From: Geomonas agri
Lineage (GTDB): Bacteria; Desulfobacterota; Desulfuromonadia; Geobacterales; Geobacteraceae
DNA length: 64,000 bases
Assembly: GCF_020179605.1 (NCBI RefSeq)
Contig: NZ_JAINZO010000002.1
Location: 1,550,001 to 1,614,000, forward strand
Reading direction: 5' to 3'
Shown here piece by piece: positions 1 to 64,000 of the stretch. Position numbers and translations under genes: made by a program. Under the pieces are notes generated by a model. It saw only the letters and a program-made list of their open reading frames with translations, had not been told where the DNA came from and did no database searches. Numbering within the stretch: the first letter of the stretch is position 1; the number at the start of each line of letters is the position of its first letter.

Positions 1-2
1 TC

Positions 3-329
3 ACGCTGATCTTCACCCCGATGCAGGCCCTGCTCGCCGCCAAGGCCGGCGCCACCTACGTTTCCCCGTTCGTCGGTCGCCTGGACGATATCTCCCAGGA
101 CGGCATGGGGATCATTGAAGAGATCAGGACCATCTTTGACAACTACGGCATGGATGCCCAGATCATCGTGGCCAGCATCAGGAACCCGGTGCACGTGCTC
201 AACTCGGCACTGATCGGCGCCGACGTCTGCACCATCCCGTTCTCGGTCATGCTGCAGCTTGCCAAGCACCCGCTCACCGATGCCGGCATCAAGAAGTTCC
301 TGGAAGACTGGGAGAAGGTTCCCAAGTAG
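3..329 (+). CDS. Transaldolase / fructose-6-phosphate aldolase-like protein (3' part only)
   Basis: The 5' end lies outside the window; 108 residues remain. The reading frame is open from base 3. The segment contains [16 protein letters not shown], the strongly conserved Arg/Asp strand of the short (TalC/MipB/FSA) transaldolases, which use a Schiff-base lysine in an (alpha/beta)8 barrel. The tail, ending in a [12 protein letters not shown]-like helix, is typical of this roughly 215-residue subfamily. It would work in the non-oxidative pentose phosphate pathway in the cytoplasm. The catalytic Lys is upstream and cannot be checked, so transaldolase versus F6P-aldolase activity cannot be separated. 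The gene ends at a strong terminator hairpin. Confidence 0.88.
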
Positions 330-380
330 ATCGCGACGCGGGAGGTTACTCCCGCAGATCGGGTAACAACGGCGTTACTG

Positions 381-410
381 AGGGCGGGTCCTGGACCCGC
401 CCTTGCTTTA
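381..410 (+). terminator. Intrinsic terminator between transaldolase and dedA
   Basis: A perfect 10-bp stem (381-390 with 394-403, AGGGCGGGTC) has a 3-nt loop and is followed by a short T-rich tail (TTGCTTTA). It lies between two convergent genes and may stop transcription from both sides. Confidence 0.75.
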
Positions 411-419
411 TGGTGGGGA

Positions 420-1031
420 TTATTCGGCGGGGTCCGCGTTTTTGCCGCGCTGGAGGCGGACGTAGACGGCGATGATCACGACACTGGCAATGAGGACGCC
501 GATGACCGCCTGGTGCGAGTAGCGCATGATCAGCTCCTGGTTGGAGCCGATGACGTAGCCGATGAAGGTGAGCACGGTGACCCAGATGCCGGCGCCGAGC
601 AGGGTGTAGAGCGAGAACTTGACGTGGTTCATGCCGGCCAACCCGGCCGGGAGCGAGATCAGGTGGCGCACCACCGGCAGGAGTCTGCCAATGAAGGTCG
701 AAATCTCGCCGTGGTCCTGGAAAAACCGCTCCACCTTGGCGAACTTCTCCTCGGTGATGAAGACGTACTTGCCGTACTTCAGAACGAGCGGGCGGCCGAG
801 GTAGTGTGCCGCGAAGTAGTTGGCGTAGGCGCCGATGAGGCTCCCCACGGTGCCGCAGACTATGGCCACCATCATGTTCATCTGACCCTGCTGGGCCAGG
901 TATCCGGCCGGCGGCATCACCAGTTCGCTGGGGATCGGGATGACGGAGCTCTCAAGGGCCATGAGGAGAAAGATCCCGGGGTAGCCCATCGCCCCTATGG
1001 TTTCGACCAGCCACTGTACTGCTGCATGCAT
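420..1031 (-). CDS. DedA family inner-membrane protein (SNARE-associated domain)
   Basis: This 203-residue integral membrane protein has the DedA signature: an N-terminal hydrophobic helix followed by ESSVIPIPSELVMPPAGYLA, then a GxxxG-rich region and FIGRLLPVVRHLISLPAGLAGM. The FIGR-P-R-PAG pattern is diagnostic. DedA proteins are proposed to be proton-driven lipid (undecaprenyl phosphate or phospholipid) transporters needed for envelope homeostasis. The ATG at 1031 is preceded by AAGGAGAGC on the minus strand, a strong ribosome binding site. It is monocistronic, divergent from the pyrophosphatase gene and convergent with the transaldolase. The particular lipid substrate cannot be assigned. 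Confidence 0.9.
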   Translation of the reverse strand: MHAAVQWLVETIGAMGYPGIFLLMALESSVIPIPSELVMPPAGYLAQQGQMNMMVAIVCGTVGSLIGAYANYFAAHYLGRPLVLKYGKYVFITEEKFAKVERFFQDHGEISTFIGRLLPVVRHLISLPAGLAGMNHVKFSLYTLLGAGIWVTVLTFIGYVIGSNQELIMRYSHQAVIGVLIASVVIIAVYVRLQRGKNADPAE

Positions 1032-1183
1032 GCTTTGCTCTCCTTTGTCGCTTTCTTTACCGGCGCCATTCTATACGGGCCGCGCCGAAAAAACGACTAA
1101 TTTAATATTTTTCCCGTCCTGCGCAGGGGGGGGCTGGGGACGAGCTTCCCGCCGGTCCGCGCGCGACACACACGAAAGGAAAC

Positions 1184-2830
1184 ATGGACAAGCAGATTTT
1201 CGTTATCGGCCACAGAAATCCGGACACCGACTCGATCGCCTCGGCTATCGCCTACGCCCACCTGAAGCGGGCGCTGGGGGACGAGCGGGTCACCGCCGCC
1301 ATGGCCGGCAACCTGAACCCCCAGACTACCTGGCTCCTGGGGCGGCTCGGCATGGATGCACCATTATACCTCGCTGACGTGCACCCCAAAGTGCGTGACG
1401 TGATCCAGCGCACTCCCATCACAGTCGCCGCGGATGCGCCGCTTTTGACTGCACTGGAGCAGTTCCACCATAACGCAATCAGGGTCCTTCCGGTGCTGGA
1501 CGCCGCCGGTGTCCCTAAAGGGGTCATCCCGCTGAGAAGGATCGCCGAGCGCTCGCTGGTGACCGGCGCCGATTCGCTGCGCCTGGTCTCCGCTTCGCTC
1601 GCCTCGCTGGCCGCCTGCCTCACCGGGAGGTTTCTTGCCGGTAGCGCCGACGCAGCCGTCGAGAGCCTGCACCTCTTCGTCGGCGCCATGGCCGAAGAAT
1701 CCTTTATCGACCGCATCTCCGGCTTCGATCCCGCGACCCTGGTGGTGGTGACCGGCGACCGCACCTCGATCCAGAAGGCCTCCATCGAGCGGGGCGTGCG
1801 CCTGCTGGTGGTGACCGGGGGACTGCCCGTGGCCGAGGACGTGGTGCGTTTGGCGCAGGCACGCGGGGTGGCGCTCCTCTCCACGCCGCTTGACACTGCG
1901 GCCACCGTTGCCCGGGCCCGGCTGGCGACCCCGGTGCTGGCGCTGGCCGTCCCCAACTTCGAGAGCGTGTCGGTGGGCGAGCCCCTGGGGCGGTTGCGGG
2001 ATAAGCTGCTGCATTCGGGCGAGAGCGCGGTGCTGGCGCTCGAAGAGGACGGTACCCTGGCCGGCGTCGCCACCAAGTCCTCTCTGTTCGCGCCGCTCCC
2101 CTACGCCCTGATCCTGGTGGACCACAACGAACTGACCCAGTCGGTGCCGGGCGCCGAGGACCTGGAGATCCTCGAGGTGATCGACCACCACAAGCTGGGC
2201 AACCCGCCCACCAGCAATCCGATCCCGTTCATCACCGCTCCGGTAGGGAGCACCTGCACTATCGTCGCCTCATTGTATGAGGACCACGAGGTGGTGCCCC
2301 CCGCGCAGATCGCGGCGCTCCTTTTGGCCGGTATCCTCTCCGACACCGTGATTCTGAAGTCCCCGACTACCACGGCCAGGGACCGTGCCACCGTAGCGCG
2401 CCTCGCAGCCGTTGCCGGGCTGGACTGGGAGGCCTTCGGCGCCGAGATCTTCGCCGCTTCCGGGGCTCTCTCCGGCTATGGCAGTCCTGATCGAGTGGTC
2501 GGCTCCGACTTCAAGCTCTTCAGCCAGGGCGAGCTAACCTTCGGCGTGGGCCAGGTCGAGGTGTTCGGCTTCGCCGAGTTCAACGAAATGAAGGCGGAAC
2601 TGCGCCAAGCCCTCGCGGCACGGCGCGAGAAGGAGGGGCTGGAGCTCGCCGGCCTCATGGTTACCGACATCTCCAGCGAGAGCACCATGTTCATGATGGA
2701 GGGGGGGCAGGCCTTCACCCGTTTCATGGGGTACCCGCAGCCCGAACCGCACGTCTTCGAGATGAAGGGCGTCATGTCGCGCAAGAAGCAGCTGGTGCCG
2801 CACATGATCAAGGTCTTGGGAGGTCGCTAG
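1184..2830 (+). CDS. Manganese-dependent inorganic pyrophosphatase with CBS and DRTGG domains
   Basis: The N-terminus GHRNPDTDSIASAIAY is the metal-binding HxxPDxDS motif of family II (DHH) pyrophosphatases. VDHNE and VIDHHKLGN supply the DHH motif, and SRKKQLVP near the C-terminus is the substrate-binding arginine/lysine pair of the DHHA2 domain. At 548 residues it is far longer than the roughly 310 of simple PpaC. A regulatory insert between the DHH motifs carries two CBS half-repeats (about residues 70-125 and 245-300) around a DRTGG-like domain. Known CBS-PPases are controlled by adenine nucleotides. The ATG at 1184 follows AAAGGAAAC. The stop codon abuts the next start, so it is co-transcribed with the methyltransferase fusion. 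Confidence 0.9.
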   Translation: MDKQIFVIGHRNPDTDSIASAIAYAHLKRALGDERVTAAMAGNLNPQTTWLLGRLGMDAPLYLADVHPKVRDVIQRTPITVAADAPLLTALEQFHHNAIRVLPVLDAAGVPKGVIPLRRIAERSLVTGADSLRLVSASLASLAACLTGRFLAGSADAAVESLHLFVGAMAEESFIDRISGFDPATLVVVTGDRTSIQKASIERGVRLLVVTGGLPVAEDVVRLAQARGVALLSTPLDTAATVARARLATPVLALAVPNFESVSVGEPLGRLRDKLLHSGESAVLALEEDGTLAGVATKSSLFAPLPYALILVDHNELTQSVPGAEDLEILEVIDHHKLGNPPTSNPIPFITAPVGSTCTIVASLYEDHEVVPPAQIAALLLAGILSDTVILKSPTTTARDRATVARLAAVAGLDWEAFGAEIFAASGALSGYGSPDRVVGSDFKLFSQGELTFGVGQVEVFGFAEFNEMKAELRQALAARREKEGLELAGLMVTDISSESTMFMMEGGQAFTRFMGYPQPEPHVFEMKGVMSRKKQLVPHMIKVLGGR

Positions 2831-4720
2831 ATGAAGAAGTTCCTGGACAGGGTCGCGCAAGGGGTGTTGATCGGCGATGGCGCCATCGGCACCATGCTCT
2901 ACGCCAAGGGGGTGGCGCCGGAGGCGAACTTCGAGCACCTCAACCTGGTGCGCCCGGAGCTGGTGCTGGAACTGCACCGTGAGTACCTCGCTGCCGGCGC
3001 GCAGGTCATCGAGACCAACACCTTCGGCGCCAACTGCGCCAAGCTCTCCGCCATCGGCCTGGGGGGCAAGGTCGCCGAGATCAACCGCAGGGGCGCGCAA
3101 CTCGCAAGAAGCGCGGCGAACGGGCAGGACGTGTTCGTGGCCGGCTCCATCGGTCCACTGGGGCGCGGCAAGAGCGAACTGTCGCCGGAGCAAATCGCCG
3201 ACAGCTTCCGCGTTCAATCGGCGGCGCTTGCCGAGGGTGGGGTGGATCTCGTGATCCTTGAGACCTTCTCTGAGCTGGACGAACTGTTGGTTGCCCTGGC
3301 GGCAGCCAAGGAGACCGGTCTTCCCGTGGTGGCGAATCTGGCCTTTGGTGAGGGGGGGCGGCTACCGGGCGGGACGTCCGCCGAGGGCGCCGCGCGTGCA
3401 CTTGCCGCGGCCGGTGCCGATGTCGTAGGCGCCAACTGCGGCGCAGGGCCCCTTGAACTGCTGGCCACGGTGAAACGCATCGCCGCCGCCTGCTCGCTGC
3501 CGGTGGCCGCTTATCCCAACAGCGGCTTTCCCGAGTACATCGAGGGGCGCTATATCTACCGGACCACCCCCGGATACTTCGCCGATCGCGCCGAGGAGCT
3601 GGTTACCGTCGGCGCCTCTTTGGTTGGCGGCTGCTGCGGCACCACCCCTGAACACATCCGCGCCATGGCCGTGCGGCTGCAAGGTAGCCTGAATCTTACC
3701 CTCGCCCCGCGGGAGAGGGTGCCCGAAGGGCGGGTGAGGGTCGTGCCACGAAGTGAGGACGTTGCCACTGCCGACGCCCTCACCCCCGGCCCCTCTCCCG
3801 GAGGGCGAGGGGAGCCTTCAGCCACATTCCTGGATCGTTGGGGCACCGAGCCGGTGATTACGGTTGAACTCGATCCCCCTAAGGGGCTCGACTGCGCCAA
3901 GGTGCTGGCGGGGAGCCGGGCTCTTAAGGAGGCGGGAGCGCACGCCATCAACCTGGCCGAGAACCCGCTGGCCCGCGTGCGCATGGGCAACCTTGCGCTC
4001 GCCTCGCTGATCCGCCGCGAAGTCGGCATCGAGGTGATCGCGCACGTCACCTGCCGCGACCGTAACCTGATTGGGATGCAGTCCGAGTTGATGGGGGCGA
4101 GCCTGCTGGGTGTAACGTCCATCCTAGCCGTCACCGGCGACCCGGCAAGTTTAGGCGATGAGGCGGGAGCGTCATCCGTGTTTGACCTCAACTCCTTCAC
4201 GCTGATCAAACTCCTGAATGACCTGAATAGTGGCGTCAATGCGCTTGGCAACCCGATCGGGTCCGGTACCGGTTTCGCCATCGGTGCTGCCTTCAACCCC
4301 AACACTCAGAGCATGGAGGTGCAGGTCCGGCGCTTGGCGAAGAAGGTGGCCAACGGCGCCCGTTTCGCCCAGACCCAGCCCATCTACGACATCGCCCGTT
4401 TCCACGACATGATGGAGCAGACCTCGCACCTGGGCATCCCGGTTCTACCCGGCGTGCTGCCGCTCGTTTCCGGGAGGAATGCCGAATTCCTGCACAACGA
4501 GGTCCCCGGCATCGTGATACCCGATGACATCCGCAAGCGCATGGCCGGCAAGAGCGGCGACGAAGGTGTGGCCGAAGGTCTCGCCATCGCCAAGGAGTTC
4601 ATCGAAGCCGCCAGTGCCAGGGCCGGTGGTTTCTACATCATGCCGCCCTTCGGCAAGTACGAGATCGCGGTGGAGTTGGTTAAGTTTATAAAAAGCAATG
4701 CGGAACACAGAGGACACTAA
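2831..4720 (+). CDS. Bifunctional homocysteine S-methyltransferase / 5,10-methylenetetrahydrofolate reductase
   Basis: The N-terminal half (residues 1-285) is a Zn-dependent homocysteine methyltransferase barrel. It has DGAIGTML at the start, GANCG, and GGCCGTTPEHI with the two zinc cysteines. The C-terminal half (about 335-629) is a MetF-type FAD barrel, with VELDPPKG, the AHVTCRDRN motif, ILAVTGDP and FAQTQPIYD. Together they would reduce methylene-THF and methylate homocysteine to methionine. Residues about 289-327 join the two domains and are encoded by an inverted pair of palindromic repeats (ALTPGPSPGGRGE). The last residues (SNAEHRGH) are encoded by the arm of another repeat family. 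The start directly abuts the previous stop. Confidence 0.9.
   Translation: MKKFLDRVAQGVLIGDGAIGTMLYAKGVAPEANFEHLNLVRPELVLELHREYLAAGAQVIETNTFGANCAKLSAIGLGGKVAEINRRGAQLARSAANGQDVFVAGSIGPLGRGKSELSPEQIADSFRVQSAALAEGGVDLVILETFSELDELLVALAAAKETGLPVVANLAFGEGGRLPGGTSAEGAARALAAAGADVVGANCGAGPLELLATVKRIAAACSLPVAAYPNSGFPEYIEGRYIYRTTPGYFADRAEELVTVGASLVGGCCGTTPEHIRAMAVRLQGSLNLTLAPRERVPEGRVRVVPRSEDVATADALTPGPSPGGRGEPSATFLDRWGTEPVITVELDPPKGLDCAKVLAGSRALKEAGAHAINLAENPLARVRMGNLALASLIRREVGIEVIAHVTCRDRNLIGMQSELMGASLLGVTSILAVTGDPASLGDEAGASSVFDLNSFTLIKLLNDLNSGVNALGNPIGSGTGFAIGAAFNPNTQSMEVQVRRLAKKVANGARFAQTQPIYDIARFHDMMEQTSHLGIPVLPGVLPLVSGRNAEFLHNEVPGIVIPDDIRKRMAGKSGDEGVAEGLAIAKEFIEAASARAGGFYIMPPFGKYEIAVELVKFIKSNAEHRGH
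3698..3811. repeat. Family A palindromic repeat pair inside a coding sequence
   Basis: Two related GC-rich elements lie in inverted orientation (3698-3742 and 3774-3811), each with a CCCTCACCC...CTCTCCC...GGGCGAGGG pattern. The second is nearly identical to the complement of 21151-21185. They are read in frame as an inter-domain linker in the methyltransferase/reductase fusion, translated as ALTPGPSPGGRGE. This resembles REP/BIME-like extragenic palindromes that have entered a gene. Confidence 0.75.
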
Positions 4721-4817
4721 GGTCCACAGAGGAAGTAACTATGGAAAACCTGCAGCTCTCGTAGTGTTTTCTCTGTGCCCTCTGTGAACCTCTGAGACCT
4801 CTGTGTTCCGAGGTTGC
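4695..4817. repeat. Family C imperfect inverted repeat (ACACAGAGG-type)
   Basis: About 20-bp imperfect arms at 4695-4713 and 4798-4817 (CGGAACACAGAGG / CCTCTGTGTTCCG) flank further internal CACAGAGG and CCTCTGTG units. It forms a long hairpin between the fusion gene and the sirohaem protein gene. Its left arm supplies the last eight codons and stop of the upstream gene. Confidence 0.75.
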
Positions 4818-4869
4818 TTTTCAGCTATTTTGACCTGCATCAATTTCAATGGAGACAAAGGAGCAGATG

Positions 4870-5556
4870 ATGAACACCAAGGACATCCTGGAAAAAGGCG
4901 CCATCCTGCAGCGTGACCGCGAGACCTACGCCATCGCCCCGCACATCCCTGGCGGCTTCACGGACACCGCCACCCTGAGAAAGATCTGCGACGTGGCCGA
5001 TAAGTACAACCTGGAAGTGAAGCTGACCTCGGCTCAGCGCATCGCCATGTTCGGCGTTAAGGAAGAGGACATCGACGCGATCTGGGCCGACCTCGCCCAG
5101 ACGCCGGGGGCCGCCATCGGCCTGTGCGTCAGGAGCATCAAGATCTGCCCGGGCACCCAGTGGTGCAAGAGGGCGGTGCTCGACTCCGCCTCGCTCGGGC
5201 TCAAGCTGGACAAGATCTACCACGCCATGGAGCTTCCCAACAAGATGAAGATGGGAGTTTCCGGTTGCCTGCTGGCCTGCTCCGAGTCCGGCGTCAAGGA
5301 CATCGGCATCGTCGGTCACAACAAGGGATGGCGTATCCTGGTCGGTGGTAACTCCGGCCCCAGACCGCGCCTGGCGGAACTGTTGGTGGACAACATCCAG
5401 ACTGAGGAAGAGGTGCTGGATATCGTCGCCAAGGTGGTGGAAGTCTACAAGAACGATCCGCAGCAGGGACGTCTGGGCAGGCTGATCGAGGAAAAGGGGA
5501 TCGAGGCATTCAGGGCGGCCGTGCTCGGCAGCCAGGACGCCGCGGTTGGGAAGTGA
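4870..5556 (+). CDS. Small sirohaem/[4Fe-4S] nitrite-sulfite reductase-like protein
   Basis: A 228-residue protein made of one ferredoxin-like half domain (about residues 15-80) and one sirohaem-Fe4S domain. The four cluster cysteines are present in the expected C-x5-C (CPGTQWC) and C-x3-C (CLLAC) spacing, within KICPGTQWCKRA and GVSGCLLACSESGVKDIG. Full-length assimilatory reductases have two such repeats, so this belongs to the small single-repeat class, whose physiological substrate is often unknown. The chosen ATG at 4870 has AAAGGAG six bases upstream; the ATG at 4849 overlaps that site. It is the first gene after a long hairpin repeat. Sulfite, nitrite or a non-catalytic role are all possible. 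Confidence 0.8.
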   Translation: MNTKDILEKGAILQRDRETYAIAPHIPGGFTDTATLRKICDVADKYNLEVKLTSAQRIAMFGVKEEDIDAIWADLAQTPGAAIGLCVRSIKICPGTQWCKRAVLDSASLGLKLDKIYHAMELPNKMKMGVSGCLLACSESGVKDIGIVGHNKGWRILVGGNSGPRPRLAELLVDNIQTEEEVLDIVAKVVEVYKNDPQQGRLGRLIEEKGIEAFRAAVLGSQDAAVGK

Positions 5557-5606
5557 TATGAGAGCGGCAATTATGACTGAAACAGGACTGCGCGCGGGAG
5601 GTATCC

Positions 5607-6374
5607 GTGGCGCTTATTGAGGACGCGCTCTTCACGCGCATCAAGAACCGGGTAGGCAAGGCCATCCACGACTTCGACCTGATCTCCGAGGGAGACCGCA
5701 TCGCCGTCGCGGTGTCGGGCGGCAAGGACTCCTACGCCATGCTGCACATGCTGGACACGCTGCGCCGGCGAGCCCCGATCCGCTACGAGTTGGTCGCGAT
5801 CAACATCGACTCCGGCTACCGCGGCTATCGTGCCGACATCATCGAGGAGCACCTGAAGGAGCACGGCTTCACCTACCACATGGAGAAGACCGAGCACTAC
5901 GACATCATCTCGGAGAAGCGCCGCCCCAACTCGTCCTACTGCTCCATCTGCGCGCGGCTCAAGCGCGGCACGCTCTACACCCTGGCGCAGCAGATGGGGT
6001 GCAACAAGCTGGCCCTTGGCCACCACATGGACGACTTCATCGAGACGCTGCTTTTAAACCAATTCTTCGTGGGCTCGCTCAAGGCGATGGCCCCGAGCAT
6101 GCTGGCCGACAACGGCGTCACCACGGTGATCAGGCCGCTGGTCTACGTCCCGGAAAAGGAGATCATCCCGTTCTCCCGCAACAACCGCTTCCCGGTAGTC
6201 TGCTGCTGTTGCCCGGTCTGCGGCACCGCGGACTTGCAGCGCAAGAAGATGAAGGAGTTGTTGGAGACCTTGGAGCGGGACAACCCCTTGGTGAAAAAGA
6301 GCCTTTTGAAGGCCTTGTCCAATGTCCACCCGCGCCACTTGCTGGACAAGGGTTTGACCAGGATGCCTTCCTGA
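5607..6374 (+). CDS. ttcA: tRNA 2-thiocytidine(32) synthetase TtcA
   Basis: TtcA thiolates cytidine 32 in certain tRNAs using ATP and a [4Fe-4S] cluster. The PP-loop SGGKDSYAMLHML (about residues 37-50) is the pyrophosphatase ATP-binding motif. YCSICARLKRG provides the CxxC pair and CCCCPVCGT the later cysteine region. LGHHMDDFIETLLLN is a TtcA-type block. The GTG at 5607 follows GGGAGGTATCC. The C-terminus ends in HLLDKGLTRMPS. That last stretch lies on the antisense of a minus-strand ORF start, so the 3' end looks shortened relative to the family and joined to foreign sequence. Confidence 0.93.
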   Translation: MALIEDALFTRIKNRVGKAIHDFDLISEGDRIAVAVSGGKDSYAMLHMLDTLRRRAPIRYELVAINIDSGYRGYRADIIEEHLKEHGFTYHMEKTEHYDIISEKRRPNSSYCSICARLKRGTLYTLAQQMGCNKLALGHHMDDFIETLLLNQFFVGSLKAMAPSMLADNGVTTVIRPLVYVPEKEIIPFSRNNRFPVVCCCCPVCGTADLQRKKMKELLETLERDNPLVKKSLLKALSNVHPRHLLDKGLTRMPS

Positions 6375-6457
6375 CGCAGGTCGGCGATGATGTCCTTCAC
6401 CGTCAGGTGTCCGCAGTAGACGACGATTCCCACAGCTCCTATGACCATCGGTTCCAT
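6339..6457 (-). pseudogene. Possible truncated gene start facing ttcA
   Basis: On the minus strand an ATG at 6457 follows AGCGGAGGTAGCAT, a strong ribosome binding site. It opens a frame starting MEPMVIGAVGIVVYCGHLTV and continuing KDIIADLRQEGILVK. This looks like a genuine protein N-terminus. After roughly 38 codons the frame enters sequence antisense to the conserved ttcA 3' end and stops resembling a protein. The simplest reading is that a deletion fused the 3' end of ttcA to the 5' end of a convergent gene. I do not recognise the protein. A real overlapping gene reading on to 6143 cannot be excluded. Confidence 0.35.
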
Positions 6458-6502
6458 ATGCTACCTCCGCTTTCCTTGATGATACGACGGTAGCATGTGG
6501 TA

Positions 6503-6519
6503 GCGACAAAATAAGTCGC
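6503..6519. promoter_or_regulatory. Inverted repeat GCGAC-N7-GTCGC upstream of Fe-S membrane protein
   Basis: A 5-bp inverted repeat spaced by an AT-rich centre lies 34-50 bases before the start at 6553, in the gap between two divergent starts. It could be an operator. No clear promoter can be assigned with it. Confidence 0.25.
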
Positions 6520-6552
6520 AACATATACGCAAGGTGAAACAAGGTGAGGTTC

Positions 6553-7545
6553 ATGGCAGAAAAAAAAGTGCAACAGGTCAGGATCGCAGTACAGTGGGGC
6601 TTCCTTCTCTTCTCCCTCTACCTGGGGGTAACCTTCTACCGTTTCGTGCTCCATTTCAGAAGCGGCGGCGCCACCCCATTCGTGGCGCGTCCCGACGGTG
6701 TCGAGGCGTTTCTCCCCATCTCCGGCCTGGTGAGCCTCAAGGGGTGGATGACGCTCGGGAGCATCAACGACGTGCACCCGGCGGCACTGGTCGTACTGCT
6801 CACTGTGATTGCCGTGTCGCTATTGTTGAAGCGTTCCTTCTGCTCCTGGGTCTGCCCGGTGTCCACCATCACCGAGGTATGCTGGAAAGTGGGGACCAAG
6901 CTGTTCGGCAAGAACTTCAAGGTCTGGCTCTGGCTGGACTGGCTGTTGCGTCCCATCAAGTACCTGCTGCTCGCTTTCTTCCTGTTCTCCATCCTGGTGA
7001 TCATGGCGCCCGACAGCGTCGCCTCCTTCATCACCGGCGACTATAACAAGATGGCTGACGTGAAGATGCTCGACTTCTTCGTGAACCTCTCCGGTACGCC
7101 GCTGGTGGTGATTGGCGTGCTGCTGGCGCTGTCATTCCTGTTCAAGAACCCGTTCTGCCGTTTCCTCTGCCCGTACGGCGCGCTGCTCGGCCTGGTGTCG
7201 CGTCTGTCGCCGGTCAAGGTGCAGCGCAACCAGAGCGCCTGCATCAACTGTGGCGGCTGCACTAAAGCCTGCCCGTCCTACATCGACGTTATGCACCAGG
7301 AAAGGGTCTGCTCTGAGGAGTGCGTCGGCTGCCTGCGCTGCGTGAGCGCCTGCCCGAAGCCCGAGGCGTTGCAGATGAAGGCGAAGAACGGGAAGGTGAT
7401 CCCCGGAATGGTCTATGCCGCCCTGGTCGTGGTGGTCTTTGTTGGCGGCACCCTGATCGGTCGCGCCACCGGTCACTGGCACAGCTCCATGACGAAAGCT
7501 GACTACCAGCGGCTCATCGCCGCCCCCCCGGTGGACCACCCATAG
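6553..7545 (+). CDS. NapH/NosR-like polyferredoxin membrane protein
   Basis: A 330-residue membrane protein with about five hydrophobic segments. It has two cytoplasmic CxxxCP motifs (CSWVCPVST and CRFLCPYGA), as in NapH, NosR and CcoG-like quinol-linked proteins. Two ferredoxin [4Fe-4S] motifs follow (CINCGGCTKACP and CVGCLRCVSACP). Family members pass electrons from menaquinol or flavins across the membrane to periplasmic partners. The ATG at 6553 is chosen because AAGGTGAGG precedes it; the in-frame GTG at 6544 lies inside that site. The gene stands alone, so its redox partner is unknown. It is followed by a palindromic repeat and a strong terminator. Confidence 0.85.
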   Translation: MAEKKVQQVRIAVQWGFLLFSLYLGVTFYRFVLHFRSGGATPFVARPDGVEAFLPISGLVSLKGWMTLGSINDVHPAALVVLLTVIAVSLLLKRSFCSWVCPVSTITEVCWKVGTKLFGKNFKVWLWLDWLLRPIKYLLLAFFLFSILVIMAPDSVASFITGDYNKMADVKMLDFFVNLSGTPLVVIGVLLALSFLFKNPFCRFLCPYGALLGLVSRLSPVKVQRNQSACINCGGCTKACPSYIDVMHQERVCSEECVGCLRCVSACPKPEALQMKAKNGKVIPGMVYAALVVVVFVGGTLIGRATGHWHSSMTKADYQRLIAAPPVDHP

Positions 7546-7550
7546 CAAGT

Positions 7551-7641
7551 ACCCTCCCCTGGAGGGGGAGGGATAGGGAGGGGGAAATAGCGGCTCTTGC
7601 AAGCTTCCCCCCTCCCAACCTCCCCCCTCCGGGGGGAGGGG
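7551..7641. repeat. Family B GC-rich palindromic repeat pair
   Basis: An inverted pair of elements of the form CCCTCCCC-x-GGAGGGGGAGGGA...GGGAGGGGG (7552-7586) and its complement (7605-7641). A third copy sits at 16624-16662. They lie between a stop codon and a terminator, as REP-like elements do. Confidence 0.7.
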
Positions 7642-7656
7642 CTCAGACAAAACAAA

Positions 7657-7692
7657 AGAGGGGACGGTATCTCTACCGTCCCCTCTGGTATT
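7657..7692. terminator. Bidirectional intrinsic terminator
   Basis: A perfect 13-bp stem (7657-7669 with 7674-7686, AGAGGGGACGGTA) with a TCTC loop. A-rich sequence on the left gives a U-tract for the leftward DksA-like gene, and the right side has a partial T-rich tail for the rightward Fe-S gene. Confidence 0.85.
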
Positions 7693-7758
7693 TCTAGCAC
7701 CGGCCGGGTGAAAAAGGATAATGCCCGTCCCCCCGCCGCTGTGGCCTGTTTATGCCTG

Positions 7759-8178
7759 TTACCCTTCCTCTTCTTCGCCCAGCGCGATCTCGCGGTAGGC
7801 GCGGTCCTCTTCGAAACGCTTGGTCTGTGCCTGCTGCTTCTCCAGGTCCGCCTTGCACTTGACGCAGTGGCGGGCGAAGGGGACGATCTTCAGCCTCCCG
7901 ATGGGGATTTCTTCCTCGCACTCCTCGCAGATGCCGTACTCGCCTTCTTCCAGACGCAGTAAAGCCTCGTCGATATTACGCAATTTCTCGCGCTCCCGGT
8001 CGCCCAGCAGCAGGCCGAGTTCACGGTCGCGCTCGCTGGAGGCCTGGTCATAGATGTCGCCGCTCGGCTCGTTGATCGGTGCATCGGAGCCGGACTTGAC
8101 AGTCTTATTAATCTCTTTAAGCGTCTCCTCTTTCATTTTGAGGAGCATCGCTTTCATTTCTTCGGGTTTTTCGGTCAT
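7759..8178 (-). CDS. DksA/TraR-type zinc-finger protein
   Basis: 139 residues with a coiled-coil N-terminal half and a C-terminal DksA-type zinc finger. The finger is CEECEEEIPIGRLKIVPFAR followed by CVKC (C-x2-C ... C-x2-C). YDQASSERDRELGLLLGDRE at the coiled-coil tip carries Asp-x2-Ala/Ser-type residues like those by which DksA acts in the RNA polymerase secondary channel. The ATG at 8178 is preferred over an upstream in-frame start at 8235 because the family begins near MTEKPEEMKAML. It is likely a transcription modulator in stress or stringent responses. Whether it is the DksA orthologue or a paralogue cannot be decided here. Confidence 0.85.
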   Translation of the reverse strand: MTEKPEEMKAMLLKMKEETLKEINKTVKSGSDAPINEPSGDIYDQASSERDRELGLLLGDREREKLRNIDEALLRLEEGEYGICEECEEEIPIGRLKIVPFARHCVKCKADLEKQQAQTKRFEEDRAYREIALGEEEEG

Positions 8179-8261
8179 GTATAAACTATCTCCGTTTGAG
8201 TCATTGTCCCGCAAAGCGACGCAATAATACAGCAATAGCGGTCGGTGTCAAGACTAAAAGC

Positions 8262-9608
8262 CTACTGGATGATCTCCCCAATCAGGTCGTAATCAGAGGA
8301 ATCAGTAATCTTCAATCTCACTATGTCACCGACGTTGGCGTTGCCCGCGGTGATGTACACTTGCCCGTCCACATCGGGTGCCTGGCGCGAAGAACGACCC
8401 TTGAGCAGGAGCTCGGTTTCCTCGCTGTACCCCTCGACCAGCACGTCCTCCTCGCTGTCGACCAGGGTGCGGTTGTGCTTGAAGGAGACCCGGGCCTGGG
8501 TGCGCATCAGCTTCTTGTGGCGCTCGCGCTTGATACGCTCGGAAACCTGGTCCGACATATCCGCCGCCGGGGTTCCCTCCTCACGGGAGTAGCAGAAGAC
8601 GCCGAGGCGGTCGAAGCGGGTCTCCTCGACGAACTGCAACAGCTTCTTGAAGTCGTCGTTGGTCTCGCCGGGGAAGCCGACGATGAGCGATGTGCGGATG
8701 GCAATGTCCGGGATCTCGCGGCGCAGCTTGGTGATCAAGGTGCGGATGTCCGCCTCGCCGCTTCTCCTCTTCATGTTCTTCAGCACCGGGTCGGAGATGT
8801 GCTGGATCGGGAGGTCCAGGTACTTGCACACCTTGGGCTCGTTCTTGATCAGATCGATCAGCGAGTCCCTGACCCCGTCCGGGTAGGCGTAGAGGAGCCT
8901 GATCCACTTGAGCCCCTCTAACTTGGCCAGTTCCTGCACCAAGAGTTCAAGGCTCGGCTGCTCCGGAAGATCGCGGCCGTAGGCGGTAATGTCCTGGGCG
9001 ATCAGGTTCAGCTCTTTCACCCCCGCCGCGACCAGCGACTTGGCCTCGGCCATCAGCGTCGCAAAGGGGCGGGAGCGGTGCGCGCCGCGCAGGGCCGGGA
9101 TGACGCAGTAGGAGCAGTTGTTGGAGCACCCTTCGGCGATCTTCAGGTAGGCCGTGTAGTGCGGCGAGGACTGCAGGCGCGGCAACTCGTCGTTGTAGAC
9201 GAAGTTGGGATCGCCGGTGTAGCAGAGCTGGGAGTCGGTCCCTTTCTTCTCGGCGATGATCTCCGCGATGCGCGGATAGTCGCCGGTGCCGATGAAGATG
9301 TCCACCTCGGGGAGTTCCTTGGCGAGCTCCTCCTGGTAGCGCTGCGGCAGGCACCCGGTCACGATGAGCAGCTTGCAGCGCGCGTCGTGTTTTCTATCGG
9401 CCAGGTCGAGGATGGTGTCGATGCTCTCCTGCTTGGCCTCCTTGATGAAGGAGCAGGTGTTCACCACGATGATGTCCGCCTGCATCTCATCGGTGGTAAC
9501 CTCGTACTCGTCCTTGGAGAGGTAGCCCAGCATTACCTCGGCGTCCACCAGGTTCTTCGGGCAGCCCAGGCTCACCAGGCTCACTTTTTCCTTAATCTTC
9601 TGGTTCAA
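8262..9608 (-). CDS. rimO: Ribosomal protein S12 methylthiotransferase RimO
   Basis: A 448-residue radical SAM methylthiotransferase that modifies an aspartate of ribosomal protein S12. The N-terminal UPF0004 domain has three cluster cysteines ([30 protein letters not shown]). The radical SAM motif is [15 protein letters not shown], with the CxxxCxxC cysteines, and a TRAM domain closes the protein. [10 protein letters not shown] and RGAHRSRP identify RimO rather than MiaB. It is immediately downstream of yajQ (17-bp gap), suggesting one leftward transcript lolA-yajQ-rimO. Confidence 0.95.
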
Positions 9609-9625
9609 AAAAAATCCCCTCTTGA

Positions 9626-10111
9626 TCAGCTTCTGAAGTTGACGAACTGCATGTCGATGTCGAGGTCCTTCCCTTTCAGGACCCGGATCACCTCCTGGAG
9701 GTCGTCGATGTTCTTGCCGGTAACCCGGACCTGGTCGTCCTGGATCTGGCTTTGTACCTTGAGTTTGGTTTCTTTGATGACGGCGCCGATCTCCTTGGCC
9801 TTCTCCTTGGAGATACCCATCTGCAGGGTGATGATCTGGCGCACCATGCTGCCGGAGGCCTGCTCCACCTTGCCGTACTGCAGCGCCTTGGGCGAGATGT
9901 TGCGCTTGACGAACTTGGACTGCAGGATGTCGATGACCGCTTTGAGCTTGAAGTCGTCTTCGGAAAGGACCTTGATGCTTTCCTTCTCCAGGGTCACCTC
10001 GCTCTTGGACCCCTTGAAGTCGTAGCGCTGCCCGATCTCCTTCACGGTCTGGTTGATGGCGTTGTCGACCTCCTGCAGGTCAACCTTGGAAACGATGTCG
10101 AATGACGGCAT
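9626..10111 (-). CDS. YajQ family nucleotide-binding protein
   Basis: A 161-residue protein starting [11 protein letters not shown] and containing [16 protein letters not shown] and [16 protein letters not shown], both hallmark blocks of the YajQ (DUF520) family. Members bind c-di-GMP or other nucleotides and have been linked to regulation through transcription factors. The start at 10111 is chosen by family length and the purine-rich AGGGGG site upstream; an in-frame start at 10177 would add 22 unconserved residues. It lies between lolA and rimO on the same strand. Confidence 0.92.
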
Positions 10112-10195
10112 AAAACCCCCTAAAAATGCAGGTTGATGTTGAGATTGAGGAAACGCAGAAGCCTTTTTTAACCTCAACCTTAACCTTGACCTGCT

Positions 10196-10903
10196 TTATC
10201 TCTTAATGACCTGCACCCCCGAGGGGATCTTGAAACTGAACTTGCCGCTGGAGATGCCGCGGTTGGTCTTCACGTTGCTGAAGTCCATCCTGGTGGTGTT
10301 GCCGGTCTGGTCGACCACCGTGGAGGAGAGCACGGGGAACGGCGTACCGGGGTGCCCCTTGGCGACAAAGCTCTCCACCGCGTCGCCGGATATGGTCAGG
10401 AGAAGCTTGGCCATGGCTGGGCTCTTCTTGTGCGGGGTGAGCTCCAGCTGGTAGTTGCCGTTCTTGTCCTTTTGCTCGGCGGCGAAGGCGATGCTGAAGT
10501 CCTTGGAAACCTGCCCCAGGCCGGAGAGGTAGTTCATGGCGATGCCGTTACTCGCCTCCAAAAGCTGCGCCAGGTCCATCACCATGACCTGCTTCTGGTC
10601 CGGGATGTAGTACCACACCGTTTTGCCGTTGGAGACGATCTGCTGCTTGGGCTTGGTGTAGTTGAAGCGGAACATCGACTCCTTGCCGCCACCCTTTTTC
10701 AGCAGCAGTTCGCCGGCACCCTTCTCCTCGCGCTTCATAACCTTGATACTGCTTCTCTGGCTGAAGTCGGCCTGCAGGTCGTTCAGCGAGCCGTATCCCT
10801 GCTCGATGGTGCGCACTACCTGGGGGAGCTCGGCGCAAAAGGATACGCCGGCGTTGAGGGCGATCAGGGTGAGACACAGGACGACGCTTCTGGCGATTTT
10901 CAT
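10196..10903 (-). CDS. lolA: Outer-membrane lipoprotein carrier protein LolA
   Basis: A 235-residue periplasmic protein with a signal peptide (KKIAR-type n-region, hydrophobic core, cleavage near FCA-ELP). The mature part starts LPQVVRTIEQGYGSLNDLQA, followed by ADFSQ, KGAGELLLKKGG, MFRFNYTKPK and VSNGKTVWYYIPDQKQV, matching the beta half-barrel of LolA. LolA ferries lipoproteins from the LolCDE transporter to the outer membrane. The chosen ATG is at 10903; the upstream in-frame start at 10957 would place residues before the signal peptide. It is the first gene of the leftward lolA-yajQ-rimO group. Confidence 0.88.
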   Translation of the reverse strand: MKIARSVVLCLTLIALNAGVSFCAELPQVVRTIEQGYGSLNDLQADFSQRSSIKVMKREEKGAGELLLKKGGGKESMFRFNYTKPKQQIVSNGKTVWYYIPDQKQVMVMDLAQLLEASNGIAMNYLSGLGQVSKDFSIAFAAEQKDKNGNYQLELTPHKKSPAMAKLLLTISGDAVESFVAKGHPGTPFPVLSSTVVDQTGNTTRMDFSNVKTNRGISSGKFSFKIPSGVQVIKR

Positions 10904-11021
10904 ATCTTCGACCTCTGAAAGTAGTGAAGGTCTCGGGCTGAAGCTCGGGACCCTCAAAGTGCCTAAGTGGCGACAGTTTGACCGCGCATTCTGACATACA
11001 ACCGGGTAACGTGCAACCTTT

Positions 11022-11621
11022 TCATTGCTCCAGCGCGCCCAACAGGGCCCCTAGCGAGGCGGGCGCGGGAATGAGGAAGATGCTGCCGCCACAGAGCGAA
11101 TCGGAGACCGAGAACATGGCGTCGATCATCACCACCGCCTCGTCGCTGTCACCCCGCTCCAGGGCGCGGGACAGGATATCGCTTCCCAGGCCGGTGCTCA
11201 AGGCCGGGACCGAGGGTAGCAGGGTCATCTTGAGCGAGTTGCCCAAGGCGTTGAGGCAGGCCGAGGCGAGGATGTTGCCAACTTCCATCAGTGTGGCCCG
11301 CTCCATCTCGGAGAGCGGTTCTCCTTCCGCGGGCCCGTGACCCAGCAGCAGCTCCAGGATGCGCTGCGCGTTCTCACGGATGAGCAGGATCAGGATGCTG
11401 CCGCGCACGTTGCCCAGAATCTGCAGTTGCAGCGCAGTTACCTCCTGCGACCCGAGCAGGTGCGACACGCCCGAGCCATCCAGCACCTGGAGCCGGGGCA
11501 CCTGGATACTCACTCCTTTGCCCATCAACTGGGACAGGGCGACGGCGGCATGCTGCATGCCGGTGTTGCACACGTGGGTGAGGGCGTTCAGTTCGCCATC
11601 GTGCAGGTCATGGTTGGCCAT
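11022..11621 (-). CDS. cheC: CheC-like chemotaxis phosphatase
   Basis: 199 residues. CheC/CheX/FliY proteins dephosphorylate CheY-P through Glu-x2-Asn active sites. The second site is intact (MEVGNILASACLNAL, residues about 113-127). In the first site (LTHVCNTGMQHAAVALS) the Glu is replaced by His, so only one functional site is expected. There is no signal or membrane segment. It is the last gene of the leftward che operon, 69 bases after cheA, and would end the CheA-CheY signal. No CheD partner is seen in the window. Confidence 0.8.
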   Translation of the reverse strand: MANHDLHDGELNALTHVCNTGMQHAAVALSQLMGKGVSIQVPRLQVLDGSGVSHLLGSQEVTALQLQILGNVRGSILILLIRENAQRILELLLGHGPAEGEPLSEMERATLMEVGNILASACLNALGNSLKMTLLPSVPALSTGLGSDILSRALERGDSDEAVVMIDAMFSVSDSLCGGSIFLIPAPASLGALLGALEQ

Positions 11622-11690
11622 ACAAGCCTCCGCAGGTGAGCCGGCCCCGGTGGGAACGGCTGGTAAGGAACGGGAAACGGTTGGCAGGCT

Positions 11691-13391
11691 TTACAGCAGC
11701 CCGGCCAAGTCGAGTATGGCGACGATCTCGCCGTCGCCCAGGGTTGCGCCGCCGGCCACGCCGGCCAACTTGGAAAGTGGTCGCCCCAGTTGCTTAACAA
11801 ATAGCTCGTGCTGGCCCAGGAGTCGGTCCACCACGATGCCGACCCGGCGCCCGCGCGCCTCGGTCACGAACAGGGGGAGGATGCCGTCCGGGAAGCGCCC
11901 CAGCGGCAACCCCAGCACCCGGTTCAGCGACAACAGCGGGATCGCCTCACCGTCGAGCTGGAAAATCTGCCGCTTGCCCATGGTCTCGATCTGGCGCCGG
12001 GACAGCTCTACGGTGCGCTGCACCGCGTTCACGGGGATGGCGGCCTTCACCTGGCCCACCTGCACCACGAGGGCGTGAATGATGGCGATGGTGAGCGGGA
12101 GCCTGAGCGTGATGGTGGTGCCAACGCCCGGCTCAGACTCGATGCCCAGGGTACCGCCAAGCTTTTGGATGGCGGCGTTGACCGCGTCCATCCCGACCCC
12201 GCGTCCGGAGAGGTCGGTCACTTCCTTGGCCGTGGAGAAGCCGGGGATGCAGGAGAGCATGAGCGCCTGGCGCGGCGAGAGGAGCTCTCCCTCTTCGGGT
12301 GTCAGGATACCCTTTGCGACGGCTGCGGCGATCATGGTCGCGGGCTCCATGCCCCTGCCGTCATCGCGTACCGTGATCTGGATGCGGTCCCGGTCCCGGG
12401 TCACCGCGAGGCACACCGTCCCCCGCGCCGGCTTGCCGGCCCGTTCCCGCTCGCCGCTCTCCTCGATGCCGTGGTCCACGGCGTTTCTCAGGATGTGGTT
12501 CAGGGGATCGACGAGTTGCTCCAGCATCCCGCGGTCGAGGCCGATTTCACGGCCGGTCAGCTCGAAGAGGATCTCTTTGCCGCTTTTCTTGGCCACCGAG
12601 CGCACCGATCGCTGGAAACGGTCGCTGATCGCCTCGAACGGCATCAGGCGCACCTTCATCACCTCGTCGTGCAGGGAGCGTAACAGCTTCGCCGTTTCCG
12701 AGATGGCGTCGTTCAGTGGCGGGGAGGCGAGTTCGCCGGCGATGGTCAAGAGGCGCTGCTTGTTGGTTACCAGTTCGCCGGTGAGGTTGATCAGGTGGTC
12801 GAGCAACTCGGTCTTGACCCGCACCGTGCCCCCCGCCTCGCCGGCCGGTTCCTTGGCTTTTTCCGCCTCGGCGGCGGCAGGGGGGGCAGCGTCCGCAGCC
12901 GCGCTGGATGTAGCGGAGTGGGGTGCGGGTACTGCGTTGGTGGCCGCAGGTCCCTGCGGCTCCGCGTGGTCGGCCGAGCCCGCTTTGGGCACCGCCGGGG
13001 GCGCCTTGGGGGGCGCCGGGGTGTAGATCGCCAGCCGCTGTGCATAGTCGCCGGTGGGGAGGGTGGACGGACGCTCCTGCTCCACGTCCTGGAGCAGCAC
13101 GTCGATCAGGTCCACCCCCTCCAGCAGCAGATCGGCTACGTCGGCGATGAACGGGACCGCCCCGTCGCGCACGCGCGCCATCAGGTCTTCCATGCTGTGG
13201 GCCACCACCACCACGTCGCCGTACTCCATGGAGGCAGCCATCCCCTTGAGCGAGTGGGCACCGCGAAACAAGGCGTCCACGGCGCTGCGCTCCCCGGGTG
13301 ACTGCTCGAGGGCCACTACCTGCTCCGCGATGGTGCGCAGGTACTCCCGGGATTCCGAGAGGAAGAGGGCCTTGTACTGCGACATGTCCAT
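11691..13391 (-). CDS. cheA: Chemotaxis histidine kinase CheA
   Basis: 566 residues with the CheA domain order. The P1 Hpt domain has the phospho-accepting His46 in GAHSLKGMA. A Pro/Ala-rich linker (about 125-180) follows with little room for a P2 domain. Then come P3 dimerisation (LLDHLINLTGELV), the P4 ATPase (NHILRNAVDHGIE, DDGRGM, GFSTAKEVTDLSGRGVGMD) and a C-terminal CheW-like P5. It phosphorylates CheY in response to receptor signals. The short linker suggests P2 is reduced or absent. It starts four bases after the cheY stop in the operon mcp-cheW-cheY-cheA-cheC. Confidence 0.95.
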   Translation of the reverse strand: MDMSQYKALFLSESREYLRTIAEQVVALEQSPGERSAVDALFRGAHSLKGMAASMEYGDVVVVAHSMEDLMARVRDGAVPFIADVADLLLEGVDLIDVLLQDVEQERPSTLPTGDYAQRLAIYTPAPPKAPPAVPKAGSADHAEPQGPAATNAVPAPHSATSSAAADAAPPAAAEAEKAKEPAGEAGGTVRVKTELLDHLINLTGELVTNKQRLLTIAGELASPPLNDAISETAKLLRSLHDEVMKVRLMPFEAISDRFQRSVRSVAKKSGKEILFELTGREIGLDRGMLEQLVDPLNHILRNAVDHGIEESGERERAGKPARGTVCLAVTRDRDRIQITVRDDGRGMEPATMIAAAVAKGILTPEEGELLSPRQALMLSCIPGFSTAKEVTDLSGRGVGMDAVNAAIQKLGGTLGIESEPGVGTTITLRLPLTIAIIHALVVQVGQVKAAIPVNAVQRTVELSRRQIETMGKRQIFQLDGEAIPLLSLNRVLGLPLGRFPDGILPLFVTEARGRRVGIVVDRLLGQHELFVKQLGRPLSKLAGVAGGATLGDGEIVAILDLAGLL

Positions 13392-13395
13392 TCGG

Positions 13396-13761
13396 TTACC
13401 CCTGGGCCACTTCCCTGAGCACCCGGGTTACCAGCTCGGGATTGAACGGCTTCAGTATGAAAGCCTTGGCGCCGGCGTTGGTCGCGGCGGTGGTGAGCGC
13501 CTCCTGGCCGATGGCGGAGCACATCACCACCCGGGCACCGGCGTCGTAGGCCATGATCTCCTGCAGCGCTTCGATGCCGGTCTTGTTGGGCATCACGATG
13601 TCCAGGGTGACCAGGTCGGGGAGGCACTCCTTGTATTTCTGCACGGCTTCCACGCCGTCGCTTGCCTCGTCGGCTATCTCGTAACCCTCTTCCACGAGGA
13701 TGTCGCGCAGCATCTTCCTCATGAACAGGGAGTCGTCAACTATCATGACCTTCAAGGCCAT
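13396..13761 (-). CDS. cheY: Single-domain response regulator CheY
   Basis: 121 residues forming one receiver domain and nothing else. The acidic pocket is VDDS (Asp9, Asp10), the phospho-acceptor is Asp54 in TLDIVMP, the switch Ser/Thr is in VVMCSA, and the conserved Lys is in AFILKPF. Its ATG overlaps the cheW stop by one base, so translation is coupled. It is the output of the CheA kinase and is presumably dephosphorylated by the CheC-like protein encoded downstream. Confidence 0.93.
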   Translation of the reverse strand: MALKVMIVDDSLFMRKMLRDILVEEGYEIADEASDGVEAVQKYKECLPDLVTLDIVMPNKTGIEALQEIMAYDAGARVVMCSAIGQEALTTAATNAGAKAFILKPFNPELVTRVLREVAQG

Positions 13762-14213
13762 CAGCTACCTCCTGGTTTGGCATTGTTGGGGGCGCATTCC
13801 TGCAGCTCCTCCTCCAGGCCATTTAAAAGCGCCTCCAGGCGGAGCAGCCGAACGCTCCCCTGCGGCGTCTCGAGCAGCGCCTCGGTGAGCGGGTCCTCGT
13901 GGGAGCTCGCGCCGGTGATGCTGCTGGCATCAAGGATAGATCCTACCGCCTCCACCTTGAGGGCGAGGTGGGCGAGCCTGGTGTCGATCACCAGGATCTT
14001 ACCGGGTACCGGGCGCCCCTGCAGGCGAAGGTAGCCGGCCAGGTCCACCAGCGCCGTGAGATTGCCGTGGAAATTGATCAGACCCTGGTAGTGCGGCGGC
14101 GCTCCTGCAAAGGGATAGCACTGTTGCGGCTCCATCACCTCGCAGACCTCCTGCAGGTTCAGGGCGAACAGCTGCCGCGCCGCGCTGAACAGGAGCAGGC
14201 GTTCGGCGGTCAC
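13761..14213 (-). CDS. cheW: CheW-like coupling protein
   Basis: 150 residues with a CheW SH3-like fold. It starts [20 protein letters not shown] and continues [19 protein letters not shown], the usual interaction segment for CheA P5 and receptors. The protein links the methyl-accepting receptor to CheA in the membrane array. The start overlaps the receptor stop (ATGA) and the stop overlaps the cheY start, showing tight translational coupling. Confidence 0.9.
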
Positions 14214-15496
14214 GCCTCGGGCTCCGGTGCGGTCTCAGGCTCGACCTGGAAGCGCTCCACGGAGCGCAGCAGCTCGTCGGCGAGCTTCGCGAGCTCCTGG
14301 GTCTGGTACACCATCTCCTGCATGGCCGAGTGCTGCTCTTCGGTGGCGGCGGAAACCTCCTCGGTGGAGGCCGCGTTGTCCTCGGCCACTTTGGCAATCT
14401 CGTCTACCATGCTCACCATCTTGGCTGCGCCGGTGGTCTGCATCTGGGACAGGTCGGCGATGGAGTTGGCCTTCCTCTCGGTCTCGACGACGGTGGCCAA
14501 GATCTCCTTGAAGGCGTCCGCGGTGGTGTCGAGGTTCTTCTTTCCCACGATGATGCCGCGCGAGCTGTCAGTGATGGTTTCCTGCACCCTGCGGCTTTCT
14601 ACCTTGACCAGGTCGATCAGTTCCACGATCTCGGTGGCGCTCTTGGCGCTGCCGTCGGCGAGCTTTCTCACCTCCTCGGCCACCACGCCGAACCCCTTGC
14701 CGTACTCACCGGCGCGGGCCGCCTCGATGGAGGCGTTCAGGGCGAGCAGGTTGGTCTGCCGCGACATCTCCACGATGAAGTCGGCGATCTTGCCCACCTG
14801 CTGCAGCTTACCGTTTAGATCCATGAACTGCATGCTGATCAGTTCCACGGAGTCGAAGAAGCTCTTCAGCCGCTCCACCGAGTCGGTGGCCAGCTCGCCC
14901 CCCTTTTGCGCGGTGAGGCTGGTCTCCCGGGCCGCCTTGGCCGTCTCCTTGGCTCGCCGTGCCACCAGGTCCACCGAGATCGCCATCTCGTGGATCACCT
15001 TGGCGCTTTTGGCCAGCATCTCGGCCTGGTTCTCGGCGCCGCCCGAGATGCTCTCGATAGCCTGCGCCACCTCCTCGGTAGAGGCGTTGATCTCCAGGGC
15101 ACTGGATGAGAGGGTGCGCGAGGACTCGGAGACCTGTTCCGAGGTCTGCCTGATCTGGCGCACCAGGGTGCGTAGGTTCTCCTGCATGGTGTTGATTGAG
15201 ACCGCCATGGAGTGGGTCTCGTCGGGGAAGCGGGTGGCCGGAAACTCCAGGTCCCGGGAGAGGTCCCCCTGGCTGATGGCCTCGGTGGCGCCGGTCAGAA
15301 GGGAGATGTTTTTGGTGAAGCTCCGGGAGAAGAAGGAACCCAGGATGAGACCCACGGTAAGCGCCACCGTGTAGGAGAGGACGCTGGTAAGCTCCGGTGA
15401 GTACTGCAGGTGCTGCACGGCGGAAGGAACGAAGACGACAGCGGCGACCACGGCCAGAAAGCCGAGGATGAACTTGTAGCCGATCTGGATGTACAT
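14210..15496 (-). CDS. Methyl-accepting chemotaxis protein without a large periplasmic domain
   Basis: 428 residues. Two closely spaced membrane helices (about 7-25 and 37-56) are separated by only some ten residues, so no classic ligand domain exists. A HAMP-like segment ([18 protein letters not shown]) follows. The long cytoplasmic coiled coil has the receptor tip [20 protein letters not shown] and [22 protein letters not shown]. Signals probably enter through the membrane, the HAMP region or a partner protein. It is encoded between cheR and cheW. The C-terminus (PETAPEPEA) is not a CheR-tethering pentapeptide. Confidence 0.92.
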
Positions 15497-15535
15497 AGTG
15501 GGCGTGCTCCTTTTCCTGCTCGAAAATCGGTGGGG

Positions 15536-16366
15536 CTACAGGGCCCGGTAAATCCTCTCCACCGGGCAAATGGTCCGGAAGCGCTTGCGGGCGGTGCCGA
15601 AAAGGGTCTCGGCCTTGCCCAGCACCAGGTAGCCTCCGGGGGAAAGGGCGTCGGCGAAACCGTTCAGGATGGTCTCCTGCCGCTCCCTCTCGAAATAGAT
15701 CAGCACGTTGCGACAGAGGATCAGGTCGCAGGGGTCCCACCCCTGCCGGTGGTTCAGGTCCGCGTGCTCGAAAAGGACGTGGCTGCGAATCTCGCTCCTC
15801 AGGCGGTAGCGTCCCCCCTCGGGGGAGAAGTGGCGCTCCAAAAGCTCGGGTGAGACCTCCGCCAGCCGGTCCGGATGGTACACCCCTTCCCGCGCCTGCT
15901 CCAGGATGCCGCTGTCCACGTCCACCCCGAGTATGGTGACCCGTCCCGCGTCGGCCGCCTCGGGGAAACGCTCCTTTATGAGCAGCGCCAGTGTATAGGG
16001 CTCCTCCCCGCCGGCACAACCGACGCTGATGGCTCGCACCTGATCGCACCGCTCGAGCAGCTCAGGTAGGATCTCGCTGCCCAGCTTTTCGAAGACGGTG
16101 GGATTTCTGAAGAAGTGGGAAACGTGAATGGTAAGCACCCGGAGCAGGTGGTCCTGTTCCGCCGTGCTCTGGGTAAGGAGTTCGCCGTACGCCTCGGGGG
16201 AGGGGGAGTGGGTGGCGCGGACGCGGATGTGGATGCGCCGCTTGACGCATTTGTCCTTGTAGCCGTCCAGGGTGAACCCCGAGCGGGCTTTCAGGATGCG
16301 CCCGATGACCTCGAAGGTGTCAGGGGCGATATCCGGTTCGACGCTGCCAGTTATGCCGCTAAGCAT
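15536..16366 (-). CDS. cheR: CheR-type protein-glutamate methyltransferase
   Basis: About 276 residues. The N-terminal helical domain (FEVIGRILKARSGFTLDGYKD) is followed by a SAM-binding Rossmann domain with ISVGCAGGEEPYTLALL, ILGVDVDSGILEQAREGVY and DLILCRNVLIYF, all CheR landmarks. It methylates glutamates of chemoreceptors. No cheB is seen next to it. The start is uncertain: the ATG at 16366 is used here, and an in-frame TTG at 16414 would add 16 residues; neither has a clear ribosome binding site. It is first in the leftward che operon. Confidence 0.88.
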   Translation of the reverse strand: MLSGITGSVEPDIAPDTFEVIGRILKARSGFTLDGYKDKCVKRRIHIRVRATHSPSPEAYGELLTQSTAEQDHLLRVLTIHVSHFFRNPTVFEKLGSEILPELLERCDQVRAISVGCAGGEEPYTLALLIKERFPEAADAGRVTILGVDVDSGILEQAREGVYHPDRLAEVSPELLERHFSPEGGRYRLRSEIRSHVLFEHADLNHRQGWDPCDLILCRNVLIYFERERQETILNGFADALSPGGYLVLGKAETLFGTARKRFRTICPVERIYRAL

Positions 16367-16465
16367 GTGCCACGCCGCGGGCGTTTGCCGCCGACCGCTT
16401 TCTTTCCGGTGCAACCGAGGCCATCTGAACCCCTAAGGTGATGAGGATGTTGCCCAAATGGAGAA

Positions 16466-16508
16466 TGGATAGCATAACTGCAGCTCAATAGTCAATGTGG
16501 ACGTCCAC
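16466..16508 (-). promoter_or_regulatory. Candidate che operon promoter with upstream palindrome
   Basis: On the minus strand TTGACT (16490-16495) and TATCCA (16466-16471) are spaced by 18 bases, about 100 bases before cheR. Directly upstream lies the perfect 12-bp palindrome GTGGACGTCCAC (16497-16508), in the usual place for an activator or repressor. The -10 match is weak. Confidence 0.35.
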
Positions 16509-16623
16509 TTGCGGTAAAAAAGGGGTGCCGCAGGGGAGAGGAGCGCAGAGGTCTCCCCTGTGGCAGCACACGAGGGAAGGCGGGAGGTCCGAAGGGAGGG
16601 CGCTGGGGAGACGGTCGAGGAGG

Positions 16624-16662
16624 TTCCCTCCCCCCGGAGGGGGAGGGACAGAGAGGGGGGAA
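16624..16662. repeat. Family B GC-rich palindromic repeat, single copy
   Basis: TTCCCTCCCCCCGGAGG followed by GGGAGGGACAGAGAGGGGGG, closely matching the left arm at 7552-7586. It lies just downstream of the aminotransferase stop. The remaining bases between 16367 and 16674 hold the che promoter candidate and otherwise show no gene. Confidence 0.65.
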
Positions 16663-16674
16663 GCCGCTCCCTCG

Positions 16675-17979
16675 CTAGGAGGCGAGGTAGGCGGCGATGT
16701 TGTCGGTCAGGGTGCGGTAGATCTTGCGGCACTCCTCCTCGTCGCGCTCCAGCAGCGTGACGCGGAAGCCGAGCAGTTCGGTGTTGAAGGAGGAGAGCGG
16801 CACCACGCAGATCCCGGTGTGGGCCAGGATGTAGTAGACGAAGCGCTTGTCCGGCGCAACACCCGGCTGGTTCACGATCCCTTCCACCAGCGCGCGGATG
16901 TCCGGGTTCTGGATCGGCAGGCTCTGCGTGTTGTTCAGGACGCCGGGCTTGAAAGGGACCGCCATGTAGAAGGCGCCGTTGGTGCGGTTCACCGACAGTT
17001 CCGGGATCTTGGACAGCGCGTCGTACATGATGTTGCTCATCTTCTCGTAGCGGCCGATGCGCTCGTTCAGGTAGTTATGGTACTCCGGGTGCTTCATCAC
17101 GGCCGGCAGGCAGCGCTGCGGCAGCGTGGTGGAGCAGACCTCGTTCATCTTCGAGGAGAGGATGGAGTTGACGAACTTCTTGAAGCGCGAGTCGCGCTCG
17201 CCGTTGTAGACCTCGATCCAGCCGCAGCGCGAGCCGGGCCAGGGGAGTTCCTTGGAGATCCCCTTCATGGCGATGGCCGGCACCTCGCCGATCACGTCGG
17301 AGATGGGAACGGTGTGCTCGCCGTTATAGACGATGTTGCTGTAGACCTCGTCGGCGATCAGGAACAGGTCGTACTTCTTGGCGATAGCCACGATCTGCTT
17401 GAGCACCTCGGGGGGGTAGACCATGCCGGTCGGGTTGTCCGGGTTGATGAGCATGATGCCCGAGATCTGCGGGTTGTACTTGACGTGGCACTCCAGGTCT
17501 TCCATGTCCGGGTACCAGTTGTCCTCGGGCTTCAGTCGGTAGCAGACCGGGACCGCGTTGGCGTGGGCGGCTTCGCCGATGGAGTGGGTGGTGTAGGTCG
17601 GCGACGGCATCAGCACGCGGCTTTCGGCCCTGAGGTTCCCGTAGACCTTGGCGATAGCGTCGCCCAGGCCGTTGAAGAAGATGATGTCATCCGGGGTGAT
17701 CTGCGCGCCGCCCCGCTTGTTGGTGATGCTGCAGATGAACTCGCGGGTCTCCAGCACACCGCGGGTGGGGCAGTAGGCGTAGCTCTCGTCGTGCATCGCT
17801 TCGGCCGCTACGATCTCCTTCATCCAGAGCGGGATGGTCTCACCCTTGACGATAGGGTCTCCAATGTTTTCCCAGTTGATCTTCACCCCGAGGCGCTGCA
17901 CTTTTTCGGCTACGGTGACGATGTTTCGGATTTCGTAGGTCAGTTCTCCCGCGCCGGGAGTGACTATTTCGTTGCGCAT
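16675..17979 (-). CDS. PLP-dependent class I/II aminotransferase, AlaA-like
   Basis: 434 residues of fold-type I aminotransferase. Recognisable blocks are NIGDP, YAYCPTRGVLETREFI, NPDNPTGMVYPPEVL, LIADEVYSNIVY and the PLP lysine region KGISKELPWPGSRCGWIE. The N-terminal ELTYEIRNIVTVAEKVQRLG resembles the start of E. coli AlaA, which makes alanine from pyruvate and glutamate. The exact amino acid is an inference, strengthened by the alanine-codon leader upstream. The ATG at 17979 follows AGGGGGAAAAGA. A leader peptide and a terminator lie between 18036 and 18165, so expression is probably set by transcription attenuation. Confidence 0.85.
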   Translation of the reverse strand: MRNEIVTPGAGELTYEIRNIVTVAEKVQRLGVKINWENIGDPIVKGETIPLWMKEIVAAEAMHDESYAYCPTRGVLETREFICSITNKRGGAQITPDDIIFFNGLGDAIAKVYGNLRAESRVLMPSPTYTTHSIGEAAHANAVPVCYRLKPEDNWYPDMEDLECHVKYNPQISGIMLINPDNPTGMVYPPEVLKQIVAIAKKYDLFLIADEVYSNIVYNGEHTVPISDVIGEVPAIAMKGISKELPWPGSRCGWIEVYNGERDSRFKKFVNSILSSKMNEVCSTTLPQRCLPAVMKHPEYHNYLNERIGRYEKMSNIMYDALSKIPELSVNRTNGAFYMAVPFKPGVLNNTQSLPIQNPDIRALVEGIVNQPGVAPDKRFVYYILAHTGICVVPLSSFNTELLGFRVTLLERDEEECRKIYRTLTDNIAAYLAS

Positions 17980-18035
17980 TCTTTTCCCCCTGATGTGTAT
18001 GTATCTGCCGGACTAAAGCGAATTTTGTATAAAAA

Positions 18036-18062
18036 AAGGCCGTGGGGGTCCCCCACGGCCTT
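18036..18062 (-). terminator. Attenuator-type intrinsic terminator before the aminotransferase
   Basis: Read on the minus strand, a perfect 12-bp stem (18051-18062 with 18036-18047, AAGGCCGTGGGG) with a 3-nt loop is followed by seven Ts. It lies 57 bases upstream of the aminotransferase start and 38 bases after the leader peptide stop. It could also terminate the upstream SH3-like gene. Confidence 0.85.
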
Positions 18063-18099
18063 CAGTAGAAATCTAATTTTCTAATCAGCAGTGGCGGCT

Positions 18100-18165
18100 C
18101 TAAAAGGGTCTGGCCGCTGCTGCCGCGTGGACGGAGCCACGTGATGTAACGTTGTTAGTATACAT
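18100..18165 (-). CDS. Alanine-rich leader peptide (21 aa), candidate attenuator
   Basis: Minus-strand ATG at 18165, stop TAG at 18100-18102, 21 codons. The peptide begins MYTNNVTSRGSVH and continues with five consecutive Ala codons (GCG GCA GCA GCG GCC), then Arg-Pro-Phe. An in-frame stop three codons before the ATG fixes the start; GAGG lies four bases upstream. The Ala codons can pair with a segment just after the stop (about 18088-18098). Further hairpins at 18126-18141 and around 18065-18082 and the terminator at 18036-18062 follow. This is the layout of ribosome-mediated attenuators, here expected to sense charged tRNA-Ala. A perfect -35 TTGACA lies at 18196-18201, but the -10 is poor. 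Confidence 0.55.
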   Translation of the reverse strand: MYTNNVTSRGSVHAAAAARPF

Positions 18166-18197
18166 GACGCCTCAAATAACATGCAGGGATATCAATG

Positions 18198-18785
18198 TCA
18201 ATGGTTTTTCTGTTTTGTGTCGTACTTAAGTGAGACGGTGAGCCGGCCGTCGGGGTCGCGCCAGCGCAGCCACCCGGCCGGTGTCTCGATCCTGGCCCAC
18301 TCCTTTTCCACTTCGAGCACCCTGACCTCCCGGTCCCGGGACAGCGGCGGGGCGGCGCTCGCGTCGCCGCCGGGTGCCAGCCGCAGCTGGTACCACTCTT
18401 TTTTCAGGCCCGGGAGCAGGCGCACCGTGCGCCCGGGGAGGAAATCTCGCCACTCGCGGTACTCCCAGCCGCGCGCCTTTGCCAGCCACCCCTGACGCCC
18501 TGCCTCGTCCAGCGCCACCCTGACCCAGTCGCCGCGCCGCTCGCTCGCCGCCAAAAGCGGCTCCGCGTCATCTCCGGACAGGCGCGGCAGCGCCTGGGGC
18601 CTCGTCTCGGCGACCCGCTGCACGCCGGGTTCCTGGTACAGCGCGATGCTCTCCAGTGGCCATCCCGTCCCCTCTTTGAGGATCAGGACGCCGCACCCGC
18701 TGTAGGGGCGCGGCGTGGGGAGGGCGGCCAGGGCCGCCGAGCCGGCGCCCAAAAGGAGCAGGGCGGCGGTCAGAACCTTTTTCAC
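18198..18785 (-). CDS. Secreted SH3-like domain protein of unknown function
   Basis: 195 residues. The GTG at 18785 starts a clear signal peptide (KKVLTAALLLLGAGSAALAA). The mature part has two short beta-rich stretches ending in GDWVRVALDEAGRQGWLAKA and EWARIETPAGWLRW, the pattern of bacterial SH3 domains (W-V-x-V ... G-W-L). Such domains often bind peptidoglycan or proteins in the periplasm. The GTG overlaps the stop of the upstream VOC protein gene (GTGA), so the two are translationally coupled. No specific role can be assigned. Confidence 0.7.
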   Translation of the reverse strand: MKKVLTAALLLLGAGSAALAALPTPRPYSGCGVLILKEGTGWPLESIALYQEPGVQRVAETRPQALPRLSGDDAEPLLAASERRGDWVRVALDEAGRQGWLAKARGWEYREWRDFLPGRTVRLLPGLKKEWYQLRLAPGGDASAAPPLSRDREVRVLEVEKEWARIETPAGWLRWRDPDGRLTVSLKYDTKQKNH

Positions 18786-19135
18786 ATTTCCACCAGGGCG
18801 AATTCGTTGCCGTCCGGATCGGCGACAACCGCCATTTTGCCCCACGGGCTTTTCTCCAGCGGCTCGGTGAAGCGGACCCCCTCGCGGGTGAGCTTTGCGT
18901 AGAGCTCCTCGAGCCCCTTGACCGTGAAGGTGATGCCGGTGTGGCGACCGACCAGCTTCTGCGCCGCCTCGTGCATGGCGAGCGACACACCCAGGCCGGT
19001 TCCCTCGGCGGGGAGAAACTCCATCATGTACTCGGTCTCCTGCCCGGCCGCAAGGCCCAGCTGCTCACGATAAAAACGGCGCGCGGCTTTGATGTCCTTG
19101 ACAAATACAACAATATTCTTAATTTTCTCTACCAT
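18782..19135 (-). CDS. VOC superfamily (glyoxalase/bleomycin-resistance-like) protein
   Basis: 117 residues with the beta-alpha-beta-beta-beta repeat of vicinal-oxygen-chelate proteins. KIKNIVVFVKDIKAARRFYR opens the first module, and KSPWGKMAVVADPDGNEFALVEM is the typical final strand with the metal-binding Glu. Members include glyoxalases, epimerases and resistance proteins, and the substrate cannot be told from sequence. The ATG at 19135 has AAGGTGG upstream. It overlaps the downstream gene by four bases. Confidence 0.8.
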   Translation of the reverse strand: MVEKIKNIVVFVKDIKAARRFYREQLGLAAGQETEYMMEFLPAEGTGLGVSLAMHEAAQKLVGRHTGITFTVKGLEELYAKLTREGVRFTEPLEKSPWGKMAVVADPDGNEFALVEM

Positions 19136-19253
19136 GAAAACCACCTTGAGTGATATGTTGTGACAGCGTTCTAATACATAGCAGAGTGGGCGGGCGCTGG
19201 CAAGGCTATTCCGCCGCCGCACGGCGGCGGGACGCCCGTTGCAGGAGGGATCC

Positions 19254-20855
19254 GTGACGCAGCAATTCAAACCCAGGGAGGTGTACGTCGCCTCCTCGTA
19301 TGCCGCCCCTGTGGGGCGCTACAACGGTCGCGAGCGTGAGGCGCTGAGCTTCTTGGAGATGGCCGAAAAGGCGGGGGAAGTGTTCGCCGGGAGCCGGATC
19401 CGCCGCTCCGAGGTGGGTGCCGTCGTGGTCGGGTGCCAGAACCCGGTCGCCTTCTCCGGGGTGGACAACACCGCCGCCAAGATCGCCGGCGTGCTCGGCA
19501 TCTCCGGGGCCAAGTCGGTGCTGATCGACACCGCCTCATCTTCCGGCGCCTCGGCGTTGGAGTACGCCTACCTGCAGATTGCCTCCGGGCGCTGCGACCA
19601 CGTGCTCGCCATCGGCATCCAGAAGATGAGCGACGTTTCCACCGGCCAGGCGACCCGCATCGTCGCCGGCGTGATCGATAAGGACGAGGCGGAGTTCGGT
19701 CTCTCCATGCCCGCCTGCGGCGCCCTGGTGGCCCGCTCGCTGATCGAGCGGTTGAAGCTCTCCACCGAAGAGTGGACCGCCTTCTCCGCGCTCCTGACCC
19801 AGAGGGCGCACCGCTTCGCCGCTAGGAACCCCGACGCCCACCTCAATTTCGAGATTCCGCTTGAGGAGTACTACCGCCAGATCGTCACCGGCAAGAACTA
19901 CCGCTACTGGTGGCCCCTGCGCTACCACGACTTCTGCCCCATGTCCGACGGGGTGGCCGCGGTGCTCCTCTCCGCGACCCCGCACGAGGTGATCGTCTCC
20001 GGGGTGGGGAGCGCCACCGACATCCCCACCATCGCCGACCGCCCCTACTTTCACAGCTTCCCCGCCACGGTGCGCGCCGCCGCGGAGGCCTACGCCATGG
20101 CCGGCATCAGAAAGATCACCGATTTCGCCGGCAAGATCCACGTCAACATGCACGACCCCTTTAACGGCTTCGGTCCCATCAACATGGTGGACCTCGGCTT
20201 CGTTCCCAGGCGCCGCATCCTCGAGGCGCTTTTGAACGACGAGTTGACCGGCGAGTTTGGCAGCTTCCCCACCAACATCACCGGCGGCCTCAAGGGGCGC
20301 GGCCACCCGCTGGGCGCCACCGGCATGATCCAGATCGTCGAGAACCACCGCCTGATCACTGGCGGCAGGTTCCAGATGGGGCTCGCCCATTCCATCGGCG
20401 GGCCGATCAACAACAACGTGGTGACCCTGCTGGAGCGCACCAGCCATTACCGCCAGCGCTCCCACCCCGATATCTCCCCGTGGGGGCTGCCGCCTTTGGG
20501 GCGCATGAAGCCCAAGAACCTGAGCGTTAACGAACTGTTGAACGGCGAGCCGGTGCAGGGGCGCTTCGTCGCCGCCACTACCCGCTTCGACTTCAAGACC
20601 GGTGACCCGGAAGGGATCATCCTGATCGTTTCGTGCCTGGCCCACGGCCAGCGCCACTCCTTCCTGTTCGGCGTCGGCGGCGAGCACTACGCCGAGATCG
20701 TGCAGCTGAAATCCGGGGAGTCGGTGAGCCTGGAGAAGAGCGGCGAGGAGATCCTGGTGAACCGCATCCCGGTCAAGAAGTTCTACCGGCGCACCATGGA
20801 CGGGGTGCTGGAGCTGGCCGGCAGCGGCTGGAAGAAGCTCACCGGCAACGGCTAG
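19254..20855 (+). CDS. Thiolase-fold protein with Cys-to-Ser replacement and C-terminal OB-like domain
   Basis: 533 residues. The first 390 or so follow the thiolase fold: a VVVGCQNPVAFSG segment, then DTASSSGASALEYA at the nucleophile, GGLKGRGHPLGATG with the active-site His, and a final GGPINNNVVTLLE. In normal thiolases the nucleophile motif is ACxSG; here Ser95 occupies the Cys place, and the final CGGG motif is also absent. The last 130 residues look like an OB-fold (DUF35-like) domain, normally a separate partner of SCP2-type thiolases. The GTG at 19254 follows AGGAGGGATCC. Claisen condensation by the usual covalent route seems unlikely. Confidence 0.75.
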   Translation: MTQQFKPREVYVASSYAAPVGRYNGREREALSFLEMAEKAGEVFAGSRIRRSEVGAVVVGCQNPVAFSGVDNTAAKIAGVLGISGAKSVLIDTASSSGASALEYAYLQIASGRCDHVLAIGIQKMSDVSTGQATRIVAGVIDKDEAEFGLSMPACGALVARSLIERLKLSTEEWTAFSALLTQRAHRFAARNPDAHLNFEIPLEEYYRQIVTGKNYRYWWPLRYHDFCPMSDGVAAVLLSATPHEVIVSGVGSATDIPTIADRPYFHSFPATVRAAAEAYAMAGIRKITDFAGKIHVNMHDPFNGFGPINMVDLGFVPRRRILEALLNDELTGEFGSFPTNITGGLKGRGHPLGATGMIQIVENHRLITGGRFQMGLAHSIGGPINNNVVTLLERTSHYRQRSHPDISPWGLPPLGRMKPKNLSVNELLNGEPVQGRFVAATTRFDFKTGDPEGIILIVSCLAHGQRHSFLFGVGGEHYAEIVQLKSGESVSLEKSGEEILVNRIPVKKFYRRTMDGVLELAGSGWKKLTGNG

Positions 20856-20865
20856 CGGGTTTGCC

Positions 20866-20893
20866 TTGACACCCTGTTCCGGATCGGTATAGT
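20866..20893 (+). promoter_or_regulatory. Sigma-70-type promoter for small membrane protein
   Basis: TTGACA (20866-20871) and TATAGT (20888-20893) are spaced by 16 bases, about 55 bases before the small ORF at 20949. The match to consensus is very good. Confidence 0.7.
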
Positions 20894-20948
20894 AGCCAGC
20901 CGGTCCGGCTCCCCGGGCAACCGCAACTAGGTAAGGAGCAACTGCAAC

Positions 20949-21110
20949 ATGACCCTGCTGTTCAAGATCCTGGGCGTCATCTTCGCCCTTTTTATCGTGC
21001 TGTTCGTTTTCATCGTGATCGAGGAATCCTTCCTGGGCGGGCGCCGCAGGAGAAAGCTGGAGCGCAAGGCGCAGGCCGAACAGGCGGCGCGGGAAGCGGA
21101 CGTAAAGTAA
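20949..21110 (+). CDS. Small single-pass membrane protein (53 aa)
   Basis: An ATG with AAGGAG ten bases upstream opens a 53-residue ORF. It has one long hydrophobic helix (LLFKILGVIFALFIVLFVFI), then a Glu-Glu pair, then a very basic, Ala/Glu-rich cytoplasmic tail (GGRRRRKLERKAQ). A good promoter precedes it, which supports its reality. No homologue comes to mind, and the function is unknown. Confidence 0.6.
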   Translation: MTLLFKILGVIFALFIVLFVFIVIEESFLGGRRRRKLERKAQAEQAAREADVK

Positions 21111-21150
21111 GTAGTCCCTGCTTAAGTAGTCCCTGCCGCCGATTGTTTTT

Positions 21151-21185
21151 CCTCGCCCTCCGGGAGAGGGGCAGGGGTGAGGGCG
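21151..21185. repeat. Family A palindromic repeat, extragenic copy
   Basis: CCTCGCCCTCCGGGAGAGG and the following bases to 21185 are almost identical to the complement of 3774-3811. A 13-bp direct repeat TAAGTAGTCCCTG (21108-21120, 21123-21135) lies just upstream. Confidence 0.75.
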
Positions 21186-21246
21186 TTGCCCGAGCAGGAG
21201 TGCGGCGGGTACCCGTGCCGCGGGTAGGTTGGCTGTCGGAGGCGTA

Positions 21247-21858
21247 ATGGGTGACGCAGTAAAGGTGGTCGCCATCGTAGGAAGCTACCGCAAGGGAGGC
21301 ATGGTCGACCAGGTGGTGGACGCGGTCCTCGCCGGGGCGACTGATGCCGGCGCGCAGGTCGAGAAGGTCTACCTCCTCGATACCCACGTCGAGTTCTGCA
21401 CCAACTGCCGGCTCTGCACCCAGTCGCCGGGAGGCGCGCGCGGCATCTGCCCCATCGCCGACGAGATGGCGCGGGTGCTCGATCTGGTGGATGGGTGCCA
21501 CGCGCTGGTACTTGCCTCGCCAACCAACTTCGGCTCGGTCACGGCGCTGACCAAGCGTTTCGTGGAGCGGCTGGTCTGCTACGCCTACTGGCCCTGGGGA
21601 GTGCCCGCTCCCAAGGTGCGCAGCAAGGAGAAACCGAGGCGGGCGGTGCTGGTGGCGGCGAGCGCGGCACCGGGCTTTCTGGCGCGGCTGTTCACGCCGG
21701 TCGTGAAGACGCTGAAGCAGAGCGCGGAACTGCTGGGAGCCACGTGCGTGGGGACAGTGTTCGTGGGGCTCGCGGCGAAGGAAGAACGCCAGGATGCCGG
21801 ACAGCGGGTGCTGGACAAGGCGCGCCTTCTCGGGCAAAGACTGGTGACGCGGCGCTAG
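21247..21858 (+). CDS. Flavodoxin-fold NAD(P)H-dependent FMN reductase-like protein
   Basis: 203 residues. It starts with the FMN-phosphate loop VAIVGSYRKGGMVDQVVDAVL. A CTNCRLCTQSPGGARGICP segment, cysteine-rich as in iron-sulfur flavoproteins, follows, then LVLASPTNFGSVTALTKRFVERL, the flavin-contact region. The cysteine spacing (C-x2-C-x2-C ... C) suggests it may hold an Fe-S cluster or redox-active thiols. The ATG at 21247 with GGAGGCGTA upstream is preferred over a GTG at 21229. The gene stands alone; the electron acceptor is unknown. Confidence 0.8.
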   Translation: MGDAVKVVAIVGSYRKGGMVDQVVDAVLAGATDAGAQVEKVYLLDTHVEFCTNCRLCTQSPGGARGICPIADEMARVLDLVDGCHALVLASPTNFGSVTALTKRFVERLVCYAYWPWGVPAPKVRSKEKPRRAVLVAASAAPGFLARLFTPVVKTLKQSAELLGATCVGTVFVGLAAKEERQDAGQRVLDKARLLGQRLVTRR

Positions 21859-22375
21859 TGCCGCAATGGTGGGGTGTCTACCAGAATTGTCTAGTGGTGT
21901 TCAGGGGGGGCTAGCGGGGAGCCGCCATGGTGAAGCCGTCCTCGCGCCCCCAGAGGCGGCGCGGGCGCCTGGCCGGCATACGGGACGGTGCGTCGGAGCG
22001 CCCACGGGCCAAGAGATGCGGCAGGGCTGCTGCTGAAAGAAGGGGGGGCACTGCCGTTTTCCCTGCGTTGGATATTGTCGATGCTGCCACTGCGTGCTGC
22101 CTCATGTTTTCCCCCTGCGGTTGCCTGTCGCGCCTTGTAACAAGCAAGAGGTGTTCCCTGCCGTTAAGTTTCCGGAATTGCAGGAGTAGGTCCGGCAGAA
22201 ACGGTTTTTTTGACCGTCGTGATTTTGACTTTGCCCCCCGAACGCCGGGATTTTGACGCGAGGCGGTGCTGCTCGGCGGTCCCGTAACGCTCCCTCCCTC
22301 ATGAGTATGTCGTTGATTTTTCCCTAATACCTTTAGTATAGTGACTCGGATAGCCCCAAAGCAAAGGACGGACAT
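21859..22375. other. 517-base intergenic region
   Basis: No convincing gene is visible; the open frames here have no family features and poor start sites. The right end holds a promoter candidate for def (22313-22342). The rest is GC-rich without clear hairpins or repeats. Confidence 0.6.
22313..22342 (+). promoter_or_regulatory. Candidate promoter of def-fmt operon
   Basis: TTGATT (22313-22318) and TATAGT (22337-22342), spacing 18, lie 34 bases before the def start. Confidence 0.5.
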
Positions 22376-22894
22376 ATGCTGCGAAAAATATTGACCTATC
22401 CGGATCCGGAGCTGAAGAAACGCTCCCTGCCGGTTACCGTGATCAACGAAAAGACCCGCGAGCTGGTGCGGGACATGGCCGAGACCATGTACGACGCCCC
22501 CGGTGTCGGCTTGGCCGCCCCCCAAATCGGGGTGCACCAACGCATCGTGGTGATCGACGTTTCGAGCCAGGACGAGAGCCCCGAGCTGATTGTCGCCATC
22601 AACCCCGAGATCGTCCATGCCGAAGGCGAGGCCTACGAGGAGGAGGGGTGCCTGTCGGTACCCAAGTTTTCGGCCAACGTGCGTCGCCATGCCCGCGTGG
22701 TGGTGAAGATGCTGAACCTCGATGGTGAAGAGGTGGTGATCCGCGCCGACGACCTCCTGGCCATCGCTTTCCAGCACGAGATCGACCACCTGGACGGCGT
22801 CCTCTTCATAGACCACCTCTCCCCGCTCAAGAAGGGGATTTTCCGCAAGCGCTACCAGCGCGCCCAGGAAGAGGCAAAGGAGCAGCTTCGATGA
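22376..22894 (+). CDS. def: Peptide deformylase
   Basis: 172 residues with the three deformylase motifs: GVGLAAPQIG, EEGCLSVP (metal Cys) and QHEIDHLDG (metal His pair and catalytic Glu). It removes the formyl group from new proteins in the cytoplasm. Length and motif spacing are normal. The ATG follows AAAGGACGGACAT. The stop overlaps the fmt start by four bases (ATGA), so the enzyme that adds the formyl group to Met-tRNA and the one that removes it are made together. Confidence 0.97.
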   Translation: MLRKILTYPDPELKKRSLPVTVINEKTRELVRDMAETMYDAPGVGLAAPQIGVHQRIVVIDVSSQDESPELIVAINPEIVHAEGEAYEEEGCLSVPKFSANVRRHARVVVKMLNLDGEEVVIRADDLLAIAFQHEIDHLDGVLFIDHLSPLKKGIFRKRYQRAQEEAKEQLR

Positions 22895-23847
22895 CCGGTT
22901 TGCGCATTATCTTCATGGGAACCCCCGAATTCGCCTGCCCGACCCTGCGCACCCTGATCGAGCGCGGTGAAAACGTGGTGGCCGTGGTCACCCAGCCCGA
23001 CCGTCCCAAGGGGAGGGGGCAGCAGACTCTGCCGCCGCCGGTGAAGGTGGTGGCCGAACAGCACGGCATCCCGGTGCTGCAGCCGGTGAAGGTGCGCCTG
23101 CCGGAGTCCATCGAGCAGATCCGCGCCCTGGAGCCGGACCTGATCGTCGTGATCGCGTTCGGGCAGATCCTCCCCAAGGCGCTTCTGGACATCCCCAAAC
23201 ACGGCTGCATCAACGTGCACGCCTCGCTTCTGCCGCGCTACCGTGGCGCCGCGCCGCTCAACTGGTGCATCATCAACGGCGAGGATGAGACCGGGGTGAC
23301 CACCATGATGATGGACGTCGGCCTCGACACCGGCGACATGCTCCTGAAGAGCGCCACCCCGATCGACCCGGACGAGGACACCCAGAGCCTGCACGACCGC
23401 ATGTCGCTGCTGGGCGCGGAACTGCTGGCCCAGACCCTGGACCGGCTGGTGGCCGGGGAACTGACCCCGGAGAAGCAAGACGACTCGCTCACCTGCTACG
23501 CCCCGATGATGAAGAAAGAGGACGGCCTCATCGACTGGACCAGGAGCGCCCGCGACATCAAGAACCAGGTGCGCGGCATGACCCCGTGGCCCGGCGCCTT
23601 CAGCTACCTCGACGATAAGCTGTTGAAGGTGTACAAGGTGCAGACCGCCGCCGGAACCGGTACGCCGGGCGAGGTGGTCTCCGCCGGCCGCGACGGCATC
23701 GAGGTCGCCTGCGGCGAGGGGAGCTTGCTGATCCGCGAGCTGCAGCTGGAAGGGAAGAAACGGATGGCCGCCGGTGATTTCCTCGCCGGGTACAAAGTGC
23801 CGGCCGGTTCGCTGCTGGGCAGGAAGGATGGCGCAGTTGGGGCATAA
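22891..23847 (+). CDS. fmt: Methionyl-tRNA formyltransferase
   Basis: 318 residues. IIFMGTPEFACPTLRTLIE is the N-terminal Rossmann strand, followed by VVTQPDRPKGRGQ. The catalytic loop is INVHASLLPRYRGAAPLNW with the Asn/His pair. The region TGVTTMMMDVGLDTGDML supplies the active-site Asp. The C-terminal OB-like domain (IKNQVRGMTPWPGAFSYL) contacts tRNA. It formylates initiator Met-tRNA with 10-formyl-THF. It overlaps def at its start and the DUF116 gene by 20 bases at its end. Confidence 0.97.
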   Translation: MTGLRIIFMGTPEFACPTLRTLIERGENVVAVVTQPDRPKGRGQQTLPPPVKVVAEQHGIPVLQPVKVRLPESIEQIRALEPDLIVVIAFGQILPKALLDIPKHGCINVHASLLPRYRGAAPLNWCIINGEDETGVTTMMMDVGLDTGDMLLKSATPIDPDEDTQSLHDRMSLLGAELLAQTLDRLVAGELTPEKQDDSLTCYAPMMKKEDGLIDWTRSARDIKNQVRGMTPWPGAFSYLDDKLLKVYKVQTAAGTGTPGEVVSAGRDGIEVACGEGSLLIRELQLEGKKRMAAGDFLAGYKVPAGSLLGRKDGAVGA

Positions 23848-24607
23848 GGGCGCATATCAGAAGCCGCCCCAGAAGCGGCTCTTCGTGGCCTTAATGGGGG
23901 TGACCTGCCTGTTGGTGGTGGGGCTCATCTACTTGGGGTGGTACATCCCGACCATGGGCCTGGCCAACATCCACCCGGACCTGCCGCGCGTGGTAGGGAT
24001 GGTTTTCGCCGTCCTCTCCGGCATCGCCGTCCTGGGGACCGTCCTGTTGGTGCTCACTACTGCCCTTGGGAAGGACATCCTTGGCACGAAGTTCATGCGC
24101 GGGGTGGTGATCAAGTTCCTGCTCCCGCTTATCGAGCAGATCGGCAGGCTGTGCGGCATCTCCAAGGACACCATCCGCCAGTCCTTCGTGGCCATGAACA
24201 ACTCCCTGGTGGTTTCCCAACGTCTGAAGATCAAGGCGGACCGGATCCTGATCCTGCTCCCCCACTGCCTGCAGCTCGCCGAGTGCGAGATCAAGGTCAC
24301 CGGCGAAATCGACAAGTGCCTGCGCTGCGGTCGCTGCGACATCATGGGGCTAGCCGACCTGGCCCGCAAGTACAGTGTCGACATCTCCGTGGCGACCGGC
24401 GGTACGCTGGCGCGCAAGGTCATCATCGAGAAGCGCCCCAAGCTGGTCCTGGCGGTCGCTTGCGAACGTGATCTCACCTCCGGCATCAAGGACTGCTACC
24501 CCCTCCCGGTGATCGGGGTACTCAACGATCGCCCCTTCGGCCCCTGCTTCAATACCCGCGTCGACGTCGACAAGATCGATGCCGCGCTCCGCTCGGTGCT
24601 GGCCTAG
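23828..24607 (+). CDS. DUF116 membrane protein
   Basis: 259 residues with two N-terminal membrane helices (about 17-37 and 50-75). A conserved cytoplasmic domain contains ILILLPHCLQLAECEIKVTG, CLRCGRCDI and VVACERDLTSGI-type blocks, which are typical of DUF116. The Cys-rich KCLRCGRCD may hold a metal. The function is unknown; in many genomes DUF116 genes sit with def and fmt, as here. The ATG at 23828 follows AGGAAGG and lies inside the end of fmt. Confidence 0.82.
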   Translation: MAQLGHKGAYQKPPQKRLFVALMGVTCLLVVGLIYLGWYIPTMGLANIHPDLPRVVGMVFAVLSGIAVLGTVLLVLTTALGKDILGTKFMRGVVIKFLLPLIEQIGRLCGISKDTIRQSFVAMNNSLVVSQRLKIKADRILILLPHCLQLAECEIKVTGEIDKCLRCGRCDIMGLADLARKYSVDISVATGGTLARKVIIEKRPKLVLAVACERDLTSGIKDCYPLPVIGVLNDRPFGPCFNTRVDVDKIDAALRSVLA

Positions 24608-24648
24608 CGCCGCACCCGCGGCCGCCCGCACTGAGCCCCGAGTCCGCC

Positions 24649-25572
24649 ATGCGTCTTCTTCGTTTCCTGCTTCTTTTCCTCCCGTTGTACATTGCCGCGC
24701 CCCACGCCGCCCATGCCCGGCAGATTACCGAATACCGCGCCCTGCGCGAGCCGGTTGTCGACCGTAACGGCCGGGCGCTGTGGGCCGTCAGGAGCTTCAA
24801 GGAGGAAGGGGTTCCGCACCGGCTGGTGGTCGATGCCGCAACCCTGCAGAGCTATGACCTCCCGGCAGCGGACTTGGTCCCCCGGAAGGAGGAAGACTTC
24901 CACGCCACGCGGCTGGGCCGCGCTGTCACGCGCTACACCGCTCCCCCGTACCGGCTGCAAAACGGGGGCGCCACCCGCGCCGATTCCGCGGTTGACGGCT
25001 TTTTCCTCACCGTCGATCTCTGCCCCTCGAAGCGCCCCTTCGAGCGTGAGCTGTTCGAGGTCGCCGAGGCACTCGGCCACGGCAAGGCGGTCCCGGTGGC
25101 CGTCATGGTGACCGGGCTCTGGCTGGGGACCCACCCGGATGAAGTCGCCTATCTGAAGGGGGAGGTGGCGGCGGGTAGGCTGGCGGTCACTTGGGTGAAC
25201 CACTCCTGGCACCACCACTACGATCCGAAGGCGCCCCTGGCCGACAACTTCCTGCTGGCACCGGGCACCGACCTCCGCGCCGAGGTGCTGCAGGTGGAGC
25301 AGGAACTCCTGGCACGCGGCCTGGTTCCTTCCCCCTTCTTCCGCTTTCCCGGGCTGGTTTCCGACGGCGCCGCGATGAAACTGCTGGGCGAACTTGCCCT
25401 GGTACCCATCGGCGCCGACGCCTGGCTGGCCAAGGGGGAGCAACCGCGCCGCGGCAGCTTCATCCTGGTGCACGGCAACGGTAACGAGCCCAAGGGGATC
25501 AAGCTTGCGCTGCCGCTCTTGAAGGGGACGGAGGTGCATCTCATGCCGCTTGCCGCCGCCTTCGCCGAGTGA
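24649..25572 (+). CDS. Secreted polysaccharide-deacetylase-like (NodB fold) protein
   Basis: 307 residues with a signal peptide (RLLRFLLLFLPLYIAAPHA, cleavage near HA-R). The NodB-like motifs are degenerate. Motif 1 is FFLTVDLCPSKRP, where the usual TFDDGP has lost the second, metal-binding Asp. Motif 2 NHSWHHHY keeps the two metal His with H-x3-H spacing. Motif 3 is FFRFPG, and the last motif includes ILVHGNGNEPKG. It could still hydrolyse a glycan or act as a binding protein in the periplasm. It lies 41 bases after the DUF116 gene and may belong to that operon. Confidence 0.7.
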   Translation: MRLLRFLLLFLPLYIAAPHAAHARQITEYRALREPVVDRNGRALWAVRSFKEEGVPHRLVVDAATLQSYDLPAADLVPRKEEDFHATRLGRAVTRYTAPPYRLQNGGATRADSAVDGFFLTVDLCPSKRPFERELFEVAEALGHGKAVPVAVMVTGLWLGTHPDEVAYLKGEVAAGRLAVTWVNHSWHHHYDPKAPLADNFLLAPGTDLRAEVLQVEQELLARGLVPSPFFRFPGLVSDGAAMKLLGELALVPIGADAWLAKGEQPRRGSFILVHGNGNEPKGIKLALPLLKGTEVHLMPLAAAFAE

Positions 25573-25673
25573 TCGCGGTTCCGTCCGCGCCACAACCCGC
25601 GGCCCCAGCCGCACTTCTGCCGGCCGGGTTCCGGCCCCAAGCCGCTCCCGCCGGTCCTGACACGAGGTAGGTC

Positions 25674-26540
25674 ATGAAGACTCTTCTCCTTGCCGTCATA
25701 GCCCTTGCCCTGGTCGCCATTCCCATTTCCAACCGTACCGCCTCCGGTGCCTCTCTAAGAAAGGTGGTCGCCGTCTCTTACGCCCCGGTGCTCAACACCC
25801 CCGATTTCGCTGGCAGCTTCAGCGGCAAGGTGCAGCTCGACCCCTGTCGCGGGGTGCGCCCGATTGAGTTCGTCGCCCTGCCGGGCACCCTCTTTACGGT
25901 GGAGAGGGGACTGGAGCAAAACGGCGTCAAGATACTGCGGGTGACCAGCAACGATTATCCCTATCACTCCAAAACGGGGTTGTTCATCGACGCGCGTTTC
26001 GTTGAAGCGGCGGGGGCTGACACTAAGGAGCGTCGCCCGCACCTCCCGGAACTGGCCGAGATCCAAAAACGACTGTTGGCGGCGCTGGGTAAGCCCTACG
26101 TCTGGGGGGGCAACGTGAAGGACGGTGTTCCGCTTTTGCGCAAGTACTACCCGCAGGGGGACCCGCTGGCGGGGGTGGACTGCTCCGGGCTCCTCTACCA
26201 GGCGACCGACGGCTTTACCCCGCGCAACACGTCGACCCTGATCGGCTACGGCGAGGCGGTGCCGGTGGCGGGGCTAACCGCCGAGCTAATCGCGGCGAAA
26301 CTGAAGCCCCTGGACCTCCTGGTCTGGAACGGACACGTGATGGTGGTGCTGGATGACGATTCCATCATCGAAAGCAGGATGGGGTGCGGCGGGAAGCCCA
26401 GCGGGGTGATGATCACGCCCAGGCTCGAGCTGGTCAGGCAGATCATGAAAACGAGAAAGCCCGCGGACAGCTTCCCTAAGGGGAGCGCCGGGGCCAAGAG
26501 TTTCGTGGTGCGCAGATGGTTCCCCGTCGCGGGGAGATGA
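25674..26540 (+). CDS. Secreted NlpC/P60-family cysteine peptidase-like protein
   Basis: 288 residues with a signal peptide ending near the Ala-Ser-Gly at residue 25. An SH3-like region (about 30-115) precedes the NlpC/P60 domain. Catalytic candidates are Cys170 in GVDCSGLLYQATD and His221 in NGHVMVVLDDDSIIES. GKPYVWGGN is the typical strand before the Cys. Such enzymes cut D-Glu-DAP bonds in peptidoglycan, or handle related amide substrates. It is preceded by AGGTAGGTC and followed, after six bases, by the end of a convergent regulator gene. Confidence 0.8.
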   Translation: MKTLLLAVIALALVAIPISNRTASGASLRKVVAVSYAPVLNTPDFAGSFSGKVQLDPCRGVRPIEFVALPGTLFTVERGLEQNGVKILRVTSNDYPYHSKTGLFIDARFVEAAGADTKERRPHLPELAEIQKRLLAALGKPYVWGGNVKDGVPLLRKYYPQGDPLAGVDCSGLLYQATDGFTPRNTSTLIGYGEAVPVAGLTAELIAAKLKPLDLLVWNGHVMVVLDDDSIIESRMGCGGKPSGVMITPRLELVRQIMKTRKPADSFPKGSAGAKSFVVRRWFPVAGR

Positions 26541-26546
26541 GTCGCC

Positions 26547-27584
26547 CTAGGCCAAGGCGCGCAGGAGGTTGAGGTCTGCCTCTTTTGGGGCGATCTGGTT
26601 CAGCGGGGCCTCCCCGAGCACTTCCTCGGAAGAGGGGAGGGCTCCCTCCGGGACCACCTTCAGGAACACCTCCACTATGCCCGGGTCGAGCGCTGCCCCG
26701 CTCATCGAGCGCACCATCTCCCGGGCCTCGGCCTCGGGATAGCGCTTGCGGTAGGAGCGGTCCATGGTGAGCGCGTCATAGATGTCCGCCACGGAGACGA
26801 TGCGCGCCTCCAGCGGGATCTCCTCCCCGTTCAGCCCCAGCGGGTAGCCGGTCCCGTCGTACTTCTCGTGGTGGTGGCGGATGATGTTCTTGGCCAGTTC
26901 CGAGAGCCGTGCCTTTTCCGCCAGGTCGGCGCCCCAGTCGGTGTGCAGCTTCATGGTTTCGAACTCGTCATCGTTGAGCCGGCCGCTGCCGTTCAAGATC
27001 ATCTCGGAAACGCCAATCTTGCCGCAATCGTGCAGCCAACTGCCGTACTTGATCTGGCGCAGGATGTCCTTGGAGAGTCCCATCGCGTCGGCAATCAGGA
27101 GGGCGTACACCGCCACCCGGTCGCAATGCCCCTTAGTGCTGGGGTCCTTGAGCTCGATGGTCTGGGCCAGGGAGCGCAGCACCGCCTCGTCCTCCCGCCT
27201 CATGGCCTGCACGGTCCGGTAGCGCCTGAGCCCCTCCTGTACCACGTCCAGGATTTCCTGTTCCTTCCACGGTTTCAAGAGGTAGCGGAACACTTCCGAG
27301 CTGTTGATGGCGGCTAGTGCGGTGGCGAGGTCGACGTAGGAGGAGATGAGCACCTTGACGGTGTCCGGGGAAAGCTGGCGCAGTTCGGAGAGAAAGTCGA
27401 GGCCGGACATGCCCGGCATCCGGTTGTCCGAGACCACTACCGCTATCTCGTGGTGGCGGAACAGCTCCAGGGCTTCCGCCGCGTCCCCGGCGGTGAGCAG
27501 TTCGATGCCGTGCGACCTGAACAGGTCCATGGAGTGCTGCAGTATCAGTTTGTTGTCATCCACGAAAAGCACTTCGGCTGCCAT
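26547..27584 (-). CDS. Response regulator with HD-GYP c-di-GMP phosphodiesterase domain
   Basis: 345 residues. The receiver domain (1-120) has VDDN, phospho-acceptor Asp53 in VSDNRMPGMSG, and the conserved Lys in YLLKPW. The HD-GYP domain (about 140-310) shows GHCDRVAVYALLIA, SWLHDCGKIGV with the metal HD pair, HTDWGADL, IIRHHHEKYDGTGYPLGL with the GYP motif, and ARIVSVADIYDALT. This RpfG-like layout hydrolyses c-di-GMP under control of a histidine kinase. The kinase is most likely the one encoded at 28523-30253, although another response regulator lies in between. Confidence 0.92.
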   Translation of the reverse strand: MAAEVLFVDDNKLILQHSMDLFRSHGIELLTAGDAAEALELFRHHEIAVVVSDNRMPGMSGLDFLSELRQLSPDTVKVLISSYVDLATALAAINSSEVFRYLLKPWKEQEILDVVQEGLRRYRTVQAMRREDEAVLRSLAQTIELKDPSTKGHCDRVAVYALLIADAMGLSKDILRQIKYGSWLHDCGKIGVSEMILNGSGRLNDDEFETMKLHTDWGADLAEKARLSELAKNIIRHHHEKYDGTGYPLGLNGEEIPLEARIVSVADIYDALTMDRSYRKRYPEAEAREMVRSMSGAALDPGIVEVFLKVVPEGALPSSEEVLGEAPLNQIAPKEADLNLLRALA

Positions 27585-27861
27585 CGGTGCATCCCCCGCT
27601 CAACAATTCATTGCATAAAAAGCAGTTCACTCCATGTTTGGGCCGCCAAGACGCGGTCGAACGCGGGTGCATCGTATTCCTTCGCTGTTTTCTTGTCAAT
27701 TCCTAATCTCTACGTGAAAGACGCAGTAACGAGGAGTTGGCTCACTTGGCGCAGCAGTTCATCAAGTCGTTGCCGATCCGGCTTTTCAAGGTGCGGTGTC
27801 GTAGCGACCGACGGCTCCGGCTTGAGACGCGTGCCACTGACCTGTTGGCACGGAAAGAGGG

Positions 27862-28521
27862 TTACTCCGAAACATCCATGTTCATCCGGTAGGTCCCGTA
27901 CTTGATCCGGGTCAGCACGTTCTTTTCCAGCATAATCTGGAAGGTGGCGACGACGGTCGGTTTGCTGGCGCTCAGGGCCTCCGCCACCTCGTCGTACGTG
28001 CCATGGAACGTGTTGTCCGCGTCAAGGTGGTTCAGGACGTACTCCATAATTTCGGCGCGCCTGCCACCGAGGGTATCCAGGATCTTGAGGACGAACTCCT
28101 TTTTTTCCACCCCGTTGTTCGACTCTTTCCCCTCGGTTACCTTCCTGATCGCCAGGTCGGAAAGGAGCTCCAGCATGTCGTGGAAATTGAACGGCTTCAA
28201 GAGGTAGCCGTCAGCCTTGTAGCGGAAAGCGTCGAGCAGGTACTCCGACTCCGAATGGGCCGAAACCATGACCACCGCAACCGCCGGCATCTTCTGCTTT
28301 ATGGCATTGAGCAGTTCGAGACCGGACATGCCGGGCATGCGGATGTCGGTCAGCACAATGTCCGGGTGATGCTCTTCCAGCGCATGCAGGGCCTCATCGG
28401 CGCTGCCGACACAGATCGTGTTTTTGCTGAAACTGCTCAGTACCAGCTTCATCTGCTCTCTGGCCGTCTCCTCGTCATCCACAAAAAGAATCGTCATTTG
28501 TTGCAACGCGGTTACGTTCAC
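27862..28521 (-). CDS. Response regulator with C-terminal winged-helix-like domain
   Basis: 219 residues. The receiver domain has ILFVDDEETA, phospho-acceptor Asp59 in TDIRMPGMSG, a Ser/His switch region VMVSAHSES and the Lys in YLLKPF. After a charged linker, residues about 140-215 form a helical domain with YDEVAEALSASKPTVVATFQ, which reads as a helix-turn-helix, followed by a wing-like ending (TRIKYGTYRMN). It is not of the OmpR, NarL or NtrC type. The stop is one base after the kinase gene end, so the kinase and this regulator form a two-component pair. It is a candidate regulator of the divergent assT cluster. Confidence 0.85.
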   Translation of the reverse strand: MNVTALQQMTILFVDDEETAREQMKLVLSSFSKNTICVGSADEALHALEEHHPDIVLTDIRMPGMSGLELLNAIKQKMPAVAVVMVSAHSESEYLLDAFRYKADGYLLKPFNFHDMLELLSDLAIRKVTEGKESNNGVEKKEFVLKILDTLGGRRAEIMEYVLNHLDADNTFHGTYDEVAEALSASKPTVVATFQIMLEKNVLTRIKYGTYRMNMDVSE

Positions 28522-28522
28522 A

Positions 28523-30253
28523 TTATCCCCCTTCGGTTATTCTGGCGAATTGCACACAGATGCAGGCCCCGTGCAGGTCTTTCCCCTGCAGCTCAAAGGA
28601 CCTGTTCTCCGCCCACACCTTGCCCTTGTCAAGATTGCTGACGATCTGGTGACACAGGTAGAGTCCGAGCCCCGTGCCGTCGCCCTTGTCCTTGGTGGTC
28701 ACGTACGGCTCGAAGATACGCTTGAGCAGATGCTCCGGAATCCCCCCCCCATTGTCCTGGAAGGTCACGGTCACCAGGCCTCCCGCCTCCTCGCTGCAGG
28801 AAAGCAGGATGAACCGGTCGCCCGCCACCAGGGATAGCTGATCCCGGGCGTTCAACAGCACATTGATGGTCAGTTGCACCAGGTCGTTGACGAAGCCCAT
28901 GGCATGCACCGGCGCTGTGATCCGGTTGTCGATGGTGATCCGGCTTTGTTCCATGACCGGGGCGACCATCGAGATGGCCCGCTCGACCGATGCTTGCAGG
29001 TCGATCATCGTCCGGCTGCTGCCCGACATCAGCAGCGATCGCCAGTCATCTATGATGTTCGACATGTATTGAATGTTCTGGTTCGCCTGCGTGATCTGGT
29101 TGTTGAGCAGGGTGTCGTCCAGTTTGCCGAACTGGTTCTGCAACCCGATGTTCTGAACGATCAGCGACAGGTTGTAGAGCGGTTGCCTCCATTGATGTCC
29201 GATGTGCCCCAGCATCTCGCCGAGGGCGCACTGTTTGGAGCGCTGGGCCAGCATGTTGCCTTGCTCGGTGATGATGCGCTCGTACTTTCTGAACCCGACC
29301 ATGTTGATACACAGCATGACGCATGCGGTGATGGCGAAGAACAGCAACCAGACGTAGAAATAGCCCCAGTGCCGGAGCCGCAGTTCGGTCATGTCGTAGG
29401 CAACGAGGTACTTGCCGACTTCGCGACCCGCGTTGTTGCGCAGGACCTGGGAGGTACTGACCAGGTAGTACCTGTCGCCGATTTGTATGTCGTTTCTGCT
29501 CCGCCGGAAGTCTATTCTGTCCTTGAACTGGTTGAAGAACTCGGCGTCGTTGGCTTTTAGCCTGCGGTAGTAGTCATAGACAAACTCGGCTGAATTTGGC
29601 CTAAATCCACTGCTACTGTCGATTAATTTGCCCCTGGAAAAGATGGCTGTTCTGACGTCACTGAAGAACCACTTGAGGTTGTAGTGAAAAAATGAAACGT
29701 CGACCCCGATCTCGATGGTTCCTACCACATTGCCCTGAGCGTCCCGCACCGGAAGGACCGTGCAGAAGTAGAGGGGGACGATATTGCTCTCGTATCCGTA
29801 GGAATATTTCTTGGTGGCGAAGACCTCTTTGCCGACGCTCGGTTTGAACTGCGCCGGGTCATGCAGGACGGATGGCGGCGTCATGTGAAATCTAAGTTTC
29901 CCGTTGCCGTCATAGATCAGCACCGAAATAACCGGAACGTACCTTTTGCCGAAATCCTGGAAAACGGGCTCGGCCACCTTCTGGAGCGACTCCTCGTTAC
30001 CTGTCTGCAGCAACTCGGCGAAGCGCTTCTCCTTTGCAATCGTGGATACGTAGCTGACCAGCCGCGAGCAGAGATATTCCGATTCGCTGTCGTGCGCGTT
30101 CTTTATGAAACTGTTGATCTTGTTGGCGAAGTAGGCGTAGTCGGACGTCCTCTTGTGCAGATCCATCAGGGAAAAGAAGCAGAACATGCAGAAGAGCAGG
30201 ACGTAGGTGACGATCACGATACGGTTCTTGCTTGCTTCCAGAAACCTTTTCAC
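28523..30253 (-). CDS. Membrane sensor histidine kinase with periplasmic Cache-like domain
   Basis: About 576 residues. An N-terminal membrane helix (NRIVIVTYVLLFCMFCFFS), then a periplasmic domain of about 270 residues, then a second helix (GYFYVWLLFFAITACVMLC). The periplasmic part contains dCache-like strands (VISVLIYDGNGKLRFH, VLPVRDAQGNVVGTIEIGVD). The H-box is LGEMLGHIGHQWRQPL, the N-box NVLLNARDQL, and the G boxes DNGGGIP and GDGTGLGLYLC. The HWRQPL type belongs to the HK4-like group. The GTG at 30253 follows GGGAGGG and is preferred over an ATG at 30304. It is divergent from dsbL, so it may sense a substrate of that cluster. Confidence 0.88.
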   Translation of the reverse strand: MKRFLEASKNRIVIVTYVLLFCMFCFFSLMDLHKRTSDYAYFANKINSFIKNAHDSESEYLCSRLVSYVSTIAKEKRFAELLQTGNEESLQKVAEPVFQDFGKRYVPVISVLIYDGNGKLRFHMTPPSVLHDPAQFKPSVGKEVFATKKYSYGYESNIVPLYFCTVLPVRDAQGNVVGTIEIGVDVSFFHYNLKWFFSDVRTAIFSRGKLIDSSSGFRPNSAEFVYDYYRRLKANDAEFFNQFKDRIDFRRSRNDIQIGDRYYLVSTSQVLRNNAGREVGKYLVAYDMTELRLRHWGYFYVWLLFFAITACVMLCINMVGFRKYERIITEQGNMLAQRSKQCALGEMLGHIGHQWRQPLYNLSLIVQNIGLQNQFGKLDDTLLNNQITQANQNIQYMSNIIDDWRSLLMSGSSRTMIDLQASVERAISMVAPVMEQSRITIDNRITAPVHAMGFVNDLVQLTINVLLNARDQLSLVAGDRFILLSCSEEAGGLVTVTFQDNGGGIPEHLLKRIFEPYVTTKDKGDGTGLGLYLCHQIVSNLDKGKVWAENRSFELQGKDLHGACICVQFARITEGG

Positions 30254-30372
30254 TGTTGCGTCCCTCCCTTCACTCCCGATCGCGAACCGGTCCCCGTGGC
30301 GCACCCCGGCTTCCTGTCGCAGCGGCCCAGCCTAAAAACCAGTTTAGTTTACTTCGTTATAACAATATATGT

Positions 30373-30753
30373 AAACCAAAAAGTAGGGGAAGGCATACAA
30401 ATCTTCCCGACCGCCCCTCCATTCGCACTATCTTGCCCCCTCGACAGTACCCTAACCCTGTCATAGCAACATTCCCCCACTCTCATGATGTAGCCTGCCA
30501 CGTGACTTAATTTCCTGTTTTTATTGGACTGAAACAGAGGCGTCCACCCCGCTGCCAGCACGACAAGCCCCTGTGAGATACGTGGGCGCAACCTGTGCGA
30601 AAAAAAATTGATAAAAACTGCTTGACACTCTGCTTTTGGTTTTGTTAAATAAACTAAAAAGCAACATATGCTACTGATAAAAACCAAAAGTTGGGAAATT
30701 TGTGGATGTGGCGCTTGATTGAGTGATTAGAGTTTATTTTTTCAAACCAAAAC
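30373..30753. promoter_or_regulatory. Repeated AAACCAAAA motif, candidate operator set
   Basis: Copies lie at 30373-30381 (+), 30634-30642 (complement, TTTTGGTTT), 30681-30689 (+) and 30744-30752 (+). The middle two form an inverted repeat with centres about 47 bases apart and almost five helical turns of spacing. The motif is not seen elsewhere in the intergenic parts of the window that I checked. Confidence 0.5.
30622..30650 (+). promoter_or_regulatory. Candidate sigma-70 promoter of the dsbL-dsbI-assT cluster
   Basis: TTGACA (30622-30627) and TTAAAT (30645-30650) have the ideal 17-base spacing. The spacer contains TTTTGGTTT (30634-30642), one of four repeated motif copies, so a bound regulator would block RNA polymerase. 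The predicted leader is about 220 bases. Confidence 0.55.
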
Positions 30754-30874
30754 AGGGCAACGCTGTACCGGCAGGCCTCAAAAGAAAGGAGGGACGCGAC
30801 GGATCGGATGTCACACGAGAGGAAACGGAGCCAGGATCAGCAGTAACAACCATACGCTACAAAGGAGACAGGTC

Positions 30875-31537
30875 ATGTTCAAATTCGCAAAAACCATCAT
30901 CAAGAGTTTCGCACTGGTAGCCCTTCTCGCCGGCACCAGCTTCGCCTTCACCGAGGGGACCGATTACGTCAAGCTGGCGAAACCGATCCCGAACGCCCAG
31001 GGGACCCTGATCAAGGTGTTCAGCTACGATTGCCCGTTCTGCTACAAGTACGACAAGAAGATCACTCCGAACCTGGTTCCCAAGCTGCCGAGCGATCTGA
31101 AGTTCCGCCCCTTCCATCTGAAAACCAAGGGCAAGTACGGCGTCCAGGGCAGCGAGCTCTTTGCCGTGCTGCTGCTCAAGGATCAGAAAGCCGGCCTCTC
31201 CGACCGTGATCTCTACACCGAGAAATCCCTCTTGAAAAAGGCCAAGATGGCCTACTACACCGCCTACCACGATAAGAAGGAACGCTGGGATGCGGGTCCC
31301 GACGCCTACCTGAAGACCGGTCTCGACGCAGTCGGCATGAGCAAGGCTGAGTTCGACAAGGCGAAAGCGGATCCCAAGGTCAAGGCGCTGCTCAAAGAGT
31401 GGGACCAGTCCTATGACGTCGCCAAGGTCCAAGGCGTTCCCGGCTTCGTCGTTAACGGCAAGTACCTCGTCATGACCAAGAGCATCACTTCCATAGACGG
31501 CATGCTGAAGCTCATCAACGAGTTGAAGACCAAATAA
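30875..31537 (+). CDS. dsbL: DsbA-type periplasmic thiol oxidase (DsbL-like)
   Basis: 220 residues with a signal peptide (KKT-type n-region, FALVALLAGTSFAF). The thioredoxin-like domain holds the CxxC pair Cys53-Pro-Phe-Cys56 in SYDCPFCYKYDKK and the cis-Pro loop VQGVPGFVVNGKYLV. The CPFC active site and the basic surface are as in DsbL, the dedicated oxidant for arylsulfate sulfotransferase. The neighbours dsbI and assT match the known assT-dsbL-dsbI locus, though in a different order. It is preceded by AAAGGAGACAGGTC and is the first gene of the rightward cluster. Confidence 0.9.
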   Translation: MFKFAKTIIKSFALVALLAGTSFAFTEGTDYVKLAKPIPNAQGTLIKVFSYDCPFCYKYDKKITPNLVPKLPSDLKFRPFHLKTKGKYGVQGSELFAVLLLKDQKAGLSDRDLYTEKSLLKKAKMAYYTAYHDKKERWDAGPDAYLKTGLDAVGMSKAEFDKAKADPKVKALLKEWDQSYDVAKVQGVPGFVVNGKYLVMTKSITSIDGMLKLINELKTK

Positions 31538-31548
31538 GGAGGCACGTC

Positions 31549-32256
31549 GTGAAACTCTCAGAAATGATCGGCAGCTTCAGGTCGGACCCGGTAGGAACCA
31601 TCAGCCAGTGGCAGGACAAGCGTTTTCTCTGGATCCTCATGGCGGGGCTCAGCCTGTTCATGGTCATCCTGGCCCACTCCGTGTTCCAGATCTGGCTCTA
31701 CATGAGACCCTGCGAGCAGTGCGTCTACATAAGGCTCGCCTTCTTCGCCATGGCCTTCGGCGGCATCCTTGCGGCCATCAAGCCCTCGAATCCCGGCCTG
31801 AAGATCGTCGGCTACCTGTTCGCCATCTGGGGAAGCTTCAAAGGCGTCCTCTACAGCATCAAACTCAACAAGATCCACCACGCCGCCCACAGCGATGACC
31901 TCTTCGGCGTGCAGGGGTGCTCCCCGGAGCCCACCTTCCCGTTCCACCTGCCGCTGGACAAGTGGTCCCCGGAATGGTTCAAGCCGACCGGCGACTGCGG
32001 CTACGACAACCCGATCATTCCCGACGGGGCGCAGCTGAGCGCCATGCAGAAGGCCATCACCGACTTCTACTCGGAAGGGTGGTACCTCTGGCCTCCCACC
32101 CACTTCATGAACATGGCGCAGTGCACCGTCATCACCTTCGGCGTGATCCTCCTGGCCCTGCTGGTGGCGGCAGCCTGCTGGAGCGTCACCTTGGTGCGCA
32201 AGCGCCAAACCGCGGCACACGTAGAAACGTCCAGCTACACCGGCAAGTTGGCATAA
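31549..32256 (+). CDS. dsbI: DsbB-type quinone-linked disulfide oxidase (DsbI-like)
   Basis: 235 residues of inner-membrane protein with about four to five helices. The first periplasmic loop has Cys55-x2-Cys58 (MRPCEQCVY). The second, longer loop has a second cysteine pair (VQGCSPEPTF ... PTGDCGYDN). That is the four-cysteine layout of DsbB/DsbI, which passes electrons from DsbL to quinones. At over 230 residues it is longer than classical DsbB (about 176), as expected for the DsbI group. It follows dsbL after 11 bases with AAGGAGG in front. Confidence 0.9.
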   Translation: MKLSEMIGSFRSDPVGTISQWQDKRFLWILMAGLSLFMVILAHSVFQIWLYMRPCEQCVYIRLAFFAMAFGGILAAIKPSNPGLKIVGYLFAIWGSFKGVLYSIKLNKIHHAAHSDDLFGVQGCSPEPTFPFHLPLDKWSPEWFKPTGDCGYDNPIIPDGAQLSAMQKAITDFYSEGWYLWPPTHFMNMAQCTVITFGVILLALLVAAACWSVTLVRKRQTAAHVETSSYTGKLA

Positions 32257-32314
32257 CGACAATCTCGGCGTGAGGGGCGGCGCGTCCGCCCCGGACAACA
32301 AAAAGGAGAACAGT

Positions 32315-34195
32315 ATGAACTGTCGAAAAGCAGCAGCAGTGAAAACCGGAAGAATGGCGCGACTTGTCTTGTGTTCGGCAATGCTGGGAGCTGCAATCCC
32401 GACCATGGCTTTCGCCATCGGTGGCGCGAGCGGCCCGCATGTCGACTACCAGGTCCAGGGGAAACTGGGCGAGGTCATCATGAACCCCTATGACCTGGCG
32501 CCCCTGACCGCGATCATCAAAAACGGCGGCTACGTCCTCAAGGACGTCACGGTGCGCATCGTCCCCAAGGCGGACGGGCAGGAAATCAAATACCACGTCG
32601 CCAACAAGCATCTGCTGACCCACGGCGGCATCCCGGTCTTCGGTCTTTATGCGGACTACGTCAACACGGTCGAAGTCGAGTACTCCAAGCTTTTCAACGG
32701 CAAGTGGGAGCAGGCCAAGGAAAGCTACACCCTCTACGCCCCTCCGGTGTATTCCGAGCCGAACGCCACCAAGACGCTGAAGGCCGCCCTCTTCTCCGGG
32801 GCTAACGTCAAAAAGGTCGACAAGAAGTTCGGCGACCGACTTTATTTTGTGAACAACTTCCTGCACAAGGCGGGCAAAGGGACCAGGGCGGTCTGGAACA
32901 ACCCGACCGGCGGCGCCCTTGAGTGGAACTACTACCCGCAGAACTTCATCGTCGACACCAAGGGCGAAGTCCGCTGGTACATGAAAGCCGACAGCATCTA
33001 CGACCTGAAGTCGATCTACAACGCAGGCGTCATGATGGGCTTCAAGCAGAACAACGACGGCGCCATGAGTTGGGGCTTCGGCCAGCGCTACGTGAAGTAC
33101 GACATCATGGGCAAGGAAGTCTTCAACCGCGAGCTTCCCGCCGGTTACAACGACTTCTCCCACTCCATGGACAACTCCCCCAACGGCAACTACTTCCTCC
33201 GCGTGGCGAGCTCCAACCTTAAGCGTGCCGACGGCAGAAACGTCCGCACCGTGCGCGACGTGATCATCGAGGTCGAGCCTTCCACTGGCTTCGTCAAGGA
33301 CGAGTGGCGCCTCTTCGACATCCTCGACCCGTATCGCGACGTCAACATGAAGGTGCTCGACCAGGGCGCTGTCTGCCTCAACATCGATGCCAGCAAGGCA
33401 GGTCACACCATGACCGCCGAGGAACTCGCCAAGCAGGACGCGAGCGACAAGTTCGGCGACATCGTCGGCGTCGGACCGGGTCGCAACTGGGCGCACGTGA
33501 ACAGCGTCGACCACGATGCCGAGGACGATTCCATCATCATCAGCTCCCGCCACCAGTCGGCGGTCGTCAAGATCGGCCGTGACAAGCAGGTGAAGTGGAT
33601 CCTGGGAAGCCCCGAAGGTTGGAAGAAAGAATACCTGGGCAAGTTCCTGACCCCGGTTGATGCCAAAGGGAACAAGATCGTATGCGAGGCCGGCGGCTCC
33701 AAGTGCCCCGGTTACGAAAACGACGAGGGCGGTTTCGACTGGACCTGGACGCAGCACACCGCGTTCAAGATCGACAGCAAGTCCAAGGGTGACATCATCT
33801 ACGTAAGCGTCTTCGACAACGGCGACAGCCGCGGCATGGAGCAGCCCGCCCTGCCGAGCATGAAGTACTCCCGCGCCGTCATCTACAAGATCGACCAGAA
33901 GAAGATGACCGTCGAGCAGATCTGGGAGTTCGGCAAAGAACGCGGCAACGGCTGGTACAGCCCGGTAACCTCGCTCACCGAATACCAGGCCGACAAGGAC
34001 TCCGTGTTCGTCTACTCGGCGACCGCCGGCGCCGATTTCGACATCACCACCGGCGCGTTCAAGACCGACCCGAACCCGTACATCATGGAGTTCAACTACG
34101 GCGAGAAAGAACCGGCGGTCGAGATACAGCTGAAGGACACCACTGGCTACCAGGCCATGCCGTTCAGCGTGGATAAAGCCTTCACCAACAAGTAA
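32315..34195 (+). CDS. assT: Periplasmic arylsulfate sulfotransferase (PAPS-independent)
   Basis: 626 residues. The signal peptide ends near MAFA-IGG. The enzyme transfers sulfate from one phenolic sulfate ester to another phenol through a sulfo-histidine, in a six-bladed propeller. Candidate active-site residues are the His in NDFSHSMDNSPNGNY, the His and Arg in NWAHVNSVDHD and ISSRHQSAV, and His481 in TWTQHTAF. A cysteine pair Cys457/Cys464 (CEAGGSKC) precedes His481, matching the position of the disulfide that DsbL forms in the E. coli enzyme. The start ATG follows AAAAAGGAGAACAGT. It is the third gene after dsbL and dsbI. Confidence 0.92.
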   Translation: MNCRKAAAVKTGRMARLVLCSAMLGAAIPTMAFAIGGASGPHVDYQVQGKLGEVIMNPYDLAPLTAIIKNGGYVLKDVTVRIVPKADGQEIKYHVANKHLLTHGGIPVFGLYADYVNTVEVEYSKLFNGKWEQAKESYTLYAPPVYSEPNATKTLKAALFSGANVKKVDKKFGDRLYFVNNFLHKAGKGTRAVWNNPTGGALEWNYYPQNFIVDTKGEVRWYMKADSIYDLKSIYNAGVMMGFKQNNDGAMSWGFGQRYVKYDIMGKEVFNRELPAGYNDFSHSMDNSPNGNYFLRVASSNLKRADGRNVRTVRDVIIEVEPSTGFVKDEWRLFDILDPYRDVNMKVLDQGAVCLNIDASKAGHTMTAEELAKQDASDKFGDIVGVGPGRNWAHVNSVDHDAEDDSIIISSRHQSAVVKIGRDKQVKWILGSPEGWKKEYLGKFLTPVDAKGNKIVCEAGGSKCPGYENDEGGFDWTWTQHTAFKIDSKSKGDIIYVSVFDNGDSRGMEQPALPSMKYSRAVIYKIDQKKMTVEQIWEFGKERGNGWYSPVTSLTEYQADKDSVFVYSATAGADFDITTGAFKTDPNPYIMEFNYGEKEPAVEIQLKDTTGYQAMPFSVDKAFTNK

Positions 34196-34210
34196 CCATC
34201 CTGCAAAAAC

Positions 34211-34243
34211 GCCTCAGGCTGAAGATCTCCTTCAGCCTGAGGC
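34211..34243 (+). promoter_or_regulatory. Strong hairpin between assT and tlpA-like gene
   Basis: A perfect 14-bp stem (34211-34224 with 34230-34243, GCCTCAGGCTGAAG) and a 5-base loop without a T-tract. It may slow 3' exonucleases and so raise assT mRNA over the downstream genes, or act as a weak terminator. Confidence 0.6.
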
Positions 34244-34291
34244 ACCATACCATTCCACCGCACTGGAAACCGCATCAGAGAGGTCGTCACC

Positions 34292-34798
34292 ATGAAACGA
34301 TTGGTCCGCTACATCTGCGCCTGCCTTATGACCCTGACGGTGCTTACCGTGTCAGCACCGGGCCAAGCCCAGGATGACGTCGCTCCGATCCGGATCGGCG
34401 CGCCCGCCCCGGACTTCAGGCTCCCCGGACTCGCGGGCGAAGGCAAAAGCCTTGCCCAGTACCGCGGCAAGATCGTCCTCGTGAACTTCTGGGCTTCCTG
34501 GTGCCCCTACTGCCGCGACGAGATGCCATCCATGGACCGGCTGGTCAAGGCCTTCCCCAAGGGGGACCTCGTCATCCTCGCGGTCAACGTCGAGAAAAAA
34601 GTGCCGGAAAGGTTCCGCAAGCTCCCCTTCGCCTTCGATTTCCTCAGCGACGCGAACGGTTTCGTGCAGCAGCGCTACGGGGCGAGCCGCCTGCCCGACA
34701 CCTTCATTGTCGACCGCAAGGGAGTGCTGCGGCAACGGGTGACCGGCGGGATCCCGTGGGATTCCGCCCAGGTCGTAAGCTACCTGAAGTCGCTGTAG
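34292..34798 (+). CDS. TlpA/ResA-like secreted thioredoxin
   Basis: 168 residues with a signal peptide (LMTLTVLTVSAPGQA). A thioredoxin-like domain of the AhpC/TSA-Redoxin type follows (APAPDFRLPGLAGEGKS, VNFWASWCPYCRDEMPS). The active site is Cys71-Pro-Tyr-Cys74; the cis-Pro is in ASRLPDTFIVDRKG. It would be a periplasmic disulfide reductase, probably reduced by the CcdA protein encoded 13 bases downstream. In this cluster it may supply reducing power opposite to DsbL, or reduce the rhodanese. Confidence 0.88.
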   Translation: MKRLVRYICACLMTLTVLTVSAPGQAQDDVAPIRIGAPAPDFRLPGLAGEGKSLAQYRGKIVLVNFWASWCPYCRDEMPSMDRLVKAFPKGDLVILAVNVEKKVPERFRKLPFAFDFLSDANGFVQQRYGASRLPDTFIVDRKGVLRQRVTGGIPWDSAQVVSYLKSL

Positions 34799-34811
34799 AG
34801 GGGGGATAGCA

Positions 34812-35564
34812 ATGACCTTTTTTGGCTCGGACATCACCTTCTGGATCGCATTCTCGGCGGGCTTTCTCTCCTTCTTTTCTCCCTGTGTGCTGCCGCTGAT
34901 CCCCTCCTACATCACCTACATAACGGGACTCTCCTTCGGGCAGTTGCAGGAAGCCCATCCGGCACGGAAGGTGCGCCTGACCGTCCTCATCCACTCGGTC
35001 ACCTTCGTGCTCGGCTTCTCCGCGGTCTTCGTCGGCATGGGGGCCCTCGCCGGGCTCGCCTCCTCCACCTTCCAGTCGGTCATGAAGGACGGACTTACCT
35101 GGCTGCAGCGCGCCGGCGGGCTGCTGATCTTCCTCTTCGGGGTCCACATGTCCGGGCTGTTCCATTTCGGGCTCCTGCTCGGGGACAAAAGGATCCAGGT
35201 GCACAACAAACCGGGCGGCCTTGCCGGCACCTTCCTCGTCGGGATCGCCTTCGCCGCCGGCTGGACCCCGTGCATCGGCCCGATCCTCGGCGCCATCCTC
35301 GCCATGGCCGCCGGCACGTCCGGTTCGGCCGGCAAAAGCATGTTCCTTCTCGGGAGCTACGCAGCGGGGCTAGGGATTCCGTTCATCGTCTCGGGCCTTC
35401 TCTTCCACGGTTTTCTCGATTTCTTCAAACGTTTCAGGGTTCATATCAGGAAGATGGAGTTCTTCACCGGTCTGCTGCTCATGGTCGTGGGGATCCTGCT
35501 CTTCTTCGGCCTCTTCAACACCATGAGCACCGTGCTCTACCAGTTGCTTCCGGCCGGCGCCTGA
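34812..35564 (+). CDS. CcdA/DsbD-type transmembrane thiol-electron transporter
   Basis: 250 residues with six membrane helices in two repeats of three. The conserved Cys are in FFSPCVLPLIPSY and AAGWTPCIGPILG, the PC(V/I)xP motifs of CcdA that carry electrons from cytoplasmic thioredoxin to periplasmic thiol proteins. The protein starts ITFWIAFSAGFLSFFSPC, as in the family. It lies 13 bases after the TlpA-like gene, its presumed client. Confidence 0.9.
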   Translation: MTFFGSDITFWIAFSAGFLSFFSPCVLPLIPSYITYITGLSFGQLQEAHPARKVRLTVLIHSVTFVLGFSAVFVGMGALAGLASSTFQSVMKDGLTWLQRAGGLLIFLFGVHMSGLFHFGLLLGDKRIQVHNKPGGLAGTFLVGIAFAAGWTPCIGPILGAILAMAAGTSGSAGKSMFLLGSYAAGLGIPFIVSGLLFHGFLDFFKRFRVHIRKMEFFTGLLLMVVGILLFFGLFNTMSTVLYQLLPAGA

Positions 35565-35590
35565 ATCCATCCGCAAAAAGGCATATCACC

Positions 35591-36028
35591 ATGAGAATAC
35601 TGATCCTTACCGTCTCGTTTCTGATCCTCAGCAGTCTGGCCGCCCCGGCCGCCAGCCAGGTCCGCTACGCCCCCCTGACGCCCGAGCTCGTTTCGTCAGG
35701 AGTGAAAATCATCGACATCCGCACGGAAAAAGAGTGGCGGGAAACCGGTGTCGTGAAGGGCGCCCTCGGCCTCACCTTTTTCCGCGAGGACAAGACGTAC
35801 GATGCCGACGCCTTTCTGGCGAAGCTGAAGCGATACGTCACATCGAACGAAAGGATCGCCATCATCTGCAGGACAGGCAATCGTTCGGACAAGGTCAGTC
35901 GGTACCTCGCGCAGCACGGCTTCACCTCCGTTACCAATGTCGATGGCGGGGTGACCAGGGCGAAAGAGGCAGGCATCAGGCTGGTGCCTTATCCGCAGGA
36001 CAATGTCTCATTCACCGCGATTCGGTAA
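35591..36028 (+). CDS. Secreted rhodanese-domain protein
   Basis: 145 residues with a signal peptide (ILILTVSFLILSSLAAPAA). The single rhodanese domain has KIIDIRTEKEWRETGVVKGA and the active-site loop CRTGNRSDKV with Cys93. Single-domain rhodaneses move sulfane sulfur or act as thiol carriers. The periplasmic placement and its position between ccdA and a porin gene tie it to the thiol chemistry of the cluster. The start ATG follows 26 bases after ccdA. Confidence 0.85.
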   Translation: MRILILTVSFLILSSLAAPAASQVRYAPLTPELVSSGVKIIDIRTEKEWRETGVVKGALGLTFFREDKTYDADAFLAKLKRYVTSNERIAIICRTGNRSDKVSRYLAQHGFTSVTNVDGGVTRAKEAGIRLVPYPQDNVSFTAIR

Positions 36029-36062
36029 GCAACCGACGCGACACAGATCAAAGGAGCAAGCC

Positions 36063-36977
36063 ATGAAATTCAGCAAGCGTATCCTCCCGCTTTCCCTCGC
36101 GGCACTTTGCACCTGCGCGGGCCTTTCCTGGGGTGCCGATACCCCTGCCGCCCCCCAGCCCTTCGGCCCCACCATCTCCGCCTTCGGTCCTGGCGGTACC
36201 GGTTTCCCGGTGGGAAAACTTGGTGTCCTTCTGAACTATCAATACTGCGCGACCGACGGCGTCCGTAACGGGGGGAGCGAAGTAAACGAAAATGTCAGGC
36301 TGTCGAAGAATGTCGGGGTGGTGAAATTGCGCTACGGCATCATTGAGGGGCTCGACGTTCGCACTGCGACCCCCATCTACGATGTTTACAAAAAGAACAA
36401 GGTGACTGGAACAGGAGAGCATCTCGGGTGGATCGGCGATACGGCGATCGCACTGCACAAGGTGCTCTTGAACCAGGCGAAGGGCGCACCGTTTGACCTG
36501 GCGGTGGACGTCGGCCTCGTGGTACCGACGACGGATGTCAGCAGCAAGAGCGTCGACTTCGTCGGCAACGGTGCGTGGGGCACCGGCGGCGCCGTCGGCC
36601 TCACCTATTCGACAGGCTCGCACCGCATCGACCAGGAGGTTCATGTCTACACCTTCACGGAAGGCGCTCACGACTACCGTAAGCCTACCTACGTGCGGAG
36701 TACGACCGCCTGGGGCTACGCGGTGAACAATTACTTCGACATGGGGGCGGAATCCCAGTTTGACTGGAACGGCAAGAGCGAGAAGAACGGCACGAGCCAG
36801 GGCGATTCGAAGAACGAATGGTATGCGGGGCCCAAGATGGCCTTCAAGTACCGGCCGGCTGGGTTCGCGGCAGGCTTGGCGGCCATGTTCCCGATGGCGC
36901 GGTGGTACGAGGCGAATACCCCCTCCGAGGGGTTCCGGATCGAGTTGAAGCTGAGCAAGACCTTCGACCTATTGTAG
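36063..36977 (+). CDS. Outer-membrane porin-like transporter (phenol/aromatic MetA-pathway type)
   Basis: 304 residues with a signal peptide (PLSLAALCTCAGLSWGA). The rest consists of alternating amphipathic strands with aromatic ends and a C-terminal FDLL ending in a hydrophobic residue, as in beta-barrels. Blocks such as GVVKLRYGIIEGLDVRTATP and VGLVVPTTD resemble the transporter family often annotated as MetA-pathway of phenol degradation. Its task would be passage of phenols or aryl sulfates through the outer membrane, fitting the sulfotransferase upstream. Start ATG at 36063 follows AAAGGAGCAAGCC. Confidence 0.72.
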   Translation: MKFSKRILPLSLAALCTCAGLSWGADTPAAPQPFGPTISAFGPGGTGFPVGKLGVLLNYQYCATDGVRNGGSEVNENVRLSKNVGVVKLRYGIIEGLDVRTATPIYDVYKKNKVTGTGEHLGWIGDTAIALHKVLLNQAKGAPFDLAVDVGLVVPTTDVSSKSVDFVGNGAWGTGGAVGLTYSTGSHRIDQEVHVYTFTEGAHDYRKPTYVRSTTAWGYAVNNYFDMGAESQFDWNGKSEKNGTSQGDSKNEWYAGPKMAFKYRPAGFAAGLAAMFPMARWYEANTPSEGFRIELKLSKTFDLL

Positions 36978-36991
36978 AGGGGTACCTGGTG

Positions 36992-37483
36992 ATGGCGTCG
37001 CGCATCGGTGGGCAAATGGTGACGGTAAGCGTGAACGAACAGGATTGGCCGCAGCGCCAGGATCTGGAGTGCGGACACGACAGCAGGTACGTGAAGGTCG
37101 TGGCCGTGCTGGACCGTCTGCTCACCGACACCGACCATGGCCAGATGCAAAAAGTCGGAAAGGGGCTCCAGCATCTTCTTGCCAACACCCTTGACCTAGC
37201 CGAGTCGGAAAACAGGGCTATGCGCGAGATCGGATACCCTGAGTGGGTGGAGCACGAACAGGATCATCATCTGCTTTGCACGACCATCGCCAGCCTTTGC
37301 TGGCGATGGTCCCGTTCTCGCCACAGCCTGGATGCCCTGCGCGAGTTGCGTGATCTTGTGCTCCGTCACCTCAGCACCCATGACCACTCGTTTGAGCAGT
37401 ACCTGCGCGGCAACGGCACTGCCAGTGGCCGTCGGCTACGCGGTGCCATGGCATCCTGCGTGGTTATCTCGGCACCGGCGTGA
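36992..37483 (+). CDS. Hemerythrin-like protein with an incomplete ligand set
   Basis: 163 residues, all alpha. Segments resembling the four hemerythrin helices are present: an early His in ECGHDSRYVKVV, the EHEQDHH pair (H-x3-H), and LRHLSTHDHSFEQYL with the H-x4-D motif. In the helix that normally reads HxxxE, the His is missing (ANTLDLAESENRAM). So the diiron site may be altered or lost. ATG at 36992 follows GAGGGG. It closes the assT cluster, 14 bases after the porin gene. It could be an O2-, NO- or redox-sensing protein; the assignment is moderate. Confidence 0.6.
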   Translation: MASRIGGQMVTVSVNEQDWPQRQDLECGHDSRYVKVVAVLDRLLTDTDHGQMQKVGKGLQHLLANTLDLAESENRAMREIGYPEWVEHEQDHHLLCTTIASLCWRWSRSRHSLDALRELRDLVLRHLSTHDHSFEQYLRGNGTASGRRLRGAMASCVVISAPA

Positions 37484-37540
37484 GCGAAGCGGGTTAGCGG
37501 ATGTGCCATTGCTTCGACGTGGTACATCGCAGATGCGGAG

Positions 37541-38947
37541 TTACTCGGCGCAGCAGGAGAGTTGGGTCAGGTCGCGGTTGAAGGCCTGGGCGCACAGGCG
37601 CAGTCCCTCGCCCATGGACGGGTAGACGTGCAGGGTGTCGGCGAGCTCCGTGACGGTCATGCGGCAGCGGATGGCGAGGGCCGCCTCGTTGATGATGTCG
37701 GCGCCGCGATGCAGGCAGACGTGGACGCCGAGGATGCGGTCGGTGACGCGGTCGGCGACGATCTTCACCGCGCCGTCCAGCGCGCCGGTGACGTGAGCCT
37801 TGGGGATGGCGGAGGCGGGAATGCACTGGCACTCCACGTCGAAGCCGGCCTGCCGGGCCGCTTCCTCGCCGTATCCCACCATGGCCACCTCGGGGTCGGT
37901 GAAGATGGCCATGGGGAGGCTCTGGTAATCAAGCTCGCAGTGGCATCCCGCCTCCAGCATATTGTCCACCGCGGCGATCCCCTCGCGCGCCCCAACCGTT
38001 GCGATCTGCATACCGCCGGTAACGTCGCCGGCCGCCCAGATACCCGGCGCCGAGGTGCGCATCTCGCCGTCCACCTTGATGAAGCCGCGCGGGTCCAACT
38101 CCACCCCGGCCTGCTCAAGGCCGATCCCCTCGGTGGCCGGGGCGGTTCCCACAGCCAGCAGCAGCTGCTGGGAGCAGAACTCACGCGGCTCGCCGTCAAT
38201 CAGCGCCTCGACCCGGACTCCTGCCCCGTCGCGTGCCACCGAGCAAACGGCAGCACCCACCACCACCCTAATACCTTCTGCCTCCAGCACGCGCTGCAGC
38301 GCCAGCGCCGGTTCCGGTTCCACAGCCGGAAGCACACGGGGGCCGTTCTCCAGGATAGTAACCGGGACCCCGAGCCGGTGGAACATCTGCCCCAGCTCCA
38401 GCGCAATGACGCCGCCGCCGATGACGGTGAGCGACTGCGGCAGGGTCTTCAACAGGAGGGCGCTCTTGCTGGTCAGGTGCGGAGTGTGCTCAAGCCCAGG
38501 GATCTTCGGGACGCGCGGGTGTCCGCCCGTGGCGATCAGGATGTGGTCGCTTTCGATGACCTGGTCTTCCACCTGCACCTTGCCCGGCGCGATGAAGACC
38601 GCCTTCCCCTTGATCAGTGAAAGTTCAGGGAGCTGCGCCAGCACGTCCAGGTATTTCTTCTGTCTGAGTTCCTGTACCACCGCGAACTTGTGCCCGTCCA
38701 AAGTGGTGTAGTCGACGCCGTCGCGCCTGACCCCGAGCCCCAGCCGCTCACCCAGTTCGGCCTCGTGCCGGAACAGGGCGCAGTGGATCAGGGTCTTGGA
38801 CGGGATGCAGCCCCAGTTGATGCAGGTTCCCCCAAGGACGCTCCGCTCGATCATGATGGACCGCGCACCTCGCTCCTTGGCCCGCAAGGCCGCTGCGAAG
38901 GCGGTGGAACCCGATCCTAATATGACGATCTCCCCTGTCGTACTCAT
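37541..38947 (-). CDS. MerA-like FAD/NAD(P) disulfide oxidoreductase
   Basis: 468 residues. The FAD motif GSGSTAFAAALRA is followed by the redox-active pair Cys42/Cys47 in GGTCINWGCIPSK. The NAD(P) motif is VIGGGVIALELGQ, the second FAD motif is PGIWAAGDVTGG, and a dimerisation domain ends in HVYPSMGEGL. The last residues are LSCCAE, with vicinal Cys465-Cys466 as in mercuric reductase, where they hand Hg(II) to the active site. The N-terminal heavy-metal domain of many MerA proteins is absent, and no merR, merT or merP is adjacent. Start ATG at 38947 follows AAGGGGTG. Mercuric reduction is likely but not proven. Confidence 0.82.
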   Translation of the reverse strand: MSTTGEIVILGSGSTAFAAALRAKERGARSIMIERSVLGGTCINWGCIPSKTLIHCALFRHEAELGERLGLGVRRDGVDYTTLDGHKFAVVQELRQKKYLDVLAQLPELSLIKGKAVFIAPGKVQVEDQVIESDHILIATGGHPRVPKIPGLEHTPHLTSKSALLLKTLPQSLTVIGGGVIALELGQMFHRLGVPVTILENGPRVLPAVEPEPALALQRVLEAEGIRVVVGAAVCSVARDGAGVRVEALIDGEPREFCSQQLLLAVGTAPATEGIGLEQAGVELDPRGFIKVDGEMRTSAPGIWAAGDVTGGMQIATVGAREGIAAVDNMLEAGCHCELDYQSLPMAIFTDPEVAMVGYGEEAARQAGFDVECQCIPASAIPKAHVTGALDGAVKIVADRVTDRILGVHVCLHRGADIINEAALAIRCRMTVTELADTLHVYPSMGEGLRLCAQAFNRDLTQLSCCAE

Positions 38948-38967
38948 GTGAATCACCCCTTCGCTAA

Positions 38968-38996
38968 GTTTACCGTTCCAAGGGCGGCCGGTAAAC
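38968..38996. promoter_or_regulatory. 8-bp inverted repeat upstream of merA-like gene
   Basis: GTTTACCG (38968-38975) and CGGTAAAC (38989-38996) are perfect inverted repeats spaced by 13 bases. They lie 21-49 bases before the start at 38947, a suitable place for a repressor. Confidence 0.4.
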
Positions 38997-39094
38997 AGAA
39001 GAATATACCGCTTTTTTCCCCACCCGGGGTCCGGTGCCTCTCCCGGGAGTCCCCGCCGCACGCCGGTTTTTCCCGTTTTTGCGGGTGATATTCC

Positions 39095-39122
39095 TTGACA
39101 GCGCCGTGTGCGCTGTTGTAAT
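39095..39122 (+). promoter_or_regulatory. Candidate glyQS promoter with palindrome in the spacer
   Basis: TTGACA (39095-39100) and TGTAAT (39117-39122), spacing 16. The perfect inverted repeat ACAGCGC-N5-GCGCTGT (39098-39116) covers the end of the -35 and almost the whole spacer. Confidence 0.5.
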
Positions 39123-39207
39123 CTGGCGAGCCTAACTGTTTGGATACAGTAAACTTTTTTATTCAGAAAGCTGCACCACTTGAAATAACGATTTGATCGG
39201 AGGCGGC

Positions 39208-40086
39208 GTGTTGACATTTCAGGATCTGATCCTCTCCCTGCAGGGGTATTGGGCGGGACAGGGGTGCGTAATCCAGCAACCCTATGATACGGAAAAAGGG
39301 GCGGGTACCTTCAACCCGGCCACCTTCCTGCGCGTGCTCGGGCCCGAGCCGTGGAAAGTGGCCTACGTAGAGCCCTCGCGGCGTCCCACCGACGGGCGCT
39401 ACGGCGAGAACCCGAACCGCCTGCAGCACTACTACCAGTTCCAGGTGATCATGAAGCCCTCGCCCATGAACATCCTGGACCTCTACCTCGACTCCCTGCG
39501 CGCTTTCGGCATCGACCCGAACAAGCACGACATCCGCTTCGTCGAGGACGACTGGGAATCCCCGACTCTGGGCGCCTGGGGCCTTGGCTGGGAAGTCTGG
39601 CTGGACGGCATGGAGATCACCCAGTTTACCTACTTTCAGCAGGCGGGCGGCATCGACCTGAAACCGATCTCCTCCGAGATCACCTACGGCTGCGAGCGGA
39701 TCGCCATGTACCTGCAGGGCGTGGACAACGTCTACGACCTGGAGTGGGTCAAGGGGGTCAAGTACGGCGACATCCACCACGAGAGCGAGGTCGAGTTCTC
39801 CACCTACAACTTCGAGGAGGCTGACGTCGACATGCTGCTCTCCCTCTTCAAGATGTACGAGAAGGAGTGTGTCCGCCTGGTCGAGAAGGGGCTGGTGCTT
39901 CCGGCCTACGACTACGTCATGAAATGCTCCCATACCTTCAACCTCCTGGACGCCCGCGGCGCCATCTCGGTCACCGAGCGCGCCTCCTACATCGGCAAGG
40001 TGAGGAACGTGGCACGCCTGTGCGCGGAAGGATACCTGCAGATGCGCGAGCGGCTCGGCTTCCCGCTCCTGAAAGGAGGTCGCTAA
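39208..40086 (+). CDS. glyQ: Glycyl-tRNA synthetase alpha subunit
   Basis: 292 residues with the full alpha-subunit signature: [52 protein letters not shown] and [20 protein letters not shown]-type blocks. It forms an alpha2beta2 enzyme with GlyS and contains the class II catalytic core that charges tRNA-Gly. The GTG at 39208 or TTG at 39211 is the start; GGAGG sits five to eight bases upstream. Its TAA overlaps the glyS ATG by one base. The leader of about 85 bases shows no T-box features. Confidence 0.96.
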
Positions 40087-42149
40087 TGGCTAAGGATCTT
40101 TTCCTTGAGATAGGTTGCGAGGAGATTCCGGCCGGCTTCGTCCCCAAGGCGATGGCCGACATGGAAGCCCTCATGAAGCGTGAGCTGGAGACGGCCCGCA
40201 TCGAGTTCGCCGAGATCACCACCCTGGGTACCCCGCGCCGCCTGGTGCTGGCGGTGAAGGGTATCGCCGAGCGCCAGCCCGACGCGGAACTGACCGCCAT
40301 GGGGCCGGCCAAAAGCGCCGCCTACGATGCCGACGGCAACCCGACCAAGGCCGCCCAGGGCTTCGCCCGCGGCCAGGGCGTGGACGTCGCCGACCTGAAG
40401 GTCGTGATGACCCCCAAGGGCGAGTACCTCGCCGCGGTGAAGAGCGAGGTCGGCCGCGACACCGCCGAACTCCTCCCCGAGATGCTGCCGCGCCTGATCG
40501 GCAACATCCCCTTCAAGAAGTCCATGCGCTGGGCCGACTTCGACGTCCGCTTCGCCCGCCCCATCCACTGGATCGTGGCGCTCTACGGCGGCACCGTGGT
40601 TCCCTTCGCCTTCGGTAACATCGAAAGCGGCTCCGCCTCGCGCGGCCACCGCTTCATGGCCAACACCACCTTCCCGGTGCGCGACCTGGCCCACTACCTG
40701 GAGGAGTGCGAGCGCCACTTCGTGATCCCGGATCCCGAGAAGAGAAAGGCCATCATCCGCCAGGAGATCGACCGGGTGGCCCGCCAGGCCAAGGGGAACG
40801 TGCTCCCCGACGAGGCGCTCCTCGAGCAGGTCTCCTTCCTGGTGGAGTACCCCTCCGCGGTGCACGGCACCTTCTCCCCGGACTTCCTGGTGGTACCGCG
40901 CGAGGTGCTCATCACCTCCATGCGTGAGCACCAGCGCTACTTCTCGCTGGTCGACGACCAGGGCAAACTGCTCCCGGGTTTCATCACCATCAACAACACC
41001 CTGACCGAGGACCCGCAGGTGGTGGTGAAGGGGAACGAGCGCGTGCTCCGTGCCCGCCTCTCCGACGCCCGCTTCTTCTTCGACGAGGACCACAAGGTGA
41101 AGCTCGAGTCCCGCGTCGAGAGCCTGAAGAGTGTGGTCTACCAGGCGAAGCTCGGTACCTCCTACGAGAAGATGGAGCGCTTCCGCGAACTGGCCAAGGG
41201 ACTGGCACAGCGCCACAACCCGGCAGTCGCCGACAAGGCCGCCCGTGCCGCCACGCTGTGCAAGGCGGACCTCGTCTCCGGCATGGTGGGCGAGTTCCCC
41301 GAGGTCCAGGGGATCATGGGGCGCGAGTACGCCCTGCATGACGGCGAGGACGCGGCGGTCGCCAACGCCATCGCCGAGCACTACATGCCGACCCAGGCCG
41401 GTGGCGAACTCCCTGCTTCCGACATAGGCGCCTTCGTGTCGCTGGCGGACAAGACCGACACCATCTGCGGCTGCTTCAGCGTGGGGCTCATCCCCACCGG
41501 CTCCGCCGACCCCTACGCCCTGCGCCGCTCGGCCCTGGGCATCATCAACATCATCCTCGACAAGAAGTACCACGAGCCGCTCTCCGGGCTGATCAAGGCG
41601 TCCCTGGACCTCTTGGCCGGCAAGGCGACCCGCCCCGTGGAGCAGGTCTATCAGGACGTGCTCGACTTCTTCCGCGGCCGTTTCGTGAACCTGATGGCGG
41701 ACCGCTACCCGTCCGACGTTGTGGACGCCGTGGTCTCCGTTTCCTTCGACGACCTGGTCGAGGCGGCCGCCAAGATCCAGGCGCTCGCGGAGTTCAGGAA
41801 GCGTGACGACTTCGCAGCACTTGCCGGCGCTTTCAAGCGCGTCGGCAACATCGTCAAGGAAGGGGTGGACACGCCGGTAGCGGCAAGCCTGTTCCAGGAG
41901 CCGGCCGAAGGGGCACTCTACGAGGCGCAACAGCAGGTGAAGCAGAAGGTTGACGCGGCCCTTGCCGGCGCCGACTACCTTGCCGCCCTCACCGAGATCG
42001 CGACGCTCAAGCCTGCCGTCGACCAGTTCTTCGACAAGGTCATGGTCATGGCGGAAGATGAGAAGGTGCGCCAGAACCGCCTGGCGCTTTTGACCTCGAT
42101 CGCGCGCCTCTTCGGAAGCCTCGCCGACTTCGCGAGGTTGTCAGCATGA
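40086..42149 (+). CDS. glyS: Glycyl-tRNA synthetase beta subunit
   Basis: 687 residues. It begins DLFLEIGCEEIPAGFVPKAM and has TLGTPRRLVL, FKKSMRWADFDVRFARPIHW and EHQRYFSLVD, typical of GlyS. An HD-like middle domain and a C-terminal anticodon-binding DALR-like region follow (FRGRFVNLMADRYPSDVVDAV). The subunit binds tRNA and is required for aminoacylation. AAAGGAGGTCGCTA precedes the start, and translation is coupled to glyQ by a one-base overlap. A mini-ORF starts at its stop codon. Confidence 0.97.
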   Translation: MAKDLFLEIGCEEIPAGFVPKAMADMEALMKRELETARIEFAEITTLGTPRRLVLAVKGIAERQPDAELTAMGPAKSAAYDADGNPTKAAQGFARGQGVDVADLKVVMTPKGEYLAAVKSEVGRDTAELLPEMLPRLIGNIPFKKSMRWADFDVRFARPIHWIVALYGGTVVPFAFGNIESGSASRGHRFMANTTFPVRDLAHYLEECERHFVIPDPEKRKAIIRQEIDRVARQAKGNVLPDEALLEQVSFLVEYPSAVHGTFSPDFLVVPREVLITSMREHQRYFSLVDDQGKLLPGFITINNTLTEDPQVVVKGNERVLRARLSDARFFFDEDHKVKLESRVESLKSVVYQAKLGTSYEKMERFRELAKGLAQRHNPAVADKAARAATLCKADLVSGMVGEFPEVQGIMGREYALHDGEDAAVANAIAEHYMPTQAGGELPASDIGAFVSLADKTDTICGCFSVGLIPTGSADPYALRRSALGIINIILDKKYHEPLSGLIKASLDLLAGKATRPVEQVYQDVLDFFRGRFVNLMADRYPSDVVDAVVSVSFDDLVEAAAKIQALAEFRKRDDFAALAGAFKRVGNIVKEGVDTPVAASLFQEPAEGALYEAQQQVKQKVDAALAGADYLAALTEIATLKPAVDQFFDKVMVMAEDEKVRQNRLALLTSIARLFGSLADFARLSA

Positions 42150-42223
42150 AACGACTGCGACAGCTGAACCCGGGATGCAGCACCCTGGAACAGGCCGCCG
42201 CGGCGAAACCCAGCAAAATCTGA
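42146..42223 (+). CDS. Alanine-run mini-ORF (25 aa) after glyS, candidate leader peptide
   Basis: ATG at 42146 overlaps the glyS stop (ATGA), with GAGG eight bases upstream. The 25 codons encode KRLRQLNPGCSTLEQ followed by four Ala codons (GCC GCC GCG GCG), then KPSKI. An intrinsic terminator follows at 42233-42276, and then ppdK. The bases GCCGCCG of the Ala run can pair perfectly with CGGCGGC (42257-42263) in the terminator 3' arm. The arrangement parallels the leader before the aminotransferase at 18100-18165. It could instead be a short chance ORF. Confidence 0.35.
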   Translation: MKRLRQLNPGCSTLEQAAAAKPSKI

Positions 42224-42232
42224 CGCTCACGT

Positions 42233-42276
42233 AAACAGCCGACCGGGTGCAACTCCCGGCGGCTGTTTGCCTTTTT
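42233..42276 (+). terminator. Intrinsic terminator between glyS and ppdK
   Basis: A 9-bp outer stem AAACAGCCG/CGGCTGTTT (42233-42241, 42260-42268) and a 5-bp inner stem CCGGG/CCCGG (42243-42247, 42255-42259) are followed by GCCTTTTTC. Confidence 0.85.
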
Positions 42277-42334
42277 CGGTTTATGTGTATACTTTAAGCT
42301 CCAAATTTATTAACAACGTCTAAGGAGGGTGCAC

Positions 42335-45070
<2,736 letters not shown>

Positions 45071-45117
45071 TCCGGCAGGCGGCACGGCAGAGGCGTCGCA
45101 AGGCAGCCGGAGAAGCC

Positions 45118-45146
45118 TTGACACGCTTAATGTAAACGTGTAATAG
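45118..45146 (+). promoter_or_regulatory. Promoter of cold-shock gene
   Basis: TTGACA (45118-45123) and TAATAG (45141-45146), spacing 17. The predicted 5' UTR of about 80 bases contains a perfect 10-bp hairpin (45175-45184 with 45189-45198, GGGCGGCCGG). Long structured leaders are usual for csp mRNAs. Confidence 0.6.
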
Positions 45147-45232
45147 CGAATAACGCGTCTAACGACGCCAAGAGGGGCGGCCGGGACACCGGCCGCCCTG
45201 ATCAGACAACGAGCAGTACAGGAGAAAAAGCA

Positions 45233-45433
45233 ATGGCAAACGGTGTGGTGAAATGGTTCAACGACGCTAAGGGGTTTGGCTTCATCGAGCAGGAGAACGG
45301 CGCGGACGTCTTCGTGCACTTCTCCGCCATCCAGGGGGACGGCTTCAAGTCCCTGGCCGAGGGAGACTCGGTAAGCTTTGACGTGGTCCAGGGTGCCAAG
45401 GGCCCGCAGGCCGCCAACGTGGTCAAGAACTAA
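45233..45433 (+). CDS. Cold-shock domain protein (CspA family)
   Basis: 66 residues forming one cold-shock domain. RNP1 is KGFGFIEQE and RNP2 is DVFVHFSAI. It binds single-stranded RNA or DNA as a chaperone. AGGAGAAAAAGCA precedes the ATG. It has its own promoter and terminator, so it is monocistronic. Confidence 0.96.
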
Positions 45434-45455
45434 CTTCCGTTCCGAGCCTTGATCC

Positions 45456-45482
45456 GGCCCCGAATCCGTTCGGGGCCTTTTT
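45456..45482 (+). terminator. Intrinsic terminator of cold-shock gene
   Basis: A 9-bp stem GGCCCCGAA/TTCGGGGCC (45456-45464, 45469-45477) with a TCCG loop followed by TTTTT. Confidence 0.92.
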
Positions 45483-45515
45483 AGTTCCGCCCCAAAAGGG
45501 CGACGGTGCCAGCGC

Positions 45516-45965
45516 ATGCGTATCAACGAAAAGTCGGATTCCCTCAGCATAGCCAAGAAGGAGAAGGGGACGGCTCCCAAGAGCGTCGCCGGTACCAGCG
45601 CACCCCTCTTTGCCGGCCGGCTCGCCGCCATCGCCAAGTCGAGCACCGAGTACGAAGGCGAGCTGCAGCGCTTAAAGGATGAGATCGACAAGGCGGGGGA
45701 CGTGCTGGAGCAGGAACCGACCATCGCCAACTTCAAGGTCTTCCGCGAGCTGATCGGCACCATGGCCAGGAAGGTCTCCGCCGAGGCCTACCGCATCGAG
45801 ATGCTGAGCGGCGGGGTAACCGGGCGCAGCCACGAGGTGATCTCCGTCATCGACAAGGAAGCCGATCTCCTCTACCACCTGGTGATGCGGGAGCAGAAAG
45901 ATCACATCCGCATCGTGGCCCAGATCATCAAGATCAAGGGGCTGGTGGTCGACTTCCTGCTCTAG
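45516..45965 (+). CDS. YaaR family (DUF327) protein
   Basis: 149 residues. A flexible N-terminus leads into a helical domain with FAGRLAAIAKSSTEYEGELQ, ELIGTMARKVSAEAYRIE and LVMREQKDHIRIVAQIIKIKGLVVDFLL, close to the YaaR/DUF327 pattern. In other bacteria these genes often lie in flagellar or signalling neighbourhoods; the function is unknown. The start ATG lacks a strong ribosome binding site. No flagellar genes lie within this window. Confidence 0.75.
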   Translation: MRINEKSDSLSIAKKEKGTAPKSVAGTSAPLFAGRLAAIAKSSTEYEGELQRLKDEIDKAGDVLEQEPTIANFKVFRELIGTMARKVSAEAYRIEMLSGGVTGRSHEVISVIDKEADLLYHLVMREQKDHIRIVAQIIKIKGLVVDFLL

Positions 45966-46156
45966 CTCCCTCCTGGTTGCTTCCCCCGTAGTACCAACCT
46001 CCCTCCTGTAGCCCGCCCCCTTCGCTTTTACCGATAACGTGCTTGAGATCACATCCAAAAAACCGATAAAGTAGTAGGGTTAACGGTGGCCGTTTCGCCA
46101 CCTCCTTGTTCCCCGCGCAGGTTCCCCTTTTCGATTGATTTGACAGGAGCACAACC

Positions 46157-46987
46157 ATGGCATCTTTCGTCAAGGCAGCATTTGTCGTCATGGCCGTCCT
46201 TGCCACGCTTGCTTCCCCCCCGAGTTCTTCCGCAGCGGAAACGATCAGGATCAACGGCACCGGGGCAGGCCTTGTGGTTGTTAAACCGCTGGCGGCAGCG
46301 TTTCAGAAGGAGAACCGCGGCATCGTCATCGAAATGGAGAAGAGCCTCGGGAGTTCCGCAGCGATCAAGGCGTTATCCCGCAACGCGCTGGATCTCGCCA
46401 TCTCCGGCCGGCCGCTGAAGCCTGCAGAAATCGCCGAGGGGCTGGTCCAGCAGCAGTGGGGACAGGCTCCTTTTGCAGTGCTCGCCAATCGCCACGTTCG
46501 GGCAAGCGGTGTGAACCTCCACGAACTGGCGGCGATGTATGCCGGTAGCAACGCCAAGTGGCCCGGCGGAGAGACGGTCCGGGTGGTGCTGCGCCCCAAC
46601 GAGGACGTCGACACCAAGCTGACCCGCGCCATGTCGCTGGAGATGGACCGGGGAGTCAGCGCCGCGCAGGCCCGGAAGGACATGCTGGTCGGCATCACGG
46701 ATAACGAGGGGTTCGAACTCGTCAAAAAGACGGAAGGGGCTGTGGCTGTCATGTCGCTGTCGCTGGCACTGTTCGAGCCCAACTCAGTCAACGTCCTGAA
46801 GTTGGACGGCGTGCAGCCCAGCGTCGCAACCCTCGCTTCGGGCAAATACCGTTTCGTCAAGGAGATGCAGTTGGTGACCCGGAAGGACGCCCCTGCAGCG
46901 GTTGCCAAGTTCATCAAGTTTTTGGAGTCCAAGAAAGGACGGGCACTTTCCGCTAAATACGGTCTGCTCGTCACCGGGGCGAAATGA
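46157..46987 (+). CDS. PstS-like periplasmic substrate-binding protein
   Basis: 276 residues with a signal peptide (MAVLATLASPPSSSAAETIRI). The fold follows the phosphate-binding PBP-like domain: an initial INGTGAGLVVVKPLAAAFQ strand, then SLGSSAAIKALSRNALDLAISGRPLK, and LVTRKDAPAAVAKFIKFLES near the end. No transporter permease or ATPase is adjacent. The TGA overlaps the start of the GGDEF-EAL gene by four bases, so it probably acts as a sensory subunit for that enzyme rather than for uptake. Confidence 0.82.
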   Translation: MASFVKAAFVVMAVLATLASPPSSSAAETIRINGTGAGLVVVKPLAAAFQKENRGIVIEMEKSLGSSAAIKALSRNALDLAISGRPLKPAEIAEGLVQQQWGQAPFAVLANRHVRASGVNLHELAAMYAGSNAKWPGGETVRVVLRPNEDVDTKLTRAMSLEMDRGVSAAQARKDMLVGITDNEGFELVKKTEGAVAVMSLSLALFEPNSVNVLKLDGVQPSVATLASGKYRFVKEMQLVTRKDAPAAVAKFIKFLESKKGRALSAKYGLLVTGAK

Positions 46988-49257
46988 TCAGACACAGTCA
47001 GTCCATACGCCGCAGCACTACCCTGACCGCGGGTATTCTCGCCACGGTGCTGACCGTGGTGCCAGCCGCGATCTACTTCGTGATGGCTTTCTCGCACATG
47101 ACGGGAGTCATCGAAACGGAGGGGGAGATCAACGCCCGCGTGGTGGGGGCGCTGGTGGTGGCGAACCCGAAGATGTGGGAGTTCGAGGAGCTGCGCCTGA
47201 AGGAGCTGTTGTCGCGCCGCTCCACGGACACCGCTGAAAAGCGGGTCCTGTACAACCTGAAGGGGCAGGTAATTGCCGAGAGTTTGGACAAGGTGTTGCC
47301 GCCGCTTCTTTCCCGATCTTTCCCCGTGCACGATGCCGGACACAGGGTGGCCAACCTGGTGGTGTCACGGTCGCTGGCCCCGACCCTCATGGTGACCGCG
47401 CTGCTCTTCTGCCTGGGGGCTCTCGCCGCGGGCTTTGCCTTTTTTCGGCTGCGTACTGTGCCACTGCGGGCCGTCGAGAGTGCCTATCGCAGCCTCAAAC
47501 AAAGTGAGGAGAAGTACCGCTCGGTGTACGAGTCCCTCAACGAGGGGCTGGCGCTATTCCGGAGCGTCCCCGTCAGCGACACCGAAACCGACCTGGTTCT
47601 GATGGACATCAACCCGGCCGCGGTCTCCGTCTTCGGTTTCGAACGGGACGACATTGGCAAGGGCATCCTGGACCTGCAAGGGGGGCTTTTCGCGCCGGTG
47701 CGGGAGGCGCTCCAGGGGACACCGGCCGAGGTGATCCTGGAACTGGCCCAGGAAGCTGCAGGGCGGGTCTTCATCGTGAACGCATTCCCCATGGGGGACG
47801 GGATGGTGGCGACCCTCCTGGAGGACGTCACCGAGAAGAAGCGCAGCGCAGAACAGCTGGAGAACCTTGCCTACTACGACAGCCTGACCGGGCTGTTGAA
47901 CCGGCGCATGCTGCTGGACCGGATGGAGCATACCATCGGCAGTGCCCAACGCGACGGGATCAAGATGGCGACGCTCTTCTTCGACCTGAATGGCTTCAAG
48001 CCGATCAACGATACCATGGGGCATGAAGCGGGAGACCAGATCCTCATCGAGGTGGCCCGGCGCCTGAAGAGTTCGGTGCGCAAGAAGGACACCCTGGCAA
48101 GGCTTGGTGGGGACGAATTCGTGGTGGTGGCGACCCTGGACACCGAGGACAACGCCAGTTGCATCGCTCAAAACCTGCTCAGGAAGCTCAACCCGGTTTA
48201 CGAGGTCGGCGGCCGCGAGGTCTACGTGGGGGCCAGCATCGGCATCTCGGTCTACCCCGGCGACGGCACCACGCCCGAGACACTGCTCAAGAACGCTGAC
48301 ATTGCCATGTACAACGCCAAGAAGCCGGGCGTCGAATTCTGCTTCTACAGCGCCCAGATGAACCAGAAGCTGCAAGAGCGGACGCGGCTCGAGTCGGACC
48401 TCTGGAGGGCGCTGGAGCGGGAGGAGTTCTTCCTGGAATACCAGCCCATCATGGATGCCCGCACCGGCAGGGTCGCCGCGGTGGAGGCGCTGGTGCGCTG
48501 GATGAGCCCGGAAAGAGGGCGGGTGATGCCGGATTCCTTCATCCCGCTCGCGGAGGCCACCGGCATCATCGTACCGCTGGGAGAGTGGGTGCTGAAGACC
48601 GCCTGCACCAAGCTGCGGCAGTGGCTCGATGCAGGGTGCCTGCCGATCAGGATGTCGGTCAACGTCTCGGGGTGTCACTTCATGCGCAGCGAGCTGTGCC
48701 GGATGGTTGAGGAGGCGGCGGAGCAAAGCGGCGTGGACCTCGCCCTGCTCGAGCTGGAACTCACCGAGACCTGCCTGATCAAGGACGTCGAGGAGACGGC
48801 TGCAAAGCTCTGGCACCTGAAGGGACTCAACGTTTCCATCGGCATCGATGATTTCGGCACCGGTTATTCGTCACTGCAGTACCTGAAGAACTTCCCTATC
48901 GACCACCTGAAGATCGACCGCGCCTTCATAAAGAATGTCTGCGACCTCCCCGACCAGCGCGCCATCGTGGACGCCATCATCGGCATCGCTAAGGCGATGG
49001 AACTGCACGTGATCGCCGAGGGGGTGGAGACCCTAGACCAGGCGGAGTACCTGGCGCACCGGGGATGCGACGAGTTGCAGGGGTACTATTATCACCGCCC
49101 GCTCTCCGAGGAGCGGCTGCTCGAGGTGCTGCGCGAGGAGCGGGAGCGGCTTCAGCTGGTACCCGATACTGCCGGGGTAGGCGAGGCGGGAGTAAGGGAG
49201 ACACACACGGGCGACGCGGCGGGCGACGGGGCGCCCGTGCCGGTGCAGCCGGTCTGA
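46984..49257 (+). CDS. Membrane GGDEF-EAL protein with PAS domain
   Basis: 757 residues. Two membrane helices (about 15-40 and 135-158) enclose a periplasmic loop of about 95 residues. A PAS domain (about 170-285) precedes a GGDEF domain with an intact GGDEF motif (LGGDEFVVVA, residues about 375-379). The EAL domain has VEALVRWMSP (about 501-503), the metal and catalytic region DDFGTGYSSLQYL, and KIDRAFIK. Both halves look catalytic, so it may make or degrade c-di-GMP depending on its signal. Its start overlaps the binding-protein gene, suggesting periplasmic ligand input. The C-terminus is low complexity. Confidence 0.93.
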   Translation: MIRHSQSIRRSTTLTAGILATVLTVVPAAIYFVMAFSHMTGVIETEGEINARVVGALVVANPKMWEFEELRLKELLSRRSTDTAEKRVLYNLKGQVIAESLDKVLPPLLSRSFPVHDAGHRVANLVVSRSLAPTLMVTALLFCLGALAAGFAFFRLRTVPLRAVESAYRSLKQSEEKYRSVYESLNEGLALFRSVPVSDTETDLVLMDINPAAVSVFGFERDDIGKGILDLQGGLFAPVREALQGTPAEVILELAQEAAGRVFIVNAFPMGDGMVATLLEDVTEKKRSAEQLENLAYYDSLTGLLNRRMLLDRMEHTIGSAQRDGIKMATLFFDLNGFKPINDTMGHEAGDQILIEVARRLKSSVRKKDTLARLGGDEFVVVATLDTEDNASCIAQNLLRKLNPVYEVGGREVYVGASIGISVYPGDGTTPETLLKNADIAMYNAKKPGVEFCFYSAQMNQKLQERTRLESDLWRALEREEFFLEYQPIMDARTGRVAAVEALVRWMSPERGRVMPDSFIPLAEATGIIVPLGEWVLKTACTKLRQWLDAGCLPIRMSVNVSGCHFMRSELCRMVEEAAEQSGVDLALLELELTETCLIKDVEETAAKLWHLKGLNVSIGIDDFGTGYSSLQYLKNFPIDHLKIDRAFIKNVCDLPDQRAIVDAIIGIAKAMELHVIAEGVETLDQAEYLAHRGCDELQGYYYHRPLSEERLLEVLREERERLQLVPDTAGVGEAGVRETHTGDAAGDGAPVPVQPV

Positions 49258-49279
49258 AACGGCCGGAGGGTAAACGGAA

Positions 49280-49310
49280 AAAGGGGGCTCGCTTGAGCCC
49301 CCTTTCTTTT
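49280..49310. terminator. Bidirectional intrinsic terminator
   Basis: An 11-bp stem AAAGGGGGCTC/GAGCCCCCTTT (49280-49290, 49295-49305) with a GCTT loop is followed by CTTTTT on the right. A-rich sequence on the left gives a tail for the leftward zinc-ribbon gene. Confidence 0.92.
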
Positions 49311-49453
49311 TAACTGCAGCCGCACCCTTTGGAGTTGTCTCCGCTCAGGGGCAGTTTCTTGCCACACTTCTGGCACCGCCAGAAGAGGCCACCTCAGCCG
49401 GGCATCAGGATCATGAGCCCCTGGCAATCGGGGCAGCTTTTCTCGTTGGCCAT
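49310..49453 (-). CDS. Small zinc-ribbon protein with in-frame UGA, candidate selenoprotein
   Basis: The minus-strand ATG at 49453 follows AAAGGAGGTTTGCAT, an ideal ribosome binding site. The ORF has 47 codons to TAA at 49310, with UGA as codon 20 (49394-49396). The protein starts MANEKSCPDCQGLMILMPG, then the UGA residue, then GGLFWRCQKCGKKLP and a Cys-rich tail GCGCS. Both sides of the UGA belong to one zinc ribbon (CPDC ... CQKC). Directly after the UGA the mRNA forms a perfect 8-bp stem (49367-49374 with 49378-49385) with the loop GGU, 17 bases from the UGA, fitting bacterial SECIS rules. The alternative is a nonsense mutation. Confidence 0.6.
49367..49396 (-). promoter_or_regulatory. UGA codon plus candidate bacterial SECIS hairpin
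   Basis: The UGA is at 49394-49396. CUUCUGGC pairs with GCCAGAAG around the loop GGU. A lower GCC/GGC helix may extend it. The guanines at the start of the loop are the feature recognised by SelB. Confidence 0.55.
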
Positions 49454-49484
49454 ATGCAAACCTCCTTTGTTGGGTAAAACCTCG

Positions 49485-50141
49485 CTAGCGGACCGATACG
49501 GCAATGCTCCCCACCCCGGCGATCTCGGCGACCACCCGGTCGCCGCTCGTGATCGGCCCGACCCCGGCGGGCGTGCCGGTCAGCACCAGGTCACCAGGCT
49601 CCAGCGTGAAGATGGAGGAGAGGTAGCTTAACAGTTCGGGGATGCGGTGGATCATGAGGTCCGTCCCGCCGTCCTGGCGCTTCTCGCCGTTCACCGTGAG
49701 CGTGATGCGCAGCTGGTGCGGGTCGGCCACCTGGGTTGCCGGGACGAACGGGGAGAGTGGGCAGGCGGTGTCGAACCCCTTGGCGATGTCCCAGGGGAGC
49801 CCCTTCTTCTTGAGCTCTGCCTGCACGTCTCTCAGGGTCAGATCGATGGCGACGCCGTAGCCAGCCAGGTAGGAGAGGGCGTCGGCGGCGGGAATGTCGC
49901 GTCCCTCCCTGCCGATCAGAAGCGCCAGCTCCGCCTCGTGGTGGCAATCGCTGGAGTAGGAGGGAATCACGATCTCCTCTCCCGCGCCGATCACGCTGGT
50001 GGCGGGCTTGGTGAAGATCACCGGGCGCTCCGGGGTCTCGTTGCCCAGCTCCTTGATGTGGTCGGCGTAGTTGCGCCCGATGCAGAGGATCTTGCCGATC
50101 CTTACCGGCTCCGCAGAGCCGAGCAATTGTGCCGTCTTCAT
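49485..50141 (-). CDS. Fumarylacetoacetate hydrolase (FAH) family protein
   Basis: 218 residues. KILCIGRNYADHIKELG, PVIFTKPATSVIGAGEEIVIP, CHHEAELALLIGREG and the final GDLVLTGTPAGVGPITSGD are the metal and substrate blocks of the FAH superfamily. Members are hydrolases or decarboxylases of acylpyruvates, oxaloacetate decarboxylases or fumarylpyruvate hydrolases; short single-domain types like this are often acylpyruvase or oxaloacetate tautomerase. The ATG at 50141 follows AGAGGAGAACC. It lies 11 bases after the radical SAM gene, on the same strand. Confidence 0.88.
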   Translation of the reverse strand: MKTAQLLGSAEPVRIGKILCIGRNYADHIKELGNETPERPVIFTKPATSVIGAGEEIVIPSYSSDCHHEAELALLIGREGRDIPAADALSYLAGYGVAIDLTLRDVQAELKKKGLPWDIAKGFDTACPLSPFVPATQVADPHQLRITLTVNGEKRQDGGTDLMIHRIPELLSYLSSIFTLEPGDLVLTGTPAGVGPITSGDRVVAEIAGVGSIAVSVR

Positions 50142-50152
50142 GGTTCTCCTCT

Positions 50153-51106
50153 TCAGGCCGCCCTGACCTCGCTGGCAAGCCGGCATCCCTGCCAACTGCC
50201 GCGCCTTCTCAGCTCGTTGATCACGGCGTACCACATCTGGTTGTTTTTCAGGTTCCAATTGGGGGCGACCCGGATGGCAAGGGGAGCAGAACCGTACAGT
50301 CGCTGTACGGTGACCCGTGCCGGGAGCTCCTCCAGGAAATCGCAGGCAGTGGCCACGTACTCGTCGATGCCGATCGGCTGCCAGCTCCCGTCCCGGTACA
50401 TCTCGGCGAGCAGCGTGTTCTCAACGGCGTGCAGCTGGTGCAGTTTCACGGAATTGACCGGGAGCGAGGCGATCAGGCGGGCGGTCTTCAGGAAGCCGCT
50501 CCTGGTCTCGCCGGGGAAACCGTAGATCAGGTGGGTGCAGATCTCGAGCCCCCGTCCGGAGAGCCGCTCAACCGCGTCAAGGTACTCGGCAAGGGTGTGG
50601 CCGCGGTTGATCCGGGTCAGGATGGCGTCGTCCATGGACTGCAGGCCGAGCTCCACGCAGACGTAGTGCTCGCGGGCCAGTTCGGTGAGCAGGTCGATGG
50701 CGGCGGGGGAGAGCGAGTCGGGGCGGGTGCCGACCGAGATCCCCAGCACGTCGGGGTGCGCGAGGGCTCGCCGGTACAGGTCGGCGAGCTTCTCCACCGG
50801 GCCGTAGGTGTTGGTGTACTTCTGGAAGTAGACGATGAACTTCTCGCTCCCCAGCCGTTCGCGGTGGTAGGTCATCCCCGCGGCCATTTGCTCCTCGACC
50901 GGGATCAGGGCCTGGGTCTCCTTGGGGGAAAAGGAACTGTTGTCGCAGTAGATGCACCCGCCGGTGCCGCGGCTACCGTCGCGGTTGGGGCAGGTGAAGC
51001 CGCCGTCGACGTTCACCTTGCTGACCCGGCAGCCGAAGCGGCGCCTGAGGTACGAGCCGTAGGAGTTGATGCGCAGTTCGCTATGGATCGGTTCGCCGAC
51101 GGTCAT
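50153..51106 (-). CDS. Radical SAM protein of the YhcC/TIGR01212 type
   Basis: 317 residues. The N-terminal GCRVSKVNVDGGFTCPNRDG and GGCIYCDNSSFSP give the family's cysteine motif, with the cluster cysteines in CPNRDG ... CIYC. FIVYFQKYTNTYGPVEKL and ISVGTRPDSLS are further landmarks. The enzyme is a radical SAM protein of unknown reaction in most genomes. Its start abuts the thiE stop, and it precedes the FAH gene in a leftward block. Confidence 0.88.
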   Translation of the reverse strand: MTVGEPIHSELRINSYGSYLRRRFGCRVSKVNVDGGFTCPNRDGSRGTGGCIYCDNSSFSPKETQALIPVEEQMAAGMTYHRERLGSEKFIVYFQKYTNTYGPVEKLADLYRRALAHPDVLGISVGTRPDSLSPAAIDLLTELAREHYVCVELGLQSMDDAILTRINRGHTLAEYLDAVERLSGRGLEICTHLIYGFPGETRSGFLKTARLIASLPVNSVKLHQLHAVENTLLAEMYRDGSWQPIGIDEYVATACDFLEELPARVTVQRLYGSAPLAIRVAPNWNLKNNQMWYAVINELRRRGSWQGCRLASEVRAA

Positions 51107-51766
51107 CTAGACGTTGTGCTCCTCGAGCGGGGGAAGCATGGTCAAAAGCCCTTTCGCGGCCTCGCGCGGCTCCGGTGCGGAGAGGATGGCAGAGATGAGG
51201 GCGATGCCGCGCACGTCGCCGGCGACCGCCTCGGCGCAGTTGTCCATGTTCACCCCCCCCAGGGCAAACACCGGGATCTGCAGCATCTGCGCTACCTTGT
51301 TCAGCTTCTCGACCCCCACCGGTTCGCCGTACTCGGCCTTGCTGGGGGTGTAGTAGACCGGGCCGAAGGTGATGAAGTCGGCCCCCATCTCCTGTGCGGT
51401 GATGGCCTGGGTCTGGTTGTGGCAGGAGACTCCGATCAGCTTGCGCTCGCCCAGGAGCCTTCTGACCTTGTACAGCGGCAGGCTGGTGCTGCCGATGTGC
51501 ACGCCGTCGGCGTCGACTGCGAGTGCCACGTCCACGCGGTCGTTGATGAACAGCTTGGCGCCGTAGCGGGAGGTGAGGCGGCGCAGTTCCTGTGCCGTCT
51601 CGTAGAGTTCCTTGGTGCTGGCCCCCTTGTCCCTCAATTGCACGGCGCGCACGCCCCCCCTCAGGGCCTCCTCGACCACGAACTCCAGGTTACGCCCGAG
51701 GGTCTCGCTACGCCCGGTGATCAGGTAGAGGTTGAAGTCAATCCAGAGGGAGTCGAGTCCTTTCAC
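51107..51766 (-). CDS. thiE: Thiamine-phosphate synthase
   Basis: 219 residues of TIM barrel. [51 protein letters not shown] and [10 protein letters not shown] are ThiE blocks. It couples the pyrimidine pyrophosphate with the thiazole phosphate to make thiamine phosphate. Its start overlaps the thiG stop by four bases. It forms a thiS-thiG-thiE order on the minus strand. Confidence 0.95.
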
Positions 51767-52545
51767 GCGATCAGCCCCGCCAGCGGCGACGAGGCGGTGG
51801 CGTAGAGCTTCCTCGGGATGCGCCCGGCGCGGTAGGCGAGCCTGCCGGCCCGGACCGCCAGGTTCATCGCCTCGGCCATGGCGACCGGGTCCTGGGCACC
51901 AGCGATGGCTGTATTCATGAGCACGCCGTCGCAGCCAAGCTCCATGGCGATGGCCGCGTCGGAAGCGGTGCCCACGCCGGCATCGACGATGACCGGGACC
52001 TTGACCGTCTCCAGGATGATCTGGATGTTGTACGGGTTACGGATGCCCAGGCCGGAGCCGATGGGCGCCCCCAGAGGCATCACCGCGGCGCATCCCATGT
52101 CCTCCAGCTTCTTGCAGATGATCGGGTCGTCGCTGGTGTAGGGGAGCACGGTGAACCCTTCCGCGATGAGCACCTTGGCCGCCTTGAGCAGTTCCTCGTT
52201 GTTGGGGAAGAGCGTCTTCTCGTCCCCGAGCACCTCGAGTTTCACGAAATCGGAGAGCCCCGCCTCGCGGGCGAGCCGGCACGTACGGATGGCGTCGTCG
52301 GCGGTGTAGCAGCCGGCGGTGTTGGGTAGCAAGGTGTATTTCTTCAGGTCGATGTGGTCCAGGAGGGATTCCTTGGTCCGGTCCGAGATGTTGACCCTTC
52401 TCACCGCGACGGTGATGATCTGGGCGCCGGAAACCTCGATGGCGCGCACCATCTGCTGGAAATCGGCGTACTTGCCGGTCCCCACCATGAGGCGGGAGTC
52501 GAATTCGCGTCCTGCGATGACGAGCTTGTCATTTGTCAAAGGCAT
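51763..52545 (-). CDS. thiG: Thiazole synthase ThiG
   Basis: 260 residues. [20 protein letters not shown] and ITVAVRRVN open the barrel. [15 protein letters not shown] contains the Schiff-base lysine. [31 protein letters not shown] is the phosphate-binding region. It builds the thiazole ring from DXP, dehydroglycine and ThiS thiocarboxylate. The ATG at 52545 follows GGAG by seven bases; a GTG at 52548 is an alternative. About 100 bases separate it from thiS. Confidence 0.96.
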
Positions 52546-52648
52546 CACTGTTCTCCAATCGGTAGCGTCTTGTCAGGTGGTCGGCTCGGCCCGTTGCGGC
52601 GGGACCTGGGGGGAGCTGGAGATGGGCGGGCGGTTTTTCGCGGTGCGT

Positions 52649-52858
52649 CTAGCCGCGGCCGGCGCCCCCTCCTACGAAATGGACGATCTCCAGGGCATCC
52701 CCTTCCTTGAGCAGGGTGGTCTCGTACTGTGCCTTAGGGAGGATGTCCAGGTTCAGCTCGACGGCAACGCGGCGCGGGTCGATGCCGAGAGAGACCAGGT
52801 ACTGCTGAACCGTGAGGGGATCGATCGATACGGCTTCGCCGTTGGTGGTGATGTTCAC
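52649..52858 (-). CDS. thiS: ThiS sulfur carrier with a C-terminal extension
   Basis: 69 residues of ubiquitin-like fold (TTNGEAVSIDPLTVQQYLVS, RRVAVELNLDILPK, GDALEIVHFVGGG). ThiS normally ends in Gly-Gly, whose carboxylate is adenylated and thiolated. Here the GGG is followed by Ala-Arg-type residues (AGRG) before the stop, so the tail would have to be trimmed to be active. The GTG start follows GGAGCAGCA. It is the first gene of the leftward thiamine block. Confidence 0.88.
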   Translation of the reverse strand: MNITTNGEAVSIDPLTVQQYLVSLGIDPRRVAVELNLDILPKAQYETTLLKEGDALEIVHFVGGGAGRG

Positions 52859-52931
52859 TGCTGCTCCGGTATTGCATGACGTTGGGGCTGGCCGGGTCAG
52901 TCGCGGCTCGAGCCGGGCGTAACCCGACCGT

Positions 52932-52960
52932 AAACTAACAATACGGCCCCCCTCTGTCAA
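52932..52960 (-). promoter_or_regulatory. Candidate thiS promoter
   Basis: On the minus strand TTGACA (52955-52960) and TAGTTT (52932-52937), spacing 17, lie about 75 bases before thiS. No TPP riboswitch motif (CTGAGA, ACCTGATC) is present in the leader. Confidence 0.45.
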
Positions 52961-53043
52961 TCGTTTTCTTCCGCGCAGTTAAGCTCGGTGCGGGGCGCCG
53001 GGAGGGTGAGGGGGGAGGGCAAAAGCTGGGTTTGTATACGGCT

Positions 53044-54669
<1,626 letters not shown>

Positions 54670-54749
54670 GGTGGCTCTCCGCCGATTTGCCGGCGCCGAT
54701 GCCCGGGCGCCAGACCGTCAAGATCGCATTGCTGCGAACGTCTTGTTGC

Positions 54750-54778
54750 TTGACATTTCTAGAACATAATTCTATATT
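54750..54778 (+). promoter_or_regulatory. Strong promoter with palindrome in spacer (distal, IclR gene)
   Basis: TTGACA (54750-54755) and TATATT (54773-54778), spacing 17. The palindrome TAGAA-N5-TTCTA (54760-54774) occupies the spacer. Confidence 0.65.
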
Positions 54779-54925
54779 TTGCGTGTATGACACTATCCGG
54801 AGCCGCATCCTGCCGACTTTACCAGTGGAAGCTGTTTTACCGCTCCCTCTGCGGTACGGTTTTGGAACGGCAACGGTAGGGCGAGTTTAAACACATTAAA
54901 AGCGATTATCAAGCGATTAATTTTC

Positions 54926-54954
54926 TTGACACGGCTTGTCAAATGGCCTAGTTA
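54926..54954 (+). promoter_or_regulatory. Proximal IclR promoter candidate with TTGACA-N5-TGTCAA
   Basis: The -35 TTGACA (54926-54931) is itself one arm of the inverted repeat TTGACA-N5-TGTCAA (54926-54942). A -10-like TAGTTA lies at 54949-54954. It is about 40 bases before the IclR start. Confidence 0.5.
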
Positions 54955-54995
54955 ATATTGTTTGAAATTTTTCCTGATATTTATAGGTGCAGCCA

Positions 54996-55778
54996 ATGGC
55001 GAAAAAAGAGAAATCTGAGTACATCATTCAGGCCGTCTCCCATGCACTCGACCTCCTGGAGCAGTTCCACGACGAGGTGGACGAACTGGGTGTGACCGAG
55101 CTGAGCAAGAGGTTGAAGCTTCACAAGAACAACGTTTTCCGCCTCCTGGCTACCCTGGAGTCGCGCAACTACATAGAGCAGAACAAGGTAACGGAAAACT
55201 ACCGCCTGGGGCTCAAGACCCTGGAACTCGGGCAGACCTTCATTAAGCAGATGGGCCTGCTGCGCCAGTCCCGCCCGGTGCTCGAGGCGCTGGTCAAGGA
55301 GTGCAACGAGACCACCTACGTCGCCATCCTCAAGGAATTCCACATCGTCTACCTGGACGTGGTGGAGACCGACCTGACCGTCAGGGTCGTGCCCCGCGTG
55401 GGTGCCCGCCTCCCGGCCTACTGCACCGCCGCCGGCAAGGTCCAGATCGCCTACATGACCGATGAGGAGTTGGAGAACTACCTCCCTACCAAGGAGATGA
55501 AGCGCTACACCCCGAAGACCGTCACCGACCGCGAGGAGCTCAAGAAGCACCTCAAGGTGATCGCCGAGCAGGGCTACGCCATCGACGACGAGGAGATGGA
55601 TGTCGGCGTGAAATGCGTGGGCGCCCCGATCCGGGACTACACCCGCCGCATCATCGGCGCGGTGAGCATCTCCGGCCCCTCGATGCGCTTCACCGACGAG
55701 AGGCTCGAGAAGGAGTTGATCCCGCTGGTGATCCGCTCCGGCGAGGAGATCTCCCACAAGCTTGGCTACCACAAATAG
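54996..55778 (+). CDS. IclR family transcriptional regulator
   Basis: 260 residues. The N-terminal winged helix-turn-helix reads ELGVTELSKRLKLHKNNVFR. The C-terminal effector domain contains VVPRVGARLPAYCTAAGKVQ and GAPIRDYTRRIIGAVSISGP, both typical of IclR. Ligands are usually small organic or aromatic acids. ATG at 54996 follows AGGTG; an in-frame start lies nine bases upstream. Palindromes in its own promoters suggest autoregulation. Targets are unknown, but coaE and the sfr genes lie downstream. Confidence 0.93.
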   Translation: MAKKEKSEYIIQAVSHALDLLEQFHDEVDELGVTELSKRLKLHKNNVFRLLATLESRNYIEQNKVTENYRLGLKTLELGQTFIKQMGLLRQSRPVLEALVKECNETTYVAILKEFHIVYLDVVETDLTVRVVPRVGARLPAYCTAAGKVQIAYMTDEELENYLPTKEMKRYTPKTVTDREELKKHLKVIAEQGYAIDDEEMDVGVKCVGAPIRDYTRRIIGAVSISGPSMRFTDERLEKELIPLVIRSGEEISHKLGYHK

Positions 55779-55787
55779 CAATTAAAG

Positions 55788-55817
55788 AAGGCCCCCGCCG
55801 CAAGCGGGGGCCTTTTT
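55788..55817 (+). terminator. Terminator of IclR gene
   Basis: An 11-bp stem AAGGCCCCCGC/GCGGGGGCCTT (55788-55798, 55804-55814) followed by TTT. It also lies at the end of the convergent coaE gene. Confidence 0.92.
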
Positions 55818-55855
55818 CGTTGCAGCTCTTTCTCTAGTTCTTCCTACCCCCCGGT

Positions 55856-56464
55856 TCACCCCTCCGCCCGGTTGGCTATCTCCTCGCGCCACAGCTTGCG
55901 CACCTGCGCCTCCAGTTCCTCTTTGCTGCCGCGGTTGTCGATGACCACCTTGCCCAGCTTCTTCTTTTCCTCCATGGGCATCTGCGAGGCGATGCGCGAC
56001 AGCGCCGCCTCCCGGGAGAGGCCGTCGCGCGCCATCAGCCGCTGCAGCTGGGTCTCTCGGTCCAGGTAGACCACCCACACCTCGTGCACCCGCGAGGTGA
56101 TCCCCGCCTCGAAGAGCAGAGGCGCCACGTAAAAGGCGGTGCCGGTGCCGGCCGCCCTGAGCCGCTCCAGTTTCTCTTCCGCCCGCTTCTTGATGGCGGG
56201 GTGGGTGATCCCCTCCAGGGTGCGGCGGGCAGCGGGATCGGCGAACACGATCTCGCCAAGGGCGGCGCGGTTCAGGGTGCCGTCCGGGTTCAGTACCTTC
56301 TCCCCGAAATTCGCCACGATCTGCGCCAGGGTCTCCTCGCCCGGCTGCACCACCTCCCGCGCCAACTGGTCGGCGTCGATCACCGCCGCTCCCAGCTCTT
56401 CGAAGAGGTGTGCCGCGCTGGTCTTGCCCGATGCGATCCCGCCGGTGAGTCCTATGATGCGCAT
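55856..56464 (-). CDS. coaE: Dephospho-CoA kinase
   Basis: 202 residues with the P-loop IIGLTGGIASGKTSAAHLF. VIDADQLAREVVQPG is the substrate-binding segment and FYVAPLLFEAGI the lid region. It performs the last step of coenzyme A synthesis. Length is normal. It lies 16 bases after the DUF342 gene on the same strand. Confidence 0.95.
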   Translation of the reverse strand: MRIIGLTGGIASGKTSAAHLFEELGAAVIDADQLAREVVQPGEETLAQIVANFGEKVLNPDGTLNRAALGEIVFADPAARRTLEGITHPAIKKRAEEKLERLRAAGTGTAFYVAPLLFEAGITSRVHEVWVVYLDRETQLQRLMARDGLSREAALSRIASQMPMEEKKKLGKVVIDNRGSKEELEAQVRKLWREEIANRAEG

Positions 56465-56480
56465 GCCGCTCCTTTGTCCT

Positions 56481-58118
56481 TCAATATGCGATCCCCTCCT
56501 CGCCCAAGGTGAAGGTCGGGTTGGTCAGGTCCTCTTCGACGAGAAGGGTGCTGGAGCCGATCCTGATCTGCGCGCCGAGGAAAGCGTCGCGCTCCACCTC
56601 GACCCGGGCCTGCGCATTGATCTCCATTCTCTTTTGCAGGCGCTTCTTCTCACCGGTCAACTCGGCCAGCTCTCCCTGGCACTTGGTATAGATGCGCTGT
56701 TTCAGGTTCAAGAGCCCGGCGTCCATGCTGCAGGGGTTCTCCTTAACGTAGGCGAGCGTCTTGGTGAGTTCGTCCAGCTGGCGCTGCTTGTCGGCCAGGT
56801 TTTCCTGCACCAACTCAAGTTTGCGGTTCAGGGCAGGATCGACGCCCACCTCGATCACGGTGGGGACGCCGGCGTGGGAGCCGATCACCACGGCGTGCAC
56901 CAGGGAAACGGCGCGGCAGACCCCGCCGATGATGTGCCCCTTCCGTCCCCCTTTCTCGCCGACCACGATGCTCCCGCCGGAGGTGAGGTCGCTCTGCATG
57001 GCGAGTTCCTTAATAACGACGTCGCCGCCGGCGCTGATGGCGGCGTTCTCGGCGAACTGCACCGTCACGGTCCCACCCGCCTCCAGCTGAGCCATCTCCT
57101 GGCGACTCACCATCTTGCCCGGCTGGGTGGCATGGCCATGGCCGATCACGCCCCCCTGGATCACGATATTGCCCCCCGCCTTGACCCGGGCTGCTTCCAC
57201 CACCCCGCCCACCGTGATGTCCTCGGTAGCGGTGACCTCCATCCCCTCGCTGACGTCGCCGGCGATCTCAAGGGATCCCTTGAAATGGAGATTGCCGGTG
57301 GAGAGGTCGACGCGTTTCAGTTTGAAGACGGGATCCACGTTGACGCCGCGCGGCACAATCACCGGGTAGCCGGAGATGGCGGCGACCAAGAGGTCGCAAT
57401 CCGTCAGGTCACAGGCGATGCCGGTCAGATTGTCCGCAAAGGGGAGATCGACCCCATCCGTGGTGGGAAGCTCAACCCCGAGCAGGTTCACCCCCGGGAC
57501 GCCGGTGGTGGGGTGGGTGCGCCGCAAGAGTGGATCGCCCAGGCTCACGCTGACGATGTCGCCCAGGTTTCGGTAGTCGGCAGTGTCGTCATCGGAGAGC
57601 TGGGGCACCTGGGTCGTCATCTCGGGGATCAGGCTGATGAACTGGCTGTCCTCGCCCGGTACCGGAGGAGTGCCCTGGGCGACCACCACCTTGCTGGCCT
57701 CACCGGCGGCAAGGGCCGTGTCGATCTCGTCATAGAGGATGCCGCAGACGACACCGGCCCGGGAAAGCGCCTGTTCCACCTCCTCCCGGGTAATGCGCTG
57801 CCCACCAAAGGCGGGCTGGATGGTGATGGTGGCAGTCATCATGTCGTCGGAAAGTTGCAGGGCGAGGGTGGCGTCGCGCCGTTCGCCGATCTGCAGGGTG
57901 AAGCTTACCGGGGAGACGGCGCAGCGCGCCAGCACCTGCTCCAGAGCGTCCTGGGAGATGAACAGCTCCCCGTACCCGAGCGCCTCGATCGCCTCGCGCA
58001 GCTGCGCGGCATCCAGGGCACGCCGCTCGGTGACCGGGGTGTATTGCGCCTGCAGGGACTTCTGGTCCGGGCTCAATTGCAGCTTGAGGCCGGTGCCGTC
58101 AAGAATGTCGGTCTCCAT
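56481..58118 (-). CDS. DUF342 (FapA family) polymer-forming protein
   Basis: 545 residues. The N-terminal half has mixed alpha/beta repeats. The middle (about 230-420) is rich in Gly/Val strands of the form GNLHFKGSLEIAGDVSEGM, GGVVEAARVKAGGNIVIQGG and GGDVVIKELAMQSDLTSGGS, the right-handed beta-helix of DUF342/FapA proteins. A coiled coil follows (LNRKLELVQENLADKQRQLD). The function is not well known; it is probably a cytoplasmic scaffold. The ATG at 58118 has GGAGGGGGTC upstream and is favoured over starts at 58151 or 58187. Confidence 0.85.
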   Translation of the reverse strand: METDILDGTGLKLQLSPDQKSLQAQYTPVTERRALDAAQLREAIEALGYGELFISQDALEQVLARCAVSPVSFTLQIGERRDATLALQLSDDMMTATITIQPAFGGQRITREEVEQALSRAGVVCGILYDEIDTALAAGEASKVVVAQGTPPVPGEDSQFISLIPEMTTQVPQLSDDDTADYRNLGDIVSVSLGDPLLRRTHPTTGVPGVNLLGVELPTTDGVDLPFADNLTGIACDLTDCDLLVAAISGYPVIVPRGVNVDPVFKLKRVDLSTGNLHFKGSLEIAGDVSEGMEVTATEDITVGGVVEAARVKAGGNIVIQGGVIGHGHATQPGKMVSRQEMAQLEAGGTVTVQFAENAAISAGGDVVIKELAMQSDLTSGGSIVVGEKGGRKGHIIGGVCRAVSLVHAVVIGSHAGVPTVIEVGVDPALNRKLELVQENLADKQRQLDELTKTLAYVKENPCSMDAGLLNLKQRIYTKCQGELAELTGEKKRLQKRMEINAQARVEVERDAFLGAQIRIGSSTLLVEEDLTNPTFTLGEEGIAY

Positions 58119-58355
58119 GACCCCCTCCGGTGACGCCCACAGGGCCTTCATGGGCGCTTCCAGATTAAGTATCGGCGTCTCCAGCAAAAAGTTGAAGATT
58201 CTTTAAGGGGACGCGCCGCGCCTTGGTGGGCGATGTTAGGGCCTATCGCGGACAAAAACAACCATTAATTGCAGCTATGCGAAGGGGCGCCCGGCGCCGC
58301 GGTCGGCGCTTGTCGTATACGCCCTACCACAGCGATAATCCGTATGATTTTTCGC

Positions 58356-58400
58356 TTGATTAGAGCCGAGTGATGTGGTAAAAACTGGATACTGTATACA
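58356..58400 (+). promoter_or_regulatory. Candidate sfrBA promoter and TGTATACA palindrome
   Basis: TTGATT (58356-58361) and TAAAAA (58379-58384), spacing 17, precede a palindrome TGTATACA (58393-58400) that would overlap the transcription start, a classic repressor position. It lies 83 bases before sfrB. The 58119-58482 gap shows nothing else beyond AT-rich sequence. Confidence 0.45.
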
Positions 58401-58482
58401 ATGTGCACCGGACAATTTACTTAATAAATGTAAATATTTAGCCGATAATGCGGCCAATTTTACAGCTATTTCGGAGGCCTAA

Positions 58483-60495
58483 GTGGCAGAGGTAGTTTTT
58501 TCCAGCTGGGGCAGAAACATAGTTGACAACCGCAAGGGGGGCGAGAAGAAGGATATCTCCTTCAAACTGCCCGCCACCTACGACGGAGAGCGGCCGCTTT
58601 CGGCTTTCATCGGCTGGGATGGCATCATTTTGTACAACAAGGATGTCGATATCCCCGCCATGGTCGCCGAGTACATGAAGCGGGTGCAGACCAAGTACGT
58701 CTGCGGTAAGTGCACCCCGGGCAAGAAAGGGACCCGCGTCATCATGGACGCCCTCTCCGGGATCATGGAAGGGAGCGGCAAGGAAGAGGACCTGGACACC
58801 ATCCTCGACGTCGGCAGCGTGCTGTCGCACTGCAAGTGCACCCTCTGCCCGAGTTCGGCAGTGCCGGTCATCGACGCGGTCACCCACTTCCGCGACGCCT
58901 TCGTGAACTACATCCGCGGCGCCAAGAGCCTCTCCTCGGAATTCCGCTACATCGAAAAGTACACGGCTCCGTGCATGGACAAGTGCCCGGCCCACATTGA
59001 TATCCCGGCCTACATCGAATCGGTGAAGGATTACCGCTTCGGCGATTCGCTGGAGGACATTCGCGAATCGATGCCGCTCCCCTCGGTCTGCGGCCGCGTC
59101 TGTCCGCACCCGTGTGAGACCGCCTGCCGCAGGAAGAACGTGGACGAGTCGATCAACATCATGGTGCTCAAGCGCAGCGCCTCCGACTATGAGTGGCAGC
59201 ACGGTCACCTCCCGCCGATGACTCCCAAGGCAAAGCAGTCCAAGAAGGTCGCCGTAGTGGGCGCAGGCCCGGCAGGTCTCGCCGCCGCCTACTACATGGC
59301 ACTGGAAGGGTACCCGGTCACCATCTACGAGGCGCTCCCGCTCGGTGGCGGCATGGTCGCCGTAGGCATCCCGCCGTACCGCCAGCCGCGCCACCTGCTG
59401 CAGCGCGACATCGACATCATCCAGGGACTGGGCGTCGAGATCATCTACAACACCCGGGTGGGCAAGGACATCACCCTCGCCGAGTTGAGGCAGAAGTTCG
59501 ATGCCGTGCTTCTCGCGCCGGGCGCGCACCGCTCCAAGCCGATGGGCGTCGAGGGTGAGGACAAGGGGTACAAGGGCTTCCTGACCGGCGGTATCGACTT
59601 CCTGAGAAACGTCTACCTCGGCCTTCCCACCGGGATGGGCAAGAAGGTCTTCGTGGTCGGCGGCGGCAACACCGCCATCGACTGCGTCAGGGTGGCGCTG
59701 CGCGAAGGGGCCGAGGAATCGGTGCTCGTTTACCGCCGCTCGCGTAACGAGATGCCGGCGGACGTCTGGGAGGTCGACGGGGCGGACGAGGAAGGGGTAC
59801 GCTTCGAGTTCCAGGTGCTCCCGACCAAGGTCATCGCCAACGAGAACAACGAGGTCACCGGGGTCGAGCTGATCAGGATGGCTCTCGGCGAGCCGGACGC
59901 CTCCGGGCGCCGTCGTCCGGAACCGGTGCCGGGGTCCGAGTTCATCATCGAGTGCGACACCATTATCCCGGCCATCGGCCAGGACGCCGACCTCTCCTTC
60001 ATCCCGGCCGACGCGGGGATCGACACCACCAAGTGGAGCACCATCGTCACCAAATACGTGCCGCTCAAGGGGCACGACGGCAAGGACCTGAAGGACAGCA
60101 TGGGCAACATGCTCTCCAGGAACCTGATCACCGACTGCGACGGCGTCTTCGCCTCCGGCGACGCCGAGATCGGCCCGCTCACCGTTGTGGCCTGCGTCGG
60201 CAACGGCCACCGCGCCGCCAAGGTGATCCAGCGCTACCTGGAAGGGAAGGGCGTCGAGCTCACCGACGACGAGCGGATGGAGGACATCCTGACCTACTTC
60301 GGCGTCTACGACAAGAACGAGAACGTGCAGTGGCTGGACAGCGCCTCGCGCGAGCACCAAAAGGAGGTGCACGGCAAGGAGAGGGCGAGCTTCAAGAACT
60401 ACTGCGAGGTGGAACTGGGCTACGCCAACAGCCAGGCGGTGCGGGAGGCCGAGAGGTGCCTGCGCTGCTACCGGGTCGCCATGGTGGCCGTCTAG
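58483..60495 (+). CDS. sfrB: NADPH:Fe(III) oxidoreductase beta subunit SfrB (GltD-like)
   Basis: 670 residues. An N-terminal NuoF-like Fe-S segment (VCGKCTPGKKGTRV) precedes the GltD-type region. That region has a cluster stretch with CMDKCPAHIDIPAYI, CGRVCPHPCETACRR, an FAD motif AVVGAGPAGLAAAYYMA, an NADPH motif FVVGGGNTAIDCVRVA and a second FAD motif CDGVFASGDAEIGP. It takes electrons from NADPH and passes them to the SfrA subunit. It matches the soluble Fe(III) reductase of Geobacter, thought to work in NADP(H) balance. The GTG start follows GGAGGCCTAA. sfrA begins 55 bases downstream. Confidence 0.9.
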   Translation: MAEVVFSSWGRNIVDNRKGGEKKDISFKLPATYDGERPLSAFIGWDGIILYNKDVDIPAMVAEYMKRVQTKYVCGKCTPGKKGTRVIMDALSGIMEGSGKEEDLDTILDVGSVLSHCKCTLCPSSAVPVIDAVTHFRDAFVNYIRGAKSLSSEFRYIEKYTAPCMDKCPAHIDIPAYIESVKDYRFGDSLEDIRESMPLPSVCGRVCPHPCETACRRKNVDESINIMVLKRSASDYEWQHGHLPPMTPKAKQSKKVAVVGAGPAGLAAAYYMALEGYPVTIYEALPLGGGMVAVGIPPYRQPRHLLQRDIDIIQGLGVEIIYNTRVGKDITLAELRQKFDAVLLAPGAHRSKPMGVEGEDKGYKGFLTGGIDFLRNVYLGLPTGMGKKVFVVGGGNTAIDCVRVALREGAEESVLVYRRSRNEMPADVWEVDGADEEGVRFEFQVLPTKVIANENNEVTGVELIRMALGEPDASGRRRPEPVPGSEFIIECDTIIPAIGQDADLSFIPADAGIDTTKWSTIVTKYVPLKGHDGKDLKDSMGNMLSRNLITDCDGVFASGDAEIGPLTVVACVGNGHRAAKVIQRYLEGKGVELTDDERMEDILTYFGVYDKNENVQWLDSASREHQKEVHGKERASFKNYCEVELGYANSQAVREAERCLRCYRVAMVAV

Positions 60496-60550
60496 GGCAG
60501 CTTCACCCGGACCTAGTGAATTCAATTACACCGAATACTGAGGTTTTTAT

Positions 60551-63022
60551 ATGGTCAGCTTAACCATTGATGGCAAAAGCGTGCAGGTCGAGAAAGGTAC
60601 CACCATACTGGAGGCCGCAGCCACGGTAGGGATCACGATCCCGACGCTGTGCTGGCTCAAGAAGGTCTCCCCCACCGGCGCCTGCCGCGTCTGCGCGGTA
60701 GAGGTCGCGGGAGTGGAGCGTACCATGACCGCCTGCAACACGCCGGTCAAGGAGGGGATTGAGGTAACCACCGACACCCCGGCTCTCAGGGAAGCCCGCC
60801 GCAAGATCATGGAGCTCATGCTGGTGAACCACCCGCTGGACTGCCCGGTCTGCGACGCCGGCGGCGAATGCGACCTGCAGGATTCCTGCTACGCGCTCAA
60901 CGCGACCAAGCAGGACTACTCGGCGATCCTCGAGCGCAAGGCGATCCGCTATGACTGGCCGCTCATCGAAAGCGACCCCAACCGCTGCATCCTCTGCGAA
61001 AAGTGCGTCAAGGTGGACCACGAGATCGTCGGCTGTGACGCCATCGAGGTGGTCAACAAGGGTGAGGACGCCATCATTGACACCGTGGACGGCAAGCCGC
61101 TCAACTGCGAGTTCTGCGGCAACTGCGTCGCGGCCTGCCCGACCGGCGCACTGATCACCAAGCCCTTCAAGTTCAAGGGGCGCCCCTGGACCTTCAACCG
61201 CATCCCCAGCGTCTGTGCCTTCTGCGGCACCGGCTGCCAGATCGAGTACCACGCGAAAGACGGGCACGTGGAGCGGGTCACCAGCGAGGACAGCAGCTAC
61301 AACAGCGGCAACCTCTGCATCAACGGCCGCTTCGGCTACCGCTACCTGCACTCCACCGAGCGTCTTTCCGATCCGCTTTTGCGCGGCGACTCCGGCGCGC
61401 TCGCCAAGACCGACTGGGACACCGCCCTGGCCACCGCGGCCGGGAAGCTCAAGGAGATCGTGGCGCGTGACGGCGGCAAGGCCGTGGCGGGTCTGGGCTC
61501 CCCGAGGCTCACCAATGAGGAGAGCTTCCTGTTCCGCAAGATCTTCAGCGAAGGGCTGGGGAGCTCCAACCTCGACTCCGAGGCGGGCTTGGGCTTTGCT
61601 CAGGCGCAGGCACAGATGCAGCGCCGCTTCGGCTTTATCGGCGCCAGCAAGCAGCTGGACGCTCTCGACGAGGCGCAGGCGATCCTTGTGTTCGGCTGTG
61701 ACCTCAACGCCGAGGCGACCGGTGCCGAGTACCGCGTCATCAAGGCGGCCTCCAAGAAGGACGCCCGCCTGGTGCTGGTCAACATGCGCGACGTTAAATT
61801 GAGGAAGTTTGCTAATGCGCACTTGAAACACCTCCCCGGTGCCGAGCTCCAGGTGATCTACGCACTGATGAAGGGGCTCATCGAGGCGGGTATCGCGCTT
61901 CCGTCCGGTGCCGAGAGCATCAAGGACGGGCTCGCGCAGCTTTCCATGGACGATCTCTGCCAGCAGGCCGGATTCACCGTCGCTGCCGTGGAGAACGCGG
62001 TGCGGCAGCTCGCCGGCATGACCCGCGTCGCCATCGTCTTCGGTGCCGACCTGGTCCGGAGCGCCGACGCCTCCACCAAGATCGCCGCTCTCGCCGATCT
62101 CGCTGTCCTCACCGGTTCGGCCAGCGAGCAGGGTGGCGGCATCTTCCCGGTCGACGCCAAGAACAACACCGTGGGCATGCTCGACATGGGGATCGCACCG
62201 GGCGCCGACGGCAAGGACATCTGGGGCATCGTGGACGGGATCGAGCAGGGGAGCATCAAGGCGCTCTACCTACTGGGTTGCGACCTGTCCGGCCTTCCGG
62301 ACAACCAGCGTATCCGCAAGGCGCTCGGCAAGCTGGAGCTGTTGGTGGTCCAGGACGTCTTCCAGGGTGACTCCCTCGACTACGCCCACGTGGTGCTTCC
62401 GGCAGGCGCCGCCGCCGAGAAGAGCGGCTCCTTCACTTCGCTTGATAACCGAATTCAGGCCATCTTCAAGGCCGTGGACGCACCGGGGCAGGCCAAGGAA
62501 GACTGGGCCATCCTGGCCGATCTCTACAACAGGCTGACCGGCAACGTCCAGCGCATCACCCCGGCGAGCGTCATGGCCGAGATCAAGGAGTCAACCAAAG
62601 GGTACCAGCCCTTCGACGGCTCCCGCGGCGGCGCCATCAAGGGTGGCAGCGCGGTAAGAACGGACGCCCCGCTGGCGCCGATCGCCAAGCCTGCGGCACC
62701 CGCTCAGCCGAAGTTCCAGCTCTTGGTCGGCCCCATCGGGTTCCACAACGGCACCTCGACCACCCGCTCGGACGCCAATCTTGACGTGGCGCCGGCCGGC
62801 TTCGTGGAACTGCACCCGACCGACGCGGCCGCGCTCGGCATCGCCGAAGGGGCGAGCGTCAAGCTCTCCTCCGGCACCGGCGCTCTTACCGCAGCGGCGA
62901 AGATCAGCGACAAGCTGCAGCCGGGTTTGCTCTTCGCTCCCTCGCACTTCCGCGACCTGAACGCCAACGCGCTCCTCAAGGGGAACTGCAACCTGGTGGA
63001 AGTGAAGGTCGAAAAAGCGTAA
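60551..63022 (+). CDS. sfrA: NADPH:Fe(III) oxidoreductase alpha subunit SfrA (NuoG-like)
   Basis: 823 residues. The N-terminal [2Fe-2S] domain has the LCWLKKVSPTGACRVCAVEV cysteines. A His/Cys [4Fe-4S] site follows (HPLDCPVCDAGGECDLQ), then two ferredoxin clusters (CILCEKCVKVDHEI and CEFCGNCVAACPTGA). The remainder resembles a molybdopterin oxidoreductase, with VCAFCGTGCQIEY holding the last cluster; as in NuoG, a pterin may not be present. A C-terminal molybdopterin-dinucleotide-like barrel closes the protein. It is the electron-accepting partner of SfrB. AAlike linker (GGSAVRTDAPLAPIAKPAAP) precedes the last domain. Confidence 0.92.
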   Translation: MVSLTIDGKSVQVEKGTTILEAAATVGITIPTLCWLKKVSPTGACRVCAVEVAGVERTMTACNTPVKEGIEVTTDTPALREARRKIMELMLVNHPLDCPVCDAGGECDLQDSCYALNATKQDYSAILERKAIRYDWPLIESDPNRCILCEKCVKVDHEIVGCDAIEVVNKGEDAIIDTVDGKPLNCEFCGNCVAACPTGALITKPFKFKGRPWTFNRIPSVCAFCGTGCQIEYHAKDGHVERVTSEDSSYNSGNLCINGRFGYRYLHSTERLSDPLLRGDSGALAKTDWDTALATAAGKLKEIVARDGGKAVAGLGSPRLTNEESFLFRKIFSEGLGSSNLDSEAGLGFAQAQAQMQRRFGFIGASKQLDALDEAQAILVFGCDLNAEATGAEYRVIKAASKKDARLVLVNMRDVKLRKFANAHLKHLPGAELQVIYALMKGLIEAGIALPSGAESIKDGLAQLSMDDLCQQAGFTVAAVENAVRQLAGMTRVAIVFGADLVRSADASTKIAALADLAVLTGSASEQGGGIFPVDAKNNTVGMLDMGIAPGADGKDIWGIVDGIEQGSIKALYLLGCDLSGLPDNQRIRKALGKLELLVVQDVFQGDSLDYAHVVLPAGAAAEKSGSFTSLDNRIQAIFKAVDAPGQAKEDWAILADLYNRLTGNVQRITPASVMAEIKESTKGYQPFDGSRGGAIKGGSAVRTDAPLAPIAKPAAPAQPKFQLLVGPIGFHNGTSTTRSDANLDVAPAGFVELHPTDAAALGIAEGASVKLSSGTGALTAAAKISDKLQPGLLFAPSHFRDLNANALLKGNCNLVEVKVEKA

Positions 63023-63049
63023 TACGCCGCAACGGCGTGACTGATGAAG

Positions 63050-63082
63050 AGGCCCCGTCCCATGGTACGGGGCCTTTTTTTT
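63050..63082 (+). terminator. Terminator of sfrBA
   Basis: A 9-bp stem AGGCCCCGT/ACGGGGCCT (63050-63058, 63067-63075) and a long T-tract. Confidence 0.93.
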
Positions 63083-63163
63083 ATGGCGGCCGCAAGCGGA
63101 TGATGCTAGTCTTCTGCCTCAGCGGCAGACCACTCTATAGCTATTTTTCAAGGGGAGATCCCC

Positions 63164-63400
63164 ATGGACGACAAACTTGCGCAGATAGCCGCGCTGGCGG
63201 GAAAGAACGACAAGATCGCCGAAAAGTTGGAACAGATGCTCACCGGCCCCAATGACCGTGCCTACGTGGTCTGCAGCTTCGACGACTGCAAGTTGCACGA
63301 AAAGGGGCGCTGCACCATCTATACGGTGCTCGACGTGCCGCGCATGAAGACCGGACAGCCCTGCAGCGGCTACGAAAAGGTGAGTGCGGCGGAGAACTGA
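63164..63400 (+). CDS. Small cysteine-containing protein of unknown function (78 aa)
   Basis: 78 residues. It has a short helical N-terminus (IAALAGKNDKIAEKLEQML) and a Cys-bearing second half: VVCSFDDCKLHEKGRCTIYT and GQPCSGYEK. The spacing C-x4-C ... C ... C suggests a metal-binding knuckle. AAGGGGAGATCCCC precedes the ATG. It lies alone between the sfrA terminator and a convergent membrane protein gene. I do not recognise the family. Confidence 0.7.
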   Translation: MDDKLAQIAALAGKNDKIAEKLEQMLTGPNDRAYVVCSFDDCKLHEKGRCTIYTVLDVPRMKTGQPCSGYEKVSAAEN

Positions 63401-63409
63401 GGGGGGAGG

Positions 63410-63991
63410 TCAGTCGTAGAGGGAATCTTCGTCTTCCTCGGGGGGCATGCGGCCGTTTCGTTCCAGGAAGGCGAGTTGCTCACTGCGCTTGACAATCTGG
63501 TCGTTGCAGAAAGTCCAGATCCGGTAGCTTTCCAGGCACAGGATGGTGAAGCCGGCACCGAAAACGGCCCAGTAGTTGTCCTGGAGCCCTTCAGCGAAAT
63601 AGTAGAAGAGGTAGAAGCCGGCCAGGTAGCCGACGTGGCAGAAGCTGCTGGGATGACGTATGCCGGCCATCATGCGCGACAGGCTCAGTATGATCGCCGA
63701 AAAGGTGTAGAGCACCAGCACCAGGCTGATCATGAGCGGTTTGGGCGCCGCTCCCAGTGTCGCCACCACCTCCTGGGGGCGGGGCAGGAACCAGAACTCA
63801 CGCCAGGCGACGGTGCTCAAAAGCAGAAACAGGGACAGCGCCCAAAGCCCCCGGTTGGAGAACCTTTTCAGCCTCCCTATCTCATCCAGAAGTCCCTGGC
63901 GCAACTGCCCCTGCGCGTCGCGCGCCAGTTCCCCCACGGTCCCCGCCTTGTTGTTTTCCGCCTGCTCCATTGATCGCTCGCTGACTTTCAC
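63410..63991 (-). CDS. Four-helix membrane protein of unknown function
   Basis: 193 residues. A charged N-terminal helix (VGELARDAQGQLRQGLLDEI) precedes four hydrophobic segments (about 47-62, 86-105, 117-134, 141-158) and an acidic C-terminus (PPEEDEDSLYD). The start is a GTG at 63991 or ATG at 63970; neither has a strong ribosome binding site. No family motif is recognised. It is convergent with the 78-residue gene, ten bases away. Confidence 0.65.
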   Translation of the reverse strand: MKVSERSMEQAENNKAGTVGELARDAQGQLRQGLLDEIGRLKRFSNRGLWALSLFLLLSTVAWREFWFLPRPQEVVATLGAAPKPLMISLVLVLYTFSAIILSLSRMMAGIRHPSSFCHVGYLAGFYLFYYFAEGLQDNYWAVFGAGFTILCLESYRIWTFCNDQIVKRSEQLAFLERNGRMPPEEDEDSLYD

Positions 63992-64000
63992 GCCACTGGA

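Follow-up and report, generated by a model that had tools for sequence, protein, structure and literature searches.

The locus

The window, by which we mean the whole 64,000-nucleotide stretch of Geomonas agri DNA that was analysed (contig NZ_JAINZO010000002.1, forward-strand positions 1,550,001 to 1,614,000), carries on its minus strand a very short open frame directly downstream of a gene for an FAH-family enzyme. Read from 49453 to 49310, the frame translates as MANEKSCPDCQGLMILMPG-U-GGLFWRCQKCGKKLPLSGDNSKGCGCS, with U marking its single in-frame TGA, at codon 20. Under the standard code translation would stop after 19 codons, and a gene in which a stop-like codon comes so early is easily dropped by ordinary annotation. 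We distinguish the following features.

49310..49453, minus strand: predicted selenoprotein gene of 47 codons plus TAA, codon 20 being UGA(Sec), from the sequence and comparison with homologues
49394..49396, minus strand: in-frame UGA, in all likelihood read as selenocysteine (Sec20)
49424..49435, minus strand: first CxxC motif, CPDC, codons 7-10, from translation and alignment
49364..49375, minus strand: second CxxC motif, CQKC, codons 27-30, overlapping the 3' arm of the hairpin, from translation and alignment
49461..49466, minus strand: ribosome binding site AGGAGG, 7 nt 5' of the ATG, from the sequence
49367..49385, minus strand: putative SECIS hairpin with an 8-bp stem and loop GGU, 16 nt after the UGA, from its fold, the codon table and comparison with a published model
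49385-49378 and 49374-49367 (arms) and 49377-49375 (loop), minus strand: parts of the hairpin
49485..50141, minus strand: upstream FAH-family gene, from PF01557, NF007967 over cut-off and the same neighbour in 37 of 44 genomes
49280..49311, no strand assigned: inverted repeat with a T run between convergent genes, a probable shared terminator, judged by eye and unscored

The initial annotation, made from the letters alone, had described this frame with the same coordinates, strand and codon-20 UGA, an excellent ribosome binding site, and the two halves of a zinc ribbon on either side of the UGA; each of these descriptions holds, with AGGAGG at 49466-49461 and the CPDC and CQKC motifs both present. 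Purine-rich stretches, again judged by eye, also lie 5' of the homologues displayed. Among the 1,773 TGA triplets on both strands of the window, the one at codon 20 is the only one with an in-frame CxxC on both sides within 20 codons.

Conservation of the in-frame UGA

Searching the 97 genomes of the order with a query that carried cysteine at codon 20 (threshold E 0.001), we found a homologue in 44 of them, distributed over 15 of 28 genera, and each match contained exactly one TGA. Because the query had cysteine at the site, a cysteine form would have scored at least as well; none appeared at this threshold among the 97 genomes. A wide scan with an alignment, covering 84,980 species genomes, returned 45 loci, 44 with TGA at the site and one, from Geotalea toluenoxydans (L109), in which the frame is broken there; cysteine stands at the site in none of the 45. 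The wide scan relied on two exact peptide patterns, one of which spells cysteine at the UGA site, and may miss more divergent relatives; the two surveys share species and are not independent samples.

All but one of the 45 loci are labelled as Geobacter and its relatives or as unplaced Deltaproteobacteria MAGs, among them Geomonas, Citrifermentans, Geotalea, Trichlorobacter, Oryzomonas, Geomobilimonas, Pelobacter, Geobacteraceae and Desulfuromonadaceae, and the closest named relatives in the wide scan are Geomonas species. A search for homologues with cysteine aligned at codon 20 had been proposed at the outset: they are absent within this Geobacterales family and present in a sister family, NF041197, at the column aligned to the UGA. 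The same proposal would have abandoned the selenoprotein reading had homologues carried a residue other than cysteine and no hairpin, or had the UGA been a sequencing error; within the family no other residue takes the place of the UGA, and the UGA is no error. That selenocysteine is never replaced by cysteine within the family, as found here, is unusual and suggests a chemistry that sulfur would find hard to replace.

The single relative outside the order, at 4351-4524 of a Candidatus Methylomirabilota MAG contig (L108), keeps the TGA and the hairpin (loop GUU), has a different C-terminus and lacks an FAH gene upstream; horizontal transfer or mis-binning is a possible origin.

A hairpin under selection at the RNA level

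Beyond the UGA lies a perfect 8-bp stem (CUUCUGGC/GCCAGAAG) with loop GGU, as first proposed; the distance from the UGA had been put at 17 bases and is in fact 16 nt. The bSECIS model, as given in the legend to Fig. 2 of PMC13188914, has a loop of 3-9 nt with G in its first two bases, a stem of 4-16 bp, a spacing of 16-37 nt and an energy of -7.5 kcal/mol or lower; the codon-20 hairpin, with a loop of 3 (GGU), a stem of 8, a spacing of 16 and -10.9 kcal/mol for the hairpin alone, lies inside these ranges. The proposed agreement with known bacterial SECIS features thus stands, though the agreement is not specific: in a looser scan of the window that allowed G-U pairs and stems from 4 bp, 132 of 1,780 TGAs reach -7.5 kcal/mol and 24 reach -11, so a fit to the model carries little weight alone. 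Of the 1,773 window TGAs, 6 are followed, in SECIS geometry, by a perfect stem of 8 bp or longer, and three of these share the codon-20 hairpin. The folding energy does not stand out (z -1.31, with 19 of 200 shuffled sequences folding as well or better), and the nine Rfam matches, none of them to a SECIS family, all fall under their gathering scores. The case for a SECIS element rests on conservation, not on folding energy.

That conservation is most visible in codon choice. We tabulated codons for 42 of the 45 loci, omitting the frame-broken locus, one duplicate gene and the Methylomirabilota locus, and took as background each codon's share among the codons for the same amino acid. The hairpin codons L23-K29 are frozen in 41-42 of these 42 distinct genes: CTC in 41 (background 0.29), and TTC (0.70), TGG, CGG (0.28), TGC (0.77), CAG (0.83) and AAG (0.68) in all 42. 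Outside the hairpin, P8, G12, G21, G22 and G31 are each spread over 3-4 synonymous codons: all four proline codons are used at P8, the counts at G21 are 21, 12 and 9 (GGC, GGG, GGT), those at G22 are 29, 6, 3 and 3 (GGC, GGT, GGG, GGA), and those at G31 are 21, 13, 6 and 2 (GGC, GGA, GGG, GGT). C30 is TGC in 34 genes and TGT in 8, while L16 (CTG in 33 of 42) and P18 (CCC in 29 of 42) show some bias and are not frozen. In all 42 genes the Arg26 codon ends in G, a base that falls in the loop, and this is what recognition of the loop by SelB would lead one to expect; the stem is invariant across the table, leaving no base-pair variation for covariation.

These observations bear on the simplest alternative, in which the UGA simply terminates translation or is a sequencing mistake, and the frame is a pseudogene or a product of chance. 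The early end of the frame under the standard code and a hairpin energy that is not unusual in itself are what such a reading would predict; a TGA that recurs at one and the same codon in all 44 homologues, from 15 genera, and in 44 of 45 loci, a protein conserved on both sides of it, and synonymous freezing confined to the hairpin are not, and we regard this alternative as exceedingly improbable.

Selenocysteine machinery

The initial annotation had called for a check of selA, selB, selC and selD, and the genome of the window proves to be fully equipped: SelA (602.6 bits), SelB (395.9 bits, over cut-off), SelD (359.2 bits, itself with one in-frame TGA) and tRNA-Sec (74.9 bits) are all present. 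The TGA of its own selD gene (L172, G000:C2:65544-66458) has an 8-bp stem with loop GGC 17 nt downstream of it, and this element, whose geometry is almost that of the codon-20 hairpin, serves as a control.

SelB and tRNA-Sec were surveyed over the 97 genomes, SelA and SelD in the window's own genome. SelB, counted at E 1e-60 or better, matches in 43 of 44 gene-positive and 42 of 53 gene-negative genomes (Fisher p 0.0057, uncorrected for kinship), one of the 42 (G076) lying under the cut-off; the gene-positive genome lacking a SelB match (G041) is 84% complete and in about 300 contigs. A tRNA-Sec over the gathering score occurs in 82 of the 97 genomes and in 41 of the 44 gene-positive ones, the three exceptions being G035, G041 and G083 (the last 98% complete); the filters of this search can lose weak matches. 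We set aside a tRNA-Sec count of 97 of 97, which takes in matches below the gathering score that are probably ordinary tRNAs, and use only the count of 82.

Another possibility is that the UGA is read as a different amino acid by suppression, or that the hairpin has another regulatory role such as attenuation: selenocysteine at residue 20 is, after all, deduced from sequence, and many RNA hairpins regulate. Against this stand the hairpin's agreement with the published bSECIS ranges and with the geometry of the genome's own selD element, the presence of the selenocysteine machinery, and the cysteine that sister-family proteins place at exactly the UGA column, and we consider it very improbable. 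Selenocysteine insertion at codon 20, which we strongly infer, is the better reading. The proposal of a selenoprotein thus gains support from the recurrent TGA, from a hairpin frozen at synonymous sites and from the machinery, and on sequence grounds the 47-codon gene is almost certainly a conserved selenoprotein gene.

In five genomes (G004, G020, G024, G082 and G084) SelB is matched twice over the cut-off, and in one of them, G082, three tRNA-Sec hits exceed the gathering score; these genomes may possess a second selenocysteine system.

A probable sister branch of a named selenoprotein family

No Pfam model matched over its gathering score, and the best NCBIfam match was to NF041197, 'dual CXXC motif small (seleno)protein', at 24.2 bits against a cut-off of 40. 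Not one of the 97 genomes of the order contains an NF041197 match over that cut-off (the search was run at E 10, gave noise-level matches in 95 of the 97, and served only for this count). To compare the families we used an alignment of 41 Geobacterales rows (A2, which omits L089, L092, L103, L105 and L109 and adds the window's own copy) and one of 18 NF041197-type proteins drawn from 40 loci (A3). Every member of A2 matches NF041197 at E 0.01 or better (best 5.3e-6), and hhalign aligns A2 with A3 over residues 7-37, U with U/C, at a probability of 96.6 and E 6e-10.

NF041197 itself exceeds its cut-off in 87 of the 395 genomes sampled from the phylum, some matches having no stop and some one TGA. 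The 40 NF041197-type loci that we examined comprise 20 cysteine forms (L112-L131) and 20 selected from the phylum matches listed, of which 19 have TGA and one (L144) cysteine; the cysteine forms place their cysteine exactly at the UGA column. Most of the 40 share with the Geobacterales family the arrangement C-x2-C-x9-[U/C]-x6-C-x2-C, with identical spacing; L139, L149 and L150 have one extra residue before U, and in L145-L147 a CxC replaces the first CxxC. Small size, the same Cys/Sec spacing, and a hairpin after the UGA whose loop has G near its start are common to both families.

The two also differ in several respects. NF041197 has cysteine forms, whereas the Geobacterales family is Sec-only in 44 intact loci; in NF041197 members the C-terminal half is acidic, frequently with CDRL or something similar at its end, a feature missing from the 47-residue protein in the comparison of A2 with A3, and the Geobacterales family has a CxC tail instead. 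PG-U-GG and GLFWRCQKCG belong to the Geobacterales branch, whose motif is CPxCxGxMxLxPG-U-GGLFWRCQKCG...CxC. The loop lies 21-23 nt after the UGA in 18 of 22 NF041197-type genes tested, as against 16 nt in the Geobacterales family; in the other four the distance is 16 (L138), 17 (L141 and L143) or 19 (L149). Under the same hairpin rule, 13 of the 22 reach -7.5 kcal/mol. In L138 (G222) the hairpin, 16 nt after the UGA, places a GGU loop on Arg-Cys codons, as in the Geobacterales family.

Run against the 395 phylum genomes, the profile of the order family matched 13, 7 inside the order and 6 outside it. The seven matches outside the order comprise three NF041197 genes with TGA (G199, G167 and G132) and four weak ones, one with TAA and three without a stop. 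L164 from G199 (MICKHCGGLIVLVRT-U-RAVFWRCKECG...) is intermediate between the Geobacterales family and NF041197. L166-L168 (E 2.8e-5 to 1.7e-4), whose hairpin tip bears neither Cys nor Sec, and L170, which lies within a long open frame of 758 aa, were rejected as relatives and taken as general zinc ribbons.

Whether the gene is merely a divergent member of NF041197 is a matter of degree, and we give that view a substantial minority chance. It draws on the identical Cys/Sec spacing, the significant profile match and hhalign alignment, the match of all 41 A2 members to NF041197, and the intermediate L164; it is opposed by a score well short of the curated cut-off here and in every genome of the order, by differences in C-terminal tail, in neighbouring genes and, for most members, in where the hairpin lies, and by the lack of cysteine forms. 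Sequence comparison makes the Geobacterales gene very probably a sister of NF041197, and we file it as its own Sec-only Geobacterales branch, a sister branch and not a member at the curated cut-off.

Another named family, NF049953 ribbon_DG_selen (hypothetical protein DG), bears the name of a ribbon selenoprotein, and its motif GUxG resembles G-U-G-G; it was rejected as the identity of the gene, being a 172-position model that leaves the 47-residue protein unmatched and has no match in its genome.

The initial annotation had called the protein undescribed. This is upheld insofar as no NCBIfam or Pfam model matches over its cut-off and we found no paper naming the family, and it falls short insofar as the related NF041197 is already named. 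A recognisable dual-CXXC PG-U-GG protein of the Geobacter order was absent from the literature as accessible, supplements aside, including the table of 119 families and subfamilies in PMC13188914; an unnamed earlier listing is possible. NF041197 appears twice in that paper's Table 1, as OS_HP3 (motif RxU) and as hypothetical protein DW (motif GxU). The accessible text of PMC1794560 gives 8 selenoproteins for each of three Geobacter species, none of the dual-CXXC PG-U-GG kind; in that of PMC1914089, conserved in-frame stops were sought in 191 genomes and a cytochrome was the one new selenoprotein predicted; and in that of PMC12013277, one G. sulfurreducens strain has 13 known and no new selenoproteins. 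By its sequence, then, the gene adds to a named kind of dual-CXXC small selenoprotein a new branch, which in all intact loci found is Sec-only.

A second NF041197-like TGA gene that stays below the cut-off with its stop kept occurs in three genomes (L141 in G295, L148 in G351 and L150 in G446); with its TGA read as cysteine, L141 scores 46.1 bits and passes. L142 and L143 are similar, each being the sole match listed in its genome. Gene searches that keep the stop may miss some NF041197-like TGA genes.

Predicted fold and a possible mechanism

AlphaFold2, given 41 sequences with Sec as Cys, produced a model of moderate confidence (pLDDT 76, pTM 0.50; residues 45-47 below pLDDT 50) with strands at 4-6, 13-19, 22-27 and 33-35, in which position 20 occupies the turn between the two long strands. 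Motifs and predicted strands agree with two CxxC knuckles on a three-stranded sheet, and together they support the putative zinc ribbon that had been proposed; there was no significant fold match in the PDB, where Foldseek returned RNA polymerase subunit and Thermus ZifS zinc ribbons at a best E of 0.2. Sequence matches to the PDB likewise indicate a weak zinc-ribbon likeness (best E 0.0037), and we discarded both searches as guides to function. Likeness of the model to generic zinc ribbons (RNA polymerase subunit I, TFIIS, Thermus ZifS 8yoz) is weak, at E 0.2 or worse, and we know of no selenocysteine in proteins of that kind.

These features suggest a scheme in which SelB, bound to the hairpin, would deliver Sec-tRNA at the UGA, and the product would be a small zinc (or iron) ribbon whose two CxxC motifs bind one metal ion. 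Sec20 would then lie, remote from the metal, at the tip of the central beta hairpin as an exposed selenol available for nucleophilic redox or metal(loid)-binding chemistry; the C-terminal CxC (C44 and C46, conserved in at least 90% of A2) would provide the likely resolving thiols. Sequence and model together lean slightly towards a redox or metal(loid) function of the selenol. If correct, the active-site architecture would be unlike that of thioredoxin-like CxxU/UxxC selenoproteins. Taken jointly, a conserved selenoprotein, a Sec-only branch related to NF041197 and a ribbon with a selenol at its tip form the best explanation, one that we hold to be highly probable.

The hosts are bacteria much studied for metal and electrode respiration, and those with named strains include Geomonas, Citrifermentans and Trichlorobacter; the small size of the gene, its compact hairpin and these strains open both selenocysteine insertion and function to direct test.

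The FAH-family neighbour

The upstream gene, separated from the selenoprotein gene by 31 nt, encodes an FAH-family protein (PF01557, E 1.2e-64; NF007967, 225.1 bits against a cut-off of 201). In 37 of the 44 gene-positive genomes an FAH gene precedes the selenoprotein gene on the same strand, at a distance of 21-123 nt; of the other seven, five have FAH elsewhere, one has it at 1005 nt and one, G041, in which the selenoprotein gene stands at a contig end, has no match. Of the 45 loci of the wide scan, 39 have FAH no more than 400 nt upstream, the remaining six being L097, with only 26 nt of upstream sequence, L093, with FAH 995 nt away, and four with none. The selenoprotein is probably co-expressed with this enzyme. 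We rejected the idea of an obligatory pair in view of the presence of FAH (E 1e-50) in 80 of the 97 genomes against the selenoprotein in 44; FAH often occurs without it. FAH is the usual neighbour in the Geobacterales family and was seen at none of 43 sister-family loci (1.5-3 kb flanks).

Instead of acting alone in redox chemistry, the protein might serve the FAH-family enzyme as a subunit or regulator, as its position directly behind FAH in most gene-positive genomes and loci would suggest. The many genomes with FAH and no selenoprotein, the seven gene-positive genomes in which FAH is distant, elsewhere or missing, and the sister family's lack of an FAH neighbour speak against such a role, which we think unlikely; any direct functional link between the two proteins is similarly doubtful. 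The substrate of the enzyme can be guessed from its family to be of oxaloacetate type: FAHD1, of the same superfamily, is described in the accessible part of PMC12176266 as an oxaloacetate tautomerase and decarboxylase.

Over the free-standing protein that we prefer, a fuller picture can be drawn only tentatively, and as a whole it has rather less than an even chance: a family found in the Geobacter order and on one Methylomirabilota contig, replaced by cysteine in none of 44 intact loci, in which a rigid metal-ribbon scaffold would carry a catalytic selenocysteine at its tip and a CxC resolving pair, beside an FAH-family enzyme. Further upstream of the FAH gene, at 50153-52960 on the minus strand of the window, are what we take to be genes for a radical-SAM-like protein and thiE-, thiG- and thiS-like proteins, and the selenoprotein gene may be the last gene of a long operon.
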